Shown here one piece after another: positions 1 to 64,000 of a DNA stretch of 64,000 bases (positions within the stretch are counted from its first letter, which is position 1; the number at the start of each line of letters is the position of its first letter). Source of the stretch: Candidatus Hydrogenedentota bacterium (lineage in GTDB: Bacteria; Hydrogenedentota; Hydrogenedentia; Hydrogenedentales; JAEUWI01); contig JAHBVV010000001.1 in assembly GCA_019637335.1 (NCBI GenBank), positions 751,440-815,439 on the forward strand, written 5' to 3'. Both the position numbers and the translations under genes were made by a program. A model generated the notes under the pieces. The model was given only the letters and a program-made list of their open reading frames with translations, had not been told where the DNA came from and searched no databases.

Positions 1-2
1 GC

Positions 3-446
3 ATGCGGCCGGCGCTCCGGGAGCTCCTCCTCGAAGCGCGGCAGCGCCCACTCACCGAGCGCGAGGTCCTCTTCTACCTCGCCGACGGCCAGCCCGGCGC
101 CGCGCCTCCCCCCCACGTCCGCGAGGAAATCCAGGCCGTCGCCGACGCCGGGCTCCTCGAATACAGCCGCGACACCGGCAAGGTCTACCCCACGCGCCTC
201 CTCGAACAGAGCTACCTCCCCCAGCCCGTCGCCGCCGCCATCGACACGCTCAGCACCCTCGCCGGGGGCATCGTCCTGCTCCTCGCCGGCGGCTACTTCC
301 TCATGCCGATCGACTTCCTCCCGGAAGCGTTCCTCGGGCCGATTGGATACATCGACGACCTCATCCTCCTCGCCATCGGCAGCATGCCGCTCGGCGCGCG
401 GGTGATCGGGGGGGTGAAGGGGATGATCGGGCGCGGGAAGGGGTGA
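3..446 (+). CDS. YkvA-like (DUF1232) small membrane protein, 5' end possibly cut
   Basis: A 147-residue reading frame whose ATG lies at base 3, so the true start may lie outside the window. The N-terminal 70 residues look like a helical, winged-helix-like region. Residues about 80-100 form a hydrophobic segment, followed by MPIDFLPEAF and GYIDDLILLA, which resemble the signature of the DUF1232/YkvA family (P-I-D-hydrophobic-P then GxxDD). The family is small, membrane-associated and of unknown function. It is followed by an FHA/sigma-54 regulator on the same strand, but 135 bases separate them, so an operon is uncertain. The family call is fair; the role is unknown. Confidence 0.65.
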   Translation: MRPALRELLLEARQRPLTEREVLFYLADGQPGAAPPPHVREEIQAVADAGLLEYSRDTGKVYPTRLLEQSYLPQPVAAAIDTLSTLAGGIVLLLAGGYFLMPIDFLPEAFLGPIGYIDDLILLAIGSMPLGARVIGGVKGMIGRGKG

Positions 447-581
447 GGGGGGGCTGGTACCGCCCGAAAAAAACGCTGGACAAACCCGCCCCGAGCCACT
501 ATCATACCCATGGGCGGAGCGCCGCGCATCCTTTACCGCGCGCGCGATGGTAGCAGGGAGGGGCCGGTGAGGTAAAACACA

Positions 582-2000
582 GTGGGCTGGATTCTCACGT
601 CCATATGCCGCAGCCACCGGGGCGTTCACTGGGACATCGAGCCCGGCCCCGTCGTCCTCGGACACGGCGCCGCGCGCGATATCGTCGTCAACGACCCCGA
701 AACTCAAACCCGCCTCTGCCAGCTCTACATTCGCGGCGGGGACGTCCACCTGCAACACCTCGGCGGCCCCGGCGAGGTACGCGTCAACGGGCGGCCCGTG
801 CAGCGCGCCGCCATCCGCCCGGGCGACACCATCTCCATCGGCGGGGCCGACTTCACCATCTCCCGCCGCGCCGCAGAACCGCCCGCGGAGGCCGCCGACC
901 GCCTGCTGGAGGAGGCGCTCGCCGAGCCCGACCCCCGCGACGAGGCCGCCGGCTACGCCCGCGCGGTCCACGACGCCGCACGCGCCCACGGCCCCCTCCC
1001 GCGGAACGCGCCCCCGCTGTCAACCGTCAACGGGCAACGGGCAACGGAATCCGCGCTCCTCGGCGACAGCCCCGCCATGCGCGATGTCCGCGACCTCATC
1101 CGCCGCATCGCCCCCGCACCCCTCGGCGTCCTCATCACTGGCGAAACCGGAACCGGCAAGGAACTCGCCGCCGAAATGCTCCACCAGCACGCCAACCGCG
1201 CCAGCGGCCCCTTCATCGCCGTCAACGCCGCCGCCATCCCCGAACACCTCTTCGAAAGCGAGCTCTTCGGCCATGAAAAAGGCGCCTTCACCGGCGCCGA
1301 CCGCAAACGGCGCGGAAAATTCGCCATCGCCCACGGCGGGACCCTCTTCCTCGACGAAATCGGCGACCTCTCCCCCGAAAACCAGGCCCGGCTCCTCCGC
1401 GTCCTCGAAAAAGGCGCCTTCCACCCCGTCGGCGCCGAGCGCGAATCCCGCGCCGACGTCCGCGTCCTCGCCGCCACCAACAAAGACCTCCACCACGCCA
1501 TCCGCCAGGGCGCCTTCCGCCCCGACCTCTACCACCGCCTCGCCGCCATCGAAATAAACCTCCCCCCCCTTCGCCAGCGCCCCGGCGACATCCCCGCCCT
1601 TGCACACTATTTCAGCACCCAATATGCACAAAAATTGGGCGCCGCCCCCAAACCATGCACCGAAGCAGCCCTCGAAAAACTCCAAAACCACCCCTGGCCC
1701 GGCAACGTTCGCGAACTCAAAAACACCATCGAACGCGCCGCCGCGTTGAGCCGGGGGGAAGCCATTCAGCCCGACGACCTCGACCTCGACAAATCAATTC
1801 ACTATTCACCATTCACTATTCACTATTCGCTCAACGCCACGTTGAGCGAGGTCGAGCGCATGCACATCGCCCGCGTGCTCGACCACTGCGGCGGCAACAT
1901 CAGCCAGGCCGCGCGGATGCTGGGCGTGCACCGGAATACGCTGCATAATCGGATGGGAGTGAGCGCGGTACGAGAGTGCGCGCTTGAAATTCCACCATGA
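582..2000 (+). CDS. FHA-domain sigma-54-dependent transcriptional activator (AAA+, Fis-type HTH)
   Basis: A 472-residue enhancer-binding protein that would remodel sigma-54 RNA polymerase. It starts at GTG 582, preceded by GGTGAGGT. Residues about 25-95 form an FHA-like phosphothreonine-binding domain in place of a response-regulator receiver. The AAA+ domain has Walker A GETGTGKE at residues 187-194, the sigma-54 contact loop GAFTGA at 234-239 and Walker B LDEIGD around 257-262. A Fis-type helix-turn-helix (GNISQAARMLGVHRNTLHNRM) ends the protein. The FHA input suggests control by a Ser/Thr kinase; one is encoded at 40158-42236, but a link is only a guess. Both inter-domain linkers contain heptameric tandem DNA repeats (1019-1046 and 1798-1832), which is odd. 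Confidence 0.9.
   Translation: MGWILTSICRSHRGVHWDIEPGPVVLGHGAARDIVVNDPETQTRLCQLYIRGGDVHLQHLGGPGEVRVNGRPVQRAAIRPGDTISIGGADFTISRRAAEPPAEAADRLLEEALAEPDPRDEAAGYARAVHDAARAHGPLPRNAPPLSTVNGQRATESALLGDSPAMRDVRDLIRRIAPAPLGVLITGETGTGKELAAEMLHQHANRASGPFIAVNAAAIPEHLFESELFGHEKGAFTGADRKRRGKFAIAHGGTLFLDEIGDLSPENQARLLRVLEKGAFHPVGAERESRADVRVLAATNKDLHHAIRQGAFRPDLYHRLAAIEINLPPLRQRPGDIPALAHYFSTQYAQKLGAAPKPCTEAALEKLQNHPWPGNVRELKNTIERAAALSRGEAIQPDDLDLDKSIHYSPFTIHYSLNATLSEVERMHIARVLDHCGGNISQAARMLGVHRNTLHNRMGVSAVRECALEIPP
1019..1046. repeat. In-gene heptamer tandem repeat (GTCAACG/GGCAACG)
   Basis: Four consecutive 7-base units (GTCAACC, GTCAACG, GGCAACG, GGCAACG) lie inside the regulator gene and encode the linker between the FHA and AAA+ domains. 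Confidence 0.8.
1798..1832. repeat. In-gene heptamer tandem repeat (TTCACTA)
   Basis: Five consecutive 7-base units (TTCACTA, TTCACCA, TTCACTA, TTCACTA, TTCGCTC) encode an unusual His/Tyr/Ser-rich linker between the AAA+ domain and the Fis-type helix-turn-helix. The AT-rich composition stands out from the GC-rich gene. Confidence 0.85.
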
Positions 2001-2018
2001 CGCGGTTTTTTCCGCGTC
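1999..2018 (+). terminator. Possible hairpin overlapping the regulator stop codon
   Basis: GACGCGG and CCGCGTC form a perfect 7-bp stem around a loop of six T. It begins inside the TGA stop codon at 1998-2000. No T tract follows, so termination is uncertain. Confidence 0.4.
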
Positions 2019-2132
2019 CCCGTTGGATTTGGCCCCGGACTTGCTCCAATCATGGGACGGGCGGGCTCGGGGACGGGTGTGATCTGGCGCACCATCTTCG
2101 CCCGCGCGATTGATCGACCCAAGGGAACGAGA

Positions 2133-3389
2133 ATGAGCAATTCCCCATTCAGAGGAAGTGGAATGCTGGTCGTGCTGGCAGTATTTCTGGCGCAGGGGTG
2201 CGTTACCAGAACTGGCCACATCAAGTCCGTCGTACAGTCCGGCCCCGTCCCGGGCAAATGGAATGATGCGCTCACAGACAAGTACACCAAGACTTGCGGC
2301 GAACGTGGGCTGAAGTTTATTGAAGATTACAACGAAAAGTATCCGGTCGGTGCGCCTGAATACTCGGGCGTCCGGCTCGCGGCAGATATTGAGTCGCTCC
2401 TGGCGAAGCAGCTCGACGAAGAAGTCGCCTGGCGCGAGGATCGTATCGAGGCCGCCGAGGCCCGACGTGCACAACTTCTCGTGCAACGCACCGCCACCGC
2501 AGGCGATGCCAAGGCGCAGAAGCGCATTGCCGCGTCCCTTGTCGAAACCGACAAGGAAATCGCCGTCCTGCGCAAAGAGATCCACGAGGCGCGTGCGAAA
2601 TATTTTGCCGAAAGGGGGAGGCATCTCGGTGAGGAACGCACCACGCTCATGGCGCTGGCGGAAGAAGTCGAGAAAATGGATGCTGCCGCGGAAGCAAGGG
2701 ATCGGGACGCAGTTCAGGTTGCCATAGACGAGGCCCGCAAGCTCGCCCTGAGCAACAAGAACGCCCACGCCCTCCTGGAAGTCATGCGAATCGAACGCAA
2801 CAAGATCATCGGTGAGCTCATGCTGATCGCGCGCCGGGTGCACGACGAGAAGAACAACTACCTGCATTACGGTCGTGCCGGCGCCAACATACTACTGGAC
2901 ACGACCCAGCTCGGCGCCACCGCCGCCGGTACCGTAACCGGCAGCGAATCCACCGCGCGCGCCCTGTCGGCCTTTGCCACCTTCGTCAAGGGCGGGCAGG
3001 AATCCGTTGACAAGCGCGTCTTCTACGAGCATGCCACGGCCGTCATCGTGCGCATCGTGAACGCGCAGCGGCTGGAACAGGAGCGCATCCTGCGGCTGAA
3101 GATGGCCGAATCCGTCGTCGACTATCCCCTCGAAGTCGCCGTCAGCGACTTCGCGGCCTTCCTGACCGCCGGCGGCCTGCCAGACGCCCTCGCCGAACTC
3201 GGCCTGGAGGCCAAGGAGAAGGAACTCAAGGCCCTGGACTCCCTCAAAGAACTCCAGGTACTCGGCGCCGAAGCCGTCAAGCGCCGGGAAGCGGAAGCCG
3301 CCCGCCGCGCCGCCGAACGGGAAAAGCGCCGTGCAAACATCGAAGCCATCCTCCAGCCTTACCTTGCCGGAACGCCTTTCGCGCCATGA
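2133..3389 (+). CDS. Putative coiled-coil lipoprotein, first gene of a four-gene cluster
   Basis: About 418 residues from ATG 2133 (AAGGGA upstream); ATG 2163 with AGAGGA upstream is a good alternative. The N-terminus is a short hydrophobic signal (MLVVLAVFLAQGC) whose Cys could be the lipidation site, though Gln at the -2 position is atypical for a lipobox. The rest is soluble. Residues about 90-220 and the last 50 residues are charged, Ala/Glu/Arg-rich and probably coiled-coil; the middle has a Gly/Ala/Thr segment (TTQLGATAAGTVTG). I recognise no catalytic motif. It is followed at 76 bases by the peptidoglycan hydrolase gene on the same strand. An outer-membrane or periplasmic accessory, or an immunity protein, for that enzyme is conceivable but unproven. 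Confidence 0.65.
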   Translation: MSNSPFRGSGMLVVLAVFLAQGCVTRTGHIKSVVQSGPVPGKWNDALTDKYTKTCGERGLKFIEDYNEKYPVGAPEYSGVRLAADIESLLAKQLDEEVAWREDRIEAAEARRAQLLVQRTATAGDAKAQKRIAASLVETDKEIAVLRKEIHEARAKYFAERGRHLGEERTTLMALAEEVEKMDAAAEARDRDAVQVAIDEARKLALSNKNAHALLEVMRIERNKIIGELMLIARRVHDEKNNYLHYGRAGANILLDTTQLGATAAGTVTGSESTARALSAFATFVKGGQESVDKRVFYEHATAVIVRIVNAQRLEQERILRLKMAESVVDYPLEVAVSDFAAFLTAGGLPDALAELGLEAKEKELKALDSLKELQVLGAEAVKRREAEAARRAAEREKRRANIEAILQPYLAGTPFAP

Positions 3390-3465
3390 AGAATGTTAGC
3401 ACATATTTAGCCAAATCCAGTGAAAATGGACTCTGATTGGAAAAAGCTTCGGAGATATTGGTCGA

Positions 3466-4842
3466 ATGCACATAAGTATCGATAGATCGGTTGGACGGAG
3501 CGAAAAAGGCGCCGAAAACGTTTCACGAGACGTGGCTGTCTTGCAGAATCACCTGGCGACACTGTCCGAGCTCCTAGCTCGCCCCCAGTACAACCCAGGC
3601 AAGATCGACGCGTTGATTGGCGCAGTGGATGATGATTCAGCAACGATTCAGGCGATTGAAGCGTTCCAGCGGGTAAACCAACTCGCGGTTGATGGCGTTG
3701 TCGGGCGGGAAGGAGAGACAATTCGGGAGATACATCGTCAACTTGAACTTGCCCTCGGAAACGCAAATGATGGCAATCCCAATCCACCGGGGCAAGAGTA
3801 CTTTCCATTCACCGCCATTCCGCGGTCAAGTTGGAAGACCGGCGGGCGGGCCTTCGGAGCCGTGCGGGAGGGAGGAAAGCGCGCTCATGCCGGATGTGAC
3901 CTGTATCTCAAACACGGAACTTGGGTTCATGCCATGGCCGACGGGCGCGTGGTTCGAGGGCCGTATCCATTCTACGCGCACACCTTTGCAATTGAGGTGG
4001 AGCATGGCGACTATGTCGCGCGATATGGGGAAATACGACCAGCGTGTATCGTCAGGGAGGGAGACATCGTACGGGCGGGACAGCGCATAGGGATGGTAGG
4101 TCATCTGGTTGGGATTAGTGTGCCATGCGATATGTTGCATCTGGAGATGTATGGCGGTTCCGCGACCGGTCCCTTGAGCGTTGATTCGGCACACTCAAAA
4201 CGTGATGCGCAAGGTGTGCCTTTCAATCGCCGGTCGGATCTCTTGGATCCGACGAACCATCTTGACAAGTTAAAAACATCCACCCCTTTGGACTTCCTCG
4301 CGGACATGGCCACTCCGATTGGGCGGCCGCTGCATGAGGAACAACTCCGGCGCCGGGTGAATACGGCAGGAGTTGCACTCGTTAAGGAATTTGAGGGGTT
4401 CTACGAGAATTCGTACAGATGTCCTGCCGGTGTCTGGACGATCGGTTACGGCCATACGCGCAGCGTATCGCGAGGCCAGACGATCACACGTGCCGAGGCA
4501 GAGGCGTTGCTTCAGTCGGATTTGGCTTCTGCGGGCACCGATGTGCAGCGACTTATTGATGTCCCGCTTAGTGACAACCAGTTCGCCGCCCTGGCAAGCT
4601 TCACCTTTAATGTGGGGCCGGGCGCGCTGGAGGCCAGCACGTTACGGAAAAAGCTCAATCGTGGGCAGTATGATGCAGTTCCCATCGAGATGGGGCGTTG
4701 GGTCAATGCCACCGTGAACGGCGTGAAAACGACTTTGCGCGGACTAGTACGACGTCGCGCTGCCGAAGCAGAACTGTGGCTGCAGCCGGAAGGTGCGCTG
4801 GACCTAGATCCAAGAATGCCGCATCGGGTTGAGGTGGCGTAG
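3466..4842 (+). CDS. Three-module peptidoglycan hydrolase: PG-binding, M23-like, GH24 lysozyme
   Basis: A 458-residue protein with no visible Sec signal. Residues about 1-95 form a peptidoglycan-binding-like domain (RSVG..., ATIQAIEAFQ, DGVVG). Residues about 120-240 look like a lysostaphin-type M23 domain with HAGCD at 141-145 and LHLEMY around His225; the usual H-x-H is M-L-H here (Met223), so zinc binding may be weakened. Residues about 298-440 are a phage-type GH24 lysozyme with FEG (Glu310), Cys319 and Thr325 in WTIGYGHT. That E-C-T spacing (+9, +15) matches phage P1 Lyz, where the Cys is catalytic. The enzyme would cut glycan strands and possibly peptides. It sits between a lipoprotein gene and a membrane protein gene, with a patatin further down, on one strand. 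The absence of a signal suggests release by lysis or a dedicated secretion route. Confidence 0.85.
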   Translation: MHISIDRSVGRSEKGAENVSRDVAVLQNHLATLSELLARPQYNPGKIDALIGAVDDDSATIQAIEAFQRVNQLAVDGVVGREGETIREIHRQLELALGNANDGNPNPPGQEYFPFTAIPRSSWKTGGRAFGAVREGGKRAHAGCDLYLKHGTWVHAMADGRVVRGPYPFYAHTFAIEVEHGDYVARYGEIRPACIVREGDIVRAGQRIGMVGHLVGISVPCDMLHLEMYGGSATGPLSVDSAHSKRDAQGVPFNRRSDLLDPTNHLDKLKTSTPLDFLADMATPIGRPLHEEQLRRRVNTAGVALVKEFEGFYENSYRCPAGVWTIGYGHTRSVSRGQTITRAEAEALLQSDLASAGTDVQRLIDVPLSDNQFAALASFTFNVGPGALEASTLRKKLNRGQYDAVPIEMGRWVNATVNGVKTTLRGLVRRRAAEAELWLQPEGALDLDPRMPHRVEVA

Positions 4843-4876
4843 TGCGGCGACTCCACAATTGCTGAAACAACTGACT

Positions 4877-5896
4877 ATGGGATTCCATCTAATGATTCGA
4901 ATTTGTATTGTAGCGCTACAAGTTATTGTGTTCAGTACGAGTGCTCAGATTTTTCCCTTCCGAAGTTCACTCGAGTTTGACGATGACTCCTGGCAAAGGC
5001 TGGAAAAAGATGTTGGCGATAGAACGGCTGCGATTCCGGAGGATACCTATGCCCTCTATCAGGAGCGCGAATGGGTCGGCGAAAGAATTGATGAGATATC
5101 GAGAAACTTAAGAAGAGGCAATCCCTACATAGAAGGGATTGGAAAGTTTGAAGGGTTCAGGCTTAAGTGGCTTAAATTAAGTGACCGACTGATAGCCATT
5201 CGGTTGGGAGAAAAAGAAGTAGAGAATGAGTTGATTGGTGATATAAATCAGTTCTTGGTGGAGCTTCACCGCACAGCGTGGCAATATGATTTTGAAGAGC
5301 GGGAAGACTACCCTAAAGTATTGCGTTCTAAATTTCAATCTTCTGAGGCTTTCGAATTACAGGAATCGGAGGTGGAGGATTCCCAGGCACAAGAAGAGTC
5401 CGTCCGGTCGTTGGCAAATTCTAACTCCATAAGAGAAATATCCGACTTTATCGATACAGCGACAAGACTTCTACGGGATTACTCTGCAAAGTGGACGCAG
5501 TCTGCTCAGAAAATGCGGGAGGTACTTGGGAAACTAGAAGAGTATAAAACCAAACTCAATTCACAAATTGCAAAGGTCCAAACAAAAGACAACGTAAGCT
5601 CAAATCTCTTCTTGATGATACTTACAATCGGCGGGTTAAGCATCGCGGCGATTGCGCTAATTCGGCTCTTCCCCGAGCAAGTAATGGTGGAGTGGGTTGC
5701 GTCCGGACAGGTGATTCAGTTTGTTACTGTTATGATACTTTTATCCTGCATTATGGCCTTAGGTCTATCTGGACTTCTGGGGGAGAATACGATAGGCACT
5801 CTGCTTGGAGGAATTGGTGGCTACGTGCTGTCGCAGGGAGTTGGTCGGAGCGTCGCACGTCAGGTTGAGAAAGTTCGTGGGCCAGAGTCCCATTGA
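4877..5896 (+). CDS. Membrane-anchored coiled-coil protein of unknown function
   Basis: About 339 residues from ATG 4877; ATG 4892 (MIRICIVALQ) and a TTG at 4829 overlapping the upstream gene are alternatives, none with a strong ribosome site. It starts with a signal-like hydrophobic stretch ending near SAQIF. A long acidic helical region with coiled-coil character follows, then two membrane helices (NLFLMILTIGGLSIAAIAL and VIQFVTVMILLSCIMALGL) and a glycine-rich tail (GTLLGGIGGYV). I do not recognise the family. The gene is visibly AT-richer than its neighbours, with many AAT, AAA and TTA codons, which suggests acquisition. It is 34 bases after the hydrolase gene and 47 bases before the patatin gene, so co-transcription is likely. 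Confidence 0.65.
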   Translation: MGFHLMIRICIVALQVIVFSTSAQIFPFRSSLEFDDDSWQRLEKDVGDRTAAIPEDTYALYQEREWVGERIDEISRNLRRGNPYIEGIGKFEGFRLKWLKLSDRLIAIRLGEKEVENELIGDINQFLVELHRTAWQYDFEEREDYPKVLRSKFQSSEAFELQESEVEDSQAQEESVRSLANSNSIREISDFIDTATRLLRDYSAKWTQSAQKMREVLGKLEEYKTKLNSQIAKVQTKDNVSSNLFLMILTIGGLSIAAIALIRLFPEQVMVEWVASGQVIQFVTVMILLSCIMALGLSGLLGENTIGTLLGGIGGYVLSQGVGRSVARQVEKVRGPESH

Positions 5897-5943
5897 CGCA
5901 TTTAGGTCGTAGCCCAAACCAGGGGATAACTGGAGAGAAACGA

Positions 5944-6975
5944 ATGGCCTACCCATTCAAGAACCTAATCTTCGAAGGTGGCGGTGTCAAGGGCATCGCC
6001 TATGTTGGCGTTCTTCAGGAGTTGGAAAAGCGGAAGATCCTGAAGCAGATCGAACGGGTCGGGGGTACTTCGGCGGGCGCGATCAATGCCGTCTTGCTTG
6101 CCCTGAAATACAGCCGCAAGGAGATCCAGGATATCCTCTGGGGCATGCAGTTTCGGAATTTTCTTGATGATTCTTGGGGTATTGTCCGCGACTCAAAGCG
6201 GGTAATTGATGAGTACGGATGGTATCGCGGCGACTATTTCCGCAACTGGATTGGCAATCTCATCGCTGAGAAAACCGGGAATCCGCATTCGACATTCAAC
6301 GATCTGGAGAAAAAGGGCTTTCCCTTACTGTACCTGGTCGGGACGAATCTCAGCACAGGTTACGCCGAAGTCTTCTCCGCGGAGCATACGCCCCGAGAAC
6401 GGGTGGCCGACGCGACGCGCATTTCCATGTCGATACCCCTCTTCTTCGCCGCCGTCCGGAATGGGCGCGGCGATGTCTATGTGGATGGCGGCGTTTTTGA
6501 CAACTATCCGGTCAAGCTCTTCGACCGGGAAAAATACATTCAGCCGAATGTCATACCGACGCACGGCAGGGATACCGCATATTACGCCAAGGCCAACGGC
6601 ACCCTGCCACCAGGCAGCAGCCCCTATCTCTATAATAAAGAAACGCTCGGATTTCGTCTCGACACAGGACGTGAGATTGCGATGTTCCGCGACGGCGCGG
6701 AGCCTGTTCGCCGCACAATCGACAGTTTCTTTGGCTACTCCGCAGCCTTGGTGCGTTCAGTACTCAATGTACAGAACAACCAGCATTTGCACAGCGATGA
6801 CTGGCAGCGCACAATCTACATCAACACGCTGGGCGTAAGCACCACGGACTTCGACATCGCGGATGCCATGAAGAAGGAACTCGTCCAAGAAGGCCTTAAG
6901 GGCGCGCGGAAGTACTTCGAGTGGTACGACCAAAACGACCCCAATGACCCGCCGGTGAATTACGTGGCAGGGTAG
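5944..6975 (+). CDS. Patatin-like phospholipase
   Basis: A 343-residue patatin-fold lipid acyl hydrolase. Start ATG 5944 follows GGAGAG at a good distance. The oxyanion loop EGGGVKG is at residues 11-17, the nucleophile elbow GTSAG has Ser43, and the dyad Asp181 lies in DGGVFDNYP. All catalytic elements are present, so it should cleave membrane phospholipids. There is no signal peptide, as usual for bacterial cytosolic patatins. Such enzymes act as membrane-destroying effectors in CBASS and other abortive systems or as injected toxins. No cyclic-nucleotide synthase gene is nearby, so CBASS is not supported. It is the last of four co-oriented genes beginning at 2133. Confidence 0.92.
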   Translation: MAYPFKNLIFEGGGVKGIAYVGVLQELEKRKILKQIERVGGTSAGAINAVLLALKYSRKEIQDILWGMQFRNFLDDSWGIVRDSKRVIDEYGWYRGDYFRNWIGNLIAEKTGNPHSTFNDLEKKGFPLLYLVGTNLSTGYAEVFSAEHTPRERVADATRISMSIPLFFAAVRNGRGDVYVDGGVFDNYPVKLFDREKYIQPNVIPTHGRDTAYYAKANGTLPPGSSPYLYNKETLGFRLDTGREIAMFRDGAEPVRRTIDSFFGYSAALVRSVLNVQNNQHLHSDDWQRTIYINTLGVSTTDFDIADAMKKELVQEGLKGARKYFEWYDQNDPNDPPVNYVAG

Positions 6976-7314
6976 CGTCGAAAACGCGGTGTAGAAATAC
7001 CGGTCAGGTTTGCCGCGGATTTGCATCCCGGTGCGCTATCCCCTTGTAGTCAATGCCTCACGTTGCAGGAATGAAGCGCCCATGCGACCCCACGCCAACC
7101 CATGCACTGTATTCCAGGGTATCGCAGCCCCAAAGGGCCATTGCTGCTTGATCTGCTGTATGCACTTACCTCATCTCCTTCGTGCCGCTCCCTTGCAAAG
7201 CCAGAAAGCTTCAGATTATCCTTTGCATTGTAAGGGGCGTTCACGCTCCGCCGTATCTGGCTGATTGACTCCTTGTTGCTTTGCGATGTCAACTTAGGAC
7301 ATGGGGGAATAACA
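6976..7314. other. Intergenic region with no recognised feature
   Basis: About 340 bases between the patatin and GHKL-ATPase genes. I see no convincing open frame, repeat or strong hairpin. A GGGGGAATAAC ribosome site precedes ATG 7315. A weak TTGACT is present at 7265 without a clear -10 partner. Confidence 0.5.
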
Positions 7315-9198
7315 ATGAAAATAAAACTTGACAAAGCAATCGCCTACTTCTATCCGTCGCCCAGTTTTGAGCAAATCTATTTCGAAACAATTGCTAACGC
7401 TATAGACGCTGGCGCAACCGAAGTAAGCATAGATATCTATATAGAGTCTTTTGCTAAACCTGAAACTCTGTCCATTACTATAAAAGATAACGGTGTTGGG
7501 TTTACCGACCGTAACTTCGGTAAGTTTTCGCACCTGTTGGATGCGGATAGCAAGGATCATAAAGGCCTAGGGCGACTCGTACTGTTGGTTTATTTTTCCG
7601 ACGTACACGTATCAAGTGTGTTTGGGAAAAGCAATCGAAGGGAATTTGACTTTACAAGAGATTTTGGAGGCGAGGAGAAGACGACCTCATTAGAAGGCAA
7701 TGAGTCTGCCAACGGTACGACTATAAAATGCGAGTCATTTCTTGGTGAACGAATAAAGAGTTACGATTACTTGCGTCCTTCAACGATTCGGGAACGACTG
7801 CTCGAACATTTCTTCCCCCTCTTCTTTCACAAGAAGCAAGGAAAAGAAGAACTCAGCATCAAGATACGCCTGGATACGAAGACTCCGAATCAAGAACACA
7901 ATTTTTACAATTCTACGAGCAACTTAACCTTATCTGATGTTCCCGAGCTAACGGCAGTCGACTTTAAGGACGATAGTATTGACCTAATTGAGAATATCAC
8001 GGTACATTATCGCATCGACAACGACAAGCTAGCGCCCAAGTCTGTACTAACCGCTTTCTGCGTCGATGGCCGCACGATTAAAGAGCTCCTTGTTCCGCTG
8101 ACTAGCATTCCTGAAGGGCATCAGCTCGTCTTCCTGTTTACATCTAATCTTTTTTCTAGTACAGACGCATCTAGGCAATCGATCGATCTGACCCGCCTGC
8201 CGGAGAAGCCCCTTATGGCTGCTTTGCGTCGACAAGTCGCAAGTATAATCGATCAGAGCATTTCGGAAGTTCAAGAACGAAACGTGGAGATCGATAGGAA
8301 CATTCGTGAAAAATTCCCACACTTGGCAGGGTATTTTCCTACCGACACCATTGGAATTATTCAGAGAGAAGATGCGATTGAGCAGGCCCAGCGCCAGTTT
8401 TTTTTGGATCAGAAGGATGTGCTTGAATGCACTGAACTGGACGAAAAACAGTACGAAAAAGCGCTCAACATATCTGCGCGCGTTCTTACGGAGTACATCC
8501 TGCATCGAGTCCAAATTATCCGCAGACTTAAATCTATATCGCATGAGAATTCCGAATCAGATATTCACAACCTTATAGTTCCTATGCGTCAGACTTTGCG
8601 TCGCGATGGGGCTATGGCGGATATATACAACAACAACATATGGGTGTTTGATGATAAGTACATGAGCTACTCGACAATACTTAGTGATGAAAGCATGGAA
8701 AAGGTGCTCAGTGAGATAACTCTTGAGGTGGAGGCTAGTGATGGCAGACCCGATCTCACCATAGTGTTTTCCGGCGACCCCGCTACATCCCCCAAAGTGG
8801 ATGTTGTTCTAATAGAACTTAAGAAGTTGGGGGTTTCATTGGCTCAAAAGGAAGAGGTTGTGAGCCAGCTGCGCCAACGGGCCCGGAGGCTTCTTGAGTA
8901 CTTTCCCGACAGGATTAATCGTATTTGGTTCTACGGCTTAACTGAGATCGATGACGAATTTCGCCGTTCATTGATGGAAAACGACTTCCAAGAGCTATAC
9001 TCACTCGGGACAATGTTCTATAAGCCGCAGGATATCTACCCGTTTAACAAGGATGAAAAATTTATTGTTGATATGTATGTAATGACGTATGATACATTGC
9101 TGAGAGATGCAGAATCGCGAAATTCAACTTTTCTAAATTTGCTCAAGTATCGAATTCAAAACCCCGGGTTACAACAGGAATACACGCCCCCACAATAG
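7315..9198 (+). CDS. GHKL (Hsp90/MORC-like) ATPase with C-terminal PD-(D/E)XK-like nuclease domain
   Basis: A 627-residue protein. The N-terminal Bergerat ATP-binding fold shows the N box ETIANAIDAGA (residues 24-34), G1 DNGVG (58-62) and the G2 region HKGLGR (82-87). No histidine-kinase dimerisation domain or topoisomerase signature is seen. Near the C-terminus, PDLTIVF (Asp479) followed by VVLIELKK (Glu501, Lys503) has the layout of a PD-(D/E)XK nuclease core. GHKL-nuclease fusions and prokaryotic MORC-like proteins are known from restriction and anti-phage loci, so a defence role is likely. It converges on the MmeI-type gene with only 17 bases between stops. It is clearly AT-richer than surrounding genes, consistent with horizontal transfer. 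The nuclease assignment is from motif spacing only. Confidence 0.8.
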   Translation: MKIKLDKAIAYFYPSPSFEQIYFETIANAIDAGATEVSIDIYIESFAKPETLSITIKDNGVGFTDRNFGKFSHLLDADSKDHKGLGRLVLLVYFSDVHVSSVFGKSNRREFDFTRDFGGEEKTTSLEGNESANGTTIKCESFLGERIKSYDYLRPSTIRERLLEHFFPLFFHKKQGKEELSIKIRLDTKTPNQEHNFYNSTSNLTLSDVPELTAVDFKDDSIDLIENITVHYRIDNDKLAPKSVLTAFCVDGRTIKELLVPLTSIPEGHQLVFLFTSNLFSSTDASRQSIDLTRLPEKPLMAALRRQVASIIDQSISEVQERNVEIDRNIREKFPHLAGYFPTDTIGIIQREDAIEQAQRQFFLDQKDVLECTELDEKQYEKALNISARVLTEYILHRVQIIRRLKSISHENSESDIHNLIVPMRQTLRRDGAMADIYNNNIWVFDDKYMSYSTILSDESMEKVLSEITLEVEASDGRPDLTIVFSGDPATSPKVDVVLIELKKLGVSLAQKEEVVSQLRQRARRLLEYFPDRINRIWFYGLTEIDDEFRRSLMENDFQELYSLGTMFYKPQDIYPFNKDEKFIVDMYVMTYDTLLRDAESRNSTFLNLLKYRIQNPGLQQEYTPPQ

Positions 9199-9215
9199 CG
9201 TTTTCGACGGGCAGC

Positions 9216-11987
9216 CTACGAGCTTGCCACCATCTCCTCATACAACCCAAACAAAAACTCCACCCGTTCCCGTTCGGTCTCGAACTTTTCTTTGCGGTAG
9301 CAGCGATCTACGGCGCGGTCGAGGTTTTGGTGGGCTTTCAGGAGGGGTGCGGGCATGTAGAGGGGGTCGTAGAGGTCGGCGAGGGTGGCGCCGTTGTCGA
9401 GGTGAGGCTGGCGGGCGTCGAGGACGCCCTGGGCGCATTCCTCGACCCGGGCGCGCTGGTCGTCCGACGGGGATGGGGGCCAGGGGAAGTTGTTGTAGGT
9501 GATGGCCACGGAATACTGGTAGTCGCTCTTCAGTCTACCGGATACCGCCCGCATCCATGCCATGTGCATGGCACTGGTCAATACGCCAAAATGATAGGGT
9601 GTGGCGTGCTCTACCAGCCGGAGTTTATCGCCGCAAATCACATCGGTGTCAAGATAAGCGATGGGAATGTAGAAGCGTCTTTCGGACGACACCTGCGGCA
9701 GCGCCAGATAAGGTTGGGTGGCGATAAACTCTGTGTGAAATCGCCTGGGCGATTGAGCAAGTTTCTGGGTGGGCGCACTCTTGCTTGCCGCGCGAAACAC
9801 TTTCACTTTCTCGATTATGCGTCCGCATTCCGGCAGGTTGCGTAATGCAGCGGGCGAGGCATCGCCGAGCCATAAGCACCACCGCTCAATGCCATTGAGA
9901 AATTCCTGTCCTCCCAGCCATTGCTTGAAATAGGGCGCCGCCTCCGGCTCTTTGGCAAGAAAGGCAGTTTTTTCATCGGGCGTCATCAGGTAATTGCCGT
10001 CATCGATGGGCTTGTTGCCGGAAACCATGCGGGGAACGTCGCACACTGGCGTGCTTCGCCTTTGCAAGATCGCGTCTGGCCCATCTACAAGATAAGGGTT
10101 GATATTTGTGGCGGGTTGTCGCTTGGGTTCGGCTTTAAGGTTCTCGTAGTCGTAAATGGCCTTGTTCTCTACGTCTAGCAGGCCAAAGCCGATAATGACC
10201 ACATGAACGTGGGCCTTTCCCTTTGCTTCGCTTTGCCAGGAGAACGTTCGATGCGCGAAATGAATCTTGATACCCAAGCGGCGCAATTCACTCCAGAATA
10301 CGCCCACCTGCTCGCCTTGGGTAATGGAATTGGTGGATACAAAGGCGCATCGAATAGCAGTATTTTGGATATACCGCGCCGCCTTGAAGTACCACAAGGT
10401 AACGTAATCCAGAAGGCCGGAACTCTTGATATCGCCTGCGATTAGCTTTAGTTCGCTTCGTTGTTCCGTCGTTTGCCATTTTGCGCCAATAAACGGCGGA
10501 TTGCCGAGCACATAGGCGCACTCCTCCGCCGGGAGCAGGTCGTTCCAGTCCATGCGGAGTGCGTTGGCGCATTGGATGTGCGGGGTGGCTTCGAGGGGGA
10601 TGCGCTGGAACATGTTTCCGGTGCTGAGGCTGAGCTCGGTGTTCATCTGGTGGTCGGTGAGCCAGAGGGCGGTTTCGGCGATGCGGGCGGGCCATTCGCC
10701 GATTTCGATGCCGTAGAACTGGTCGACGTCGACGAGGGAGAGCTTGGAGACTTCGCCGAACTCGAATTCCTGTTCGCGGCGGTCGAAGTGGTGGCGGGCG
10801 TTGAGCACGTCGAGCTCGAGGCGGCGGAGTTCGCGGTAGGCGATGACGAGGAAGTTGCCGCAGCCGCAGGCGGGGTCGAGGAATTTGAGGGCGCGGAGTT
10901 TGAGCTGGAAGGCTTCGAGGCGGTTGTTGCGGTGGGCGGGGCGGCTGTCCTTCTGGATCTGGCCGAACTCCTCGCGGAGGGCGTCGAGGAAGAGGGGGCG
11001 GATGACCTTGAGGATGTCGCGCTCGGAGGTGTAGTGGGCGCCGATCTGGCGGCGCTCCTTTTTGTCCATGATGCCCTGGAAGAGGGAGCCGAAGATGGCC
11101 GGGGAGATGCGGGACCAGTCGAAGCGGCATGCGGCGGCGAGGCGGTTGCGCATGTCGCGGCTGAAGCTGGCGGTGGGGAGGTGGTCGGCGAAGAGCTGTC
11201 CGTTGATATAGGGGAAGGCGGCGAGGTCCTCTTCGAGGTGGCGTCCGCGGCGTTCGGGGGGCGTGTTGAGGACTTCGAAGAGGTGGTTGAGCTGGGGGCC
11301 GAGGTCGGAGCCGTCCTCGCGGGTGCGGTTGTGTATCCAGAGGTCGAACTGGGCGGTCTCGAAGATGCCGGTGTCGTCGGCGAAGAGGCAGAAGAGGAGG
11401 CGGACGAGCATGCGCTCGAGGAATTCGGTGGGGTAGCCGCCGTCGGCGACGGCGTCGTGCAGGTCGGCCATGAGGGCGGCGGCCTGGAGGTTGGCTTCGT
11501 CCTCCTCGCCGAAGCGGTGGGTTTTCTGGCCGATGAGGAAGGCGAAGTGCTTGACGTGGCGGTGGAGCTCTTCGAGGGGGAACTCGATGAAGGGGGGCTC
11601 GCCGGGCTCGGGCTCCAGATCGTGCAGGACGATGCGCTGGAAGTCGGAGAGGACGATATAGCGGGGTATTTCGTCGTCGCGGCGCTGGTTTTTGAGCTCC
11701 TGGATGTAGTTGAAGGCCTGGGAGCCGGCGCGGTCGAGGGGGCGTCCGGCGCTTTTGTGCTCGGCGAGGAGCTTGCCCTTCCAGAAGAGGTCGATGAAGT
11801 GCCAGGTGTCCTTGAGGCTCTTTACGGGCTCCTCGAAGGAGGCGACGAGTCGGCGCTTGATGCCGAAGACGCCGAAGAAGTCGTTCCAGAAGGACTGGGC
11901 CTCGCGGCGCTCGTCGGTGGCGTCGGCGTATTCATGGGCGAATTGGATGGCGCGGTGCCGGATTTCGTTCCAGGACAGGCTGGGCAC
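9216..11987 (-). CDS. MmeI-like Type IIL restriction-modification enzyme
   Basis: A 923-residue single-chain restriction and adenine-methyltransferase protein, close to the 919 residues I recall for MmeI and collinear with it by eye. The N-terminal nuclease has Asp66, Glu76 and Lys78 (IDLFWKGKLLAEHK), the same D-x9-E-x-K spacing as MmeI. A helical linker follows. The methyltransferase has motif I DPACGCGNF near residue 369 and motif IV NPPF near 495, expected for N6-adenine methylation. The C-terminal third would hold the target-recognition region, including SRWCLWL-like and NNFPWP segments. Such enzymes cut about 20 bases from their site and protect one strand by methylation, so no separate methylase is needed. 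All catalytic residues seem intact. It is convergent with the GHKL-nuclease gene. Confidence 0.93.
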   Translation of the reverse strand: MPSLSWNEIRHRAIQFAHEYADATDERREAQSFWNDFFGVFGIKRRLVASFEEPVKSLKDTWHFIDLFWKGKLLAEHKSAGRPLDRAGSQAFNYIQELKNQRRDDEIPRYIVLSDFQRIVLHDLEPEPGEPPFIEFPLEELHRHVKHFAFLIGQKTHRFGEEDEANLQAAALMADLHDAVADGGYPTEFLERMLVRLLFCLFADDTGIFETAQFDLWIHNRTREDGSDLGPQLNHLFEVLNTPPERRGRHLEEDLAAFPYINGQLFADHLPTASFSRDMRNRLAAACRFDWSRISPAIFGSLFQGIMDKKERRQIGAHYTSERDILKVIRPLFLDALREEFGQIQKDSRPAHRNNRLEAFQLKLRALKFLDPACGCGNFLVIAYRELRRLELDVLNARHHFDRREQEFEFGEVSKLSLVDVDQFYGIEIGEWPARIAETALWLTDHQMNTELSLSTGNMFQRIPLEATPHIQCANALRMDWNDLLPAEECAYVLGNPPFIGAKWQTTEQRSELKLIAGDIKSSGLLDYVTLWYFKAARYIQNTAIRCAFVSTNSITQGEQVGVFWSELRRLGIKIHFAHRTFSWQSEAKGKAHVHVVIIGFGLLDVENKAIYDYENLKAEPKRQPATNINPYLVDGPDAILQRRSTPVCDVPRMVSGNKPIDDGNYLMTPDEKTAFLAKEPEAAPYFKQWLGGQEFLNGIERWCLWLGDASPAALRNLPECGRIIEKVKVFRAASKSAPTQKLAQSPRRFHTEFIATQPYLALPQVSSERRFYIPIAYLDTDVICGDKLRLVEHATPYHFGVLTSAMHMAWMRAVSGRLKSDYQYSVAITYNNFPWPPSPSDDQRARVEECAQGVLDARQPHLDNGATLADLYDPLYMPAPLLKAHQNLDRAVDRCYRKEKFETERERVEFLFGLYEEMVASS

Positions 11988-12080
11988 GGATGTAGCTCCC
12001 CTTTTCTGCTTGCCGTTTGGGGCTTCCCGGGGGAAAGGGTAGCGGATTGGCGGGGCGGGATGCCAGCGGGCGGCGCGGCG

Positions 12081-12656
12081 CTACATCAACCACATGCGGG
12101 CGCGTTCGGGGTGGCCTTTTCGGATGGTGATGATGGCGGGGCCCCCGCCGAGGGCGTCGGCCAGTTGCCGCTGGAGGGTGGGGATTGTGCTGGCGGCGGT
12201 GCGGGCTTGCTCGTGGGTCTGGACGAAGATCGCCACTTCAATCTGCTCCGGGTGGAGCGCCAGCCAGGCTTCGTTGAGGCCGGGGATCGCGTCTTCGAGG
12301 ATGGCGCCGGCGCGGTCGGCCTGTTCGTGGGTGATGGGGGCGCGGTAGTAGAGGGCCCATCCGTCGCGGGGGAGGCGCTGTCCGGGGAGGGGCCCGCCGG
12401 GGTGGGGCAGGCAGGCGAAGAGGATGCCGGCGAGCGTGGCGAGGCCGGTGATGATCGCGAGGGTGGCGAGGCGGGCCGGGGGCGCGGGGGGTGCGCCGGC
12501 GAGGCGGACGACGGCGGGGCCCGGGGTGCGCCCCTCAGGCCGCGGCGGGTTGAGGCGGCCGGGAACCCCGCCAGGGGCTCTGCGCGGCGCGCGGTGGGGT
12601 TGCGCGGCGGCGAGGCGGATTGCGTGCGCGGCGTCGAGGTAGTCGCTGGTGGCCAT
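12081..12656 (-). CDS. Unknown membrane-anchored protein with Pro/Arg-rich N-terminus
   Basis: About 191 residues from ATG at 12656 (MATSDYLDAAHAIRL), preceded by AGAAGGGACC. The first 70 residues are Arg/Pro/Ala-rich and basic. A single membrane helix follows (RLATLAIITGLATLAGILF), then a 90-residue mixed alpha/beta domain (WALYYRAPITHEQADRAG..., IEVAIFVQTHEQA...) that I do not recognise. The topology suggests a cytoplasmic basic tail and an exported C-terminal domain. It shares an upstream motif (12717-12734) with two other genes in the window. A longer frame reaching 12836 runs into repeat sequence and is not credible. Confidence 0.55.
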   Translation of the reverse strand: MATSDYLDAAHAIRLAAAQPHRAPRRAPGGVPGRLNPPRPEGRTPGPAVVRLAGAPPAPPARLATLAIITGLATLAGILFACLPHPGGPLPGQRLPRDGWALYYRAPITHEQADRAGAILEDAIPGLNEAWLALHPEQIEVAIFVQTHEQARTAASTIPTLQRQLADALGGGPAIITIRKGHPERARMWLM

Positions 12657-12716
12657 GGTGTTGGGTCCCTTCTGGCCCCGGTCCGGGGGCTTTCTGTGTT
12701 GCATGGTAGCGCGGGG

Positions 12717-12734
12717 ACGTTTCACTTTCCGGAA
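12717..12734 (-). promoter_or_regulatory. Shared upstream motif, copy 1 (TTCCGGA-AAG-TGAAACG)
   Basis: On the minus strand this reads TTCCGGAAAGTGAAACGT, about 60 bases upstream of the 12656 start. The same motif in the same orientation precedes the genes starting at 15642 and 16788. Confidence 0.4.
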
Positions 12735-12776
12735 TGCTGGGGATTTTTTTTGGGCCCGGCGTGCGGTCAGGGCGGG

Positions 12777-13290
12777 CGGGGGATTGGATTTGGACCCACA
12801 AAGAGCGCAAGGAACACAAAGAACGCGGGGGAGCATTTACCGCAGCCCAGGAAATGATCACCACGAAGGGCACGAAGGGCACGAAGAGAAAGAGAGACGA
12901 AGTTTTGACCGCAGAGAACGCAAAGAGCGCAAAGGGTGATTTCTTGTACGCGGATGGTGTGGGTGGTTGAGTGACGGCGCGTTTTTTAACCACGAATGAA
13001 CACCAATGCACACGAATGCGCCTCGAGCGGCCACTGGCCGCGATCAGGATTTGTGACCACGGATGACACGGATGACACAGCGCAGCCTCTGGCCGCAACC
13101 GAAGAAATAATCACCACGAAGGGCGCGAAGATCACGAAGAGGAAGGTCATGAAGAGAAAGAGAGACGAAGTTTTGACCGCAGAGAGCGCAAAGAGCGCAT
13201 AGGGTGATTCTTGTACGCGGATGAATTGGGTGGATGATCGAGAGCGCATTCTTAACCACGAATGAACACCAATGCTCACAAATGCATCGG
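12777..13290. repeat. Dispersed short-period repeats (CACAAAGA.., CACGAAGGG.., CACGAATG..)
   Basis: The stretch contains near-periodic words: CACAAAGAGCGCAAGGAACA, ACGAAGGGCACGAAGGGC, GACCGCAGAGAACGCAAAG and ACCACGAATGAACACCAATG. The block AGAGAAAGAGAGACGAAG plus following sequence occurs twice (about 12890 and 13155), as does the CACGAATGAACACCAATG word (about 12993 and 13256). Related words recur at 17860-17985, 33795-33830 and 47215-47245. Translations are low-complexity runs on both strands, so I do not call genes here. The rest of the interval to 13743 holds no gene that I can support. Confidence 0.75.
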
Positions 13291-13640
13291 GAGCAGCGGC
13301 GATTAAGAATTGTGCCCACGGATTGCACTGATGACACGGATAGAGAATGATTTCGGTTGTTGGGGTGTGCGGGCGGCTGCGTGCTGTTTCCAAGGTGGCC
13401 TGTTCGGATTGTTCCGCATCGGAATTGTAGCGGGGTTGAGAGGGTGGCGGGCTGCTTCTTCTCGTTTGGTTCGCGTGTCGCTTCAATCCGTGTCATCGGT
13501 GTAATCCGTGGGCAAGAAAAGAATTTCGACCACGAAACTTGCGGAATGGCCCGGGAATTCTCCATGGAGCTTTCGCTTCGCAAATGCTCATACAACAAAT
13601 GGTTATATGGATTTTGAACGAAAGAACTTGCAGAAGAAAC

Positions 13641-13655
13641 GTAACACTTTAGCGG
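13641..13655. repeat. GTAACACTTTAGCGG word, copy 1
   Basis: A 15-base word beside the 51-bp array. Near-identical copies lie at 33482-33496 and 47179-47193, and a partial inverted copy near 48357. Confidence 0.6.
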
Positions 13656-13743
13656 TCTGTAGTGCGGAACGGTATGTGCTTTTACTGATGGAGGCGGTGT
13701 GCATGGCGCGCCGGGGGCGCAATCTGCCGGCGGGCCGCCGGCG

Positions 13744-14418
13744 CTCCATAGCTGTCTTGCGCCGGGGGCGCGGTCTGCCGGCGGGCCGCCGGGGCTCCAT
13801 AGTTGCCTTGCGCCGGGGGCGCAGTCTGCCGGCGGCTCCATAAGCTCTGTGCAGCAGGCGGCTGATTCCTGGCGCAGACCGCCAAATGGCGCTCCATAGA
13901 TGTCTTGCGCCGGGGGCGCAGTCTGCCGGCGGGCCGCCGGCGCTCCATAGTTGCCTTGCGCCGGGGGCGCAGTCTGCCGGCGGGCCGCCGGCGCTCCATA
14001 GTTGCCTTGCGCCGGGGGCGCAGTCTGCCGGCGGGCCCATGCGGCGCTCCATAGACCGCCTTGCGCCGGGGCGCAGTCTGCTTAAGCGGGCCCTTCGGCG
14101 CTCCATAGTTGCCTTGCGCCGGGGCGCAGTCTCTGGCCGGCGGGCCATGCGGCGCTCCGTGTCTTGCGCCGGGGGGCTGCAATCTGCCATGCGGAGCCGT
14201 AAACTCCATAGTTGCCTTGCGCCGGGAGCGCAGTCTGTGGAAGCGGGCCGCCGGGAGCTCCATAGATGTATTGCGCCGAGGCGCAATCTTAGAAGCGGGC
14301 CGCCGGCGCTCCATAGTTGCCTTGCGCCGGGGGCGCAGTCTGCCGGCGGGCCGCCGGCGCGCCATAGTTGTCTTGCGCCGGGGGCGCAATCTGCCGGCGG
14401 GCCGCCGGCGCTCCATAG
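13744..14418. repeat. 51-bp GC-rich tandem array, about 14 units
   Basis: The word CTCCATAG or a close variant occurs at 13744, 13795, 13836, 13892, 13943, 13994, 14048, 14101, 14155, 14204, 14258, 14309, 14360 and 14411, mostly 51 bases apart. Each unit also carries GCGCCGGGGGCGC and GGCGGGCCGCC, both able to form hairpins. The last unit abuts the 3' end of the gene at 14422-15642. Two to three units recur at 26040-26155 and one at 48255-48300. No unique spacers are present, so this is not CRISPR. Long frames here are an artefact because 51 is a multiple of three. Confidence 0.9.
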
Positions 14419-14421
14419 CTG

Positions 14422-15642
14422 TCACTCTGGTTCGCTGATTCCGCTGACTTGTATTTCGCAGGGAATGGCGTGGGAGTCTTGTGTCAGGGTAAAGTAAAAG
14501 CGGCCGGGCCGCTCGAAGACGAGTGTGCGCTGGTGGAGGAAGTCTTTTCTGGTTATGGCGGTGAGGGGTAAGTCGGTTTCGGCGTCGACCACGGTGATTT
14601 TCAGGTTGCTGTCGATTCCGAAGTCGTCGCGGGTGCAGGTGAGGCGCCACAGGTTGTGTTCGATGGTAATGGGCGGCGTGCGCAGTTCTTCGCGCGCCGA
14701 CCATTGATCGATGTGTTCGAATTCGATGTAGGGTTCGTATTCGGCCTGGGACGCGAGAATGAGCTCGTCAATGCGGGCGAGCATGGCGGCGTAGCGGCGC
14801 TCCGCATCCCGGGCCTTGTTGCCGGTGTTGATGGCGTCGCGCGCGTTCCGGGCTATCGCCTTGTTGACGTTGTTCAGGGCTTCTTCGTGGGAGGTCGCCT
14901 CCTGTTTGTACTCTTTCCGGGCGTCCTGAATCCGTTTGTTCTTGTGGGCGGCTTCGATGTTGGCTTCGCGGGCCCACAAGTCCCCCACGCTGCTCCGGAA
15001 GCCTTGTTGATAGGCCACGATGCGGCGTTCGTGCATCTCGCGGTAGAAGCCTTCGTTGCTTCGGTCGCGGGCCCGTTCTATGGCCGTATCCCGCTTGTCG
15101 CGCAACCGCGCGAGTTCGTCCTCGCGTTCGGCGCGGGTGGCGTCGAGGTGCTCTCGCCGCCCCTGAATGGTGACGCGTTCGGTGGCGAGCCGGGCGTGGT
15201 TGGACGCGGCGAGGGCGAGGACTTCGTCGAGCACCCGCTGTTGCTGTTCCGGGGCGAGGGCGCGCCAGCCGGCGAGCTGGGATTCGAAGCGCGCGAACTC
15301 CGCGATAGCTTTTCGCCGGGTGTAGGCATCGGCGTCGGCTTCCATGAGGGTGGCGTCCGCGGCGGCGCGCGCTTCCTCCGCGCGGGCGCGGGCGGCATCG
15401 AAGCGCGCGCGGATGGCCTCGCGCGCGTCGGGATCGGGATCAAGCTGTGGCGGATCCACATCGCGCCGGGCGCGGCTGATCTTTTCGACGCGGCCCTCGT
15501 CGGGAAAGTGCACGTAGTAGAACCGGCTGTCCTTGCCGACGTAGACGTCCTTGTGGGTTACGCCGCCGATGCGGATGCTGTCCGCCGGGATGGCGCCGAG
15601 TATCGCAATCGCGACTACACTCAGTATGCATCTGGTTTTCAT
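14422..15642 (-). CDS. Secreted coiled-coil protein of unknown function
   Basis: About 406 residues from ATG at 15642, preceded by AAAGGCGG. It begins with a signal peptide (MKTRCILSVVAIAILGAIPA). Residues about 85-305 are highly charged and Ala/Arg/Glu-rich with strong coiled-coil character. The final 100 residues look like a beta-rich domain (ITIEHNLWRLTCTRDDF, LKITVVDAETDLPL, FYFTLTQDSHAIPCEIQVSG). No enzyme motif is recognisable. It is similar in style, not obviously in sequence, to the lipoprotein at 2133-3389. The 51-bp array touches its stop codon and could form hairpins in the 3' end of its transcript. Confidence 0.65.
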   Translation of the reverse strand: MKTRCILSVVAIAILGAIPADSIRIGGVTHKDVYVGKDSRFYYVHFPDEGRVEKISRARRDVDPPQLDPDPDAREAIRARFDAARARAEEARAAADATLMEADADAYTRRKAIAEFARFESQLAGWRALAPEQQQRVLDEVLALAASNHARLATERVTIQGRREHLDATRAEREDELARLRDKRDTAIERARDRSNEGFYREMHERRIVAYQQGFRSSVGDLWAREANIEAAHKNKRIQDARKEYKQEATSHEEALNNVNKAIARNARDAINTGNKARDAERRYAAMLARIDELILASQAEYEPYIEFEHIDQWSAREELRTPPITIEHNLWRLTCTRDDFGIDSNLKITVVDAETDLPLTAITRKDFLHQRTLVFERPGRFYFTLTQDSHAIPCEIQVSGISEPE

Positions 15643-15817
15643 TGTTCCGCCTTTCTTCCCTTTCGGGGGCGGACCGGCGTGAACCGGCCCGCCCCCCCTT
15701 CGCACACTGGCCCCACCCGCCGGCGCGGCATTTCCGCCGCGCGGCGATCCTCCCTCCCATGCTCCCGTTGCCGCAGGGCTCCTGGTGGAGCGCTTCTGAT
15801 ATGAAGTGTAGCATGGG

Positions 15818-15836
15818 ATCGTTTCAGTTTCCGGAA
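15818..15836 (-). promoter_or_regulatory. Shared upstream motif, copy 2 (TTCCGGAAACTGAAACG)
   Basis: On the minus strand it reads TTCCGGAAACTGAAACGAT, about 176 bases upstream of the 15642 start. With the inverted copy at 16742-16760 it also brackets the hairpin array. Confidence 0.4.
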
Positions 15837-15840
15837 CGGT

Positions 15841-16660
15841 GGAAGCTTTTTTGCAGGTGGGCTCTCTTTGCCGCAGACAGGAATGTCCGCGATCCTTTGC
15901 GCCTGGCGGCGCATTGGACAGGCGGGACGCCTATCCTACAATTTGCGCCTGGCGGGGCTGAACACAGCCGGGACGGCTGTGCCACTTTCTTTTCGAGGTG
16001 GTCTTGGTGGGGTCAGGGGAAACTTTTTGGAGGTGGGCTCTCTTTGCCGCAGACAGGAATGTCCGCGATCCTTTGCGCCTCTCGGCGCTTTGGACAGGCG
16101 GGACGCCTATCCTACATTTGCGCCTGGCGGCGCTGAACACAGGCGGGACGCCTGTGCCAATTTCCTTTTCGAGGTGGTCTTGGTGGGGTCAGGGGGAACT
16201 TTTTGGAGGCGAGCTCTCTTTGCCGCAGACAGGAATGTCCGCGATCCTTTGCGCCTTTCGGCGCATTGGACAGGCGGGACGCCTATCCTACAATTTGCGC
16301 CTGGCGGCGCTGAACACAGCCGGGACGGCTGTGCCAATTTCCTTTTCGAGGTGGTTTTGGTAGGAGGGGGGGATTTTTTGGAGGCGAGCTCACTTTGCCG
16401 CGGACAAGAATGTCCGCGATCCTTTGCGCCTCTCGGCGCTTTGGACAGGCGGGACGCCTATCCTACATTTGCGCCTGGCGGCGCTGAACACAGGCGGGAC
16501 GCCTGTGCCACTTTCTTTTCGAGGTGGTTTTGGTAGGAGGGGGGGATTTTTTGGAGGCGAGCTCACTTTGCCGCGGACAGGAATGTCCGCGATCCTTTGC
16601 GCCTCTCGGCGCATTGGACAGGCGGGACGCCTATCCTACATTTGCGCCTTTCGGGGCCGG
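15841..16660. repeat. Hairpin tandem array, about 176-bp period, 4.7 units
   Basis: GGACAGGCGGGACGCCTATCC recurs with its start at 15916, 16092, 16268, 16443 and 16616. Each unit is a string of palindromes: GCGGACA..TGTCCGC, GGACAGGCG..CGCCTATCC and ACAGGCG..CGCCTGT (or ACAGCCG..CGGCTGT), followed by a G-rich stretch near a CCACTTTC...GAGGTGG stem. The same family appears at 26160-26405 and 47436-48250. Open frames on both strands are artefacts of the repeat. Confidence 0.9.
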
Positions 16661-16741
16661 AGGTGCGGATCACACTGGACCCCTTTTTTGATCCTGCTTG
16701 CGGTGATGCCGTACAACAGGAGCGCATTATCCGGCCTATCA

Positions 16742-16760
16742 TTCCGGATTCTGAAACGAT
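16742..16760 (+). promoter_or_regulatory. Shared upstream motif, copy 3 (TTCCGGATTCTGAAACG)
   Basis: It reads TTCCGGATTCTGAAACGAT on the plus strand, ending 28 bases before the WYL regulator start. It is the inverted partner of the copy at 15818-15836 (17 of 19 bases match). Confidence 0.4.
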
Positions 16761-16787
16761 GGTCTGGTTAACTGATGGGGAGTAGTC

Positions 16788-17807
16788 ATGGCGAAGAAAC
16801 GGGATCAGGACACTACGGCGACTATGAAAGCGCTTATGTTGTACAGCCTGCTGTTGTTTTCGGGGAAGCGGTATTCGCTGACGGAGCTGTCGAAGCGCCT
16901 GGGTTGTTCAAAGCCCACGGTGATGCGCCTGGTGGATCATATTGACCTGACGCGGACGGCGCATGTGCGGGTGGAATCGGAGATCGTGGGGAAGCAGAAG
17001 TATTACTGGGCGGCGGCGCCGGCGCAGAAGCCGAACGTGACGCTGGGGGCGGAGGAGATCCGGGAGCTGGCGCTTTGCCGGGATCTGCTGTGGCATCTGC
17101 TGCCGCGGGGTCTCCGGGATGAGGTGGGTCAGACGATTGCACGGACGACGGTGCTGCTGGATGATTTCGGGGCGCGGGACGCGGCGCTGCACAATGTGGC
17201 GATGCAGGTGTTCAAGGGATTTGTGGATTACTCGCCACATGAGAAGACGCTGCGCACGATCGTGGACGCGCTGCACGACCGGCATATTGTGGAGCTGGTG
17301 TACCGGGCGCATGATCAGCCGGCGGGCCGGGCGATGGCGGTGGCGCCGTTGCGGCTGGTGGCGCACCGTGACACGCTGTATGTGCTCGCGCGGCGGGAGA
17401 AGGACCTGAAAAAGAAGAACGGGTTCTACGAGCCGCGCCTGGCGATCCAGCGGATTGAGTCGGCGGCCTGCACGGACCGCGCGTTTCCGGCGATCGAGGC
17501 GGCCTCCCGCCCGGAGGGCTATTTCGGGTTCATGCCGGGCGAGCCGTTCGAGGTGGTGGTTGAGGCGGAGTCGCAGGTCGCGCCGTATATCCGCGAGCGG
17601 AACTGGAGCCGCGACCAGGAAATCACGGAGTTGGATGGGGGGCGCATCCGCCTTCGGTTCCACGCAACGAGCGAGGGGGAGGTGTTGAGCTGGGTGCTGG
17701 GATTCGCTGGGCAGGTACGGGTGGTGGCGCCGGATTCGCTTCGGGAGGAAGTCGCGGCGTGTGCGGGGCGGATTGCCGGGGCGCACGGGGGCGATTCGGT
17801 CGCTTGA
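16788..17807 (+). CDS. WYL-domain helix-turn-helix transcriptional regulator
   Basis: A 339-residue DNA-binding regulator with GGGGAGT upstream of ATG 16788. Residues about 14-60 form a DeoR-type winged helix (YSLTELSKRLGCSKPTVMRLVD). Residues about 155-245 form a WYL domain (IVELVYRAHDQPAGRAMAVAP, LRLVAHRDTLYVLARR), followed by a WCX-like C-terminal region to about residue 335. WYL proteins sense nucleic acid or nucleotide ligands and often control DNA-damage or anti-phage genes. It is 4.8 kb from the MmeI-type gene, so a link to that island is possible but not shown. The TTCCGGA-TGAAACG motif just upstream is a candidate operator, shared with two minus-strand genes. Confidence 0.9.
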   Translation: MAKKRDQDTTATMKALMLYSLLLFSGKRYSLTELSKRLGCSKPTVMRLVDHIDLTRTAHVRVESEIVGKQKYYWAAAPAQKPNVTLGAEEIRELALCRDLLWHLLPRGLRDEVGQTIARTTVLLDDFGARDAALHNVAMQVFKGFVDYSPHEKTLRTIVDALHDRHIVELVYRAHDQPAGRAMAVAPLRLVAHRDTLYVLARREKDLKKKNGFYEPRLAIQRIESAACTDRAFPAIEAASRPEGYFGFMPGEPFEVVVEAESQVAPYIRERNWSRDQEITELDGGRIRLRFHATSEGEVLSWVLGFAGQVRVVAPDSLREEVAACAGRIAGAHGGDSVA

Positions 17808-18258
17808 GGGTTCAGGAAATGGTGTCGAGTCCACTTTCGGGCGGGGGGATTGGATTTGGAGCCACAAAGAGCACAAAGAACACAAAGAACTTAGAGCCGC
17901 CTTGGCCCGCGGCCGAAGACATGAAGGGGACAGGGCGGCCGTTGGCCGAAACCCAAGAAAGTTGAACCGCGAATTAACGCGAATGGACATGAATGAAGAA
18001 TGGATGGTTTCGCCCGGGGATTCCGAGGCTGCGTTTTGTGGCGTTGATGGGTTGCTCGAAACCGGCGCTCACGCTGCCTCAGGCTGGAAGCCCAAGCCCC
18101 GTTGGCGGGCGTAGAACTATGGCGGTGAATGTGGAAGCGCTACGGCTGCCGGAATTGGCCGGTTCTTGCCGGGAAGACAACCAGGTGACGGTTCGAAGTG
18201 CGGTGTGCTGACCACTTCAGATTGGCTCTTTTCTCCGGCCGTACTATCTGCATCCCGT
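17808..18258. other. Intergenic region with dispersed repeat words
   Basis: About 450 bases between the WYL gene and the 3' end of the DUF1501 gene. At 17848-17890 it repeats the GGATTGGATTTGG-GCCACAAAGAGCACAAAG block seen near 12780. At 17965-17992 it has a CGCGAATTAACGCGAATGG word of the CACGAATG type. I support no gene here. Confidence 0.6.
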
Positions 18259-19701
18259 TTACGCCAGCAGCGCCTTCACGGGATGGCGCTCTTCGACGCC
18301 GGAGAGGCGCACGTCGAGGCCCTGGTGTTTGACCGCGAGGCGTTCGTGGTTGAGGCCGAGGCAGTGCAGTATGGTGGCGTGGAGATCGTTGACGTGGACG
18401 GGGTTTTCGACGATGTTGTAGCTGAAGTCGTCGGTGGTTCCGTAGACGAGGCCGGGCTTGATGCCGCCGCCGGCCATCCAGAGGGAGAAGCACCGGGGGT
18501 GGTGGTCGCGACCGTAGGTGGTGTCGGTGACCTTGCCCTGGCTGTAGACGGTGCGGCCGAATTCGCCTCCCCAGATGACGAGGGTCTCGTCGAGCAGGCC
18601 GCGTTGCTTGAGGTCGGCCACGAGCGCGGCGGAGGGCTGGTCGGTGTCGCGGCATTGCTTGCTGAGGTGGTCGGGCAGGTTGTCGTGGTGGTCCCAGCCC
18701 ATGTGGTAGAGCTGGACGAAACGGACGTCGCGCTCGACCATGCGGCGGGCGAGCAGGCAGTTGCGGGCGTAGGTCCCGGGCTTGTGGACGTCGGGGCCGT
18801 AGAGGTCGAGAATATGATCGGGCTCGTCGCTGATGTCGGTGAGGTCGGGCACGGCGGCCTGCATGCGAAACGCGAGTTCGTATTGCTCGATACGCGTCAG
18901 GATTTCTGGGTCGCCGGCGACGTTGTATTTGTGCTGGTTGAGGTCACGGAGCTGGTCTAGCATTTGCCGGCGGGTCTGGGTGTCGCAGCCGGCGGGGTTG
19001 GCGAGGTAGAGCACGGGCTCCTCCCCGGCGCGGAGCTTGACGCCCTGGTAGCGGCTGGGGAGCATGCCGCTGCCCCAGAGGCGGTCGTAGAGCGGCTGGG
19101 TGCCGAGGCGTCCGGTGCCTCGGGATATCATGACGGTGAACGTCGGCAGGTTTTCGTTTGCCGTGCCGAGACCGTAGGCCACCCAGGCGCCCATGCTGGG
19201 GCGTCCGGCGAGCTGCGAGCCGGTCTGGCAGAAGGTAATGGCGGGGTCGTGGTTGATGGCCTCGGTGTATACGGAGCGGACGATGGCGATGTCATCGACG
19301 ATGCCGGCGGTGTAGGGCAGCAGCTCGCTGATCCAGGCGCCGTTCTGGCCGTGTTGCGCGAACTTGAAGCGCGAGGAGACGACGGGGAATTTGTCCTGGT
19401 TCGCGGTCATGCCGGTGAGGCGCTGGCCCATGCGGATGCTGTCGGGGAGCTCGGTCATTTCGAGATCGCGCAGGCCCGGCTTGTAGTCGAAGGTTTCGAG
19501 CTGGGTGGGCGCGCCGGACTGGAAGAGGTATATGACGCGCTTCGCGCGGGGCGCGAAATCGGCGACGGCGCGGCGGACGGCGCTGTCCGCGGCGGCTTCG
19601 CGCGCGCCGAGTAGGCCGAGGGCGGCGGCTCCGAGGCTGCACCCGGTGCGCTGGAGGAAATCGCGGCGATTGATGTGTTGGGCGAACTTCAGTGCGTCCA
19701 T
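18259..19701 (-). CDS. DUF1501 family exported protein
   Basis: A 480-residue member of the planctomycete-type DUF1501 family (sulfatase-like fold, function unproven). The N-terminus carries a twin-arginine-type signal ([22 protein letters not shown]). Typical family segments follow: [49 protein letters not shown] and FGRT with GRDHHP near the C-terminus. DUF1501 genes are almost always paired with a DUF1549/DUF1553 cytochrome protein, as here: the partner lies 199 bases upstream on the same strand, with a nonamer repeat between them. The pair is thought to act in polysaccharide or sulfated-glycan use at the cell surface, which is inference from genomic context. Confidence 0.92.
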
Positions 19702-19732
19702 GGTGTGTATTCCGGTGTTGTGGTGGGTTGCA

Positions 19733-19820
19733 GGGACAGCAGGGACAGCAGGGACAGCAGGGACCTGAGGGACCTGAGGGACCTGAGGGACCTGAGGGAC
19801 CTGAGGGACCTGAGGGACTT
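19733..19820. repeat. Nonamer tandem repeat between the DUF1549 and DUF1501 genes
   Basis: Three GGGACAGCA units (19733-19759) run directly into six GGGACCTGA units (19760-19813) plus a partial one. It lies in the leader of the DUF1501 gene, only 32 bases from its start codon. Confidence 0.95.
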
Positions 19821-19900
19821 TGGCGAGCGACGGGTACTGATGGGCGGTCGCCGGGGCTGGGATTTCGTGGTGTAGTTTATTGCGAGCAGGGCCATTGCCT

Positions 19901-22900
19901 TTATTCCCGGGTGATCGCTTCGTCGAGGTTGAGGAGTATGCCGGCGACGGTCATGTAGGGCGCGAGATCCCGCGCGGGTAGCTGACTTGGAACCGGCGAC
20001 TCGCCGTGGGCCACGAAGGCTTCGGCGGCGGCGCTGTCCTGGTGGTACTTCTGGATAAATGCTTCCAGACCGCTGGCGAGCGTATCGAGCTCGGCGGGCG
20101 TTGGGTGGCGTCCGGTTGCGAGGCGGAAGCCGTAGCCCAGACGCGCGGCGGAATCGCCTTCCGCGCCGGCGAGCATGCGCTGCGCCAGGTTTCGGGCCGC
20201 TTCGACGTAGGTCAGGTCATTCAGCAGCGCGAGCGCCTGTAAGGGTGTATTCGTTCGGCCGCGCCGGGCAATGCAGTACTCGAAACTGGGCGCGTCGAAG
20301 GTGGCGAGCGTCGGGTGCGGCACGGTTCTCTTCCGGTGGGTGTAGAGGCTTCGCCGGTAGAGGTCTTCGCCCTTGCCCTGGATGTAGGGTCCCTGGTTTG
20401 CGCCGCCGGCGAGTTCGTCCCAGAGGCCTTCGGGCTGGTAGGGCATGGCGGGCGGCCCGCCGATGCGGCCCGCGAGGAGGCCGCTGGCGGCGAGGGCGTT
20501 GTCGCGGACGACCTCGGCGCTGAACCGGTAGCGCGGGGCGCGGGCGTAGAGCCGGTTGTCCGGATCGGCGGCCAGCAGGGTTTCGTTCACGGCGCTCGAC
20601 TGGCGGTAGGTGGCGCTGGTGACGATGGTTTTGAGGAGGGCCTTGATGTCCCAGCCACTCTCGCGGAATTGCACGGCGAGGGCATCGAGCAGGAGCGGGT
20701 GCGAGGGCGGGCTTCCCTGGACGCCGAAATCCTCGGCCGTGTTTACGAGGCCACGTCCGAAGATCTGCTGCCAGAAGCGGTTCACCGCGACGCGCGCGGT
20801 AAGCGGATGCGTCGAATCGGCGAGCCACAGAGCCAGGCCGAGGCGGTTGTTCGGCGCGCCGTCGGGCAGGGGCGGCAGAAACTCGGGCACACCGGGGAAG
20901 AGCTGTTCGCTGGTGTCCGGGGCGTCGTAGGCGCCGCGCTGCAACAGATAGGTCGGGCGGGGCTCTTCACGCTCCCGCATGACCATGACGCTGGGGATTT
21001 TCTTTTCGAGTTCGGCGCGCGCGCGGGCGGCGGCGTCCAGCGCCTCCTGTTCCGGGCGGACGATGGTGGCGACGCGGTTCGCGTGAAATTCCCGGAGCGC
21101 GGTCGCCTGTTCCTCGGGCAATTCCGCCGGGAGCGCGGCGGCGAGGTACGTTTCGATTTCCGGCGCGATAGCGTCGGGCGGCAGGGCTACGTTGAAGAAG
21201 CGCACCCCGGTGATCGCGCCGCGCAGGTGCACGCTTTGGGTCCGCTGGCCGATCCGGAGCGGCTCGACGGTATCGATGGGGCCGGCGAGCGCATCCTTGA
21301 TGGTCGTCAGGGGCGCGGCGACACCATTGACGTACACCGCGAGGCCGGCGGCGCGCCCAGAACCGTCGTACGTTACGGCGAGGTGCGACCACTGCCGCAA
21401 ACGGACGGCTTTCTCGGCGGAGACCTTCAGCGCGTCCGTATCCCAGACGCTGGCGATGTGGACTTCGACGTCGCCGCTGTCGGTGATCATGGCGTCCACG
21501 CCGCGGTGGCTGTTCGCCTCGTCGGACTTGCTGAAGAGGGCGCCGGCGGCTTCCGGCTTGAGCCAGAGCGATACGGTGAAGGGTTTTTCGCGATCGAAGG
21601 CGACGGCCTGTCCCAGGTCGAGGGTTGTGGCGGGGGTTCCATCGAGGGCGAGCGCGGGGCCGAGCGGGCCTGTGGTCCAGGCGGGTGCGGGCGGCGTAGT
21701 GGACGTAGTGGACTCAGTGGACTCAGTGGACTCAGTGGACTCAGTGGACTCAGTGGACTCAGTGGACTCAGTGGACGGAGCGGGCTCGGTGACTTCCGGC
21801 GTCGCGGGGAGGGTACCGCGGAGTTCCGCTTCGAAGACGGGGGCCGGGGCCGCCGCGGAAGGCGCTTGCTCGCGAAGCGCGCTTAGCCAGGCGTCGAAAT
21901 CGGACCCGGCGCGCGCCTGGGCGGCGCCGAGGGCTTCGCGGGCCTGTTGCTCGCCGGCTTTGAGGGCGTGCAGTTCCCGCTGCTGCTCGAAGGAGGGCAG
22001 ATAGACCTGCGGGCCGGTGTTGCCGCGCGTTTCTTCGTAGAAGCCGCGGTCCTCGGTGCTGTTGAAGAAGGCGTAGAACTCGTAGAACTCGCGCTGGCTG
22101 ACGGGATCGTACTTGTGGTCGTGACAGCGCGCGCAGCCCATGCTCAGGCCCATGAAGACGGTGGAAGTCGTTTCGACGCGGTCCACGAGGTTCTCCACGT
22201 GCCACTCTTCCTCGATGGAGCCGCCCTCGGTGACGCTCTTATTGTTTCGGTTGAATCCGGTGGCGACGCGCTGCGATTCGGTGGCGTTCGGGAGCAGGTC
22301 GCCGGCGATTTGTTCGATGAGGAACTGGTCGTAGGGCATGTTGTCGTTGAAGGCGCCGATGACCCAGTCGCGCCAGGGCCACATGACGCGGTGGAAATCG
22401 TTCTGGTAGCCGTTGGTGTCGGCGTATCGGGCTCCATCGAGCCAGGCGCGGGCCATGTGCTCGCCGAACTTTGGCGAGGCGAGGAAGCGGTCGACGAGGG
22501 CCTCGTAGGCGCCGGGGTCGTTGTCGAGCAGGAAGCGGTCGATTTCCTCCAGGGACGGCGGGAGGCCGGTGAGGTCGAAGGCGAGCCGGCGGATCAGGGT
22601 TTCGCGGCTGGCCTCGGGGGACGGGGCGAGACTCTCGGCTTCGAGGCGTGCGAGGATGAAGCGGTCGATGTCGTTGCGGGGCCAGGTATTGAGGTGTACG
22701 GACGGCGGTTCCGGCGCGCCGGGCGCGGTGAAGGCCCAGTGTCCGGCCCAGGGCGCGCCTTCGTCGATCCAGGCGCGGAGGAGCGCCACTTCTTGCGGCG
22801 TGAAGGGATCTTTTCCCGAATCCGGCGGGGGCATGAGGTCGTTCGGGTCGGTGGCGGTGATGCGCTTGAGCAGCTCACTTGCCGCGGCGTCTCCCGGGAC

Positions 22901-23104
22901 GATAGCGGAGGCTTTGGCGCCGTCTTCCCGGTCGAGGCGCAGCTTGCCCTTGCGCTGGTTCGCGTCGGGGCCGTGGCAGGCGAAGCAACGATCCGCCAGG
23001 AGGGGCAGGATTTGCTGTTGAAAGTCGACCCCGGCCGCGGGCGCGCCGGCGGCCATTGCGGCGGCCAGGCCGAGGCCCGCAAGGCAGAAACTGCGGTACA
23101 TCAT
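19901..23104 (-). CDS. Planctomycete-type cytochrome c / DUF1549 / LamG / DUF1553 protein
   Basis: About 1067 residues from ATG 23104 (or 23101), with GGAGAGAG upstream. A signal peptide ([20 protein letters not shown]) leads to a PSCyt1 haem-binding domain with [11 protein letters not shown]1549 follows ([45 protein letters not shown]). A LamG/concanavalin-like domain is inserted ([30 protein letters not shown]). DUF1553 ends the protein ([46 protein letters not shown]-like and ALALLNDL). The family is secreted and linked by context to polysaccharide metabolism; its biochemistry is not established. An in-frame nonamer repeat (21699-21779) encodes an (EST)n linker before the LamG domain. Confidence 0.95.
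21699..21779. repeat. In-frame nonamer repeat encoding an (EST)n linker
   Basis: Seven perfect GTGGACTCA units (21708-21770) are flanked by the variants GTGGACGTA and GTGGACGGA. Read on the minus strand they encode repeated Glu-Ser-Thr. Nine-base units keep the frame. Confidence 0.95.
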
Positions 23105-23408
23105 GAAGACTGCTCTCTCCGTCCGTCGGGACGGCGTGATTGCGACACACATCCGGTAAGACTCACCCCTGAAATTGAATCACAATGCGGAATCCGGGTC
23201 AAGCTGGCGGCGGGGCGTTGGGAGCGGGCCGGGAAGCGCAGCCCGCGTTCCGGCGGTATAGACAAGGGCCGGGTACGGCATTGTGGCCCGTGTCCACCCT
23301 ACCAGAACGCACTCGGGTAAAAGTTGCGACCCGACGGGATTCCAGTACATGATTCCGATATTCGCCTATTGCTGGTTTCAGGCCATAATCACCCGAGAGG
23401 TTCTCCCC

Positions 23409-25274
23409 ATGTCCAAGTACATTGTGTTACTGATCGCCGCCCTGCTCGTTCCCGGGGTCGCGCCCGCCCACCCCGGCGACGATCACGACCACGCGCCCGC
23501 CATTGAACACGCGATCGCCGGCGACAAGCAACCGTGGACCAGCGACCGGCCCCGTTTTGCGCCGCGTGACTTTCAGTTCGTGGTGGTATCGGACAATACG
23601 GGGACGCCGCGGCCGGGGATTTTCCGGGAGGCGATGGAGAAAGCGGACCTGCTTCAGCCGGCGTTTATTATCAGCGTGGGCGATCTGATCGAGGGGTATG
23701 TGGACACGCAGGAGGAGCTGCACGCGCAGTGGGACGAGTTCATGACGTACCTGGAGCCGCTTACCGTGCCATTCTTCTTTGTGCCGGGCAACCATGACGT
23801 CGGGCGGCAGCTTTGGCACGAGGTGTATCTGGAGCGGGTGGGCCCGACGTACTACTACTTTATCTACCAGGATGTGCTTTTTCTTGTGCTGGACTCGAAC
23901 GATTCGGACAATAAGGGCACGGGATACAGCGACGAACAGCTTGCGTGGGCGAAGGGCGTGCTGGACCGGCATCCGGATGTGCGGTGGACCTTCGTGTTGC
24001 AGCACAAGCCCTTCTGGATCAGCGAGCAGGACCACTGGGCGAAGGCCGCGCCGCTGTTTGAAGGGCGGAAGCACACGTTTTTCGCGGGGCACGTTCACAA
24101 TTATGTTTACGAGGAGCGCGGCAATATCCAATACGTGACGATGGGCACGACGGGCGGCGGCACGCGGCTGCGCGGGAAGGATTTCGGCGAGTTCGATCAC
24201 GTGATGTGGGTTACGGTGACGGACGAGGGCCCGAAGATGGCGGCGCTGGCGCTGGACGGCATCCTGCCGGTGGATTTTCGGACCACGGCGCTGGCAAAGG
24301 AACTCAGCGCGTTTCGCGATCGATCGGCGGTGCAATCGAATCCGGTTCTGCTGGACGGGCCGCTTGGCGAGGCGACCTGGGAGGTTTCCGTGACGAATCC
24401 CTGGAACAAGCCGCTGCGCTTCAAGGGCTTTGTGGATGGCGGCGACGCGTTGAGCGTATCGCCGAGCGCGATCGGCTTTATCGTGCCGCCGGAGAGCACG
24501 GTGACGAAGCGGGTGACGGCGTCGGCGGAGCCGGCAGTGCCGCTGAATCAGGTTCAGCCGCTGGCGCTGCACTGGACGGGGGTGTATGACGCTTTCAACG
24601 CGCCGCCGATCCAGTTCAGCGACGTGCACCGGCTATTTGCGGAGGGCCGCCACACGGCGCCGCGCCGCGAGGGCATCACCGTGGACGGGAAGCTGGACGA
24701 CTGGGGCGTGCTTCCCTATGAAATGCGCGAGCCGGGGCAGATCTATACCAACGAAATGGCGTGGAAGGGACCTCAGGACGCGTCTTTCCGGTTTGGCGTG
24801 GCGCACGATGGCGAGATGTTGTATGCGGCGCTGGAGGTGGACGACGACGATATCGATGGCAGCGGGGTGAAGCTGTGGCAGGACTTTGCGATTTTTTATG
24901 CGCGGGCGGCGGGCGAGGATCCCGCCGCGACGCCGCTAACGCCGGAATCGGCGGTGTCCATTGTGAATGGCCCGGATATCAGCGCCGAAGAGCGGGCTGG
25001 CTACGAGCGGAGCGGTTCCCGGCATGTATCCAGCGCGCTGGGCGGCCAGTCGGCCTTTGTGCTGGGCGAGGGCCGCATTACGTACGAATTCGCGATTCCG
25101 CTATCGTCGCTGCGGGAGGTCGGTGGGGCGTCCACGGACCACGTCCAGTTCAATATTGGAATTAACGATTTCGACGCGGCGGACGCCCGGCTCGGGGTTT
25201 CGCTGCTGACGTGGCGGCCGAATTGGGCTCGAGGCGAGCATTTCCCGGAATCGGGCATATTTGCGCTGGAGTAG
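23409..25274 (+). CDS. Secreted calcineurin-like metallophosphoesterase with C-terminal carbohydrate-binding-like domain
   Basis: About 621 residues from ATG 23409 (MSKYIVLLIAALLVPGVAPA signal), with GAGAGG upstream. After a His/Asp-rich stretch (HPGDDHDHAP), residues about 50-290 carry metallophosphatase motifs: VVVSDNTG, GDLIEG, GNHD, QHKPFW and GHVHNY. The first motif has Asn where a metal-ligand His is usual. A beta-sandwich region follows, then residues about 465-620 resemble a CBM9-like domain (EGITVDGKLDDW, SFRFGVAHDGEMLYAALEVDDDD, FNIGINDFDAAD). The protein probably removes phosphate from an extracellular or cell-wall substrate; the substrate is unknown. It lies near the DUF1501/DUF1553 pair but on the other strand. 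Confidence 0.85.
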   Translation: MSKYIVLLIAALLVPGVAPAHPGDDHDHAPAIEHAIAGDKQPWTSDRPRFAPRDFQFVVVSDNTGTPRPGIFREAMEKADLLQPAFIISVGDLIEGYVDTQEELHAQWDEFMTYLEPLTVPFFFVPGNHDVGRQLWHEVYLERVGPTYYYFIYQDVLFLVLDSNDSDNKGTGYSDEQLAWAKGVLDRHPDVRWTFVLQHKPFWISEQDHWAKAAPLFEGRKHTFFAGHVHNYVYEERGNIQYVTMGTTGGGTRLRGKDFGEFDHVMWVTVTDEGPKMAALALDGILPVDFRTTALAKELSAFRDRSAVQSNPVLLDGPLGEATWEVSVTNPWNKPLRFKGFVDGGDALSVSPSAIGFIVPPESTVTKRVTASAEPAVPLNQVQPLALHWTGVYDAFNAPPIQFSDVHRLFAEGRHTAPRREGITVDGKLDDWGVLPYEMREPGQIYTNEMAWKGPQDASFRFGVAHDGEMLYAALEVDDDDIDGSGVKLWQDFAIFYARAAGEDPAATPLTPESAVSIVNGPDISAEERAGYERSGSRHVSSALGGQSAFVLGEGRITYEFAIPLSSLREVGGASTDHVQFNIGINDFDAADARLGVSLLTWRPNWARGEHFPESGIFALE

Positions 25275-25421
25275 AGGCGGCGCGCGCATCGCATGCCGTA
25301 AATGCGGAACGGTTGACGCGCCTGCGACACGAGACGGGTAACCCAGGGCGTATCGCGTTGATCGCAAGTTGTTTTATGGAAACCACTTATGTAGACACGA
25401 GGTTCTTGGCGCACATTTTGC

Positions 25422-25450
25422 TTGACAATCTGCAGCGAACGATGTATTGA
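25422..25450 (+). promoter_or_regulatory. Sigma-70-type promoter for the 25473 gene
   Basis: TTGACA (25422-25427), a 17-base spacer and TATTGA (25445-25450). The predicted start of transcription is about 16 bases before ATG 25473. Confidence 0.6.
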
Positions 25451-25472
25451 ACCCTGTGTGCGAAGGCAACGA

Positions 25473-25937
25473 ATGATGGATTCCAGAGACGATACGGCAC
25501 GATGCGCGCGCAAACATGAGTGCGCCTGCGTACGTCGCACCGCCGGGCGCTGGCTGGTTCCGGGGTTGGTTGTGATTGCGACCTTGATTCCACTGGCCTG
25601 CCTGGCCTATCTCCACTGGGAAGACGCCCGGGTGGCCGCGGGCGAAGCGCCCGCGCGGCACTGGTGGAATATTTTCATGTCCGGATCCGACCCCGCGCAG
25701 ATTTCGCCGACGATCGCTGGAGACCGCGTTTACCTGCCGCCGGGCTGGGATGGCGGGTTACTCCCCGCCGATGAGCACGCGGCGGCCACCCACGCCAGCA
25801 ATGCACCTACCTCCCATTTGCCCGTGACGGAATTGCTCCACTTCCTCCGCCAGCTGTCTCCGGCGCACTTCCACCACCATGCCACGCCCCCGCCCGCCCG
25901 TGAGGCCGCACCACGGATGATCCAGGCGTCGAATTAA
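25473..25937 (+). CDS. Small single-pass membrane protein, unknown
   Basis: About 154 residues from ATG 25473, with CGAAGG upstream and a near-consensus promoter. A Cys/Arg-rich N-terminus (residues 1-28, four Cys) precedes one membrane helix (WLVPGLVVIATLIPLACLAYL). The remaining 100 residues are Pro/His/Ala-rich and probably extracytoplasmic (HFHHHATPPP near the end). I do not recognise it. The good promoter and ribosome site favour a real gene; the low-complexity tail weakens the case. Confidence 0.5.
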   Translation: MMDSRDDTARCARKHECACVRRTAGRWLVPGLVVIATLIPLACLAYLHWEDARVAAGEAPARHWWNIFMSGSDPAQISPTIAGDRVYLPPGWDGGLLPADEHAAATHASNAPTSHLPVTELLHFLRQLSPAHFHHHATPPPAREAAPRMIQASN

Positions 25938-26039
25938 GTGCGCGGGCCTGCGGCATGGCACCGAAGGTGCGAGAACTCGTTGCCGGATTCCTCCGACTAC
26001 ACGCGGCTTCTGATGCAACGGTAGCATTTCCAGAACGCT

Positions 26040-26405
26040 GTCTTGCGCCTGCGGCGCAATCTGCCGGCGGGCCGCCGGCGCTCCATAGTTGCTTTGCGCC
26101 TTGCGGCGCGATGCCGGCGGGCCGCCGGCGCTCCATAGTTGTCTTGCACTTCGGGCGCGGTCCGGCGCGGCGGAAATGTCCGCGATCCTCGCGCCTTTGG
26201 CGGGGTGGACAGCCGGGACGGCTATCCTACATTTGCGCCTTGCGGCGCTGAACACAGGCGAGACGCCTGTGCCACTTTCTTTTCGAGGTGGCTTTGGTGG
26301 GGTCAGGAGAACTTTTTGGAGGTGGGCTCACTTTGCCGCGGACAAGAATGTTCGCGATCCTTCGCCTTCGGCGCGGTGGACAGCCGGGACGGCTATCCTA
26401 CATTT
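26040..26405. repeat. 51-bp units followed by a hairpin-array unit
   Basis: 26040-26155 holds two full 51-bp-type units (CTCCATAGTTG at 26082 and 26132) and a partial one. 26160-26405 holds one and a half units of the 176-bp hairpin family (CGGGGTGGACAGCCGGGACG, then the GGACAAGAATGTTCGCGATC variant). This is the only place where both repeat families directly adjoin, apart from 48200-48300. Confidence 0.85.
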
Positions 26406-26460
26406 GCCATTGTTTTCCCGTGACCGGGTTTGCGGGTGATTGCCCTGCCTCAAGACCAGG

Positions 26461-26489
26461 TTGCATTTGTGCGTCGCACCGGATAGACT
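26461..26489 (+). promoter_or_regulatory. Candidate promoter of the Phd/VapC operon
   Basis: TTGCAT, 17 bases, TAGACT, followed by CTAAGTTTAACC before ATG 26521. The direct repeat CTAAG..CTAAG next to the -10 could be an antitoxin-binding site. Confidence 0.4.
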
Positions 26490-26520
26490 AAGCTAAGTTT
26501 AACCAGACGGGAACGCCGGT

Positions 26521-26760
26521 ATGACGATTGTGAATACCCACGAAGCGAAGACGCATTTGTCTCGGCTGCTGGATCGCGTGGCGTCGGGCGAGGAGATCGT
26601 CATCGCACGCGCGGGGAAGCCCATTGCCCGTTTGACGCCTTACGATGCGCCCGGAGAACCGCGCAAGCCGGGCGCGTGGCGGGGGCGGGTCTGGATGGCG
26701 GACGACTTCGATGATACGCCGGATGACATCATCGCGGACTTCTACGAAAGCGATCCGTGA
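26521..26760 (+). CDS. Phd/YefM-family antitoxin
   Basis: A 79-residue antitoxin. The N-terminal DNA-binding fold shows the family pattern TIVNTHEAKTHLSRLLDRVASGEEIVIARAGKPIARL (read in pieces: NTHEAKTHLSRLL, GEEIVIARAGKPIA). The acidic C-terminus (DDFDDTPDDIIADFYESD) would wrap and block the PIN toxin. The stop codon overlaps the GTG start of the toxin gene, the usual coupling. It should autorepress its operon together with the toxin. Confidence 0.92.
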   Translation: MTIVNTHEAKTHLSRLLDRVASGEEIVIARAGKPIARLTPYDAPGEPRKPGAWRGRVWMADDFDDTPDDIIADFYESDP

Positions 26761-27134
26761 ATCTGCTTCTGGATACCCACGTGTTAATCTGGTGGCTGGC
26801 GGATGACGAGGCCCTGTCCGGCGACGCGCGCAGGGCGATCAGCAATCCCAACAACCTGGTTCTGGTAAGTGCGGCTTCCGCCTGGGAGATCGCGATCAAG
26901 ACAGCCGCGGGGAAGCTTAACGTCCCGGGCAATCTTGAAACCGAGCTGTCTTCGAACGGGTTTCGCGCGCTCCCCATCACGCTGGCTCACGGCGAGGCCG
27001 CCGGGCGCCTCCCGATGCATCACCGCGATCCGTTCGACCGTATATTGATTGCGCAGGCGATGATCGAGGGGCTTACGCTGGTAACGCGGGATCGCCGGAT
27101 GGAGCCGTACGGGGTGAAATTGATCCGCGCCTGA
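26757..27134 (+). CDS. VapC-type PIN-domain toxin
   Basis: A 125-residue PIN ribonuclease toxin starting at GTG 26757 within the antitoxin stop. The acidic site is complete: Asp6 in LLLDTHVLIWW, Glu in SAWEIAIK, and the Asp residues of HHRDPFDRILIAQA and LVTRDRRM. Family members cut tRNA or rRNA to stop growth when the antitoxin is degraded. Partner: the Phd-type antitoxin just upstream. Confidence 0.93.
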   Translation: MNLLLDTHVLIWWLADDEALSGDARRAISNPNNLVLVSAASAWEIAIKTAAGKLNVPGNLETELSSNGFRALPITLAHGEAAGRLPMHHRDPFDRILIAQAMIEGLTLVTRDRRMEPYGVKLIRA

Positions 27135-27160
27135 GCCGACGGACTTGTGGATCGGTCGGG

Positions 27161-28183
27161 CTACTCGCCCCAGCGGCTTTTTCGGGATTGTTCGGCGAGC
27201 CAGCGCAACTGGACGGCGAGGCGGTGCAGCCATTGGGCGGGGGTGTAGCCGGCGACGGTCCCCCCCATTTGCGGGGCCTGGTAGGCGACGGTGGTGACGT
27301 GTTTAACGCCGACGGCGTAGTAGAGGGCGACGAGTTCGTTGTAGGTGAGGGTGCGGCTGAACTGGTAGTTGTCGAGCAGGATGTTGACGCGGTGGGCCAT
27401 TTTTTCGGGGCTGAGGGTGGTGCGTATGCAGAGGTTGGACATGGCGTAGGCGATATCCTCGAGGTAGCAGCCGTCGCCGGCGAACTCGAGATCGAGCACG
27501 CCGGTGAGTTGGTCGCCGATGTAGAGCAGGTTGCCGCCGTGCCAGTCCCCGTGGATCAGGCCGGTTTCGAAGGTATCGCGTTTTTGCTTGCTGAGGGCCT
27601 CGGCGGCGTCGTGCAGGAAGATGGCGATCTGGTTTGCGTATTCGTCGATGTGGGGGGAGTCACTCGTCCGGCGCGCCATCTCCACGAAACGCTGCAGCGA
27701 CTCGCGGGGCACTTCGCTGAATCGCCACTTGCGGGCGTCGCGGGGCGGAACCGGCACGCCGCGGCAGACTTCGTGGAATTTTCCCAGAATCCGGGAGGAG
27801 GTAATCAGGCGGGGGGTGCTGACTTCCATGGGGTCGCCATTGAGGAATCGCTGGAGTTCCATGGCCCAGTTGTCGACCTCGACGATACCTTTTCCATTGC
27901 GTGCCCGCTTGATTTCGGCGACGGGAATCCCGTTGTTGAGGAGGTGGTTGGAGAGGTTGTGCTGGAAGCGGAGGTTGTCGAGCACAACGGGATCGCGGTG
28001 GTAGGTCTTGATGAGGTAGCGGCCGGCGTCGGTGTCGACGATCATTTTTCGGTGGCGGCGCTGGTGGGTGGTTTCGAGTTGCACCGGGAGCTGGACATCC
28101 TCGAAATCGTAGTTTTCTCGGATGACGGCCTGGACGACTTCCATTCCGGTCAACTTTGGCGTAATGCGCGTATCGGTTCCCAT
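27161..28183 (-). CDS. Aminoglycoside-phosphotransferase-fold kinase
   Basis: About 340 residues from ATG 28183, the start of MGTDTRITPKLTGMEV. The Brenner-type catalytic motif is GLIHGDWHGGN and the metal-binding Asp lies in GVLDLEFAG. An N-lobe with GRYLIKTYHRD carries the probable ATP-binding Lys. This architecture is shared by homoserine kinase type II (ThrB-like), CotS/YtaA-type spore kinases and aminoglycoside kinases; the substrate cannot be told from sequence. It is divergent from the ABC/DUF3299 cluster and has its own good promoter. Confidence 0.85.
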   Translation of the reverse strand: MGTDTRITPKLTGMEVVQAVIRENYDFEDVQLPVQLETTHQRRHRKMIVDTDAGRYLIKTYHRDPVVLDNLRFQHNLSNHLLNNGIPVAEIKRARNGKGIVEVDNWAMELQRFLNGDPMEVSTPRLITSSRILGKFHEVCRGVPVPPRDARKWRFSEVPRESLQRFVEMARRTSDSPHIDEYANQIAIFLHDAAEALSKQKRDTFETGLIHGDWHGGNLLYIGDQLTGVLDLEFAGDGCYLEDIAYAMSNLCIRTTLSPEKMAHRVNILLDNYQFSRTLTYNELVALYYAVGVKHVTTVAYQAPQMGGTVAGYTPAQWLHRLAVQLRWLAEQSRKSRWGE

Positions 28184-28237
28184 ATGCCGCTGTTTCCGTT
28201 CCTGAGAGCACAAGCACGACCCGCAGGGGCCGGGATC

Positions 28238-28266
28238 ACTATAACGGAAAGCGCTGGATTGTACAA
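28238..28266 (-). promoter_or_regulatory. Promoter of the APH-fold kinase gene
   Basis: On the minus strand: TTGTAC (28266-28261), 17-base spacer, TATAGT (28243-28238). The -35 sits in the 10-base palindrome ATTGTACAAT (28259-28268), a candidate operator. Confidence 0.55.
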
Positions 28267-28461
28267 TAAATATCAGCCTCTACAGGTTCAACATTATTCA
28301 CACTGGCCCGATTGGACGCGGCGGCGCGGGATCCCGCATACTTGGTGGAGGCTGCGGGCGCGGCGCCGCGGGTGCGCTCACTTGGATGGCGTTGTGAATA
28401 CACCGGATACGGCGCGCCGCGCGCCTCGGGAAACCAACTGGACAAGAATCAGGTAGTTACG

Positions 28462-29124
28462 ATGGTCAAGATCGAGCATTGCCGGCGGAAGCTGGGCCCG
28501 GGGGCCCACTTCTATTGCGAGAAATTTGAGGCGGCGAACGGCGATCACGTCGCGCTGTGGGGTCCGAGCGGGTGCGGTAAGAGCACGATGCTCAACCTGA
28601 TTTCGGGGCTGCTGCGCCCGGACAGCGGCCAGGTGGTGGTGGATGGGGTGGCCATACAGGACCTGAGCGAGGGCCAGCTCGATCACTTTCGTGGCGGGCG
28701 GATGGGCTTCGTGTTTCAGACCTTTAACCTGCTGGCTCCGTTTACGGCGCTGCAGAATGTCATGCTGGCGATGCGGTTCAGCGATTCGATACCGGAGAAG
28801 GAGTGGAAGCCGCGCGCGACGGGCCTGCTGGAGCGTGTGGGGCTTTCGCACCGGCTGCACAGCAAGCCGAACACGATGAGCGTGGGCGAGCAGCAGCGGG
28901 TGGCGATCGCGCGGGCGCTGGCGAACCACCAGAAGCTGATCATTGCGGACGAGCCAACGGGCAGCCTGGACCCGAAGAATTCCGAAGAGATTATGAACCT
29001 TTTCCTCGAAGTCTGCACCGAGCAGGAAGTGACGATGCTGCTGGTGACGCACGACCGGGAGTTGGCGGACCGGCTGCCGCGGCAGTTTGACTGCTCGGCC
29101 CTGGTAGCGGAGAACGCACGATGA
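28462..29124 (+). CDS. ABC transporter ATP-binding protein (LolD/MacB type)
   Basis: About 220 residues from ATG 28462. Walker A is GPSGCGKST, the Q-loop is VFQTFNLL, the ABC signature is MSVGEQQRVAIARAL and Walker B is LIIADEPTGSLD, followed by the switch His in LLVTHDREL. All are canonical for the LolD/MacB/FtsE group. It overlaps the permease gene by four bases (ATGA). With the His-rich permease and the DUF3299-like protein it forms an operon that resembles the zinc-linked Zrg-type transporters, so it probably powers metal handling or extrusion of a lipoprotein-like substrate. Confidence 0.93.
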   Translation: MVKIEHCRRKLGPGAHFYCEKFEAANGDHVALWGPSGCGKSTMLNLISGLLRPDSGQVVVDGVAIQDLSEGQLDHFRGGRMGFVFQTFNLLAPFTALQNVMLAMRFSDSIPEKEWKPRATGLLERVGLSHRLHSKPNTMSVGEQQRVAIARALANHQKLIIADEPTGSLDPKNSEEIMNLFLEVCTEQEVTMLLVTHDRELADRLPRQFDCSALVAENAR

Positions 29125-30491
29125 GCCTTTGGGGAATTGCGTGGAGCTATCTCTGGAACCGGAAGCTGACGACGGTCCTGACGATTGTATCGGTGGCGCT
29201 CGCGGTGGGACTTATCTCCTCGGTGCTGAGCCTGCGCAAGCAGGTGGAGGCGCGGTTCGAGGAGGAAGGGCAGGCTTTCGACCTTGTGGTGGGCCCGAAG
29301 GGGAGCCCGCTACAGCTTGTGCTCGGCAGCGTGTACTTTCTGGACTCCGCGATCGGGCGGGTGCCGCTGGAGGACTACGAAAAGATTAAGGCCGACACAG
29401 AATGGGTGGAGGCGGTGTTCCCGATTGGGCTGGGCGACACCTACGCGGGTTTTCGCATAGTGGGTACGACGCCGGAGCTCCTCGACCACCAGTGGGAGAG
29501 CGCAAGCGGACGCATCCGCAAGCCCTTTACGCTGTCCAACGGCCGCGGCTTTGAGGCGAGCATGGAGGCGGTGATCGGATCGGTGGTGGCGCACCAGACC
29601 GGTTTGGAGGTTGGCGACACGTTTGTGAGTATTCACGGGAGCATCGCGCTTTCAGAGGACATGCAGGAATACGATCACAGCGATCACCCGTACACGGTGG
29701 TGGGCGTGCTCGAGCCGAGCGGGTCGCCGTTTGACCGGGCGATCTATTGCAGCATTGAGTCGGTTTGGGAGGCGCACGGGGGCCATGGCCACCTGCATGG
29801 GGAGTCTGGGGGGCACGGTCATGATCACGGTCATGATCACGATGATGAGCATGATCACGCGCATGACGACGGCCACGAGCACGACGATCACGATCATGCG
29901 GACGAGGCCGATTCGCACGCCGACGACCTGGACGCGTCGAACAGTATCAGCTCGATGTTGGTGCAGCTCCACAGCCCGGGCCAGCGCTTTGAGTACGAGC
30001 CGTGGATCAACGAGAACACGAATTCGATGGCGGTGGTTCCGATCAACGTGATCAGCGACTTTTTCAATGATTTCCTCGACCCGATTAAGGGGCTTATGAT
30101 CGGGATCGGCTATCTGGTGGTGATTATCTCGGCGCTCAGTATTTTGATCGGGCTGTACCTGAGCATTATCCAGCGCAAGCGCGACCTGGCCATCATGCGC
30201 GCACTGGGCGCCTCCTCGTATGAGATCTTCGGGGCGGTGCTTATCGAGGCGTTCTGGGTGACGATCCTGGGCATCGCCGCGGGGTGGGTTTTCGGTAATG
30301 CGGTAACCTTTGCTCTGGGCATCAAGCTCGCCCGGGAATATGGCTTTGTGGTGTCGCCCTTCAATTTCCCCTCGCCGGAGGAATGGCGCGCGTTCGTGAC
30401 GGTGGCGCTGGTGGGCCTGGTGGCGGGGATCCTGCCGGCGTGGCAGGCCTACAACGGCGACGTGGCGAAGGATCTGGCCGACCGGCAGTAG
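29121..30491 (+). CDS. MacB/FtsX-type ABC permease with a His-rich extracytoplasmic loop
   Basis: A 456-residue permease with the MacB/FtsX layout: one N-terminal membrane helix (LTTVLTIVSVALAVGLISSVL), a large periplasmic domain starting VVGPKGSPLQLVLGSVYF, and three C-terminal helices (LMIGIGYLVVIISALSILIG, IFGAVLIEAFWVTILGIAAG, VTVALVGLVAGILPA). Residues about 220-272 hold a dense His/Asp cluster of repeated HGHDHGHDHD-like words, a likely zinc or nickel-binding loop. ATPase and permease genes overlap, and a DUF3299-like gene follows. Metal sensing or uptake is the best reading; the substrate is not shown. Confidence 0.92.
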   Translation: MSLWGIAWSYLWNRKLTTVLTIVSVALAVGLISSVLSLRKQVEARFEEEGQAFDLVVGPKGSPLQLVLGSVYFLDSAIGRVPLEDYEKIKADTEWVEAVFPIGLGDTYAGFRIVGTTPELLDHQWESASGRIRKPFTLSNGRGFEASMEAVIGSVVAHQTGLEVGDTFVSIHGSIALSEDMQEYDHSDHPYTVVGVLEPSGSPFDRAIYCSIESVWEAHGGHGHLHGESGGHGHDHGHDHDDEHDHAHDDGHEHDDHDHADEADSHADDLDASNSISSMLVQLHSPGQRFEYEPWINENTNSMAVVPINVISDFFNDFLDPIKGLMIGIGYLVVIISALSILIGLYLSIIQRKRDLAIMRALGASSYEIFGAVLIEAFWVTILGIAAGWVFGNAVTFALGIKLAREYGFVVSPFNFPSPEEWRAFVTVALVGLVAGILPAWQAYNGDVAKDLADRQ

Positions 30492-30550
30492 TCGGGAAGC
30501 GATGGACGTAACGGCCGGCGGGCGCCGGCCTCGATGAGGACCGAAGTAAG

Positions 30551-31162
30551 GTGAGACAGCGTACGAAACGTGATCTGATTGCGGCGATCGGGGTGGCGGT
30601 GGTGCTTGCGGCGGTGTTTCTGGTGAATGACACCTTCGACCGGCAGCTGCTGGCGCAGCAGAAGGACAAGGAGCGCCGCAAGTGGGAAACGGAGCGCGAG
30701 AAGTCCGGCATGGAAATCCTGCGGTGGAGCCATATGCAGGAGACGGAGGGCAGCTTGCGTTCGGGCCCGGTGTTCACCGAGGAACTCAAGCAGTGGGACA
30801 ACAAGCAGGTCAACGTCATCGGGTTCATGGTGCCGGAGAACGAATTCCGCGACATCAAGGAGTTTATGCTGCTGCCGCTGCCGATCGAATGTTACTTCTG
30901 CAAACGCCCGCCTATGCATGACGTGATGCATGTGGTGATGGAGGAGGGATCGACGACGAATCTGTGGGAGCAGCCGGTGCTGATCAATGGGGTGCTACGG
31001 CTGCACCCGGGACCGAATGACAAGTATTTTTACTCGATTGACCAGGCGGCGCTGGCGCCCGCGGAGGCCGGGGCAACGCTTCAGCGCCGCTATATCGACC
31101 CGGAGCATATGCTGCCGCAGCACGAGCAGCAGGAGGAGCTTCAGGAGGGGATCGAGTTTTAG
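30551..31162 (+). CDS. DUF3299-like membrane-anchored protein
   Basis: A 203-residue protein from GTG 30551. An N-terminal anchor helix (LIAAIGVAVVLAAVFLV) leads to a charged stretch and a C-terminal domain with VNVIGFMVPENEFRDIKEF, LLPLPIECYFCKRPPMHDVMHV and PVLINGVLRL. This matches what I recall of DUF3299, a small OB-like domain found beside ABC permeases in zinc-responsive loci such as Vibrio zrg. The Cys-x-x-Cys and nearby His residues could bind metal. It follows the permease by 59 bases on the same strand. Confidence 0.8.
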   Translation: MRQRTKRDLIAAIGVAVVLAAVFLVNDTFDRQLLAQQKDKERRKWETEREKSGMEILRWSHMQETEGSLRSGPVFTEELKQWDNKQVNVIGFMVPENEFRDIKEFMLLPLPIECYFCKRPPMHDVMHVVMEEGSTTNLWEQPVLINGVLRLHPGPNDKYFYSIDQAALAPAEAGATLQRRYIDPEHMLPQHEQQEELQEGIEF

Positions 31163-31487
31163 GGCCGGTCGATTCGCTCGTGCCGGGGTGGCGCTGGCGG
31201 GGGCCGGGGGTGGTTTGAGGAGCGTGAGGCGTTGTGGTGTCGGAGGCGTTTGTTGTGTCGGGCAGGATGCCCCACCCTCCTGTTGAGCCGCTCGTGCGGG
31301 GTGGCGTTGGCGGGGGCCGGTTGGCGTTGCTCCGGGCACACGAAGGCGCTGGGGCGCCATCGCGTGGCACGGGAGTCAGGGCGATTGAACGAGAGGACGG
31401 CCTGGCGTAATCATGGACGGGCCACGGGTCGGCCAGGATGACCAACCTCCTGCGCTGGGGCGCCTTGCTGGATCGGGCGACTGGGTC
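31163..31487. other. Intergenic region with a GC-rich direct repeat
   Basis: A 30-base block, CGCTCGTG..GGGGTGGCG.TGGCGGGGGCCGG, occurs at 31175-31206 and again at 31289-31320. A second word, AGGATG.CC.ACCTCCTG, occurs near 31264 and 31435. I see no gene. The palindromic content is lower than in the other arrays. Confidence 0.6.
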
Positions 31488-31517
31488 TGTCAACGGGCGG
31501 GTTCCAACTGCTATAAT
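31488..31517 (+). promoter_or_regulatory. Promoter of ilvD (extended -10)
   Basis: TGTCAA, 18 bases, TATAAT at 31512-31517 preceded by TGC, an extended -10. GGAGGAG lies 8 bases before the ATG at 31577. Confidence 0.6.
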
Positions 31518-31576
31518 GCGCATATTTCCCGGGTAGACCAGCCCGATCCCTGACATTGCACCGGAGGAGCACCCCC

Positions 31577-33286
31577 ATGGCCAAGAGCCCCAAATCCGCG
31601 AAGGCGGACCGCCAGTTTTCGAAGCAGATATCCGAATCGCCCGAGCGCGCGCCGAGCCGCGCGATGCTGCGGGCGGTGGGTTTCGGCGATGCCGACTTCA
31701 AGAAGAATATGATCGGCGTGGCGTCGACGTGGAGCATGGTGACGCCGTGCAACATGCACATCGACGTGCTGGCGCGCGAGGCGGAGCTGGGCGTGAACCA
31801 GGCGGGCGGCAAGGGGATTATCTTCAACACCATCACCATCTCCGATGGCATTTCGATGGGCACGGAGGGCATGAAGTACTCCCTCGTCTCCCGCGAGGTT
31901 ATCGCGGATTCCATCGAAACGGTTATCGCGTGCGAGAACCTGGACGGTTTCGTGGCGATTGGCGGCTGCGACAAGAACATGCCGGGCTGCGTGATGGCGA
32001 TGGCGCGGCTGAACCGGCCTTCGGTGTTTGTCTACGGCGGCACGATCCTTCCGGGGGACTATAAGGGCAATCCGGTCGATATTGTTTCCGTGTTTGAGGC
32101 GGTGGGCGAGCACGCCAACGGACGGCTTAGCGCGAAGGAGTTGAAGGCGGTCGAGTCGTGCGCGATCCCCGGCCCGGGCTCCTGCGGCGGCATGTACACC
32201 GCGAACACCATGGCGTCGGCCATCGAGGCGCTGGGCCTGAGCCTGCCCAACAGCTCGGCTCAGGCGGCCATCTCCAAGGACAAGGCGCAGGACTGCCGCG
32301 AGGCGGGGGCGGCGGTAGTGCAGTGCATCAAGAAGAACATCCGCCCGCTGGACATTCTTACGAAGAAGGCGTTTGAGAACGCGATTACGGTAGTGACGGC
32401 CCTGGGCGGGTCCACCAACGCCGTGCTGCATCTGCTGGCCATGGCGCACGAGGCCGGGGTCAAGCTGAAGCTCGACGACTTTACGCGCATCGGCAAGAAG
32501 GTCCCCGTGCTGGCGGACCTGAAACCCAGCGGCAAATACGTGATGAACGAGCTGGTGAAGATTGGCGGCCTGCCGCCGCTCATGAAGATGCTGCTCGATA
32601 AGGGCCTCCTTCACGGCGACTGCCTGACGGTCACCGGGAAGACCCTCGCGGAGAACCTCAAGGGCGTGAAGCCCTACCCCAAGGGCCAGGATGTGGTCCG
32701 CGGCTTCGACAACCCCAAGAAGAAAGACGGCCACCTGGTTGTGCTCTACGGCAACCTGGCCGAGACCGGGGCGGTCGCCAAGATCTCCGGCAACGAAGGC
32801 CTGCGCTTCACCGGCAAGGCCATCTGCTTCAACTCCGAAGAGGACGCGCTGAAGGCGATCCTCGACGGCACGGTGAAGAAGGGCCACGTGATCGTGATCC
32901 GCTATGAGGGCCCCACGGGCGGCCCCGGCATGCGCGAGATGCTGGCGCCCACGGCGGCGGTCATGGGCAAGGGCCTCGGCAAGGACGTGGCGCTGATTAC
33001 CGACGGGCGCTTCTCCGGCGGCAGCCACGGCTTCGTGGTGGGCCACATCACCCCGGAAGCACAGCAGGGCGGCAACATCGCGCTGATCAAGAACGGCGAC
33101 CCGATTACGATTGACGCGGAGAAGCGCAGGATCACGCTGGACCTGCCGCAGAAGGATATCGAGGCGCGCCGGGCGAAGTGGAAGGCCCCGAAGCCCCGCT
33201 ACACGAGGGGCGTGCTGGCGAAGTATGCGAAGCTGGTGTCGCCGGCCTCGGAGGGGGCGGTGACGGACAAGGCGTTGGGGCTGTAG
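31577..33286 (+). CDS. ilvD: Dihydroxy-acid dehydratase
   Basis: A 569-residue IlvD, full length for the family. It dehydrates 2,3-dihydroxy-isovalerate and -methylvalerate, a late step of valine and isoleucine synthesis, using an Fe-S cluster. Cluster cysteines sit in [10 protein letters not shown] and [12 protein letters not shown]. Other signatures include [22 protein letters not shown] and [19 protein letters not shown]. Start ATG 31577 follows a strong GGAGGAG. It is a single gene with its own promoter and a clear terminator 25 bases after the stop. Confidence 0.97.
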
Positions 33287-33310
33287 ACGCCAACCATACG
33301 CGGTAATTCG

Positions 33311-33349
33311 ACGCGGGCGCTCCGGAGAATCGGACCGCCCGCGTTTTCC
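33311..33349 (+). terminator. Rho-independent terminator of ilvD
   Basis: Stem ACGCGGGCG-c-TCCG, loop GAGAAT, CGGA-c-CGCCCGCGT, followed by TTTCCTTT. Thirteen paired bases with one opposed mismatch. Confidence 0.8.
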
Positions 33350-33876
33350 TTTCCGGGGCCGGCGCGTGGGAGCCGGGTCCCCTCGGCGCCTGGGATGAAA
33401 GCCGCACTGGCCCTTCGGGCCGACGTATCTCCTCGACACCTCTCTGGCGGTCCGGATTGCCTTTGCTCAATTCAGGAATCCGTAACACTTTAGCGGAATG
33501 AAGTTGACTTGATTTCTCGACGACACAAACCCGCGCCGCGAAGAAAGTGTGGACAAATGGGAGCGGGGGCGGCCCGCCTGCACCGCGCCGAAGGCGCGAA
33601 TCTGACTGTTGGCGGTAGCCCGTGTCCAAGCTGCTCCCCGATCAAATGCGCCGATATCGGAAACACTCCATGCACCTGCGGTGCATTGCAGGCGGGGACG
33701 CCTGCGCTCCCAGCCTTGCGCACTTTCGTCGTAGTATCGCGGGATGGCAATAAAGACCTGGCGCTACTTCGTTCGGCTAAAGAATTACAGGAATTCATAC
33801 GTGTGTATTCGAGTGAATTCGTGGCGAACCTCCCATTGGTTGCGGCCAGCGTCCGCGCGGGGTGGAATCGTCTCGG
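33350..33876. other. Repeat-derived intergenic region
   Basis: Holds the GTAACACTTTAGCGG word (33482-33496), GCGCCGAAGGCGCGAATCTG which echoes the 51-bp unit, a hairpin TGCAGGCGGGGACGCCTGC (about 33688-33706) and a reversed CACGAATTCACTCGAATA word (about 33804-33822). It appears to be a graveyard of the window's repeat families between two convergent genes. No gene is supported. Confidence 0.6.
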
Positions 33877-35250
33877 TTACTCCAGGTCCGCCGGAAGCGC
33901 CGCGAGCGTGACGTTCCCCAGTTTTTCCCCGAGATTGGCTTCCGGCGCCCCGGGGCCCCGGTAGTAGATCGCGCCCGTCACATCGAACAGCCCATCCGTT
34001 TCGCCGGAATCCTCGAAAGCGATTGCGGGACGCGCCACGTCGGTGATCACCGCGCAATCCTCGAAAAGGATTCCGCCCGTGCGGGTGACGAGTTCGGGCC
34101 GGCGCGCGTGAATCACGACGGCGGGTGCGGCGGATTCGGGGTCGCGCGCGGGATCGGCCCACGGATGGGCCCAGGTCGTCCGGATGAATTCCACCCGCAC
34201 GCTGTCCGCCGACAGATCGTAAACGCGCGCGCCCGCCTGGCCGGTGTTTTCGCTGGTGCAGCCGACAAACGTGATCGCGCCCTTCGGCCCCTGGTCGGTC
34301 GCGGCCCCGACGCACATCCCGGCCGCGCCGAAGCCGGTCCGGTCCGCCAATTCGGCGCGCGTCTGGCCGGGACTTCCTTCGCGGACGTGGCAGTTTTCAA
34401 AGCGGATGCTCACATCCTCGCTCGTCGCGTCGAGGGGCTTGAGATAGACGAGTATCTGGTTACCGGCATTGTTCTCCATCACCGTATTGCGCACAACGCA
34501 GTTCTTGAGCCGTTCATGCGGGTGGTTGGGCTCAAAGTCGATGCCGGCCTGCGGCGCCGTGCCGCGCGTGTTGGAGAGAACGCAATTCTCGACGAGGAGG
34601 TTCTCCGCGCTGATGACGCTGATGCCCTGGCGGTGGTGATCGTCGCAGACGACATCGCGGATGACAACATCCTCACTCCAGGGCAGGTTTTTCGTGCCGC
34701 TGATGTAGACGCCGTCGCCGCCGGAAGACTCAATGCGCAGGCCCTCGATGAGCACATTTCGCGCGCCGTGCATGCGGATGCCCATGCGCCACTCGGCCTT
34801 CTCGTAGGGTTCCCGCTGGTAGTCCCGCTTCCACATGCGGAGCGTGGCCCCATAGCCGCGGACGGTGACATTCTCGGCGTCGGTGATGGAGAGCAGGGAA
34901 TCGTTCTTGCCCCGGAATTCGCCGCGTTTGGCCAACAGGAGGACCCCGGGCTCCAAGACGAGATCGAGGTTGCTCCGCAGTTTGATCGGGCGCACGATCC
35001 ACGGCTTCCCGTCGAAGGGAATGATGACGCGGGGCGCGCCGCTGTTGATCGCGGCTTGCACGGCGTCGGTGGCGTCCTCGTCGTTGTGGCCCCACCACGC
35101 GGCATTGGCGACCGGCTTCTCACTCGACTTGACGGCGGCGGGATTGGCGGCGTTGCGCCAGGGCGGCGGCGGATCCTGCGCGCGGATCGGGGTGGCGCCG
35201 ACGAGAATGGCGTTGGCGATCAGCATGGCGCGCTGGTATTTTAGGTGCAT
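33877..35250 (-). CDS. Secreted right-handed parallel beta-helix protein
   Basis: About 457 residues from ATG 35250 (or 35253), with AGGAGT upstream and a signal peptide (MLIANAILVGATPIRA). Successive strands of about 22 residues, such as LLSITDAENVTVRGYGATL, NVLIEGLRIESSGGDGVYI, DVVIRDVVCDDHHRQGISV and NLLVENCVLSNTRGTA, are typical of pectate-lyase or poly-epimerase beta-helices. A conserved DDATDAVQAAINSG segment near the N-terminus is common to the glycosidase/lyase members. It probably binds or cleaves an acidic polysaccharide; the catalytic residues cannot be placed by eye. Confidence 0.85.
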   Translation of the reverse strand: MHLKYQRAMLIANAILVGATPIRAQDPPPPWRNAANPAAVKSSEKPVANAAWWGHNDEDATDAVQAAINSGAPRVIIPFDGKPWIVRPIKLRSNLDLVLEPGVLLLAKRGEFRGKNDSLLSITDAENVTVRGYGATLRMWKRDYQREPYEKAEWRMGIRMHGARNVLIEGLRIESSGGDGVYISGTKNLPWSEDVVIRDVVCDDHHRQGISVISAENLLVENCVLSNTRGTAPQAGIDFEPNHPHERLKNCVVRNTVMENNAGNQILVYLKPLDATSEDVSIRFENCHVREGSPGQTRAELADRTGFGAAGMCVGAATDQGPKGAITFVGCTSENTGQAGARVYDLSADSVRVEFIRTTWAHPWADPARDPESAAPAVVIHARRPELVTRTGGILFEDCAVITDVARPAIAFEDSGETDGLFDVTGAIYYRGPGAPEANLGEKLGNVTLAALPADLE

Positions 35251-35435
35251 CATGGGCGGCTACTCCTGTTCGGGGCGGGACCGGGCGGCCCGGTGGAGAG
35301 ATATTGCGCCCATTATGCTACCATGTCGCCTCCGATACAAGCGCGGCGGCGCATTTCGCCGCGTTCCGTTTGTCTTTTGCGCGCAGCCAGGCGTCTTGCG
35401 CCGCCCGCGCGGTTCAGTTCGAGAGGAAAGTTTCC

Positions 35436-38400
35436 ATGCCCCGATACCTGTCTTCCCCCGCTATCCGGATTCTGGCCGTGCTGGCCCTCGCAACGGCCGC
35501 GCACGCGGGCGCGCCCGGCGGCCTGGCGTCCATCACCGTCCCGGACGGCTTCACGGTGGAAAGCGCCATCACGCCAGGGCTCTCTTCCTATCCCATGTTC
35601 CTGGAATTCGACGAGGACGGCAACCTGTATGTTGCCGAATCAACCGGAACCGACATGACCGCCACCGCGATGATCGACAGCCCGTCGTTCATGATCCTCA
35701 AACTCTCCGACGCGGACAACGACGGCATATTCGATACGCGGACCACCTACGCCGGCGCGCTGACCTTTCCCATGGGCGTGCTGTGGCATGACGGCTCGGT
35801 GTACGTCGCGGCGCCGCCGGACTTCATCCGCTTCAAGGACACGGACGGCGACGGCGTGGCCAACGAGCGCGAGGTCCTACTCACGGGCTGGAATATGCGG
35901 AACTCGGCGAGCCTGCACGGGCCTTTTCTGGGGCCGGACGGCTGGCTCTACCTCACGCACGGGCGCCACGGCTACGACATCACGAGCAAGGAAGGGGTAC
36001 GCTTCGAGGGCGTGGCGTCGCGCATCTGGCGTTGCAAGCCCGACGGCACGCGGCTCGAACGTATGGCGGGCGGCGCCTTCGACAACCCGATCGAAGTCAT
36101 CTTTACGCCCGCCGGCGAGACCATCGGCACGATGACGTACTTCCGCGATCCCGCGCAGGGCCAGCGCGACGGGCTGATGCACTGGGTCGAGGGCGGCGTC
36201 TTTCCGAAGCCGGGCGAAAGCACCGCGGAGTTCACGCGCACGGGCCCGCTGATGCCGACCATGACCAAGTTCGCTCGGATTGCGCCGTCGGGCCTGGCCT
36301 ACTACGACAGCGACGGCTGGGGCGAGGAGTATGCCGGGAACCTCTACAGCGCGCAGTTCAATCCGCACCGCGTGCAGCGCCACGAGCTGTTTCGCGATGG
36401 CGCAACCTACCGCACCGAGGACAGCGACTTTTTCGTGTCGTCACACCCCGATTTCCACCCGACCGACGTCATTCAGGATGCGGACGGCAGCCTCCTGATC
36501 TGCGATACCGGCGGCTGGTACGTGGACGCGTGCCCCGTGTCGCGCATCTCGAAACCCGAAATCACCGGCGGGATCTACCGCGTGCGGAAGGACGGCATTG
36601 ATGTCCCCGCCGATCCCTGGGGCCGGGAAATCGCCTTCGAGGAAGTGGCGGTGGATGCGCTTCTGCCGCTGCTCGGCGATGCGCGCCCGCAGGTGAAGCG
36701 GCAGGCCTTCAGCGCGCTGCGGCGCCGGGGCGCCGAGGCCGTGCCCGCGTTGGCCGAGGCGCTGGCGGGGCACGATGACGGTGCTGTTCGCCTACAGGCC
36801 GTATGGGTTCTCGGGCAGATCGGTGGGGACGATGCCGCGTCCGCTGTGCGGGCCGCGCTGCGCGATCCGTCTTTCGAGGTGCGCATTGCCGCCGCGCGCG
36901 TGTGCGGGCTCGGGGAGGATCGGAACGCCGCGCCCGGGTTGACCGCCCTGCTCTTCGATCCCGAGCCGCCCGTGCGGCGCCAGGCCGCGACGGCCCTGGG
37001 ACGCATGAAAGCCATCGAGGCCGCCTACCTGACCTACATGGCGGCGGCGCACACCGACGACCCCTTCGAGCAGCACGCGCTGATCTATGCGGCGATTCAG
37101 ATGGAGCAGGATAAGGTGGCCCGGCTCGCGCTCGATCACACGCACCCCCGCGTGCGCCGCGCGGCGGCCATCAGCCTCGATCAGATGCCGGGCGACCTGC
37201 TGGCGGTGGAAGACGTGCTGCCCTTCCTCAACGCCGAGGACGATGCCCTGCGCGAGACCGGTCTCTGGATCGCCTCGGGCCATCCCGAGTGGTCCGGCGC
37301 GCTGCTGGCGCGCATGCGCGATTCATTGCTGGCGCCGGACTTCGACGCGGACAAAGCGGAGAACCTGCGAGAAATCCTGATCGCCTACGCCACCGGCGCC
37401 GAGGCGCAGGCCGCCATTGCGGAACTCCTCACCGGCGGCGAGGCCGACGAGCCGAGAAAGCGCTTCCTCCTCGAAATCGTCGAGAAAGCGGCGCTGGACA
37501 AGCTGCCCGTGGCCTGGGTGGAGGCCATCGGCGCGCTCATCGCGGAGGGGCCGGAGGCGCTGCGCTGGCCCGCCGTAGCGCTCGTGCAGGCCCGCGCCAT
37601 CGATGCGCACGACGCGGCGATTCTCGCGCAGGCGCACGAAACCTCGCTCCCGCTGGCCTACCGGCTCCACGCCCTGGGCGCCATTGCGCCGCGCCTCGAA
37701 ACGCTGGGCGAGGGACTGGCGGAGACCTTGCTGGAAGTGCTACGGAATACCGATGGCGATCCCGCGTTGCGCCAGGCGGCGGCCCGCATTTGCGCGTCGG
37801 CCCCGCTCGGGGATGCCGCGCTGCGCGCGCTCGCGGAGGACGTAATTCCCGCGGCGGACGTCCTCATCCTGCCGAATCTCCTGAAGGCCTTCGCGGGCAA
37901 CGAGAGTGCCGAGGTGGGCCGGGCGCTGGTCACGGGCCTGAAGGCGCCCTCCATCCCGCCGCACCTCTTGAGCCCGGCCACGCTGGAGCCCGTGCTGGCC
38001 GGCTATCCCGAGGAGGTGAAATCCGAGGCCGCGCCCCTGCTGGAGCAACACGCGGCCCAGGAGGCCGAGCGCGTCGCGAAGCTGCTGGAGCTGGAACCGC
38101 TGGTGACCTCCGGCGACGTCGGGAACGGGCGCCGCGTGTTCTTCGGCGAGAAGGCCGCCTGCTACACCTGCCACCGCATCGGCGACGAGGGCGGCTATCT
38201 CGGGCCCGACCTGACGACGGTCGGCCTGATCCGGTCCGCGCACGACATCCTGGAGTCCGTGCTGTTTCCGAACGCAAGCCTGGTGCAGGACTACGAGACC
38301 TATACGATCGAGACCGAGTGGGAAATCCACGACGGCGTGATCAGCCGCCAGGACGCCGGCAGCATCACGCTCATGACCGGCGTCGGCGAGGAAGTGCGCA

Positions 38401-38561
38401 TTAACCGCGACGAAATCACCTCCATGACAACGTCGCCGATCTCGAAAATGCCCGAGGGCCTCGACACCGCGCTGACCCGGGAAGAGCTGATCGACCTGAT
38501 CACCTTCATGATGTCGCTGAACAACGACGCCTGGCTGATGCCCGTAGCGCAGGAGGAGTGA
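35436..38561 (+). CDS. PVC-type haem-binding dehydrogenase with HEAT repeats
   Basis: About 1041 residues from ATG 35436, after GAGAGGAAAG. A signal peptide (MPRYLSSPAIRILAVLALATAAHA) precedes an NHL-like beta-propeller dehydrogenase domain (FLEFDEDGNLYVAES, FIRFKDTDGDGVANEREVLL, GPDGWLYLTHG, QDADGSLLICDTGGWY). HEAT-like alpha repeats follow (VKRQAFSALRRRGAEAVPALAEAL and later copies). A C-terminal cytochrome c domain (CYTCHRIGDEGGYLGPDL) carries the haem. The combination is typical of planctomycete, verrucomicrobial and related genomes and probably oxidises a sugar outside the cell. The substrate is unknown. Confidence 0.94.
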   Translation: MPRYLSSPAIRILAVLALATAAHAGAPGGLASITVPDGFTVESAITPGLSSYPMFLEFDEDGNLYVAESTGTDMTATAMIDSPSFMILKLSDADNDGIFDTRTTYAGALTFPMGVLWHDGSVYVAAPPDFIRFKDTDGDGVANEREVLLTGWNMRNSASLHGPFLGPDGWLYLTHGRHGYDITSKEGVRFEGVASRIWRCKPDGTRLERMAGGAFDNPIEVIFTPAGETIGTMTYFRDPAQGQRDGLMHWVEGGVFPKPGESTAEFTRTGPLMPTMTKFARIAPSGLAYYDSDGWGEEYAGNLYSAQFNPHRVQRHELFRDGATYRTEDSDFFVSSHPDFHPTDVIQDADGSLLICDTGGWYVDACPVSRISKPEITGGIYRVRKDGIDVPADPWGREIAFEEVAVDALLPLLGDARPQVKRQAFSALRRRGAEAVPALAEALAGHDDGAVRLQAVWVLGQIGGDDAASAVRAALRDPSFEVRIAAARVCGLGEDRNAAPGLTALLFDPEPPVRRQAATALGRMKAIEAAYLTYMAAAHTDDPFEQHALIYAAIQMEQDKVARLALDHTHPRVRRAAAISLDQMPGDLLAVEDVLPFLNAEDDALRETGLWIASGHPEWSGALLARMRDSLLAPDFDADKAENLREILIAYATGAEAQAAIAELLTGGEADEPRKRFLLEIVEKAALDKLPVAWVEAIGALIAEGPEALRWPAVALVQARAIDAHDAAILAQAHETSLPLAYRLHALGAIAPRLETLGEGLAETLLEVLRNTDGDPALRQAAARICASAPLGDAALRALAEDVIPAADVLILPNLLKAFAGNESAEVGRALVTGLKAPSIPPHLLSPATLEPVLAGYPEEVKSEAAPLLEQHAAQEAERVAKLLELEPLVTSGDVGNGRRVFFGEKAACYTCHRIGDEGGYLGPDLTTVGLIRSAHDILESVLFPNASLVQDYETYTIETEWEIHDGVISRQDAGSITLMTGVGEEVRINRDEITSMTTSPISKMPEGLDTALTREELIDLITFMMSLNNDAWLMPVAQEE

Positions 38562-38588
38562 GGCCTCAATCCATGGGAGACGGATTCA

Positions 38589-38819
38589 ATGCCTGAAGCA
38601 AACGCGGACACACCCGGCGGGAGCCGGAGTTTGGCAGGCGGGCCCATCGAAAACGGGAAAGCGCAGGTTCCGGCGGGGGTGAACGATGAGGCCATGGCGG
38701 AATCGCCGCAAGCGGTGAGTCGGGCGAAGGCCATGGATGCGATTCTGGAGTATCGAAAGTCGGCGCCTCCCATCAGTGACGATGAAATACATCGGATCCG
38801 CCAGGAGTTGCGTGAATAG
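38589..38819 (+). CDS. Small hypothetical protein
   Basis: A 76-residue frame with a good GGGAGACGG ribosome site before ATG 38589, 28 bases after the haem protein gene. The N-terminal half is Gly/Ala/Pro-rich; the C-terminal half is a charged helix (RAKAMDAILEYRKSAPPISDD, EIHRIRQELRE). The tail looks like a short antitoxin C-terminus, but no toxin gene follows. Function unknown. Confidence 0.5.
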   Translation: MPEANADTPGGSRSLAGGPIENGKAQVPAGVNDEAMAESPQAVSRAKAMDAILEYRKSAPPISDDEIHRIRQELRE

Positions 38820-38937
38820 GGTTCGTGTCTTACGCGAGGTCGCTGGTAGTGCCGTGTTCATTCGGTGAGCGACGGGTTCGCCGTCGGGGAAATGGCGCAC
38901 CTGCATCGCGTTCGGCGCGCCGTTGCTGGAGAGAGGG

Positions 38938-39431
38938 ATGCGCAAATTCAGAACGGTATTCTTGCCAATCGTGCTGGTCGTTGGCGTCGCGCTCTCCATG
39001 CTCGCCGAGCGTGGTTCCCGGACGACCCACACGCCGCGAGACGGGAGTCCACCGGTTGCCTGGCAGGCGCCCGGGGCGTCGCGGGCAGCGGAATCGGGCC
39101 ACGGCGCCCAGGTCCTTCAGGCGTTTCAGAACCGGCAAAGCAACGTGCAGGTGCACGGCGCGGGGACCGTCAGCCGGATACTGCCGGACGACAACCAGGG
39201 AAGCCGCCACCAGAAGTTCATTTTGACGCTGCCAGCCGGCAATACGCTCCTCATCGCCCACAATATTGACCTGGCTCCCAGCATTCCCGCTCTGGCGCCG
39301 GGGGACCTCGTCGAGTTCTACGGGTGTACGAGTGGAACGAGAAGGGGGGCGTGGTACACTGGACCCATCACGATCCGGCGGGCCGCCATGTGGGCGGCTG
39401 GCTGAAGCACAACGGGCGCACGTACCAGTAA
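38938..39431 (+). pseudogene. DUF3465-like exported protein gene with a frameshift
   Basis: Start ATG 38938 (GGAGAGAGGG upstream) opens a signal peptide (FRTVFLPIVLVVGVALSML). Then come VQVHGAGTVSRILPDDN, GSRHQKFILTLPAGNTLLIAH and PGDLVEFYG, which agree with my memory of DUF3465. At about 39318-39322 one base is missing: the next frame continues [33 protein letters not shown] and stops with TAA at 39429-39431. The original frame runs only to 39405 with an unrelated tail. A one-base deletion or sequencing error has split an otherwise normal, about 164-codon gene. Confidence 0.85.
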
Positions 39432-39443
39432 CCTTGGAGGCGC

Positions 39444-40073
39444 GTGGTGGCATTGAGCGAATCGGGTTCCCCCGCCGTGCAAACATCGCAGCCGGAGTCT
39501 TTGCATTTCACCATGCCGCCGTGGCTCTCGGCCATGGCGGCGGCGTATGCGCCCGGCGGCGCCCCGGAAGCGCGCATGGCTTTCGTGATCGAAGCCGCGC
39601 GGCGCAATGTGTCCGAACGGACGGGCGGCCCCTTCGCCGCCGCCGTGTTCGAACAGGAATCGGGGCGTCTGGTCGCCCTGGGGGTGAATCTGGTGACCAC
39701 GCAGGGCGCATCCATCCTGCACGCGGAGATCGTGGCGCTGGCGCTGGCGCAGCGCGCCGCCGGAAACTATGACCTCGGCGCGCCGGGGCTGCCCGCCCAC
39801 GAGCTGGTGACCAGCACGGAGCCCTGCGCCATGTGCCTGGGCGCGATTCCGTGGTCCGGGGTGCGGCGCGTGGTTTGCGGGGCGCGCGACGAGGACGCCC
39901 GGGCGGCGGGCTTCGACGAGGGGGCGAAACCGGCTGACTGGGCGGGGGCGTTGGCGGCCCGGGGGATTGCGGTGCTCCGCGACGTGGCGCGGGCCGAGGC
40001 GGCCGGCGTGCTGCGGGAATACGCCGACGGTGGCGGCCCCATCTACAATTCGCGCGCCGGGACCGGCGCCTGA
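39444..40073 (+). CDS. CMP/dCMP-deaminase-fold nucleoside or guanine deaminase
   Basis: A 209-residue zinc deaminase from GTG 39444 with TTGGAGG upstream. The zinc motif is HAE in ILHAEIVALALA and PCAMC in STEPCAMCLGAI, with the catalytic Glu present. The N-terminal extension and the VVCGARDEDARAAGFDEG region resemble guanine-deaminase-like (GuaD) enzymes rather than tRNA adenosine deaminase TadA. It hydrolyses an exocyclic amine of a base or nucleoside in the cytosol. It lies 12 bases after the frameshifted DUF3465 gene. Confidence 0.88.
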   Translation: MVALSESGSPAVQTSQPESLHFTMPPWLSAMAAAYAPGGAPEARMAFVIEAARRNVSERTGGPFAAAVFEQESGRLVALGVNLVTTQGASILHAEIVALALAQRAAGNYDLGAPGLPAHELVTSTEPCAMCLGAIPWSGVRRVVCGARDEDARAAGFDEGAKPADWAGALAARGIAVLRDVARAEAAGVLREYADGGGPIYNSRAGTGA

Positions 40074-40083
40074 ACGGGCCCCC

Positions 40084-40123
40084 ACAATATATTGTGACGG
40101 GGCCGGGGTGAGCTTGGTACAAT
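40084..40123 (+). promoter_or_regulatory. Promoter region of the Ser/Thr kinase gene with palindrome
   Basis: A perfect 12-base palindrome ACAATATATTGT (40084-40095) adjoins a weak -35 (TGACGG, 40095-40100), a 17-base spacer and a good -10 TACAAT (40118-40123). The palindrome could be an operator. Confidence 0.4.
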
Positions 40124-40157
40124 GGGGGGAGTCCGGCCTTACCCAGACAGGTATCCC

Positions 40158-42236
40158 ATGGCGCAAAATGAACCCCACGATCCGGAGCGGACCCAACCGC
40201 TTGATCCGCCGCCCGGGCCCGTGTTTGGCGATCGCTTTCGCGTTCGCCAGATGCTTGGCACGGGCGCGATGGGCGACGTGTACCTGGCGGAGGACCTGAA
40301 GCTCCAGCGGCGCGTGGCGATCAAGTGTATCCGGGCGGAGCACCGGGCGAGCGAGGTGCTCTTGCAGCGCATCAAGCGCGAATGCCTACTGCACGCGCGG
40401 ATCGGCGCGCACCCCAATATCGTCACGCTTTACGACATCATCGACAGCGGCGACCAGTTGCTGATCGTGATGGAGTACGTCGAAGGCGAGGCCCTGGACA
40501 AGGCGCTCTCCCGCCTGACCCACAGCGCCCGCCCGATGCCGCCGGAGCGCTGCGTCGAAATCGTGATCCAGTGCCTGGAGGCGCTCGCGCACACCCACCG
40601 CCACGGCATCATCCACCGCGACATCAAGCCGGCCAACGTTATTCTGGATCGGAAAGCGCCGGGCCGCCGCTCCGCCAAGCTCATGGACTTCGGCATCGCG
40701 CGCCTGGAGGACGAGGACCCCAACGCCACCACGCTCACGCAGCCCGGCAGCCGCAGTCCCGGCACACCGCTCTACATGGCCCCGGAACAGATCGATTCCG
40801 CGGCCTACGGCCCGGTCACGCCCGCGGCCGACATCTATGCGGTGGGCGTGATGCTCTACCACATGATTTCCGGGCGCCCGCCGTTCCTCGGCACCATGAC
40901 CGACATTTTCAACGGCCACCTCAACTTCACGCCGAAACCCTGCGCCACGGCATCGGGCGAACCGGTGGATCCCGTGCTGTGGGGCGCCATTGAGCGCGCC
41001 ATGGCCAAGCGCCCGGCCGACCGCTTCGCGTCCGCCGAGGATTTCGCGGACATGCTGCGCGGTTACCTCACGATGCGCCGGGCGTCCGGCTCGTACGCCG
41101 GCGGCGCCACGGAATTCGACGAGCCGCCGCGCCGTAAGAAGTCCTTTCGGCGCAAGTCCGCCGCGGGCTGGATCGCGCCGGTCGCCGCTGTGTTGGTCGC
41201 GGTGGCGATTGGAGTCGGCCTCTACCTCCGCGCACCGGAGCGCCAGGACGTGGAGACGCAGCAAGCCGCCCTTCCGCCGGCCCTGCCGCAGGCGGATCCG
41301 CGCGAGGCCCGACCATCCAACGCGCCGAAGCCCGAGCCGGCTGAGACTTCGCCATCCAGTGCGCCGGAGCCCGAACCCGAGCCGGTAAGGCCCGTGGCCC
41401 CATTGGAATACACCGTGCCGGCGGGCCCGGAGACCAGCGCGATTCCCGCCGCCGCGCCGGCGGAATCACCGCCCGCGCCGACGCCCGCGCCGCTGCCGGA
41501 AATTATTCCGCCCACGCCCGCAACAGACGCCGGGGCGACGGAGCCGTCGCTTCCCCGGCTCGAGGAAACGGCTGCGCCGGTCCTGGACGAGTTCCACGCG
41601 TTTCCCGCCGTGACGGAGGCCGCTGATGCGCCCATGGTAATCGTAACCGAGGCCTCGGAGTTGCCGCCCGGTAGCGGGCCGGTTGCACTGTGGGATGACC
41701 CGGTAGTGTTCGACCCGCTGGAAGGGGCCGGCGGCTTTGGCGATGCGGGCGCGCCGGGGATGGAAACCGGCGATCCGGGGCCAGCCGCCGAACTCGAGAC
41801 CGTGGCGGCGCGCGGCGAAGTGACCGTGGTTCCGCCGGCCTCCGAGACGACGCCCCCGGCGCCGGCGGCGGGTGTGGAGGCCAGGCCTATTCCCGATCCC
41901 GATGGCGGGCCGGGCGCGGATACGGCGCAACCGCGGGTGCACGTGGTGCAGGCGGGAGAAACCCTCAGAACGATCGCATCCCGGTATGGGCTGACCAGCG
42001 ACGATCTGGCTCGCTGGAATCAGTTGCGCGACCCGAATTCCCTGTTCGTCGGGCAGGAACTGTACCTCTACGAACGGCCCGGCCTCGAATCTCGCGAAGC
42101 GCCCGGGGCGGAGGCTCCCGACGAGGATCGCGGTTCGCCGGGCCAGGTCTTCAAGGAGGATCTTAAGGATGTGTTCGACAAGACAAAGCAGGGCATCCGC
42201 AATCTGGGCCGGAAGGTGCGGAACGCGGGCAAGTAA
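40158..42236 (+). CDS. Hanks-type Ser/Thr protein kinase with extracytoplasmic LysM domain
   Basis: About 692 residues from ATG 40158. The kinase domain (residues about 22-300) is complete: GTGAMGDV glycine loop, VAIK lysine, HRDIKPANV catalytic loop, DFG, APEQ and DIYAVGVMLYHM. A membrane helix follows (WIAPVAAVLVAVAIGVGLYL). A Pro/Ala/Glu-rich linker of nearly 250 residues ends in a LysM domain (VHVVQAGETLRTIASRYGLT, DDLARWNQL, LFVGQELYLYE). LysM binds peptidoglycan, so the kinase may report on cell-wall state, in the place PASTA repeats take in other phyla. The FHA regulator at 582-2000 is a conceivable target. Confidence 0.95.
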   Translation: MAQNEPHDPERTQPLDPPPGPVFGDRFRVRQMLGTGAMGDVYLAEDLKLQRRVAIKCIRAEHRASEVLLQRIKRECLLHARIGAHPNIVTLYDIIDSGDQLLIVMEYVEGEALDKALSRLTHSARPMPPERCVEIVIQCLEALAHTHRHGIIHRDIKPANVILDRKAPGRRSAKLMDFGIARLEDEDPNATTLTQPGSRSPGTPLYMAPEQIDSAAYGPVTPAADIYAVGVMLYHMISGRPPFLGTMTDIFNGHLNFTPKPCATASGEPVDPVLWGAIERAMAKRPADRFASAEDFADMLRGYLTMRRASGSYAGGATEFDEPPRRKKSFRRKSAAGWIAPVAAVLVAVAIGVGLYLRAPERQDVETQQAALPPALPQADPREARPSNAPKPEPAETSPSSAPEPEPEPVRPVAPLEYTVPAGPETSAIPAAAPAESPPAPTPAPLPEIIPPTPATDAGATEPSLPRLEETAAPVLDEFHAFPAVTEAADAPMVIVTEASELPPGSGPVALWDDPVVFDPLEGAGGFGDAGAPGMETGDPGPAAELETVAARGEVTVVPPASETTPPAPAAGVEARPIPDPDGGPGADTAQPRVHVVQAGETLRTIASRYGLTSDDLARWNQLRDPNSLFVGQELYLYERPGLESREAPGAEAPDEDRGSPGQVFKEDLKDVFDKTKQGIRNLGRKVRNAGK

Positions 42237-42275
42237 CGGCGGGCGGGCTGCCGTCCGGGCAAAGAGGAGGCGATA

Positions 42276-42935
42276 ATGCGCGGAATTCGGATGATACTGG
42301 CGATCGGGTGCGTGTTTTTGGTGTCCGACCTGGCCCGTGGCGTCGCAGCCCCCTCCGATGGGGACGGCTTCGTGCCCATGTTCAACGGGAAGGACCTCAC
42401 CGGCTGGAAGACCACGGGCAACTGGGTGGTGGAGGAGGATGGCGTGGTGACGCTCGTGCCGCGGCCGGGCGAATCGGGCTGGCAGCGCTTCGACGCCTAC
42501 CTCATGACCGAGCGGACCTACAAAGACTTCACCATCGACCTCGAATTCAAAATCCAGAAGGAAGGCAACTCCGGCGTGTTCTTCCGCGTCGGCGATCCCC
42601 TGGACCCCGTGGAGCAGGGAATTGAAGTCCAGATCCTCGACACCCACGGCCTCGAAAACCCCGGCCACCACGACTGCGGCGGCGTCATCCGAACGGCCGG
42701 CCCCACAAAAAACATGGCCAAACCAGCCGGCGAATGGAACCGCTACATCATCACCTGCATCGGCAGCCACCTCACCGTGAATCTCAACGGCGAGCAGATC
42801 ATCGACATCCAGCTCGACGAGGGCCCGATGAAAGACCGCCCCCTCGAAGGCCATATCGGTTTCCAGGACGAGGCGAAGCGGGTCTGGTACCGGAACGTGA
42901 AGATCAAGGAACTGGGCGGGGAAGCGGCGGAGTAG
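42276..42935 (+). CDS. DUF1080 (3-keto-disaccharide hydrolase-like) secreted protein
   Basis: A 219-residue concanavalin-like protein with a signal peptide (MILAIGCVFLVSDLARGVAA) and GAGGAGG upstream of ATG 42276. Family segments are FVPMFNGKDLTGWKTTGNW, FTIDLEFKIQKEGNSGVFFR, GIEVQILDTHG, GEWNRYIITCIGSHLTVNLNG and GHIGFQDEA. DUF1080 domains are abundant in planctomycetes and relatives, and some cleave 3-keto-glycosides. A partner for extracellular sugar breakdown is likely. Confidence 0.93.
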   Translation: MRGIRMILAIGCVFLVSDLARGVAAPSDGDGFVPMFNGKDLTGWKTTGNWVVEEDGVVTLVPRPGESGWQRFDAYLMTERTYKDFTIDLEFKIQKEGNSGVFFRVGDPLDPVEQGIEVQILDTHGLENPGHHDCGGVIRTAGPTKNMAKPAGEWNRYIITCIGSHLTVNLNGEQIIDIQLDEGPMKDRPLEGHIGFQDEAKRVWYRNVKIKELGGEAAE

Positions 42936-42983
42936 GCGGGGAAAGGGCGCGGAAACACCGTTTCCACCGTGATTCTTCCGGCC

Positions 42984-43010
42984 TTGCGGCGTTTTTTTGT
43001 GTGATATAAT
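42984..43010 (+). promoter_or_regulatory. Promoter of the VapB/VapC remnant locus
   Basis: TATAAT at 43005-43010 preceded by TGA, an extended -10, with TTGCGG 15 bases upstream. Transcription would start about 28 bases before ATG 43045. Confidence 0.6.
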
Positions 43011-43044
43011 GCGTCTGGCAGTCATAACGATTCGGAGAAATAGT

Positions 43045-43251
43045 ATGCGCGCCACGCTCAATATCGATGACGCCTTGCTCGATCAGGTCATGCAATATAC
43101 CGAGTCCACCAACCGCTCCGAGGCGGTTCGCCGGGCGCTGAAGGCCTATATCCGGCAGCAGGAGATCCGCCAGATTTTGGCTATGCGGGGCACGATGGAG
43201 ATTGACGATAGCTGGCGTGAACTACGTGCCCTGGACACCATGCCCCTGTGA
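43045..43251 (+). CDS. VapB-type (DUF2191, ribbon-helix-helix) antitoxin
   Basis: A 68-residue antitoxin from ATG 43045 with CGGAGAAAT upstream. RATLNIDDALLDQVMQYTES and NRSEAVRRALKAYIRQQEI form a ribbon-helix-helix; the acidic C-terminus (GTMEIDDSWRELRALD) would bind VapC. The start of the former toxin gene overlaps its stop (GTGA). Its toxin is broken, so this is now an orphan antitoxin, perhaps able to neutralise a related VapC elsewhere. Confidence 0.88.
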   Translation: MRATLNIDDALLDQVMQYTESTNRSEAVRRALKAYIRQQEIRQILAMRGTMEIDDSWRELRALDTMPL

Positions 43252-43569
43252 CGCCGATACTCGTCGATACGAGTGCGTGGGTCGACTTTTTGCGGCCCGG
43301 CTTGCAGCCCCTGGGCGAGCGGGTTGATGAACTGCTCGATGCGGATGCGCTGGCTTCTCAGGAAGGCTCGGCCCGTAGAAACGTTGGACCGCGACTGGGA
43401 AACCACTGGTAATCTCATGCGGCGCTTGCGTGAGCAGGGCATCACGGTTCCATTGACCGATGCCCTGATAGCGACCGTCGCGAAGCGGAACGGGATCGCC
43501 GTCTTGACCGCCGATGACCACTTCCGGCATTTGGGCGTTGATGTATACGCGCCCTCGGACGATCATTAG
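43248..43569 (+). pseudogene. VapC PIN toxin remnant: internal deletion and frameshift
   Basis: GTG 43248 begins a normal VapC (TPILVDTSAWVDFLRPGLQPLG, ELLDADALA), then the frame ends at TAA 43410-43412 or so in unrelated sequence. The other frame resumes the C-terminal half: VETLDRDWETTGNLMRRLRE, VPLTDALIATVAKRNGIAVL, TADDHFRHLGV, ending at 43569. The joined protein would be about 107 residues instead of about 130. Roughly 25 codons around the conserved middle Glu are missing, in addition to the frame change. A simple sequencing error cannot explain the loss, so the toxin is inactive. Confidence 0.85.
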
Positions 43570-43597
43570 CGCGGCGCCGTCGGACGGATCCCCGATC

Positions 43598-44158
43598 CTA
43601 CCGTCTCAGCGCATACCGCAACACCACGGCCCCCGAACGGAACTCCTCCCGGCCCACGAGCTCCAAGTCGACGCGCTTCGACAGCCCCGAAAAAAGGGTC
43701 GGCCCGTGGCCGGCCAGTCTGGGATGGATGATAAACTCGTATTCATCGATCAAACCCAACTCGGTCAAGGACAGCGCGAGTTTCTCCCCGCCCACGAAGA
43801 TGCCGTTGCCCGGCTCCTGCTTAAGCCGCCGGACGGCCTCGCCCACATCGCCGCGCACCAGCTCCGCGTTCCAATCCACCCGCTCCAGCGTGGTCGACAC
43901 CACGTACTTCTTCGCCCGGTGGATGGTGTGGGCGAACGGAAGCATCCACGCATCCATCCAGTCCGGGCATACGCCGGTCTCGGCCGGCTCCCGCCAGGCC
44001 TCCTCCATCATCTCGTAAACCACCCGGCCAAACAGCAGCGCATCGGCCTGTTCGATGCTGTGGGCGGCGTGGCGGTGCAATTCCTCGTCCGCAATACCTT
44101 CCCGATGATCGAAACACCCGTCCAGGGTCACATTGATGGAAAAGCGAAGGGGTCGCAT
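43598..44158 (-). CDS. Dihydrofolate-reductase-fold (RibD C-terminal-like) reductase
   Basis: A 186-residue protein of the RibD-C/YyaP family. Recognisable parts are INVTLDGCFDH at the N-terminus, ADALLFGRVVYEMME, KKYVVSTTL, GNGIFVGGEKLALSLTELGL and DEYEFIIHPRLAGHGPTLF. These bind NADPH and reduce an unidentified substrate; such genes are common singletons and are often mis-labelled as dihydrofolate reductase. It is alone on the minus strand between toxin-antitoxin loci. Confidence 0.9.
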   Translation of the reverse strand: MRPLRFSINVTLDGCFDHREGIADEELHRHAAHSIEQADALLFGRVVYEMMEEAWREPAETGVCPDWMDAWMLPFAHTIHRAKKYVVSTTLERVDWNAELVRGDVGEAVRRLKQEPGNGIFVGGEKLALSLTELGLIDEYEFIIHPRLAGHGPTLFSGLSKRVDLELVGREEFRSGAVVLRYALRR

Positions 44159-44412
44159 TGTAGTTCCTCCTCAAACGTTGCAAGAATGGGCACGCCGAAT
44201 ATAGTGATAGGTGAGTTGGACTCGGTGTTGCCTTCCAGCATTAACGATGTTACTAAGCGTCGGTTTCGGCCAGCTCGATCAAATACCCATCAAATACGGA
44301 AGTAGTTGACGCGCGGGCGTTTATATCCTATCATGCGTCTGGAGAGGCATTCCCCATCAAAGAAATAACGCAGGCAATCTGGAACAAATAAATAGTTCCA
44401 ATCCAGTGCTTG

Positions 44413-44441
44413 TTGACGAAAGGTAATCCAATGGATTATAG
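44413..44441 (+). promoter_or_regulatory. Promoter of the HigBA-like operon
   Basis: TTGACG, 17-base spacer, TTATAG (44436-44441). It would place transcription start only a few bases before ATG 44453, so the mRNA is nearly leaderless. Confidence 0.5.
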
Positions 44442-44452
44442 TTGGGGTATAG

Positions 44453-44791
44453 ATGCAGACGATTGTCGAATTGCCCGAATTTGTCCGCCGAGCGGCGGGG
44501 CTGCTCACTGACGACGAGAAACGTGAGCTCCTGAACTACCTGGCCTCGGAACCTCGTGCAGGGGTCCTCGTGCAGGGTACCGGTGGCGTTCGAAAGCTCC
44601 GCTGGGCGGTGGGTGTGAAGGGCAAGAGCGGTGGCGTTCGCGTAATTTACTATGTACATGGCATCAGGGTCCCGATCTTCCTTCTGACGGTCTACGGGAA
44701 GCGTGAAAAGGACAATCTCACGAAAGCGGAATGCAATGAACTGGCGCTACTTACAAGCGCGTTGGTGAAGAACTACCGGAGCCGGTCATGA
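44453..44791 (+). CDS. RelE/HigB-family toxin
   Basis: A 112-residue ribosome-dependent mRNase-type toxin. Family features are IVELPEFVRRAAGLLTDDEK, GVRKLRWAV, SGGVRVIYYVHG and IFLLTVYGKREKDNLTKAE. The toxin precedes the antitoxin, the reverse of most TA operons but usual for HigBA. Its stop overlaps the antitoxin start (ATGA). Expected to cut mRNA in the ribosomal A site. Confidence 0.9.
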   Translation: MQTIVELPEFVRRAAGLLTDDEKRELLNYLASEPRAGVLVQGTGGVRKLRWAVGVKGKSGGVRVIYYVHGIRVPIFLLTVYGKREKDNLTKAECNELALLTSALVKNYRSRS

Positions 44792-45075
44792 GTGAAGTTT
44801 TCGATAGCATTAAGAAAGGACTGGAGGAGGCTATTGCCTATTCCGAGGGCCGGTGTCCCGAGGCGGTGGTGCACGAAGTTACGCCCCTGGATGTGAAAGC
44901 GATTCGCGCGCAGGTGGGGATGAGCCAGTCGGAGTTTGCGTCGGCCTTCGGGATTAGCGTGAGCACCTTGCGGCATTGGGAGCGCGGCGACCGGAAACCG
45001 CAGGGGCCGGCGCTGGTGCTGTTGAATATCGTCGCGCGGGAGCCGAAGATGGTGTTGCGGGTGCTGGCGGGTTAG
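44788..45075 (+). CDS. HigA-like XRE-family antitoxin
   Basis: A 95-residue helix-turn-helix antitoxin. The DNA-binding part is VKAIRAQVGMSQSEFASAFG followed by ISVSTLRHWERGDRKPQGPA. It overlaps the toxin gene by four bases and should bind both the toxin and the operon promoter. Confidence 0.92.
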   Translation: MSEVFDSIKKGLEEAIAYSEGRCPEAVVHEVTPLDVKAIRAQVGMSQSEFASAFGISVSTLRHWERGDRKPQGPALVLLNIVAREPKMVLRVLAG

Positions 45076-45111
45076 GAAGTCCCGCTGGGCGTCGAGCAGA
45101 ATACCCCGCGC

Positions 45112-45552
45112 CTACGAGGTTTCGGAATCGTCCTGAGACGAACCGCTGGGGAACAGCGCGAGCAGCAGAAACCACCCGACGCCAAAGCCCGCAATGGATG
45201 CGAGGAATGCCAGCGGCGCGTGTCCCGAGATCGCTGCAAACGTCGACATGGACAGCGAACCCGAGGCTAGGAAAAGCACGACAGTCGACGTGTTGAGTCT
45301 GATAACACTCCACGAAGTTACGGCGCAAAGCAGGATTCCAAGGGGCGCCCCAAGACCCAGGGAGAGCAAAATCGCTTCCTGTATGGCGAAAGCAATCGAA
45401 TAGCCGCTGCAAACATACACGAGGGCAATCAGGAAGAATGCGATACAGAAGCCGCACGCCGGGCCGAGCACGAAGGTCAGCATTAAGTACTTCAGGAGTT
45501 TCGCTCTTTTCTCGACCTCCATTTCCCGATATCCCTTCGTGCTGGCGCTCAT
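45112..45552 (-). CDS. Small multi-pass membrane protein, unknown
   Basis: About 146 residues from ATG 45552; TTG 45558 and ATG 45522 (with AAGGGA upstream) are alternatives. Four membrane helices are visible: YLMLTFVLGPACGFCIAFFL, AILLSLGLGAPLGILLCAV, TVVLFLASGSLSMSTFAAI and AFLASIAGFGVGWFLLLALF. The N-terminus is basic and the C-terminus acidic (SQDDSETS). No family recognised. It converges on the HigBA pair. Confidence 0.6.
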   Translation of the reverse strand: MSASTKGYREMEVEKRAKLLKYLMLTFVLGPACGFCIAFFLIALVYVCSGYSIAFAIQEAILLSLGLGAPLGILLCAVTSWSVIRLNTSTVVLFLASGSLSMSTFAAISGHAPLAFLASIAGFGVGWFLLLALFPSGSSQDDSETS

Positions 45553-46041
45553 TCGCAATGCTCACGCAACTGCAGCGTAGCAGTCGGTGACTGCTGAATC
45601 AACATGGCATGCGTACTCCAAATTCTATGGGGTGGTGAGACCGGTAATTCGGATCGCCGTGTCGAAGCATAGGATGTGGCCGATTACAGCCACCGCGCTT
45701 TTTGCGTAATGGGACCTTGCCTATTTCCCGGGGGGCCAAGTTTCGGCGGTGGACGCTTCGACGAGCAATTGTGAAATCGCTGTTACGCAAGCCCCTTCAG
45801 TTTCTCTTACAGAAGCCCCAATCCATATTCGGGGCCATCGTTGAATTCGAGCCAAAGCCTGCAAACGTCCGGGGACGTCACATCAACGACATCTGGAAGC
45901 ATGATTACTGCTCCAGTGGATCTATGGGAAGTAGCGGCCGTGTTTCAGGTGTCCGTTCTCCTTCGTTCCTTCCATGAACAGCAACCCCGGAAACAGCTAT
46001 CGCGAGAATACGGGCACCACGCTGGGAGTGCGCTGCGGGCG
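45553..46041. other. Intergenic region, nothing recognised
   Basis: About 490 bases. Frames of up to 140 codons exist on the plus strand but show no initiation site, domain or composition typical of genes here, and one overlaps the oxidoreductase antisense. The sequence is AT-richer than its surroundings and may be a decayed gene. Confidence 0.45.
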
Positions 46042-47031
46042 TTAGCCGCCAGACTCTTCGCCCTCGACAATCGAGACCACGACACTGCCCCGTTTTCGTC
46101 CGGTGTCCACGTGGGCATGGGCCTTTGCGATTTCCTCGAAGGCATAGATGTGTTCAATATGCGGCTTGAACTTCCCTTCGGCGGCGAGCGCGGCCAGGAA
46201 CGCCGTCTTCTCCGCACTCGGCGCCGCAACGCCGGTGATAACCGTCTTTCCACCCTTTCGTGACACGAACGGCGCGTGAATCATCCCCCAGAGGGAGCCC
46301 AGGACGACCAGCAGCCGCCCCCTCGGGCTCAGGGAATTCTTGCAGACGGCCCAGGGCGCGGAGCCGGCGGCGTCGACGATGAGGTCGTAGGTCTTGCCGT
46401 TCCGGGTGAAGTCCTCCTGCGTGTAATCGATGACATGGTCCGCCCCGAACGCGCGCACCAGATCGGCATTGGCCGCGCTGCACACGGCGGTCACTTCGGC
46501 GCCGAAGTGTCTGGCGATCTGAATCGACGCGATGCCCACCGCACCCGACGCGCCGTTGACAAGGACCGATTCCCCGGGCCGAACCTTGCCTTTGTCGCGC
46601 AGGTAGTGCAGCGCGGTGGCTCCGCCGAAGCAGAGGGCGGCCGCTTCCTCGAAGCGCAGGTTCGCGGGCTTCAAGGCGATGGGCCCGCTCTTGGGCACGC
46701 ACCGGTATTCGGCGTGGCCGCCGAACTCCGCGCCGGAGAAGACCGCATCGCCCGCCTGGAACTTCGTGACATCCTTCCCAACCGCTTCCACCACGCCCGA
46801 GAACTCCATCCCCAGAATTCTCTTCCTCGGGCCGGTGATGCCCAAGGCGAGGCGCGCGATAAGGCCGAATCCCGGCGGTACGTTCAAACTGCGCACCCGC
46901 CAATCCCCAGAGTTCACCGCCGTGGCGTGGATCCGGACCAAGACTTCATCGTCACGCGGAACGGGCGTCGGGACTTCTTTGATATAGACGACCTCCGGCG
47001 GGCCGTAGCGGTCGTAGACGGCGGCTTTCAT
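46042..47031 (-). CDS. NAD(P)-dependent medium-chain alcohol dehydrogenase / quinone oxidoreductase-like
   Basis: A 329-residue MDR enzyme from ATG 47031 (MKAAVYDRYGPPEVVYIKEV). The GroES-like domain has VLVRIHATAVNSGDWRVRS and GMEFSGVVEAVGKDV. The Rossmann domain has VLVNGASGAVGIASIQIARH, with ALHYLRDKGKV before it. The structural-zinc cysteines of classical alcohol dehydrogenases are absent, so it fits the zinc-independent quinone-oxidoreductase group that reduces enones or quinones with NADPH. A longer upstream frame to 47220 enters repeat sequence and is rejected. Confidence 0.9.
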   Translation of the reverse strand: MKAAVYDRYGPPEVVYIKEVPTPVPRDDEVLVRIHATAVNSGDWRVRSLNVPPGFGLIARLALGITGPRKRILGMEFSGVVEAVGKDVTKFQAGDAVFSGAEFGGHAEYRCVPKSGPIALKPANLRFEEAAALCFGGATALHYLRDKGKVRPGESVLVNGASGAVGIASIQIARHFGAEVTAVCSAANADLVRAFGADHVIDYTQEDFTRNGKTYDLIVDAAGSAPWAVCKNSLSPRGRLLVVLGSLWGMIHAPFVSRKGGKTVITGVAAPSAEKTAFLAALAAEGKFKPHIEHIYAFEEIAKAHAHVDTGRKRGSVVVSIVEGEESGG

Positions 47032-47178
47032 GGCGGGGCTTTCGTTTGGGGTTATCGTCAACGCTACCGTAGCACGCCGCCCACTTGATCTGTCAAGGAT
47101 TCCATCGTCCGCAATCGATTGCGCTTCTACTTTGCCCGTATCCCTCGGTATCCCGCGCGCCTGGGGCTTTCGATTTTG

Positions 47179-47250
47179 GTAACACTTTGGCGGTCTGAAG
47201 CGTAGTAGATTTTCAACCACGAATGAACACGAATTTACACGAATAAGAGA
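47179..47250. repeat. Dispersed repeat words (GTAACACTTTGGCGG, CACGAATGAACACGAAT)
   Basis: GTAACACTTTGGCGG at 47179-47193 and CACGAATGAACACGAATTT at about 47218-47236 lie next to each other, as related words do at 13.0-13.7 kb and 33.5-33.8 kb. Confidence 0.6.
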
Positions 47251-47435
47251 GGCTATCGACCGGGATCAAAGACTCAAATGGAACGAAAGCAGGTCCGCGG
47301 CAACGGGAGTTCGCGAAATAACGTGACGTACGTGGTTTGGAATGGAGTCCCGGCGTCCCCAGGAGCGCAAAGCATTGGGGACCCGCGCCTCTTCACGTAC
47401 ATATCGATCGCGATATGTCTTGCGCTCGTCCTGCC

Positions 47436-48300
47436 GCGGAATGTCCGCGATCCGGTTGCGCCTGGCGGCGCATTGGACAGGCGGGACGCCTATCCGACAT
47501 TTTGCGCCTGGCGGCGCTGAACACAGCCGGGACGCCCGCCTCCGGCGCGTCATGGAGCTGTGCCACTTTCTTTTCGGGGTCGTTTTGGTTGGGTCAGGGG
47601 AATTTTTTGGAGGCAGGCTCGCGTTGCCGGAATGTCCGCGATCCTTTGCGCCTTTCGGCGCATTGGACAGGCGGGACGCCTATCCTACGTTTTGCGCCTT
47701 TCGGCGCTGAACACAACCGGGACGCCCGCCTCCGGCGCGTCATGGAGCTGTGCCACTTTCTTTTCGCGGCGGTTTTGGTTGGGGGGAAGGGGAATTTTGT
47801 GGAGGCGGGCTCACGTTGCCGCGGACAGACCGAATGTCCGCGATCCGGTTGCGCCTGGCGGCGCATTGGACAGGCGGGACGCCTATCCTACATTTTACGC
47901 CTTTCGGCGCTGAACACAGCCGGGACGCCCGCCTCCGGCGCGTCATGGAGCTGTGCCACTTTCTTTTCGCGGCGGTTTTGGTTGGGGGGGAAGGGGAATT
48001 TTGTGGAGGCGGGCTCACGTTGCCGCGGACAGACCGAAGGTCCGCGATCCGGTTGCGCCTGGCGGCGCTTTGGACAGGCGGGACGCCTATCCTACATTTT
48101 GCGCCTGGCGGCGCTGAACACAGCCGGGACGCCCGCCTCCGGCGCGTCATGGAGCTGTGCCACTTTCTTTTCGGGGTGGTTTTGGTTGGGGGGGAAGGGG
48201 AATTTTTGGAGGTAGGCTCACGTTGCCGCGGACACGAATGTCCGCGATCCTTTGCGCCGGGGGCGCAATCTGCCGGCAGTTCGCCGGCGCTCCATAGTTG
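47436..48300. repeat. Hairpin tandem array, about 204-bp period, plus one 51-bp-type unit
   Basis: GGACAGGCGGGACGCC recurs at 47475, 47665, 47868 and 48072. Units share the 176-bp family but each carries an extra roughly 28 bases (CCCGCCTCCGGCGCGTCATG and flanks) in the loop of the third hairpin, which explains the 204-bp spacing. The first interval is 190 because one unit lacks about 14 bases around CCGCGGACAG. The end (48255-48300) is a single 51-bp-type unit (GCGCCGGGGGCGC, CTCCATAGTTGC). Confidence 0.9.
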
Positions 48301-48371
48301 CATGTAGCCTTTATTCAGCAAGTCGTTCTGGTTTGGCCACTGTACCTCGCCCGGCTGAAGTGTTACTCCCG

Positions 48372-48398
48372 TTGAACGGCTCGCGGTGGTGTTATACC
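48372..48398 (+). promoter_or_regulatory. Candidate promoter of the glycosidase-like gene
   Basis: TTGAAC, 15 bases, TATACC preceded by TGT (extended -10), about 64 bases before ATG 48462. An inverted half-copy of the GTAACACTT word lies just upstream at about 48357. Confidence 0.35.
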
Positions 48399-48461
48399 CT
48401 GAATCCGTTCGCGATGGCGCGGTTCTCTGGTGCGCCGGCTCCACCGCGCGGGAGATTTCGA

Positions 48462-50888
48462 ATGCACGCTGTTCACTGCGCTCGGCGCGCGACAACCGCC
48501 GCCCCCCTCCGCTTCTTCCTGGCCGCCCTGGCGTTTGGGCTGGCCGCCGCATTCCCCACGGTGGCGTACGCCGCGACCTGGCGCCTGTCCATTGCGGATT
48601 CATTGCTTGGGGACGCCGCCATCGAGGCGGCGGTTGAGGATTTGAAGGACGCCGCGGCCAGGGGTGGAGAGCGCATCGAAAGCGGGCCTATCTCCGATGA
48701 TGCGGATCACGTGATTCTCGCCGGCACGGCGGATTCGCACCCCGCTATTGCGCAACTCGCCGCGGACGGGTTCGATGTGTCGCCACCGGCGGACCCGCAA
48801 GGCTTCGCGATCCGCACCTTTGACCGCGATAGCCGCCGCACTTTGGTTGTGACAAGCCGCACCGTCCAAGGGCAGGTTTACGGCCTGTACTGGCTGTGGG
48901 ACCGTATACGGGTGCATTGGGATATCCCCGAGATCAATACAACGCGAGAACCCGCGCTGGCCGTGCGGCACCTTGGCGGTTTCACGGCGGGCGACCTGCG
49001 CCAGGCCTTGCGCTACACGGCGACGTGGGTGTCCGATCACGACGCGCTGAATCTGATTCCGTGGGGCGTGGCGCCGGAGGACGCGGAGAACGCGAAACAG
49101 CGCGAGCAACTCCGTCCGCTCATCGCGCTGGCCCACGCGTGGGGCATGAAGTACCTCGTGTATTGTGACGAATTCTCCTACCATCCCGACTGGCTGGCGC
49201 GGCAGGGCGCCACCTTGGATCCCGACGACCCGAAGCTCTGGGACGCCCTTCAGAACAAGTACCGCGCGCTTTTTGCGGCCCTGCCGGAGCTCGACGGCAT
49301 CCGGGTTCGCACGGGCGAGCACACGCGCGTGGGCGGCAACTACCGCCCGCTCGACATTATGCGGGATCCGGAAAACCCGGCGTGGCCCCTCGAGCGCCGC
49401 TACCGCACCTTCGTCCAGAAGATGCACGAGGTCGTGGTGGGCGAGCTGGGAAAGATCTATTTCCACCGCACCTGGGTGGCGAATGCCCGCGAACAGCATT
49501 CGGACCCCGAGGTATACCGGGCCATTTTCACGGACAACGTCCCCACGGAGAACCTCTGGCTTTCGCCCTATATGAGCCTCGCGGACCGGTGGTACTACCA
49601 GCCCTACAACCCAACCTTCAACCTGACGCCGCACAAGATGGTGGTGCTGCTGTCTTCCCTCGATTACCACGCGGCGGGAAACGAGGTGTTTCCCTCTTTC
49701 CCGGGCCAGTATCACCAGGGCGGGATGCTGCATGTGCTCGCGGCGGAACACAGCAACCTCGAGGGCGTCCATTTCGCGATGCCCGCGCGGGAGGGATGGG
49801 ACACGGCGAGCCTCACCGGCTACGTCGCCTTTCGCCTCGCGTGGGAGCCCTGGGCCGACCTCAACGCGATCGCGCGGGACTTCGCCTCGATTCACCTCGG
49901 GCCCGAGGCGGCCCCGGAGATGGCGCGCGCGTTGATCCTGAGCCATCAGGCCTACCAGGACGGCATCTACATCAAGCCCGTGGCGGAGGGCATTACGGGG
50001 AACACCCTCCCCCACCTGCGCCTCACCACGTTCCCGCTTCAGGGCATCCCACAGATCGATCAGGGCCGCGCCCATGTCGAGTGGCTGCGCGACACCATGA
50101 TGGCGCCCAGCCGGGGGCGCGAATCGGAAGCGTTGGCCTTTCTCGACCTGGGCCTCGCCGCCGCGCGGGTCATCGAGGAAATCACGGTGCGGAGCGCGCC
50201 CCGGATTCGCGATCGCGCCGTAGCGGAGGGGGCGGTCCGTGGCGCGCGGCAGGCCCGCTGGCTCGTGGAGACCAACGCCGCGTATGTGGCGCTGTGTTAC
50301 CGTTACTTCGCGTACCGCGAGAACCCCGCGCCGGTGGCACGCGACGCACTGGCGGAGGCCCTGGCGCGCCTGGAGGCGGCCCGGGAGGCGTTTACCGCGC
50401 TGGAGAACTTCAGCTACCGGCTCTACGGCGTGGATCAGATGCTGGCGAACGCCCGGACTGCCCTGGCGGACCTCGACGCCGCGGAACGCGCGCTTGCCGC
50501 GGCTCCGGACGCACCCGGGACCCAGGCCCTCATCAAGGCGCGGCAGGCCCGGGACCGCGACGCGCTGGCGGCGCCAGACCACGGCTACACCCGAGCCCTG
50601 CGGTGGCGCGGGCGCGTGGACGGCAAGGATATCCTGCATATTCGCGGTGACAGGGTCGAAATCGAACACCTCGCCTGGGATCCGATTCAGTCCGACACGT
50701 ACGAGGTGTTTACCCCCCTGCCCGCGCGCCCGGTTGAGGTGGTGATTCGGGACGTGGAATCCCAGGCGCCGCACCCGTTTGTCCTCGAGCAGCCGTCCGA
50801 GGAGAACAACTTCACCGCCTCCATTTACCTGCACAACAGCCCGCCGGGCTACAACTGGTGGGAGATTGAGGTGTATTTCAAGGAATAG
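48462..50888 (+). CDS. Secreted glycoside-hydrolase-like protein (GH67/GH20-type N-domain and TIM barrel)
   Basis: About 808 residues from ATG 48462 with GGAGA upstream. A signal peptide (FFLAALAFGLAAAFPTVAYA) leads to an alpha/beta N-domain (DDADHVILAGTADSHPAIAQ, GFAIRTFDRDSRRTLVVTSR, GQVYGLYWLWDRI) like that in alpha-glucuronidases and hexosaminidases. A probable TIM barrel follows (DALNLIPWGVAPEDAENAKQ, WGMKYLVYCDEFSYHPDW, LDGIRVRTGEHTRVGGNY). A helical region and a beta C-terminal domain close the protein. A retaining or inverting glycosidase acting on a surface polysaccharide is the best guess; the catalytic acids are not placed with certainty. Confidence 0.7.
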   Translation: MHAVHCARRATTAAPLRFFLAALAFGLAAAFPTVAYAATWRLSIADSLLGDAAIEAAVEDLKDAAARGGERIESGPISDDADHVILAGTADSHPAIAQLAADGFDVSPPADPQGFAIRTFDRDSRRTLVVTSRTVQGQVYGLYWLWDRIRVHWDIPEINTTREPALAVRHLGGFTAGDLRQALRYTATWVSDHDALNLIPWGVAPEDAENAKQREQLRPLIALAHAWGMKYLVYCDEFSYHPDWLARQGATLDPDDPKLWDALQNKYRALFAALPELDGIRVRTGEHTRVGGNYRPLDIMRDPENPAWPLERRYRTFVQKMHEVVVGELGKIYFHRTWVANAREQHSDPEVYRAIFTDNVPTENLWLSPYMSLADRWYYQPYNPTFNLTPHKMVVLLSSLDYHAAGNEVFPSFPGQYHQGGMLHVLAAEHSNLEGVHFAMPAREGWDTASLTGYVAFRLAWEPWADLNAIARDFASIHLGPEAAPEMARALILSHQAYQDGIYIKPVAEGITGNTLPHLRLTTFPLQGIPQIDQGRAHVEWLRDTMMAPSRGRESEALAFLDLGLAAARVIEEITVRSAPRIRDRAVAEGAVRGARQARWLVETNAAYVALCYRYFAYRENPAPVARDALAEALARLEAAREAFTALENFSYRLYGVDQMLANARTALADLDAAERALAAAPDAPGTQALIKARQARDRDALAAPDHGYTRALRWRGRVDGKDILHIRGDRVEIEHLAWDPIQSDTYEVFTPLPARPVEVVIRDVESQAPHPFVLEQPSEENNFTASIYLHNSPPGYNWWEIEVYFKE

Positions 50889-51018
50889 ACGCCGGGCCCC
50901 ATCACCAACCCGTGAATATGTCCCTCTCCAAGGGTCGTAATGCGGGAGATTCATCCTTCTGAGAAGGACAAATGCCACCACATGCTCCCGAATCGATCGC
51001 CGTCCTCGTTTTGGCGTT

Positions 51019-52152
51019 TCAAACCCGCAGGAAGATCTTGCGGTGGTACAGGAATCGCGCGAAGAGGAAGACGATCACGATAGCCACGGCAAGAATGAAC
51101 AGCTCTCCATACTGCCCGAATTGATCGGCGACGGGCCCGCCCACGATACGGCGCGCGATATTCCGGAAATCGATGAACTCGCTGAGCATGTAGATCATCA
51201 GGGGGTTGGCGCCGATCCAGATGAGGGGAATGGCCCAGCGCTGAAATTTCAGCACGTCCACGACGCAATAGAAGAGCGCCAGCAGCAGGCAGCTGTAGCC
51301 GCCGGCCACCAGCACGAAGGAGGACGTCCAGATCTTCTTGACGATGGGAAATTGCAACCCCCAGAGGTAGCCCGCAAGCACCATGAGGACGCCCGCCCCC
51401 GCAAAGATCCAAACCCGCTTCCAATCGCTGAAGCGGCCGTCCCGGAGGATCAAGCCGGCGAAGACGCCGAGCAGCGCGGTGGCGATCGCGGGGATTGTGC
51501 TCAACAGGCCTTCGGACTCCGAATACTGCCCTTCTTCCTTCATTGGGAGGAATTTGTAGTCCACCCAGTCGACAAAGTTTTCCTTCTGGTTGAAGGTCGT
51601 CCCGGCGACGCCGAGATCGGGATGGGGCACAAAGCTGACGAGCGCCCAGTAGCCGATGAGGATTGCGACGAAGATCGCGACCTGCGCCTTCACCCGCACG
51701 TTCATGAAGATCAGCGCGGCGCCCAGGTAGCACCAGGCCATCCGCTGCAAGACGCCGCTGAACGGGCTTTCGGAAGCCAGATCCTCCAGGCCGCCGTCCC
51801 GCAGCGCCCCGAGGAGGAAGAGCAGCACGCTCCGGCGCAGCACGCGCACATGCGCCGCGAGCTTCCCGCGCTCCGCGACGTATTTCGGCAGCGAAAAGAC
51901 CACCGACATCCCCAGGAGAAACACGAACAGGGGGAAAATCAGGTCGTAGAAGCGGAAACCTTCCCACTTTACGTGTTGGAGCTGCGTCGAAAAGAACGAC
52001 GCTGATGGCGAGTCACTGATCTTGCCGAGCGCGCGGACAAAATAGTCCGCTCCGATAATCCAGAACATATCGAATCCACGGAGGGCGTCTACGGACACCA
52101 CGCGCGCGGTCGAGGAAAATTTGTGCAGGTTTGTGTTGGATGCATCAGACAT
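51019..52152 (-). CDS. COG4299 / DUF5009 acyltransferase-like membrane protein
   Basis: A 377-residue polytopic protein with about ten membrane helices and GGGAGA upstream of ATG 52152. The family signature VVSVDALRGFDMFWIIGADYF opens the first helix, and FYDLIFPLFVFLLGMSVVF follows. It resembles the heparan-alpha-glucosaminide N-acetyltransferase group, which moves acetyl groups across a membrane to a sugar. In planctomycete-like bacteria these genes often sit with polysaccharide-use genes, as here beside the glycosidase-like gene. Confidence 0.9.
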   Translation of the reverse strand: MSDASNTNLHKFSSTARVVSVDALRGFDMFWIIGADYFVRALGKISDSPSASFFSTQLQHVKWEGFRFYDLIFPLFVFLLGMSVVFSLPKYVAERGKLAAHVRVLRRSVLLFLLGALRDGGLEDLASESPFSGVLQRMAWCYLGAALIFMNVRVKAQVAIFVAILIGYWALVSFVPHPDLGVAGTTFNQKENFVDWVDYKFLPMKEEGQYSESEGLLSTIPAIATALLGVFAGLILRDGRFSDWKRVWIFAGAGVLMVLAGYLWGLQFPIVKKIWTSSFVLVAGGYSCLLLALFYCVVDVLKFQRWAIPLIWIGANPLMIYMLSEFIDFRNIARRIVGGPVADQFGQYGELFILAVAIVIVFLFARFLYHRKIFLRV

Positions 52153-52367
52153 GGCGAAGTCTCCCGGGTTCCCACGCCGAGATCATACGTCCGAAGCCGG
52201 GAGCGGAGTCAACTGATATTTTTGGCTGGCTGGCGCGCCCGGCGCGGGCTTTGTTACCATGCGCCGGTCGAACCTGCGGCGCGGCCCGTGTTTCCGGAGA
52301 GCGCACCACGCACGCCGCATGAATCAACCCGCACAGCCGCGGTGGCTGGGCCGTGGATCCTTCACGC

Positions 52368-52595
52368 ATGCTTGAACTCTCACGGGTATTGCCCATCTTC
52401 TGCCAGTTCGGTGTTGGCGCGGTGCTGGGCCTCATCGGCATTCGCGCCGGCGTGGCCGGCGGCTATCTGAACCTCCAGCTGAGCCACCACCGGCAGATGG
52501 TGTGGGTGTTGATCGGCGGCTACGCGGCCCTGCTGGCCCTTTCCTGCGCCTTCACCTTCTGGCTGCCCTTCGCGGGCGGGGAGGCCGCGCCATGA
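52368..52595 (+). CDS. Small membrane protein overlapping the symporter gene
   Basis: About 75 residues from ATG 52368 (GTG 52353 is an alternative). Two membrane helices: FCQFGVGAVLGLIGIRAGVA and VWVLIGGYAALLALSCAFTF. The stop TGA overlaps the ATG of the symporter gene (ATGA), implying translational coupling. It is probably a small accessory subunit of the transporter; I do not recognise a named family. Confidence 0.65.
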   Translation: MLELSRVLPIFCQFGVGAVLGLIGIRAGVAGGYLNLQLSHHRQMVWVLIGGYAALLALSCAFTFWLPFAGGEAAP

Positions 52596-54412
52596 TCGGG
52601 ACGCCGCTGGACATCGCCGTGATGGCGACCTATTTTGTGGCCGTGATCGGGTTTGGCGTCTATTTCGGGCGCTACAGCAGCACCACGAAGGATTTTTACC
52701 TGGGCGGGCAGCGCTTCGCGTGGTGGGTGATCGCGTTTTCCGCCACGGCCACGACGGTGGGGAGCTACAGCTTCGTCAAGTACAGCGAGGCGGGGTTCAA
52801 CTACGGGATCAGCAGCAGCCAGACGTACCTGAACGACTGGTTCTGGATGCCGGTGCTGCTCCTGGTCTGGCTGCCGATCATTTACTACCAGCGGATCCAG
52901 TCCGTCCCCGAGTTCTTCGAGCGGCGCTTCGGTCCGGGCGCGCGGGCGGCGGCAACCATCATCATCCTGCTCTACCTCATTGGCTATGTCGGCATTAACC
53001 TGCTCACACTTGGCGTGGCGATGCAGACCATGCTCGGCTTGCCGGTGCTCGCGGGCGCCGCCATCGCCTGTGTGGCGGTGACGTTCTATGTGTTTGCGGG
53101 CGGCCAGACTTCCGTCATCATGACCGACCTTGTGCAGGGCATCACCCTGCTCGTCGTGGGTTTGGGCGTATTTCTGGCCGGCGTCCTGCATGTGGGCGGC
53201 TTTGTCGACTTCTGGGCGCTTCTGCCGCAAAGCCACCGTTTCATCTTTTCCGAGTTCAACAGCCCCGACAAGTTCAGCTTCATCGGTATTTACGGCCAGG
53301 ATGGCCTCGCAAACTCCGGCGCGTTTGTCCTCATGAACCAGGGCATCATCATGCGCTTTCTGGCGATGCGCAGCGTGAAGGACGGCCAGAAAATGGCCAT
53401 CTGCTGGATCCTGGTCCTTTCGCCCCTCGCCGCGATCACGGTGAGCGGCGGCGGCTGGGTCGCGCGGGCGCTGGTGGAAAATGGCGAGATCGAGGCGAAG
53501 GCGAGCGACGCCTTTATTCTCGCGTCCCATTTTCTCTGTGGGCCGGGCGTATTCGGTTTTGTGCTCGCCGCGCTCATGGCGGCGCTCATGAGCACCGCCG
53601 ACACGCTGATCAACGCGTCCAGCGCGGTTTTCGTTAATGATATCTACAAGCCGTACATGAAGAGAGAGGCCGCGGACCGGCACTACCTGCGCGTTGCGCG
53701 GATCTCCAGCCTCAGCGTGGCCGCGATCGGCCTGGCGCTCGTGCCGCTGTTCCAGGGCGACACCGTCTACCAGGCGCACGCCAAGTTTACCGCCGCGGTT
53801 ACACCCCCGATTGTTGTCGCGATTCTCTTTGGCATCCTCTGGAAGCGCTTCAACACCCCCGCCGCGCTCGCCGCATTGCTCGGCGGCGGCGCCCTGGTCT
53901 TCCTCTCCACCATCGCGCCCTTCGACGGCCTTTTCCTCAAGCCCGTCTCCTTTGGCATGGGCCCGGACAGCTACGGCTTCACGCGCGCGCTCTTCGGGCT
54001 TCTCGCCAGCGGTGTCCTCGGCACGATTGTCACCCTGTCTACCCGGCCCCAGCCGGCGGAAGCCATCGCGGGCCTCGTGGCCGGCACACAGACGGTCGCC
54101 ATGGAGCGCTTCAAGGGCGGCGCGCTGAACCGGCGGGAAGGAAAGGTCGTCTACCTCACAGTGGAAGCCGATCCGGCCCTGGCCGGGCGCGAAGATGCGC
54201 AGCTTTCCCGGGAACACCTCGACACCCTGGCGGCCGAACCCGGCGATCTGCTGTACATCTGCGACCGGCGCTGGTGGCTCGGCGGGCTTCACAGCATCCA
54301 CCTGAAGGCCGCGGAACCGGGCGGCGCCGACACGGTCCGCATGTGTCCGGAAGCCATGGCGGGCGCCCACCTGAAGAACGGCGACCGCGTCTGGATCGAG
54401 AAGATGTTCTGA
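52592..54412 (+). CDS. Sodium:solute symporter (SSS family) with C-terminal extension
   Basis: A 606-residue transporter from ATG 52592. About 13 membrane helices are present; family features are FYLGGQRFAWWVIAFSATAT, VGSYSFVKYSEAGFNYG, FFERRFGPGARAAATII and ALMAALMSTADTLINASSAV. The last 100 residues after the final helix are soluble (KVVYLTVEADPALAGREDAQ, LDTLAAEPGDLLYICDRRWW) and not part of the usual family, perhaps a regulatory domain. It probably imports a sugar or related organic solute with Na+. Confidence 0.92.
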   Translation: MIGTPLDIAVMATYFVAVIGFGVYFGRYSSTTKDFYLGGQRFAWWVIAFSATATTVGSYSFVKYSEAGFNYGISSSQTYLNDWFWMPVLLLVWLPIIYYQRIQSVPEFFERRFGPGARAAATIIILLYLIGYVGINLLTLGVAMQTMLGLPVLAGAAIACVAVTFYVFAGGQTSVIMTDLVQGITLLVVGLGVFLAGVLHVGGFVDFWALLPQSHRFIFSEFNSPDKFSFIGIYGQDGLANSGAFVLMNQGIIMRFLAMRSVKDGQKMAICWILVLSPLAAITVSGGGWVARALVENGEIEAKASDAFILASHFLCGPGVFGFVLAALMAALMSTADTLINASSAVFVNDIYKPYMKREAADRHYLRVARISSLSVAAIGLALVPLFQGDTVYQAHAKFTAAVTPPIVVAILFGILWKRFNTPAALAALLGGGALVFLSTIAPFDGLFLKPVSFGMGPDSYGFTRALFGLLASGVLGTIVTLSTRPQPAEAIAGLVAGTQTVAMERFKGGALNRREGKVVYLTVEADPALAGREDAQLSREHLDTLAAEPGDLLYICDRRWWLGGLHSIHLKAAEPGGADTVRMCPEAMAGAHLKNGDRVWIEKMF

Positions 54413-54737
54413 TCGGGATCAGGCTTTCATGAGGCGTTGCGTCACCGGTTGAGGATGAAAAACTGCTTCTGATTGTTGGCGCTCTTCTGGAGTTTCGCAC
54501 GCTCAAGCCTTCGCGGCGGAGCCACGGAGCTTGAACGTGGCACCCGTGGCTGCTATTGAAACTTCGGAGCAGGTACTGGTCGAGCTGCGCACCGTGATGC
54601 CATCGTAGCTTTTCGGTCGTGGCCGGATAGAATATGCGCCATATTGGAACCGGCAATGGCCCGAATAGCCGAATATTCCTCCCACAGGTCGGGTACAATA
54701 GCCAGCACCAAGGGAACCACCATGGGAGGAATATGGT
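54413..54737. other. Intergenic region, nothing firm
   Basis: About 325 bases. The end carries GGTCGGGTACAATAG, whose TACAAT could be a -10 for the 54738 gene, and GGGAGGAAT as its ribosome site. A minus-strand frame of 66 codons (54553-54753) overlaps the next gene's start and has no support. Confidence 0.4.
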
Positions 54738-55631
54738 ATGGAGCACTTGGCAATTACGGCGCGACAGCGGCGGCGCGCCGAGAGACTCATTTCGGTTGTC
54801 GGCGCGCTTGTATTGGATGAGCCCGGGGCCGCACTGAATTTCACGGGCCGCCTGCGGCGTGAACAGCACGGCTGGTCCGCAGCCTATGCGCGCCGCGTGG
54901 TGGCCGAGTACAAGCGCTTCCTGATCCTGGCGGCGGTGTCCGAGACGCAGGTCACGCCGAGCACGGCGGTCGACGAGGCGTGGCACCTGCACCTGGTCTA
55001 CACGCGGTCGTATCACGAATGGTGCGGCGCGATATTCGGTGCGTACCTGCATCATGGCCCCACGAAGGGGGGCGCCAGCGAGGGCGATCGATTCGAGGCG
55101 CAATACGACCACACACTGAAGCTGTACGCCGCCGTTTTCGGAACGGCGCCACCGCCGGACATCTGGCCGCCGGCCTCGGTGCGATTCGACCCGCGCCGGC
55201 AAACCGCCCGCGTGCAGACATCGGCGTACTGGCTGGTCCCGCGCCACGCGTTCACACGGGCGGCGTCTATCGCGGCAGTGCTGGTCTGTGCGGTTGCCGC
55301 AGGGGTCCTCGCAAGCCATCACGGGCTTCTCGCGATCCCGGAAGCCAGCGCGCAATCGCCACGCGAGCGGGCGCCGGAACGCCCGTCCGATCGCCGGTCG
55401 GACAACTCGCCGGAACTTCACACCGCGGAAAAGGTCGTTGTCGGCCTTTGTATCGCGATGGTCGCTTTCGCGCTTGTGGCCTTTCTCATCGCGGCGGCCA
55501 CGGGCAACACCCGAAAGCGCGGCGATTCCGGTGGTGGTGGCTGTGGCGGGTGGTTCGGCTGCGGCGGCGGGGGTGACGGTTGCGGCGCCTCGTGTGGCGG
55601 CGGGGGATGCGGCGGTGGTTGCGGCGGATAG
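54738..55631 (+). CDS. Glycine-rich-domain (GRDP-like) membrane protein
   Basis: A 297-residue protein with GGGAGGAAT before ATG 54738. Residues about 45-140 match the glycine-rich-domain-protein pattern: ARRVVAEYKRFLILAAVSET, TPSTAVDEAWHLHLVYTRSY and FEAQYDHTLKLYAAVFGTAPP. Two membrane helices follow (FTRAASIAAVLVCAVAAGVL and VVVGLCIAMVAFALVAFLIA). The protein ends in a Gly/Cys tail rich in CGG words. In plants such proteins take part in development; in bacteria the role is unknown. The Cys-Gly tail may bind metal or be cross-linked. Confidence 0.8.
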   Translation: MEHLAITARQRRRAERLISVVGALVLDEPGAALNFTGRLRREQHGWSAAYARRVVAEYKRFLILAAVSETQVTPSTAVDEAWHLHLVYTRSYHEWCGAIFGAYLHHGPTKGGASEGDRFEAQYDHTLKLYAAVFGTAPPPDIWPPASVRFDPRRQTARVQTSAYWLVPRHAFTRAASIAAVLVCAVAAGVLASHHGLLAIPEASAQSPRERAPERPSDRRSDNSPELHTAEKVVVGLCIAMVAFALVAFLIAAATGNTRKRGDSGGGGCGGWFGCGGGGDGCGASCGGGGCGGGCGG

Positions 55632-55749
55632 TACGATAACAGGGCGTGCGGGCCACCGCGGATGGAGGTCCGTGCGTCTTTTCAACTGGATCCGGCGTCT
55701 TCTGTCCAACGCGTGACCGCCGGCGCGCGAAGCGCTCTCGCCGCGTTTC

Positions 55750-56097
55750 CTATTCCAGACGCTGGCGCCGCAGGTTCATGCGATCATGGACGATCCGCAG
55801 AACAAGCACCTCATCGGCCATGCGGAGCGCATAGATGATCACGTGGCGGGGTGACTTGATGCCTGTCCCGCTCCGGTGTTTACTCAGTTCAATGTGGTAG
55901 CTTCGAACGCCGGTTCCAAGCTCGGGGCGGGGTATGCTGGACGGGCGCTCAGGTTCCAGCCGGAGGTCATCCAGTGCCTGATCCAAAAGCGCCTGGTATC
56001 TCAGTGCCTGATCGATATCATATTTTGCGGCCGTCCAAAACCAGATATCTTCCATATCCAGTTTGGCCAGGTCACTTACGTGAAGTTGTAGGGACAT
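55750..56097 (-). CDS. ParE/RelE-family toxin
   Basis: A 115-residue toxin. LHVSDLAKLDMEDIWFWTAA and a C-terminal HVIIYALRMADEVLVLRIVH with DRMNL are characteristic of the ParE group (gyrase poisons). It follows its antitoxin and overlaps it by 26 bases on the minus strand. Confidence 0.92.
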   Translation of the reverse strand: MSLQLHVSDLAKLDMEDIWFWTAAKYDIDQALRYQALLDQALDDLRLEPERPSSIPRPELGTGVRSYHIELSKHRSGTGIKSPRHVIIYALRMADEVLVLRIVHDRMNLRRQRLE

Positions 56098-56422
56098 CCG
56101 GCGCGCCCGTGATGTGCTCCGTACCGGAGCGAGTCGTTTCGGCGAGCCGTTCCATGCCGCGGCGCGATATCTCGCGACCGAAGGCCGCTATCTCCTCGCG
56201 CGAGCTCAACTCAATGTAGCGGCCCGCCTCGATATCATCGAGTCCCTTCCGCACTTCCGCGCGCAATTCCTCCAGGTTCTCGCGGTACGCCTCCTCTTCG
56301 CGTTCGAGGAGTTGTAAGGCGGCGCGGACGACGGCGGTTTCGTCTGGGTAGCGGCCCGACGCCACGATTTCGCGGATGAATTGCGCCTGCTCTTCGGGAA
56401 GGTCTATGGTTTGGGTGGTCAT
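56072..56422 (-). CDS. ParD-type antitoxin
   Basis: About 116 residues from ATG 56422 (GAGGTG upstream). TIDLPEEQAQFIREIVASGR, PDETAVVRAALQLLEREEE form a ribbon-helix-helix of the ParD/CopG type; a helical tail follows (EELRAEVRKGLDDIEAGRYI). It pairs with the overlapping ParE-like gene. The frame reaches 56563 without a start signal, so 56422 is preferred. Confidence 0.92.
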   Translation of the reverse strand: MTTQTIDLPEEQAQFIREIVASGRYPDETAVVRAALQLLEREEEAYRENLEELRAEVRKGLDDIEAGRYIELSSREEIAAFGREISRRGMERLAETTRSGTEHITGAPDVPTTSRK

Positions 56423-56558
56423 GGTAAACACCTCGTTCTGCCTGTTCACAGGATTGCAGAAATGCCGGAGAAAAGCAAGGGAAAGCGCACCATTCCGGGG
56501 GGCCGGGAAGGGATTGGTCGCGTTGCTCCCGCCATCTCTGGCGTCGCCTGAATTAACG

Positions 56559-56590
56559 CGCACGGGCCACCGCGCTTGGTGGCCCGTGCG
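56559..56590 (-). terminator. Perfect 13-bp hairpin after the first surface-protein paralogue
   Basis: CGCACGGGCCACC, loop GCGCTT, GGTGGCCCGTGCG. It follows the 3' end of the gene at 56613-58244 by about 20 bases. No T tract follows, but the core is shared with the hairpin at 58525-58553. Confidence 0.65.
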
Positions 56591-56612
56591 ACCATTTAGA
56601 TGGATCTGCCGT

Positions 56613-58244
56613 CTACTTCCCGGCGCGTGGCCGCCGGCGCGCGAGGCCCAGCGCCGCGAGCACGCCCATCAGCAGGAGGCTGTCGCCCGCCACCGCGGCG
56701 GCGCTGGATCGCGCGCCGAAGTTCGGCGCGGGACAGCCGGCCGGAGGCCCTTCACCTTCACCTTCGCCTTCACCCTCGCCTTCACCTTCGCCGCCGCCCG
56801 CGCGGATGATTTCGCCGCCATCGCTCTCTGAAAACGTCACGGTGAGTGGATTGAAGTTCACCAGGGCGGAAAGATCAATCACGGAGTTCGCATTGGCCGC
56901 CAGGAAGGACTTGACCTGGCCCAGGGGCGTTTCCACCGTCGCCAGCGCCGAAAGATCGACCCGCGCACCGCCCGTGGCGCTTGTCGGGTGCGCCAGTCCC
57001 GGACACCCCGAGTTCGTGATGGAAATCGTGTCCAAACCGGAGGCGTCCAGCAACGTTCCCGCGCCGGTGGCCGTGAAGGGAGCGCCGGCTTCACAGCGAT
57101 CCCAGGTGTAGCTGCGCAGCGCGGTAAGATCGAGTTCCGCGCCGGCGGCCGCCACGAAATTCACGTTACGGGCCGTGGTGAACTTTGGCGCCGACAACGA
57201 GGCTTCGCCCGTCACGCTGACCGAGGCCGGACCCGTCATGCCCTCCACCGTCGTGAGCTCGGGCAAATTCAGGGTGGAGTCCGGTGCGAGAACCACGTGG
57301 GTGTCCCGCAGGTGCGTCAACGACGGCAGCGTCCACCGCCCGGTGGTGGGGGCCGTCAGCATGCTCCGGGTCATCGACTCCAGCGCGAGCATGGAAAGCG
57401 ACTGGATGCCGGCGGGCGCCAGGATGCACGAATCCGCACTCACCAGCGCATTGGCGAGCACCAGCCCGCCGACCACCGTGATGGATGTATGCGATAGCGC
57501 GGTAAGGGACGGCAGGTCGAGTGACGAATCCGCATCGACCACGACAGCGATGTTCACTTCGTGGTCGGCGTCGAGGCCTTCGATGGATTCAAGATTGGGC
57601 ACGCTGATCGCCCCATCGAGCACCAGTTCAATCGAAAGCGCCTGCGGCCCGGGCGCGCTTATGGACGCCAGCGCGCCAAGATTCAGGTAACCGCCGCTGC
57701 CCGCAACGATAGTCAAGGCGCCCCCTTCGCAGTCTCCGCCGCCGGCGACGATGGTGGCGACGCCGGAGAGGTCCAGCACCGAGTCTTCGCCGTCCACGAG
57801 GATGAGCGACGCGTCGCCACAGCCGCTCCAGTGGTATTCGGTGGCGCCGGAGAGATCGGCCATGCCGCCCGAAACGACCTGCAATCGCCCATCGCTGATC
57901 GCCGTAGCGCCGGCCGCGACGAAGGACGCGCCGGAACCGCTCACGGTCAGCCGCGCGCCGTCCGTAAGGGTGAAGCTCCCGTTAATCTGCCGCGCATCGG
58001 TGACCGTAACGCTCACGCCACTGATCGTGACGTTATCCTCAGGGGCGGGCACGGCCCCCCCACTCCAGTTCGATCCGACGTGCCAGTTGCCATTGCTCCC
58101 ACCGGTCCAACTCACGTCCGCTCCCCAGGCGTTCGGTGGATTCGATGCGACCGCGAGAATGAACGCCCCCGCGATTACGCCCCTTGTGAGGCGGCGTATC
58201 GCATGCTCCACTGATGTTTCGCCAACATTCACTGTGGTATTCAT
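56613..58244 (-). CDS. Secreted repeat protein with Gly-Glu linker and Cys-Pro/TM/Arg C-terminus (paralogue A)
   Basis: About 543 residues from ATG 58244 with AGAGAGG upstream. A long signal peptide ends near NAWGA. It opens with DVSWTGGSNGNWHVGSNWSG and VPAPEDNVTISGVSVTV, a beta-helix-like start. Many strands of about 20-25 residues follow (for example TDGARLTVSGSGASFVAAGA, GSGGYLNLGALASISAP, SITVVGGLVLANALVSA). The C-terminus has (GE)n, then PPAGCPAPNFGARSS, a membrane helix (SLLLMGVLAALGLA) and RRRPRAGK, which looks like a protein-sorting tail. Probably a surface adhesin or polysaccharide-binding protein. Its neighbour at 58583-60178 is a close paralogue. Confidence 0.85.
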   Translation of the reverse strand: MNTTVNVGETSVEHAIRRLTRGVIAGAFILAVASNPPNAWGADVSWTGGSNGNWHVGSNWSGGAVPAPEDNVTISGVSVTVTDARQINGSFTLTDGARLTVSGSGASFVAAGATAISDGRLQVVSGGMADLSGATEYHWSGCGDASLILVDGEDSVLDLSGVATIVAGGGDCEGGALTIVAGSGGYLNLGALASISAPGPQALSIELVLDGAISVPNLESIEGLDADHEVNIAVVVDADSSLDLPSLTALSHTSITVVGGLVLANALVSADSCILAPAGIQSLSMLALESMTRSMLTAPTTGRWTLPSLTHLRDTHVVLAPDSTLNLPELTTVEGMTGPASVSVTGEASLSAPKFTTARNVNFVAAAGAELDLTALRSYTWDRCEAGAPFTATGAGTLLDASGLDTISITNSGCPGLAHPTSATGGARVDLSALATVETPLGQVKSFLAANANSVIDLSALVNFNPLTVTFSESDGGEIIRAGGGEGEGEGEGEGEGEGPPAGCPAPNFGARSSAAAVAGDSLLLMGVLAALGLARRRPRAGK

Positions 58245-58524
58245 AGGGCACCTCTCTTTCACTGCTGCTACCCAAGGGTCACGCGCCACGGCGCGCGTGA
58301 CTTCACCAGACCCTACAGCAGCACAGGCTCTTTCGTAACAACTGATACGGTGTTTTCCGGGTGGGGCCATCGAGAAGGGGGCATATTTCGCATTCTTTTC
58401 CGATTTTCCACGGCGTATTCCGCGCATATCACGATAGGCGCCCCGAGTGTGAAAACGCTGTGTTTCTCGAATTTCCAGCGGTTCCGCCGCGGTATGGGCG
58501 CGCTGCAAGGCCGGTGCGCAAGCA

Positions 58525-58553
58525 AAACGGGCCACCGCCAGGGTGGCCCGTTT
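58525..58553 (-). terminator. Terminator after the second surface-protein paralogue
   Basis: AAACGGGCCACC, loop GCCAG, GGTGGCCCGTTT; on the minus strand it is followed by TGCTT, giving a short U-rich tail. The CGGGCCACC/GGTGGCCCG core is the same as at 56559-56590. The rest of 58245-58582 holds only the upstream region of paralogue A. Confidence 0.75.
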
Positions 58554-58582
58554 GGCTTCGAAATGAGAGGTCGCTGCCTGAG

Positions 58583-60178
58583 TTATGGCGTGCGCTTAGC
58601 GCGGGTTCGGCCCGCGGCGCCCAGCAGTGCGGCGAGGCCCAGCATCAGGGCGAAATCCCCGAAGACGGCGGCCGAACTGGAGCGGGCTCCCGCCGCCGGG
58701 GCGGGACAACCGGCGGGAGGTCCCTCACCCTCACCCTCGCCTTCCCCTTCCCCTTCTCCGCCGCCGGAACCGCTTCTCAGGATGCGCCCGCTGTCGAGCT
58801 CGAAAAACGTTGTGTTCGCGGCGTTGAAGGTTACGAGCGAGGATATGTCAATCACCGTACCTGGATTGGACGCCAGGAAGGACAGGAAGTGTCCGGCCGG
58901 CACGATCGCCGAGCGCAGCCCGGAAAGATTGATCGTCGCGCCGCCGTTGGCCCCCACGTTGTATCCGAGACCCGAGCAGCCGGTGTTCGCCACGGTAAGG
59001 CTCCGCAGCCCGGCGAAGTTGAGCGTTGCGCCGGTCCCCGCGCTGAACATCGCGGCGCCTTCGCAGAGGTCCCACAGGTAGGTTTCCACCAGGGGCAAAT
59101 TGAGGCTGGAGTTTTCCGTGGCCGAGAAGGAGACGTTACGGATCGCACGAAGTTTCGGCGCGGACAGCGCGCCTGAGCCGTTTGTGGATACCAGGGCCCC
59201 CGGCGCGGTCGCCTCCAGGGTAACGAGTTCCGGCATGTCCAGAAAGGCGCCGTCCCCGACTTGGACGATGGTGTCGCGCAGGTTCGCCAGCGCGTGCAGC
59301 GTGACACGGCCGGTGTTGTTCAGAAAGAAGAAACACGCCACCAACGTTTCCAGGCGATCCAGCGAGATCGCATCCAGCCCGCCGATGGAGAAGGTGCTTC
59401 CGTGGGCCTCGACCAGGTTGTCGGCGTCCAGCATCCCGCCCTCGGCGACCAGTATGCTGCTGTTCACGAAGCGGGTGAGGGCGGGCAGATCGAACATCGT
59501 GGCGTCGTTTACCAGGATGAAGCCGCGCTCGACATCCGCGAGATTCGGCGTGAGTATGTGGCCCCCCGTCACGGCGCCAAGCGACAATTGCTGGCTATCC
59601 GCCGCCGCGATCCATTGCAGTCCGGAGAGGTCCAGCACGCCCCCGACGCCGACCAGAATATTCTGCTGGATCGGCGCGCCCTCGGGGCCGTTGATGAAGA
59701 TGGATTCCATGGCGGACAGATCCAGCGTGCTGCCTTCGCCATCCACCTGAAACAGCATCTGGTTTGAATCCAGCGTGCACTCATACTCCGTGGCGTTCGG
59801 AAAAGCGGCCGAAGCGCCGTTTCGCACCGCGACGCGCCCATCCGAAAGCGACGTCGCGCCGCGGGCGATAAACGAGGCGTCCGCGCCGGTCACCTGCAAC
59901 AGGGCGTTGCCGGAGAGCGTAAACGAGCCATCGATCGCACGGATGTCGGTGATGGTGACCAACGCGCCCTCGATGGTCACGTTGTCATCGGGGGCGGGCA
60001 CACCGCCGCCGCTCCAGTTCGCGCCATTGTTCCACGGCCCGATCGCGGGCCCGACCCAACTGACGTCCGCGGCGGGGGCCAGGCCCGCGCCCATCACGCA
60101 AACGAATCCCACTATCCAGGACTTGAACCTGGCGGTGTGGCGCCCCCGCGCGCCTCCCTCGATATACACTCCTGCCAT
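58583..60178 (-). CDS. Secreted repeat protein with Gly-Glu linker and Cys-Pro/TM/Arg C-terminus (paralogue B)
   Basis: About 531 residues from ATG 60178 with AAAGGAATG upstream. The layout equals that of paralogue A: signal peptide, DVSWVGPAIGPWNNGANWSG and VPAPDDNVTIEGALVTI, beta-helix-like strands (GVLDLSGLQWIAAADSQQL, TRFVNSSILVAEGGMLDA), then (GE)n, PPAGCPAPAAGARSS, a membrane helix (DFALMLGLAALLGAAG) and RTRAKRTP. Sequence identity between A and B is highest in the first 60 and last 55 residues. The two genes are tandem on the minus strand and end in related hairpins, so a segmental duplication is likely. Confidence 0.87.
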   Translation of the reverse strand: MAGVYIEGGARGRHTARFKSWIVGFVCVMGAGLAPAADVSWVGPAIGPWNNGANWSGGGVPAPDDNVTIEGALVTITDIRAIDGSFTLSGNALLQVTGADASFIARGATSLSDGRVAVRNGASAAFPNATEYECTLDSNQMLFQVDGEGSTLDLSAMESIFINGPEGAPIQQNILVGVGGVLDLSGLQWIAAADSQQLSLGAVTGGHILTPNLADVERGFILVNDATMFDLPALTRFVNSSILVAEGGMLDADNLVEAHGSTFSIGGLDAISLDRLETLVACFFFLNNTGRVTLHALANLRDTIVQVGDGAFLDMPELVTLEATAPGALVSTNGSGALSAPKLRAIRNVSFSATENSSLNLPLVETYLWDLCEGAAMFSAGTGATLNFAGLRSLTVANTGCSGLGYNVGANGGATINLSGLRSAIVPAGHFLSFLASNPGTVIDISSLVTFNAANTTFFELDSGRILRSGSGGGEGEGEGEGEGEGPPAGCPAPAAGARSSSAAVFGDFALMLGLAALLGAAGRTRAKRTP

Positions 60179-60281
60179 CGTGAACATTCCTTTCCAGATA
60201 CTACCGTTGAAGCTGCCGGCCAAAAGAGCCGGAAGTATAGCCGACTTGATCCGCGCGGAGCGAGCCGCCACCATACCGGCC

Positions 60282-61259
60282 ATGCACACAAACGCCAACG
60301 ACGATGAGCGCGTCGGGCGCATCGCTCCGGAGGGCGCGGAAATCATGGCGCTGCTGGCCGCGCCCGGGGGAACCCGCCAAACGGTTCACCGCGCCATGCA
60401 GTTCGCCGCGCGCCTTCGCGCCCCACTTTCGTCTCTGTTCGGCCAGCCGCTCCGCGATCTGCTGGCGCGCGCCGTGCCCGGCGAAGAGGACGCCGCGCGC
60501 GCCCTGCACGCATGCGACGCCGATTGCCGGTGGCGGGGGGAGGCTGCGGTGTCGCTGTGCGCCGCGGCCGGTATTCAGCGGGTCACCTGCGCGGACCCGG
60601 CGTATCCGGCGCTCTTGCATACCCGCCTGGGCCAACAGGCCCCGCCGATTCTGTTCCACCAGGGGAACGAGGCGCTTCTCGGCGCGGGCGGGGCCGGGAT
60701 CGTCGGAACCCGCAAGCCCACGGGCGACGGCGCCGGTATCGCGCGCGAGGCCGCGCGCTTCCTGGCCGATTCCGCGATCCCCGTGATCAGCGGCGGGGCC
60801 GCCGGGGTGGACCTGGCGGCGCACGAGGCGGCCATGCACGCGGATGGCGCGACGGTGGTGGTGCTTGCCGAGGGCCTTCATGCGCACCACCCGACGCCGG
60901 CGATCCGCTCCGGTCTCGAACAGGGGCAGGCGCTGCTGATCAGCGAGTTCATGCCTGGATTGGAGTGGAAAGCGCACCGCGCCATGATGCGCAACCGGAC
61001 GATCGCCGCGATGTCGGGCGCGGTGTGTGTGGTGGAGCCCCGCGCGACGGGCGGCAGCCGGGCCACCGCCGAGGCGGCGCTTTCCATGGGCGTGCCGGTG
61101 TTCCATTGGGGCGGGGCGGCCCGGGAAGGGATCTTCCGGGGCCGGCACGGCGCCCGCCCGCTCGCGACGCGCGGGCGGCTGGACACGGCGGCGCTTGAGG
61201 CGGCGTTACGCGGAAACACGGGGGAGGCGGGGTTTCAGGCGGACTTGTTCGGCGAGTAA
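60282..61259 (+). CDS. dprA: DNA-processing protein DprA (Smf)
   Basis: A 325-residue DprA-type protein, which loads RecA on incoming single-stranded DNA in transformation. The Rossmann-like core has GIVGTRKPTGDGAGIAREAA, PVISGGAAGVDLAAHEAAM and RNRTIAAMSGAVCVVEPRATGGSRATAEAA. An N-terminal helical part (EIMALLAAPGGTRQTVHRAM) precedes it. The C-terminal winged-helix domain of many DprA proteins appears to be missing or very short. Start ATG 60282 has no strong ribosome site. Confidence 0.85.
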   Translation: MHTNANDDERVGRIAPEGAEIMALLAAPGGTRQTVHRAMQFAARLRAPLSSLFGQPLRDLLARAVPGEEDAARALHACDADCRWRGEAAVSLCAAAGIQRVTCADPAYPALLHTRLGQQAPPILFHQGNEALLGAGGAGIVGTRKPTGDGAGIAREAARFLADSAIPVISGGAAGVDLAAHEAAMHADGATVVVLAEGLHAHHPTPAIRSGLEQGQALLISEFMPGLEWKAHRAMMRNRTIAAMSGAVCVVEPRATGGSRATAEAALSMGVPVFHWGGAAREGIFRGRHGARPLATRGRLDTAALEAALRGNTGEAGFQADLFGE

Positions 61260-61263
61260 ACGC

Positions 61264-61292
61264 TTGTCTAACTGGCGGTTTTCGGGTATTGT
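61264..61292 (+). promoter_or_regulatory. Promoter of the 61365 gene
   Basis: TTGTCT, 17-base spacer, TATTGT. Transcription would begin about 65 bases before ATG 61365. Confidence 0.5.
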
Positions 61293-61364
61293 GACTCCGA
61301 GCCGGCCAGATTCGCTGGCGCGGGCTGATTTCAATACGGGATCCAAGCAGAGGAGTTGAGGACG

Positions 61365-61766
61365 ATGCCAAAACTGGGCGCAAAAGTGACGGTGACCAAG
61401 GTTTCGGTCAAAGAGGACAGTTCCGTCGGCAAGTACAAGAAGGATACGGCGGGCCTGAAGGAAATCACCGGCGATCTGGGGAAGGCCAAACTGTGGGGCG
61501 CGGATGTGGAGATTGATGACAAGAAAAAGTGCATCAAGCGGGTGCGTGGCCTGACTTTCCCGGATGTGGGGGGCCATCCTGGCCACGTCCACAGCAAGGG
61601 CGCGTGGAAGTACAACATCGAGCGCGGCAACAGCACGGTTGATCGGCTCGTGGTGGAAGATTGGTCGGCGAACGTGAAAAACGAAACGCTCGACGCGAAG
61701 AAGGGCTATATCAACGCGGACATCGAGATTTCCTGCAAGATCCGGGTGCTCGAGGATACGCACTGA
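61365..61766 (+). CDS. Small unknown protein
   Basis: A 133-residue soluble protein from ATG 61365 with GAGGAGTTGAGG upstream. It is Lys/Asp-rich, with beta-like segments KVTVTKVSVKEDSS, WKYNIERGNSTVDRLVVEDW and ADIEISCKIRVLEDTH. There is no signal peptide and I recognise no family. Its own promoter and terminator suggest a monocistronic unit before the suf genes. Confidence 0.7.
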   Translation: MPKLGAKVTVTKVSVKEDSSVGKYKKDTAGLKEITGDLGKAKLWGADVEIDDKKKCIKRVRGLTFPDVGGHPGHVHSKGAWKYNIERGNSTVDRLVVEDWSANVKNETLDAKKGYINADIEISCKIRVLEDTH

Positions 61767-61795
61767 GCCGGGGCGGGCTCTATTTGATCGGCGCA

Positions 61796-61832
61796 CGCGG
61801 CGGCGGGGCTTTAAGAAGCTCCCGCCGCCGCG
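61796..61832 (+). terminator. GC-rich hairpin after the small unknown gene
   Basis: CGCGGCGGCGGGGCTT and AAGCTCCCGCCGCCGCG pair along about 16 bases with one bulge. TTGCATTC follows, so the U tail is weak. Confidence 0.6.
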
Positions 61833-61847
61833 TTGCATTCGGGATCT

Positions 61848-61985
61848 TTCCGTTGTGCGCCGCGAGTATGCTAAAATGGGGGATTGGCGCAAACACCGAA
61901 TCCCTTCCCACGCCGAATTCACCGGGGGACGCCGCGCGCGGGAATAAATTGTAAGTGCGTGCTGTTACTTATGTTGTGAGCACGT
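61848..61985 (+). promoter_or_regulatory. Promoter and long leader of the suf operon
   Basis: TTTCCG (61848-61853), 18 bases, TAAAAT (61872-61877) preceded by TGC, an extended -10. From here to ATG 62176 the leader would be about 290 bases. It holds the inverted repeat TAAGT-N10-ACTTA (61952-61971) and a hairpin CGTGCT..AGCACG (61959-61984), a candidate regulatory site. No known riboswitch is recognised. Confidence 0.45.
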
Positions 61986-62175
61986 TTGCTCAAGGCGCCG
62001 CGATCGCGCGGCCTGGAACAGCGGCGCCGCCGGTTCGTCGTGGGCGGGTCCGGCCTGGCGCGCACCCCATTCGGTCGTAAGAACACACGGTTTACCCCAG
62101 CGGCGGGCAAACGGTCCCTCCTATCCCGGAATTTCGTGGGAGCGGCCCGCCCCCGTGACACAGGAGTTCGCAAGC

Positions 62176-63672
62176 ATGGCTTCCAAAGCAGGAAACCTGG
62201 AAACAGCCCAGTACACGGGCACCCGCGTGGAACAGAGCAACAAGCGCGCGGCCGAGGCTGCGCAGCGCGAGTACAAGTATGGCTGGACCTCGGACATCGA
62301 GTCGGAAACGATCCCGGTTGGCCTGAATGAAGACGTCATCCGGCTTATTTCCGCCAAGAAGAACGAGCCCGATTGGATGCTCGAGTGGCGCCTGAAGTCG
62401 TACCAGGCCTGGCAGCGATTCGACGAGGAACCCACCTGGGCGAAGGTCAGGTACCAGAAGCCGGATTTCCAGGCAATCAGCTATTATTCCGCGCCCAAAG
62501 AGAAAAAGAAGCTCAACAGCCTTGACGAGGTGGATCCTGAGCTGCTGGCAACCTTTGACAAGCTCGGCATCCCCCTCCATGAGCAGAAGCGCCTCAGCGG
62601 CGTGGCGGTGGACGCCGTGTTTGACAGCGTCTCCGTCGTCACGACGCACAAGGATATTCTGGCCAAGCGCGGCATTATCTTCTGCAGCATTTCGGAGGCG
62701 CTGCGCGATCACCCGGAGTTGGTGCGGAAGTATATCGGCTCCGTGGTGCCCCAGGGCGACAATTTCTACGCCGCGCTGAACTCCGCCGTCTTCAGCGATG
62801 GTTCCTTCGTCTATATCCCGCCGAACACCAAGTGCCCGATGGACCTGTCCACGTATTTCCGGATCAACCAGGAAAACACCGGCCAGTTCGAGCGCACGCT
62901 CATCGTGGCGGATGAAGGCAGTCAGGTCAATTACCTCGAAGGCTGCACGGCCCCGATGCGGGACGAGAACCAGCTCCACGCCGCGGTTGTGGAGATTGTG
63001 GCGCTGCCGGGCGCGACTGTGCGCTATTCCACGGTGCAAAACTGGTACGCCGGCGACGAGGAGGGCAAGGGCGGCATTTACAACTTCGTGACCAAGCGCG
63101 GCCGGGCCGAGGAAAACGCGCGCATTTCGTGGACCCAGGTCGAAACCGGCTCCGCCATCACGTGGAAGTACCCAAGCTGCATCCTGAAAGGCGACAACTC
63201 GGTCGGCGAGTTCTACTCGGTGGCCCTGACAAACAACCACCAGCAGGCCGACACCGGCACGAAGATGATCCACCTGGGCAAGAACACGCGCAGCACGATT
63301 ATCTCGAAGACGATATCCTGCGGGAAGAGCGACAACAGCTACCGCGGGCTCGTGCAGGTGATGCCGAAGGCCAGCAATGTCCGCAGCTATACGCAGTGCG
63401 ATTCGCTGCTGATCGGCAACCAGTGCGGTGCGCACACGTTCCCGTATATCAGCGTTCGCAACAAGAGCGCCTCCGTGGAGCACGAAGCCTCCACGTCGAA
63501 AATCAGTGAAGACCAGTTGTTCTATTGTCAGTCGCGGGGCATCGGCCCGGAGGACGCCATCTCCATGGTCGTCAACGGCTTCTGCAAGGAAGTCTTCGAT
63601 CACCTGCCCATGGAATTCGCCGTGGAAGCGTCAAACCTGTTGAGCCTGAGCCTCGAAGGGAGTGTTGGATAA
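62176..63672 (+). CDS. sufB: Fe-S cluster assembly protein SufB
   Basis: A 498-residue SufB, the scaffold subunit of the SufBCD complex on which Fe-S clusters are built in the cytosol. Start ATG 62176 follows AGGAG. Hallmarks are [71 protein letters not shown] with the conserved Cys, and [20 protein letters not shown]. It is one base from sufC. IlvD at 31577, an Fe-S enzyme, is one likely client. Confidence 0.97.
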
Positions 63673-63673
63673 C

Positions 63674-64000
63674 ATGCTCGAAGTAAAGAACCTGAAAGCG
63701 TCCGTGGACGGCAACCAGATCCTCAACGGCATCGACCTGACCGTGAATCCCGGCGAAGTGCACGCGATTATGGGCCCGAACGGGTCCGGCAAGAGCACCT
63801 TCGCGCAGGTCCTCGCCGGCCACCAGGCGTACGATGTGAATGAAGAGGATAGCAGCGTCAGCTTCCTCGGGCAGGATCTGCTCGAAATGCCCGCCGAAGA
63901 GCGCGCGCGCCTGGGCCTGTTCCTGGCCTTCCAGTACCCCGTCGAGATCCCCGGCATCACGAACAGTTACTTCCTGCGCGCGGCCGTAAACGAGATCCGC
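63674..64000 (+). CDS. sufC: SufC ATPase, 3' end beyond the window
   Basis: The first 109 codons of the ABC-type ATPase of the SufBCD complex. It shows LEVKNLKASVDGNQILNGID, Walker A MGPNGSGKSTFAQVLAG, and the SufC-typical LGLFLAFQYPVEIPGITN (Q-loop). The gene runs off the window at 64000. Confidence 0.95.
   Translation, partial: MLEVKNLKASVDGNQILNGIDLTVNPGEVHAIMGPNGSGKSTFAQVLAGHQAYDVNEEDSSVSFLGQDLLEMPAEERARLGLFLAFQYPVEIPGITNSYFLRAAVNEIR

Follow-up and report, generated by a model that had tools for sequence, protein, structure and literature searches.

The Locus

The window, that is, the whole 64,000-nt stretch of Hydrogenedentota DNA analyzed, carries an ORF near its beginning for a putative GHKL ATPase joined to a nuclease of the paraMORC3 type, single-copy in its 7.16-Mb genome. 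The features discussed below are:

7303–7309, forward strand: GGGGGAA, a probable ribosome-binding site (from the sequence) before the ATG at 7315
7315–9198, forward strand: ORF of the GHKL-S5-nuclease protein (paraMORC3 type), 627 amino acids
7315–7839, forward strand: GHKL ATP-binding domain, approximately residues 1–175, with E24/N28, D58-NGVGF, and HKGLGR (82–87); Pfam HATPase_c_3/HATPase_c and structure match to MORC3, MORC2, and MutL
7840–8268, forward strand: predicted S5/transducer domain, approximately residues 176–318, with invariant R253 (DGR) and R287; from the model compared with GHKL+S5 modules, boundary approximate
8203–8532, forward strand: helical connector, residues 297–406, from the secondary structure of the model; probably a dimer or clamp arm
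8539–9159, forward strand: predicted PD-(D/E)XK nuclease domain, residues 409–615, with E414, P479-D480, and E501-x-K503; from alignment and predicted structure
9216–11987, reverse strand: MmeI-type IIG restriction-methylation enzyme, a convergent neighbor and separate system; Pfam MmeI domains, PADLOC REase_MTase_IIG (E 0)

The paraMORC3-type gene is foreign in composition. It had been described as AT-rich, and its GC content is 44.2% against 63.0% for the window, with a GC3 of 0.48 against 0.80–0.84 for two other long window genes. It converges on an intact MmeI-type gene across a 17 bp gap. The preliminary description took this neighbor as support for a defense role; the adjacency holds, but MmeI is not a conserved partner. 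There is no MmeI match in any of the four other Hydrogenedentota genomes with a paraMORC3 gene, and the two genes occur independently within the phylum.

In one congener (G035), the genes for paraMORC3, patatin, the membrane protein, and lysozyme are missing from the locus behind the FHA/sigma-54 regulator gene, which the window has too, and three MmeI 3′ remnants are present; in two others (G034 and G036, represented by shorter stretches), no match to these four genes was found. From this pattern of absences, the paraMORC3-bearing stretch appears to be a variable island. Short fragments of the MmeI gene's 3′ end (window 9231–9446, ~77 codons), most of them 79–92% identical, recur at L066 (G035:C8) 8820–11578; G000:C1:419198–419423; G036:C596, C546, and C496; and G033:C342. 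The three copies in G035 are spaced at ~1.2 kb, downstream of the regulator gene that the window also has, an arrangement suggesting a hotspot of recombination or cassettes exchanged repeatedly.

Upstream of the paraMORC3-type gene, a single ORF (3466–4842) has an unusual architecture with two hydrolases, an M23 peptidase and a lysozyme domain of phage type, in addition to a peptidoglycan-binding domain. It is followed (4877–6975) by a predicted coiled-coil membrane protein, which a CARF2-HEPN profile matches weakly (E 7e-4), and then by a patatin-like phospholipase with hits to phospholipase models of CBASS. No cyclase gene was recognized alongside. A functional link of these genes to the paraMORC3-type gene was considered and rejected: none of the three has a counterpart at the homologue loci examined for it. 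The window also includes two tandem arrays, one of a 51-bp unit in ~14 copies (13708–14418) and one of a 176-bp unit in 4.6 copies with 93% identity (15847–16649).

Sequence Motifs and Predicted Structure

The ATP-binding motifs are complete, as had been stated: the N box (E24/N28), G1 (D58-N-G-V-G-F), and G2 (H82-K-G-L-G-R87) are all present, and the Pfam models HATPase_c_3 (E 1.1e-6) and HATPase_c (2e-6) match above cut-off. For the C-terminal part, the only Pfam match is PDDEXK_9, at a sub-threshold level. The nuclease motif is P479-D480-x20-E501-L-K503, plus E414. It had been given as Asp479-x21-Glu501-x-Lys503; the motif is present and E501 and K503 were correctly placed, but the aspartate is D480, the earlier numbering being one too low.

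In an alignment of 20 sequences from several phyla, comprising the window protein and relatives, the invariant columns include E24, N28, D58, G60, G62, K83, G84, and G86 on the ATPase side, and further along R253, R287, E414, H418, P479, D480, E501, and K503. The GHKL and E-D-ExK columns are outside the search patterns used to collect these sequences, so their invariance is not chance. DDKYMSY, on the other hand, was itself among the two patterns searched for, and its invariance in alignment A3 is partly due to selection.

A full-length AlphaFold2 model (mean pLDDT 83.3, pTM 0.65) was compared with solved structures. Residues 1–318 model as a MORC/MutL-type GHKL+S5 module, with matches to mouse MORC3 (5ix2; Z 19.0, rmsd 3.6, 277 residues) and to human MORC2, Hsp90, MutL, and gyrase (Z 15–19 for the GHKL+S5 modules of MORC3, MORC2, MutL, and gyrase). 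These matches place a predicted S5 transducer after the GHKL domain, followed by the helices of residues 297–406. The 350-residue middle, earlier thought to have no recognizable domain, would therefore be mainly S5 transducer domain and helices. In a search of the PDB by sequence, with a profile query, the matches were chiefly to MutL/PMS2, in the GHKL motifs, with E values of 0.015 and upward.

The C-terminal part (residues 376–627; pLDDT 79.0, pTM 0.76) models as a restriction-endonuclease fold. Its best four solved matches are four Shedu entries (8ti9, Z 10.8; 8ti8, 9.9; 8ps5, 9.8; 8ps4, 9.5), followed by the BspD6I small subunit (Z 8.7), FokI (7.4), and McrBC (7.2, to McrC). Foldseek gave no match below E 0.001 with this model; the Shedu matches come from a second aligner, so the predicted nuclease fold is based on that aligner's result, the consistency of the ranking, and the motif. 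Structure prediction of this region had been proposed as a check on the reading of the protein as a GHKL ATPase fused to a PD-(D/E)XK nuclease, and the predicted fold, with the invariant E-D-ExK residues, agrees with that reading.

Family Assignment

In the preliminary description, the domain order and length matched no system that could be named. They are in fact those of paraMORC3, first described by Iyer, Abhiman, and Aravind (2008; PMC2292703) with the motif set E-D-ExK. According to these authors, paraMORCs are without the MORC motif; their proposal is that paraMORCs act in DNA looping in restriction-modification (R-M), with occasional recruitment to mismatch repair. The window protein is a paraMORC3 member, here from Hydrogenedentota, and is of an already-named kind of anti-phage protein. 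PADLOC (2023) and NCBIfam (2026) leave it unnamed, with weak matches mostly to the GHKL motifs.

An anti-phage relative is VcSduA of Vibrio cholerae (Shedu type I-D; Nat Microbiol 2025, PMC12137116), in which a GHKL ATPase domain is combined with a nuclease of the DUF4263 type. Its defense against T1-like phages is abolished by E27A and K557A; it protects at all MOIs tested, with survival of the host, and works by itself; and its model is a dimer of entwined subunits whose middle domain resembles a clamp (PMC12137116). EcSduA senses DNA ends via an N-terminal clamp (PMC12904381).

For sequence comparison, VcSduA was represented not by its own sequence but by close relatives from Vibrio, Acinetobacter, and Rhodococcus plasmids. 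In the Vibrio fluvialis, Salinivibrio, and Acinetobacter proteins, E27 and K556/K558 stand where VcSduA has E27 and K557. Profile comparison by hhalign of the window subfamily with 12 VcSduA-like proteins gave a probability of 100 and E 6.4e-56 over 578 columns. Invariant in these 12, at equivalent positions, are E27, N31, D76, G78, G80, G104, G106, R260, and R304, and on the nuclease side E468, H472, P525, D526, E554, and K556. The VcSduA-like profile matches canonical Shedu in the nuclease region (probability 80, E 1.4e-5), with E-x-K aligned. Taken by itself, the nuclease profile built from the window's clade has no direct match to the Shedu profile, and Pfam SduA_C (DUF4263) was found in none of 20 members, though the best four fold matches are all Shedu.

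By tree analysis, the window protein groups with the other Hydrogenedentota sequence (support 99/97) in a 14-member clade (100/100), mostly from Bacteroidota; the VcSduA-like proteins form a clade apart (100/100). A literature search found no experiment on any member of the window's clade.

Distribution and Neighborhoods of Homologues

paraMORC3 genes were found in 5 of 68 Hydrogenedentota genomes, a marginal match in G003 (E 7e-4) not being counted, and in none of three congeners. Besides the window's own, one genome has a homologue with 49% identity and three have more distant ones, found by profile search. A scan of GTDB representatives yielded 20 loci, most in Bacteroidota, the others in Spirochaetota, Campylobacterota, Cyanobacteria/Melainabacteria, Elusimicrobiota, Bacillota, and Pseudomonadota. 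The Acinetobacter member has 59 matches in plasmid records; used as query it had one match in a phage collection, where the window protein had none, and no DNA match in E. coli genomes. No direct homologue was confirmed in IMG/VR. In the Dyadobacter jiangsuensis homologue (L018 8001–9887), the GHKL-S5 and nuclease parts are separated by an in-frame stop, and this homologue is therefore taken to be a decayed or split copy.

The neighborhood scan covered part of the neighboring genes. Within the window's own clade, one gene follows a complete type I R-M operon and precedes a DUF262-type gene (L020); others are behind type III Mod-Res (L023), behind type IIG and HKD-SNF2 helicase genes (L022, L025), ahead of an SNF2 helicase (L018), or ahead of a DNA methylase (L021), and three are apparently alone near other genes (L014, L024, L026). 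Among VcSduA-like relatives, two are last in type I R-M operons (L033, L034), one adjoins type III CBASS (L052), and three are beside AbiE or Abi genes (L010, L011, L056); a type I R-M operon is also found beside homologue L053.

Two loci contain canonical Shedu genes in close association with genes for ATP-binding proteins. In Vibrio fluvialis (L034 1625–5019), the Shedu gene overlaps the paraMORC3 gene inside the type I R-M operon; on a Rhizobium plasmid (L079 2676–6081), it is 10 bp behind the gene for another ATP-binding protein. The latter was considered as a paraMORC3 candidate and rejected: D-N-G-x-G and E-x-K are present, but kinship was undetectable on comparison.

Possible Functions

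The homologue and neighbor search suggested in the preliminary description found genes that are sporadic, in part plasmid-borne, and in part near R-M, CBASS, or Abi genes or alone. With the kinship to VcSduA, this distribution and these defense-rich neighborhoods make the stand-alone anti-phage role first proposed there a likely one, by analogy. We consider it probable that the gene encodes a horizontally acquired, single-gene paraMORC3 nuclease, related to VcSduA, which is ATP-gated and restricts invading DNA directly. Two subunits would dimerize via the GHKL-S5 module on ATP binding and close around DNA as a gate or clamp; the C-terminal PD-(D/E)XK domains could then be licensed by the ATP cycle, or by a recognized feature of foreign DNA such as free ends or topology, and would cut the foreign DNA, so that phage or plasmid is restricted without death of the cell. 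Both active-site motif sets and both predicted folds are present in the window protein. The need for both active sites and host survival are known for VcSduA only, and the same action may be expected by analogy in the window's clade. Counting against it, the sequence tree separates this clade from the VcSduA-like one with full support, SduA_C and a direct Shedu profile match are both missing on the window's side, and the many homologues in R-M operons could possibly indicate dependence on a partner.

It is conceivable, if rather doubtful, that the mainly Bacteroidota clade is functionally distinct, with a clamp that senses some other feature (e.g., topology or compaction rather than DNA ends) and a DDKYMSY nuclease subtype of its own.

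That the protein is an accessory R-M subunit seems unlikely. It would then be a DNA-looping or clamp nuclease needing a methylase or restriction enzyme, either the adjacent MmeI-type one or one that is unlinked. MmeI enzymes act alone, however, and MmeI and paraMORC3 are together nowhere in the phylum outside the window. DNA looping in R-M was the 2008 proposal for paraMORCs (PMC2292703), and homologues do lie right after HsdR or HsdS, behind type III Res, or 3 bp before a methylase, but VcSduA acts by itself (PMC12137116). The partners also vary by locus, and L014, L024, and L026 occur on their own, surrounded by other genes.

GHKL ATPases are able to gate conformational changes on a large scale, and suicide is the mode of action of many PD-(D/E)XK defense effectors. 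An abortive-infection effector, whose ATP-bound sensor frees an indiscriminate nuclease so that the infected cell dies, might be imagined on these grounds; given that VcSduA is protective at every MOI tested with the host alive (PMC12137116), it is very improbable. Scarcely tenable is a MutL-like DNA-repair protein, an ATP-gated nicking endonuclease acquired with the island and not for defense: MutL has the GHKL+S5 module in common (Z 16–17) and occasional mismatch-repair recruitment was mentioned by Iyer et al. (2008; PMC2292703), but the sporadic distribution, plasmid carriage, R-M/CBASS/Abi neighbors, and foreign composition speak against it, and by fold matches the nuclease is of the Shedu/PD-(D/E)XK type rather than the MutL endonuclease.

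A putatively ATP-gated module of the MORC/MutL type, joined to a nuclease of the Shedu type, is now placed in a Hydrogenedentota/Bacteroidota branch. The clade would offer another, divergent system in which to ask how a nuclease is licensed by a GHKL clamp, with a bearing on both MORC biology and Shedu.

Comparison with Known Systems

Likeness to the BbrUII/HgiDII restriction enzymes is limited to the ATP-binding motif (residues 24–67 of the window protein, E 1.3e-4, far below cut-off), with no full-length relationship seen. Tiamat (TmtA) gave a very weak match for one of eight relatives (E 0.0027), again with no full-length relationship. MORC ATPases and MutL have the GHKL+S5 module of residues 1–318 in common with the window protein (Z 16–19), but the C-terminal parts differ: the window protein has neither a CW domain nor a MutL endonuclease domain, the latter being of a metal-binding type.

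With canonical Shedu SduA (Bacillus cereus 8ti8/8ti9, E. coli 8ps4/8ps5), the predicted nuclease fold (Z 9.5–10.8) and E-x-K are common; SduA, however, is without a GHKL domain, and the clade's nuclease sequence profile has no direct SduA match. Likeness to VcSduA extends to domain order, conservation of both active sites, the single gene, and a full-length profile match to VcSduA-like proteins; the differences are an identity of only ~20% to these proteins, a length of 627 vs. ~670 amino acids, and an undetectable SduA_C profile.

What is new with respect to paraMORC3 itself, a known kind, is a member from Hydrogenedentota, in a branch for which the literature search found no experiment. No difference in architecture was found: as described for the family (PMC2292703), there is an N-terminal GHKL domain with intact motifs, an S5 domain, and a C-terminal restriction-endonuclease-fold domain with E-D-ExK. 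The distribution is also alike, being sporadic and prevalent in proteobacteria and Bacteroidetes, with some genes in R-M loci and others standing alone.

Follow-up and report, generated by a model that had tools for sequence, protein, structure and literature searches.

A candidate cysteine-type C-terminal sorting signal on surface proteins of Candidatus Hydrogenedentota

Two neighbouring genes of a Candidatus Hydrogenedentota bacterium encode proteins that begin alike and end in the same C-terminal tail, and the locus raises the question of what that tail is for. Both genes lie in the window, by which we mean the whole 64,000-nucleotide stretch that was analysed (contig JAHBVV010000001.1, positions 751,440 to 815,439, forward strand). 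We asked which residues of the tail are conserved, how widely it occurs, and what kind of export or anchoring system could read it.

Two tandem genes share both of their ends

Gene 1 (56613..58244, minus strand) encodes a tail-bearing surface protein of 543 residues from an ATG at 58244, within a longer frame that opens at 58535; gene 2 (58583..60178, minus strand) encodes one of 531 residues from an ATG at 60178, its longer frame opening at 60346. The two are tandem paralogues, with 46% identity over 497 residues (E 6e-117). Both start with a signal-peptide-like segment, read from the sequence as the 41 residues before ADVSW in gene 1 (58122..58244) and the 36 before it in gene 2 (60071..60178), from which the common N-terminal pattern continues as ADVSWxG..GxWxxGxNWSGGxVPAPxDNVTI. 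At the other end the order in both is GEGEGE..GPPAGCPAP, GARSS, (A/F)GD, a hydrophobic helix and Arg/Lys residues. The initial sequence-only reading had described this shared start and the succession of (GE)n, PPAGCPAP, ARSS, helix and basic end, and both are plainly seen in the sequence.

On the minus strand, the gene 1 body (56796..58121) is followed by a linker of seven Gly-Glu units (56748..56795), where Tandem Repeats Finder (TRF) places a hexamer array at 56749-56798, and then by the sorting tail (56616..56747; PPAGCPAP...AGD-helix-RRRPRAGK), the Cys codon of which lies at 56733-56735. The gene 2 body (58769..60070) leads in the same way into a linker of six Gly-Glu units (58721..58768) and a tail (58586..58720; PPAGCPAP...FGD-helix-RTRAKRTP) with its Cys codon at 58706-58708. 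Pfam and NCBIfam scans of the two proteins gave no match. An AlphaFold2 model of the gene 2 protein has an ordered, strand-rich body (model residues 1-434, pLDDT mostly >90), a predicted disordered Gly-Glu linker and a C-terminal helix at residues 466-488, linker and helix both being at low pLDDT. Foldseek returned three matches for the window body at E≤0.001, all leucine-rich-repeat ectodomains with low TM-scores, followed at weaker E by bacterial beta-helix adhesins. By our own reading of the strand pattern the body is a predicted beta-solenoid, which is the sole point that we take from the structure comparison and which we extend to gene 1 by its homology to the gene 2 model.

The tail recurs in the source genome and across the phylum

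When the source genome (G000; 7,157,908 bases in 55 contigs) was queried with the tail of gene 2, 35 matches came up at E≤10, and reading them for a Cys, a helix and a C-terminal end yielded 24 tails for alignment. A profile made without the Gly-Glu repeat (A2, 22 tails) matched 42 times at E≤10 and at 33 places when the limit was E≤1e-3, a count that includes the 22 tails of the profile itself, which match by construction; a Gly-Glu-bearing profile (A1) gave 37 matches. Many of the additional A2 matches carry an EF-hand-like segment between the Gly-Glu repeat and the Cys, and some weaker matches also have convincing tails, with Gly-Glu absent or located elsewhere in the protein. The tail is therefore not confined to the two window genes: the genome search that the sequence-only reading had proposed uncovered it on dozens of unrelated exported proteins.

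Among 68 genomes of Candidatus Hydrogenedentota, profile A1 detected tails in 40 at E≤1e-3, with 19 matches in genome G025, and a profile lacking Gly-Glu detected them in 42 at E≤0.01. In family f11 (25 genomes, G043-G067), an internal negative control was provided by the 20 members with no match to profile A5, an alignment of 33 tails drawn from 9 places in the source genome and 24 in other genomes.

A cysteine and a helix-start aspartate are the conserved features

Within the A2 alignment a Cys is present in 22/22 tails, and the residue at the start of the helix is near-invariantly Asp, with Glu in one row. Both positions also stand out in A5, for which a Cys had been demanded in choosing the foreign rows. 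A set of 21 distinct open reading frames from the source genome was picked with no Cys required, by a (GE)4+ array and a charge-free hydrophobic C-terminus only; some of them are paralogues and hence not wholly independent. A Cys lies no more than 28 residues before the helix in 21/21 of these, where composition predicts 24% per protein, and Asp or Glu occupies the helix edge in 19/21, against a weak expectation of 66%. The Asp is absent from two clustered genes on contig C15, and several tails carry GCGC, GCSC or CCGGCC.

As judged from these alignments, what stays invariant is a single Cys with (G/A/S)D 9-17 residues after it, where the helix begins, and Gly-Glu is the usual spacer, neither obligatory nor the recognised motif. 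This revises the sequence-only reading on two points. It had treated Cys-Pro as a motif, and Pro directly follows the Cys in only 7/22 A2 tails; it had also counted the Gly-Glu repeat as part of the motif rather than as a frequent spacer, and had overlooked the near-invariant Asp. The spacer is nevertheless more than a DNA microsatellite, because all eight synonymous GGN-GAR hexamers are used among the 1283 Gly-Glu units of the 41 arrays (at least five units each), the longest of which has 117 units in mixed synonymous codons. Pfam TrAA12 matches on tail proteins were located on Gly-Glu arrays or their edges and were discarded as low-complexity.

Bodies with and without the tail

Thirty-two tail proteins were collected, and a crude hydropathy scan found a signal-peptide-like N-terminus in 29 of them, the other three including fragments. 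The ten scanned for domains carry lysyl-oxidase with DM13, lactonase propeller with Ig-like, CHRD with EF-hand, DUF6851 with vanadium-chloroperoxidase, FG-GAP, beta-helix or cohesin domains, or none known. Homologues of the window body in G048 and G049 (28-30% identity), two of the f11 genomes with no A5 match, end exactly where the body ends and have no tail, and a search of those two genomes detected no tail. A body homologue on contig C8 of the source genome also has no tail, which counts against this argument for modularity.

The tail as a probable surface-sorting signal

The tail looks like a surface-sorting signal because dozens of exported proteins that are otherwise unrelated carry it in this genome, and it recurs phylum-wide. 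The claim that it has the layout of a CTERM signal with a Cys before the helix was borne out. By its sequence it looks like a real, hitherto undescribed Cys-type CTERM present over much of Candidatus Hydrogenedentota; a text search of largely open-access literature found no such tail in this phylum. We think it probable that the shared tail is a portable Cys-type C-terminal surface-sorting signal that would, by analogy, act in a MYXO-CTERM-like manner.

In such a scheme the protein would leave the cytoplasm by Sec export, as the signal-peptide-like N-termini suggest, and the layout of the tail implies that the C-terminal helix and Arg cluster would then arrest it in the inner membrane so that the Cys faces outward. 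The analogy with MYXO-CTERM suggests that the invariant Cys would be lipidated and the helix removed by an intramembrane protease, after which the lipid-anchored protein may be moved to the cell surface, the long, acidic and predicted disordered (GE)n spacer perhaps keeping the folded domain off the membrane. One point against a MYXO-like reading is that the near-invariant helix-start Asp is placed at least as much like an exosortase motif.

If the tail is such a signal, much of an uncultured phylum appears to use it as the main means of displaying proteins, and recognising it would allow hundreds of unnamed surface proteins to be annotated together. It would also provide a Cys-type CTERM outside Myxococcota that carries an additional fixed Asp, making it testable in a second lineage what the Cys comes to carry and which enzyme attaches it.

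Candidate processing enzymes

The sequence-only reading held that a dedicated sorting enzyme was implied and suggested looking for a co-occurring protease or transpeptidase family. We profiled four candidates over the 68 genomes, namely an exosortase-like group (A4) and three CPBP groups (CPBP35, CPBP33 and CPBP32); none tracks the tail convincingly. The source genome also encodes two other CPBP proteins, L034 and the ABC-permease fusion L031. CPBP35 occurs in 55/68 genomes, is missing from the tail-rich G025, and its aligned relatives have no EE pair. CPBP33 (58/68) retains complete EExxxR, H and HxxRN motifs, yet sits in a GNAT-CPBP-ABC operon and occurs in 21/28 tail-negative genomes, and CPBP32 (10/68) is found mostly in the family of the window's genome. 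Four CPBP proteins of the source genome were scanned, and all score below every Mrt cut-off.

Fisher tests, run on hand-compiled presence lists and uncorrected for relatedness or multiple tests, gave p=0.04 (A4), 0.09 (CPBP35) and 0.05 (CPBP33) over 68 genomes when tails were called by A1, and p=0.025, 0.024 and 0.014, respectively, when called by A1 or A5. With either tail call, none stayed significant once the set was restricted to the 42 genomes of at least 90% completeness. Within short flanks, no tail gene was found near 30 PF09721, 30 CPBP35, 12 CPBP33 or 10 CPBP32 loci. We thus infer a dedicated enzyme rather than name one, because no candidate follows the tail well and the neighbourhoods give little. 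Presence and absence of the tail at the level of genera provides a ready phylogenetic profile for the enzyme hunt.

An exosortase as a possible reader of the tail

A PF09721 search found exosortases in many genomes of the phylum, together with a second group, A4, whose matches were confined to the final third of the profile and which consists of reading frames of a few hundred residues. The A4 alignment has an invariant Cys, Arg and His in 17/17 sequences, which we take to be the catalytic triad. The five members scanned all scored 64-79 bits against exosortase H (TIGR04177), below its cut-off of 86, and 49-57 bits against the exosortase/archaeosortase model TIGR04178, above its cut-off of 23. 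On these profile scores A4 is a new, XrtH-like group of the exosortase family, inside the superfamily and outside the exosortase H model. Foldseek with a model of the XrtH-like enzyme gave no match at E≤0.001, VIA gave middling helical matches only, and no sequence relative of the enzyme was found in the PDB. In several genomes a membrane protein is next in line to the A4 gene or fused to it.

This group offers the best-surviving alternative, in which a phylum-specific XrtH-like exosortase would read the helix-start (G/A/S)D, cut there and join the protein to a surface molecule, the Cys being secondary. Consistent with it are the presence of A4, with its invariant residues and its scores over the general family cut-off, in 50/68 genomes, and the weak match of one of two scanned A4 partners to the XrtH-associated membrane protein model (18.2 bits against 35). 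Gene order agrees in places: a tail gene lies directly upstream of the A4 gene in G032, the one tail gene detected in G031 stands next to a TIGR04073 'exosortase system-associated' gene, and each of the two exosortase loci of the source genome has a tail gene within 10 kb, making two by a post hoc count. Yet among 39 Hydrogenedentota XrtH-like loci just one is flanked by a tail gene, 17/28 tail-negative genomes have A4, and the co-occurrence of A4 with the tail gives p=0.04 overall and 0.43 when the count is limited to genomes that are at least 90% complete. A4 is moreover absent from the source genome, with its 37 tail matches; recG, the neighbour of A4 in G035, is present there with its other flank conserved, pointing to a loss of A4 from that locus. 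Good PF09721-profile matches are likewise missing from most tail-rich genomes of family f3. G018, G020 and G033 have tails with neither a PF09721 match (E≤0.01) nor A4, though all three are incomplete bins. We regard an exosortase mechanism of this kind as unlikely, if worth keeping in view.

Somewhat more doubtful still is a hybrid class, in which a MYXO-CTERM-like Cys tail would have its helix-edge Asp read by a phylum-specific XrtH-like exosortase, in place of a CPBP protease, and its Cys lipidated separately. Were this true, Cys-lipid and exosortase attachment, known as separate systems, would be joined on one signal, and hexamer-driven (GE)n expansion would tune the reach of the spacer. 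Least probable is a plain anchor, an unprocessed tail that holds the C-terminus in the membrane behind a flexible, acidic spacer. A helix with basic residues would be enough to stop transfer and no enzyme has been linked to the tail, but such an anchor needs neither an invariant Cys (21/21) nor a near-invariant helix-start Asp on unrelated proteins of many genera.

Comparison with known sorting systems

The suggestion that the tail is not among the known sorting signals held up, in that no NCBIfam model describes it: scans of 24 and 33 tails gave stray matches only, the best being to JDVT-CTERM (E 0.0011), VPDSG-CTERM (0.0013) and MYXO-CTERM (0.0076). Further Cys-type tails have reportedly been described by Haft in 2024. 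PEP-CTERM (TIGR02595) matched none of the 24 and 33 tails. The exosortase systems, including exosortase H, share with the Hydrogenedentota tail a helix-plus-Arg end and an acidic residue bordering the helix, and an XrtH-like enzyme is present in the phylum; the tail differs, however, in having an invariant Cys and no PEP motif, and the source genome has a separate PEP-CTERM protein adjoining its exosortase.

JDVT-CTERM (NF033191, MrtJ) has a Cys followed by helix and Arg and was the best stray family match, with 2/33 tails matching weakly and 0/24 of those from the source genome. In PMC11980579, JDVT systems are described as having one target gene beside mrtJ, in contrast to the dozens of targets per genome found here, and no MrtJ above cut-off was present among the four CPBP proteins of the source genome scanned.

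The MYXO-CTERM model (TIGR03901) matched neither of the two full window proteins at E≤1 and 2/33 tails weakly. PMC11980579 describes MrtX, a CPBP protease, as cleaving MYXO-CTERM in a way that depends on the Cys, probably after lipidation, and MYXO-CTERM proteins as having the Cys, a disordered region before it and GCGC motifs. The Hydrogenedentota tail differs in its near-invariant helix-start Asp and long (GE)n spacer, and in that no phylum-wide CPBP protein tracks it. The likeness lies in an invariant Cys, often as Cys-x-Cys, a short spacer, a membrane helix and an Arg cluster, in the disordered region before the tail and in a set of unrelated exported carriers that runs to dozens per genome, such that the tripartite Cys, helix and Arg layout on unrelated exported proteins, as in MYXO-CTERM, is present here.

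A third homologue of the predicted beta-solenoid body shared by the two window paralogues is encoded in the same genome (contig C8, 148788-151391; loci L361 and L364), where it is repeated inside a 2425-aa frame and lacks the tail. The protein encoded directly downstream does bear the tail and contains a vanadium-haloperoxidase-type domain. In many tail proteins (L304, L309, L311, L313 and L315) an EF-hand-like segment is placed after the GE array and before the cysteine. The Pfam family PF22807 (TrAA12) exceeds its curated cut-off on the (GE)n repeats of tail proteins L305, L308, L312 and L306, matches that are a likely source of wrong annotation.

Two exosortases exceed the general cut-offs in this genome (features at locus L175, 3933-5564 and 10270-11175, and locus L176, 6303-9137). 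One has a PEP-CTERM protein nearby and the other is part of a 944-aa frame with glycosyltransferase domains; a second sorting system therefore coexists in the genome.

Among the enzyme candidates for the tail, one of the CPBP proteases (CPBP33) lies in a GNAT-CPBP-ABC ATPase-permease gene order conserved in most loci read (L324-L331). The XrtH-like exosortases (for example, L177, 4492-6015; L194, 4017-5588; L183, 4804-5694) mostly have a first helix followed by a long insert, and several have a membrane partner, either adjacent or fused. Hydrogenedentota is nearly the sole home of this group, which is undescribed.
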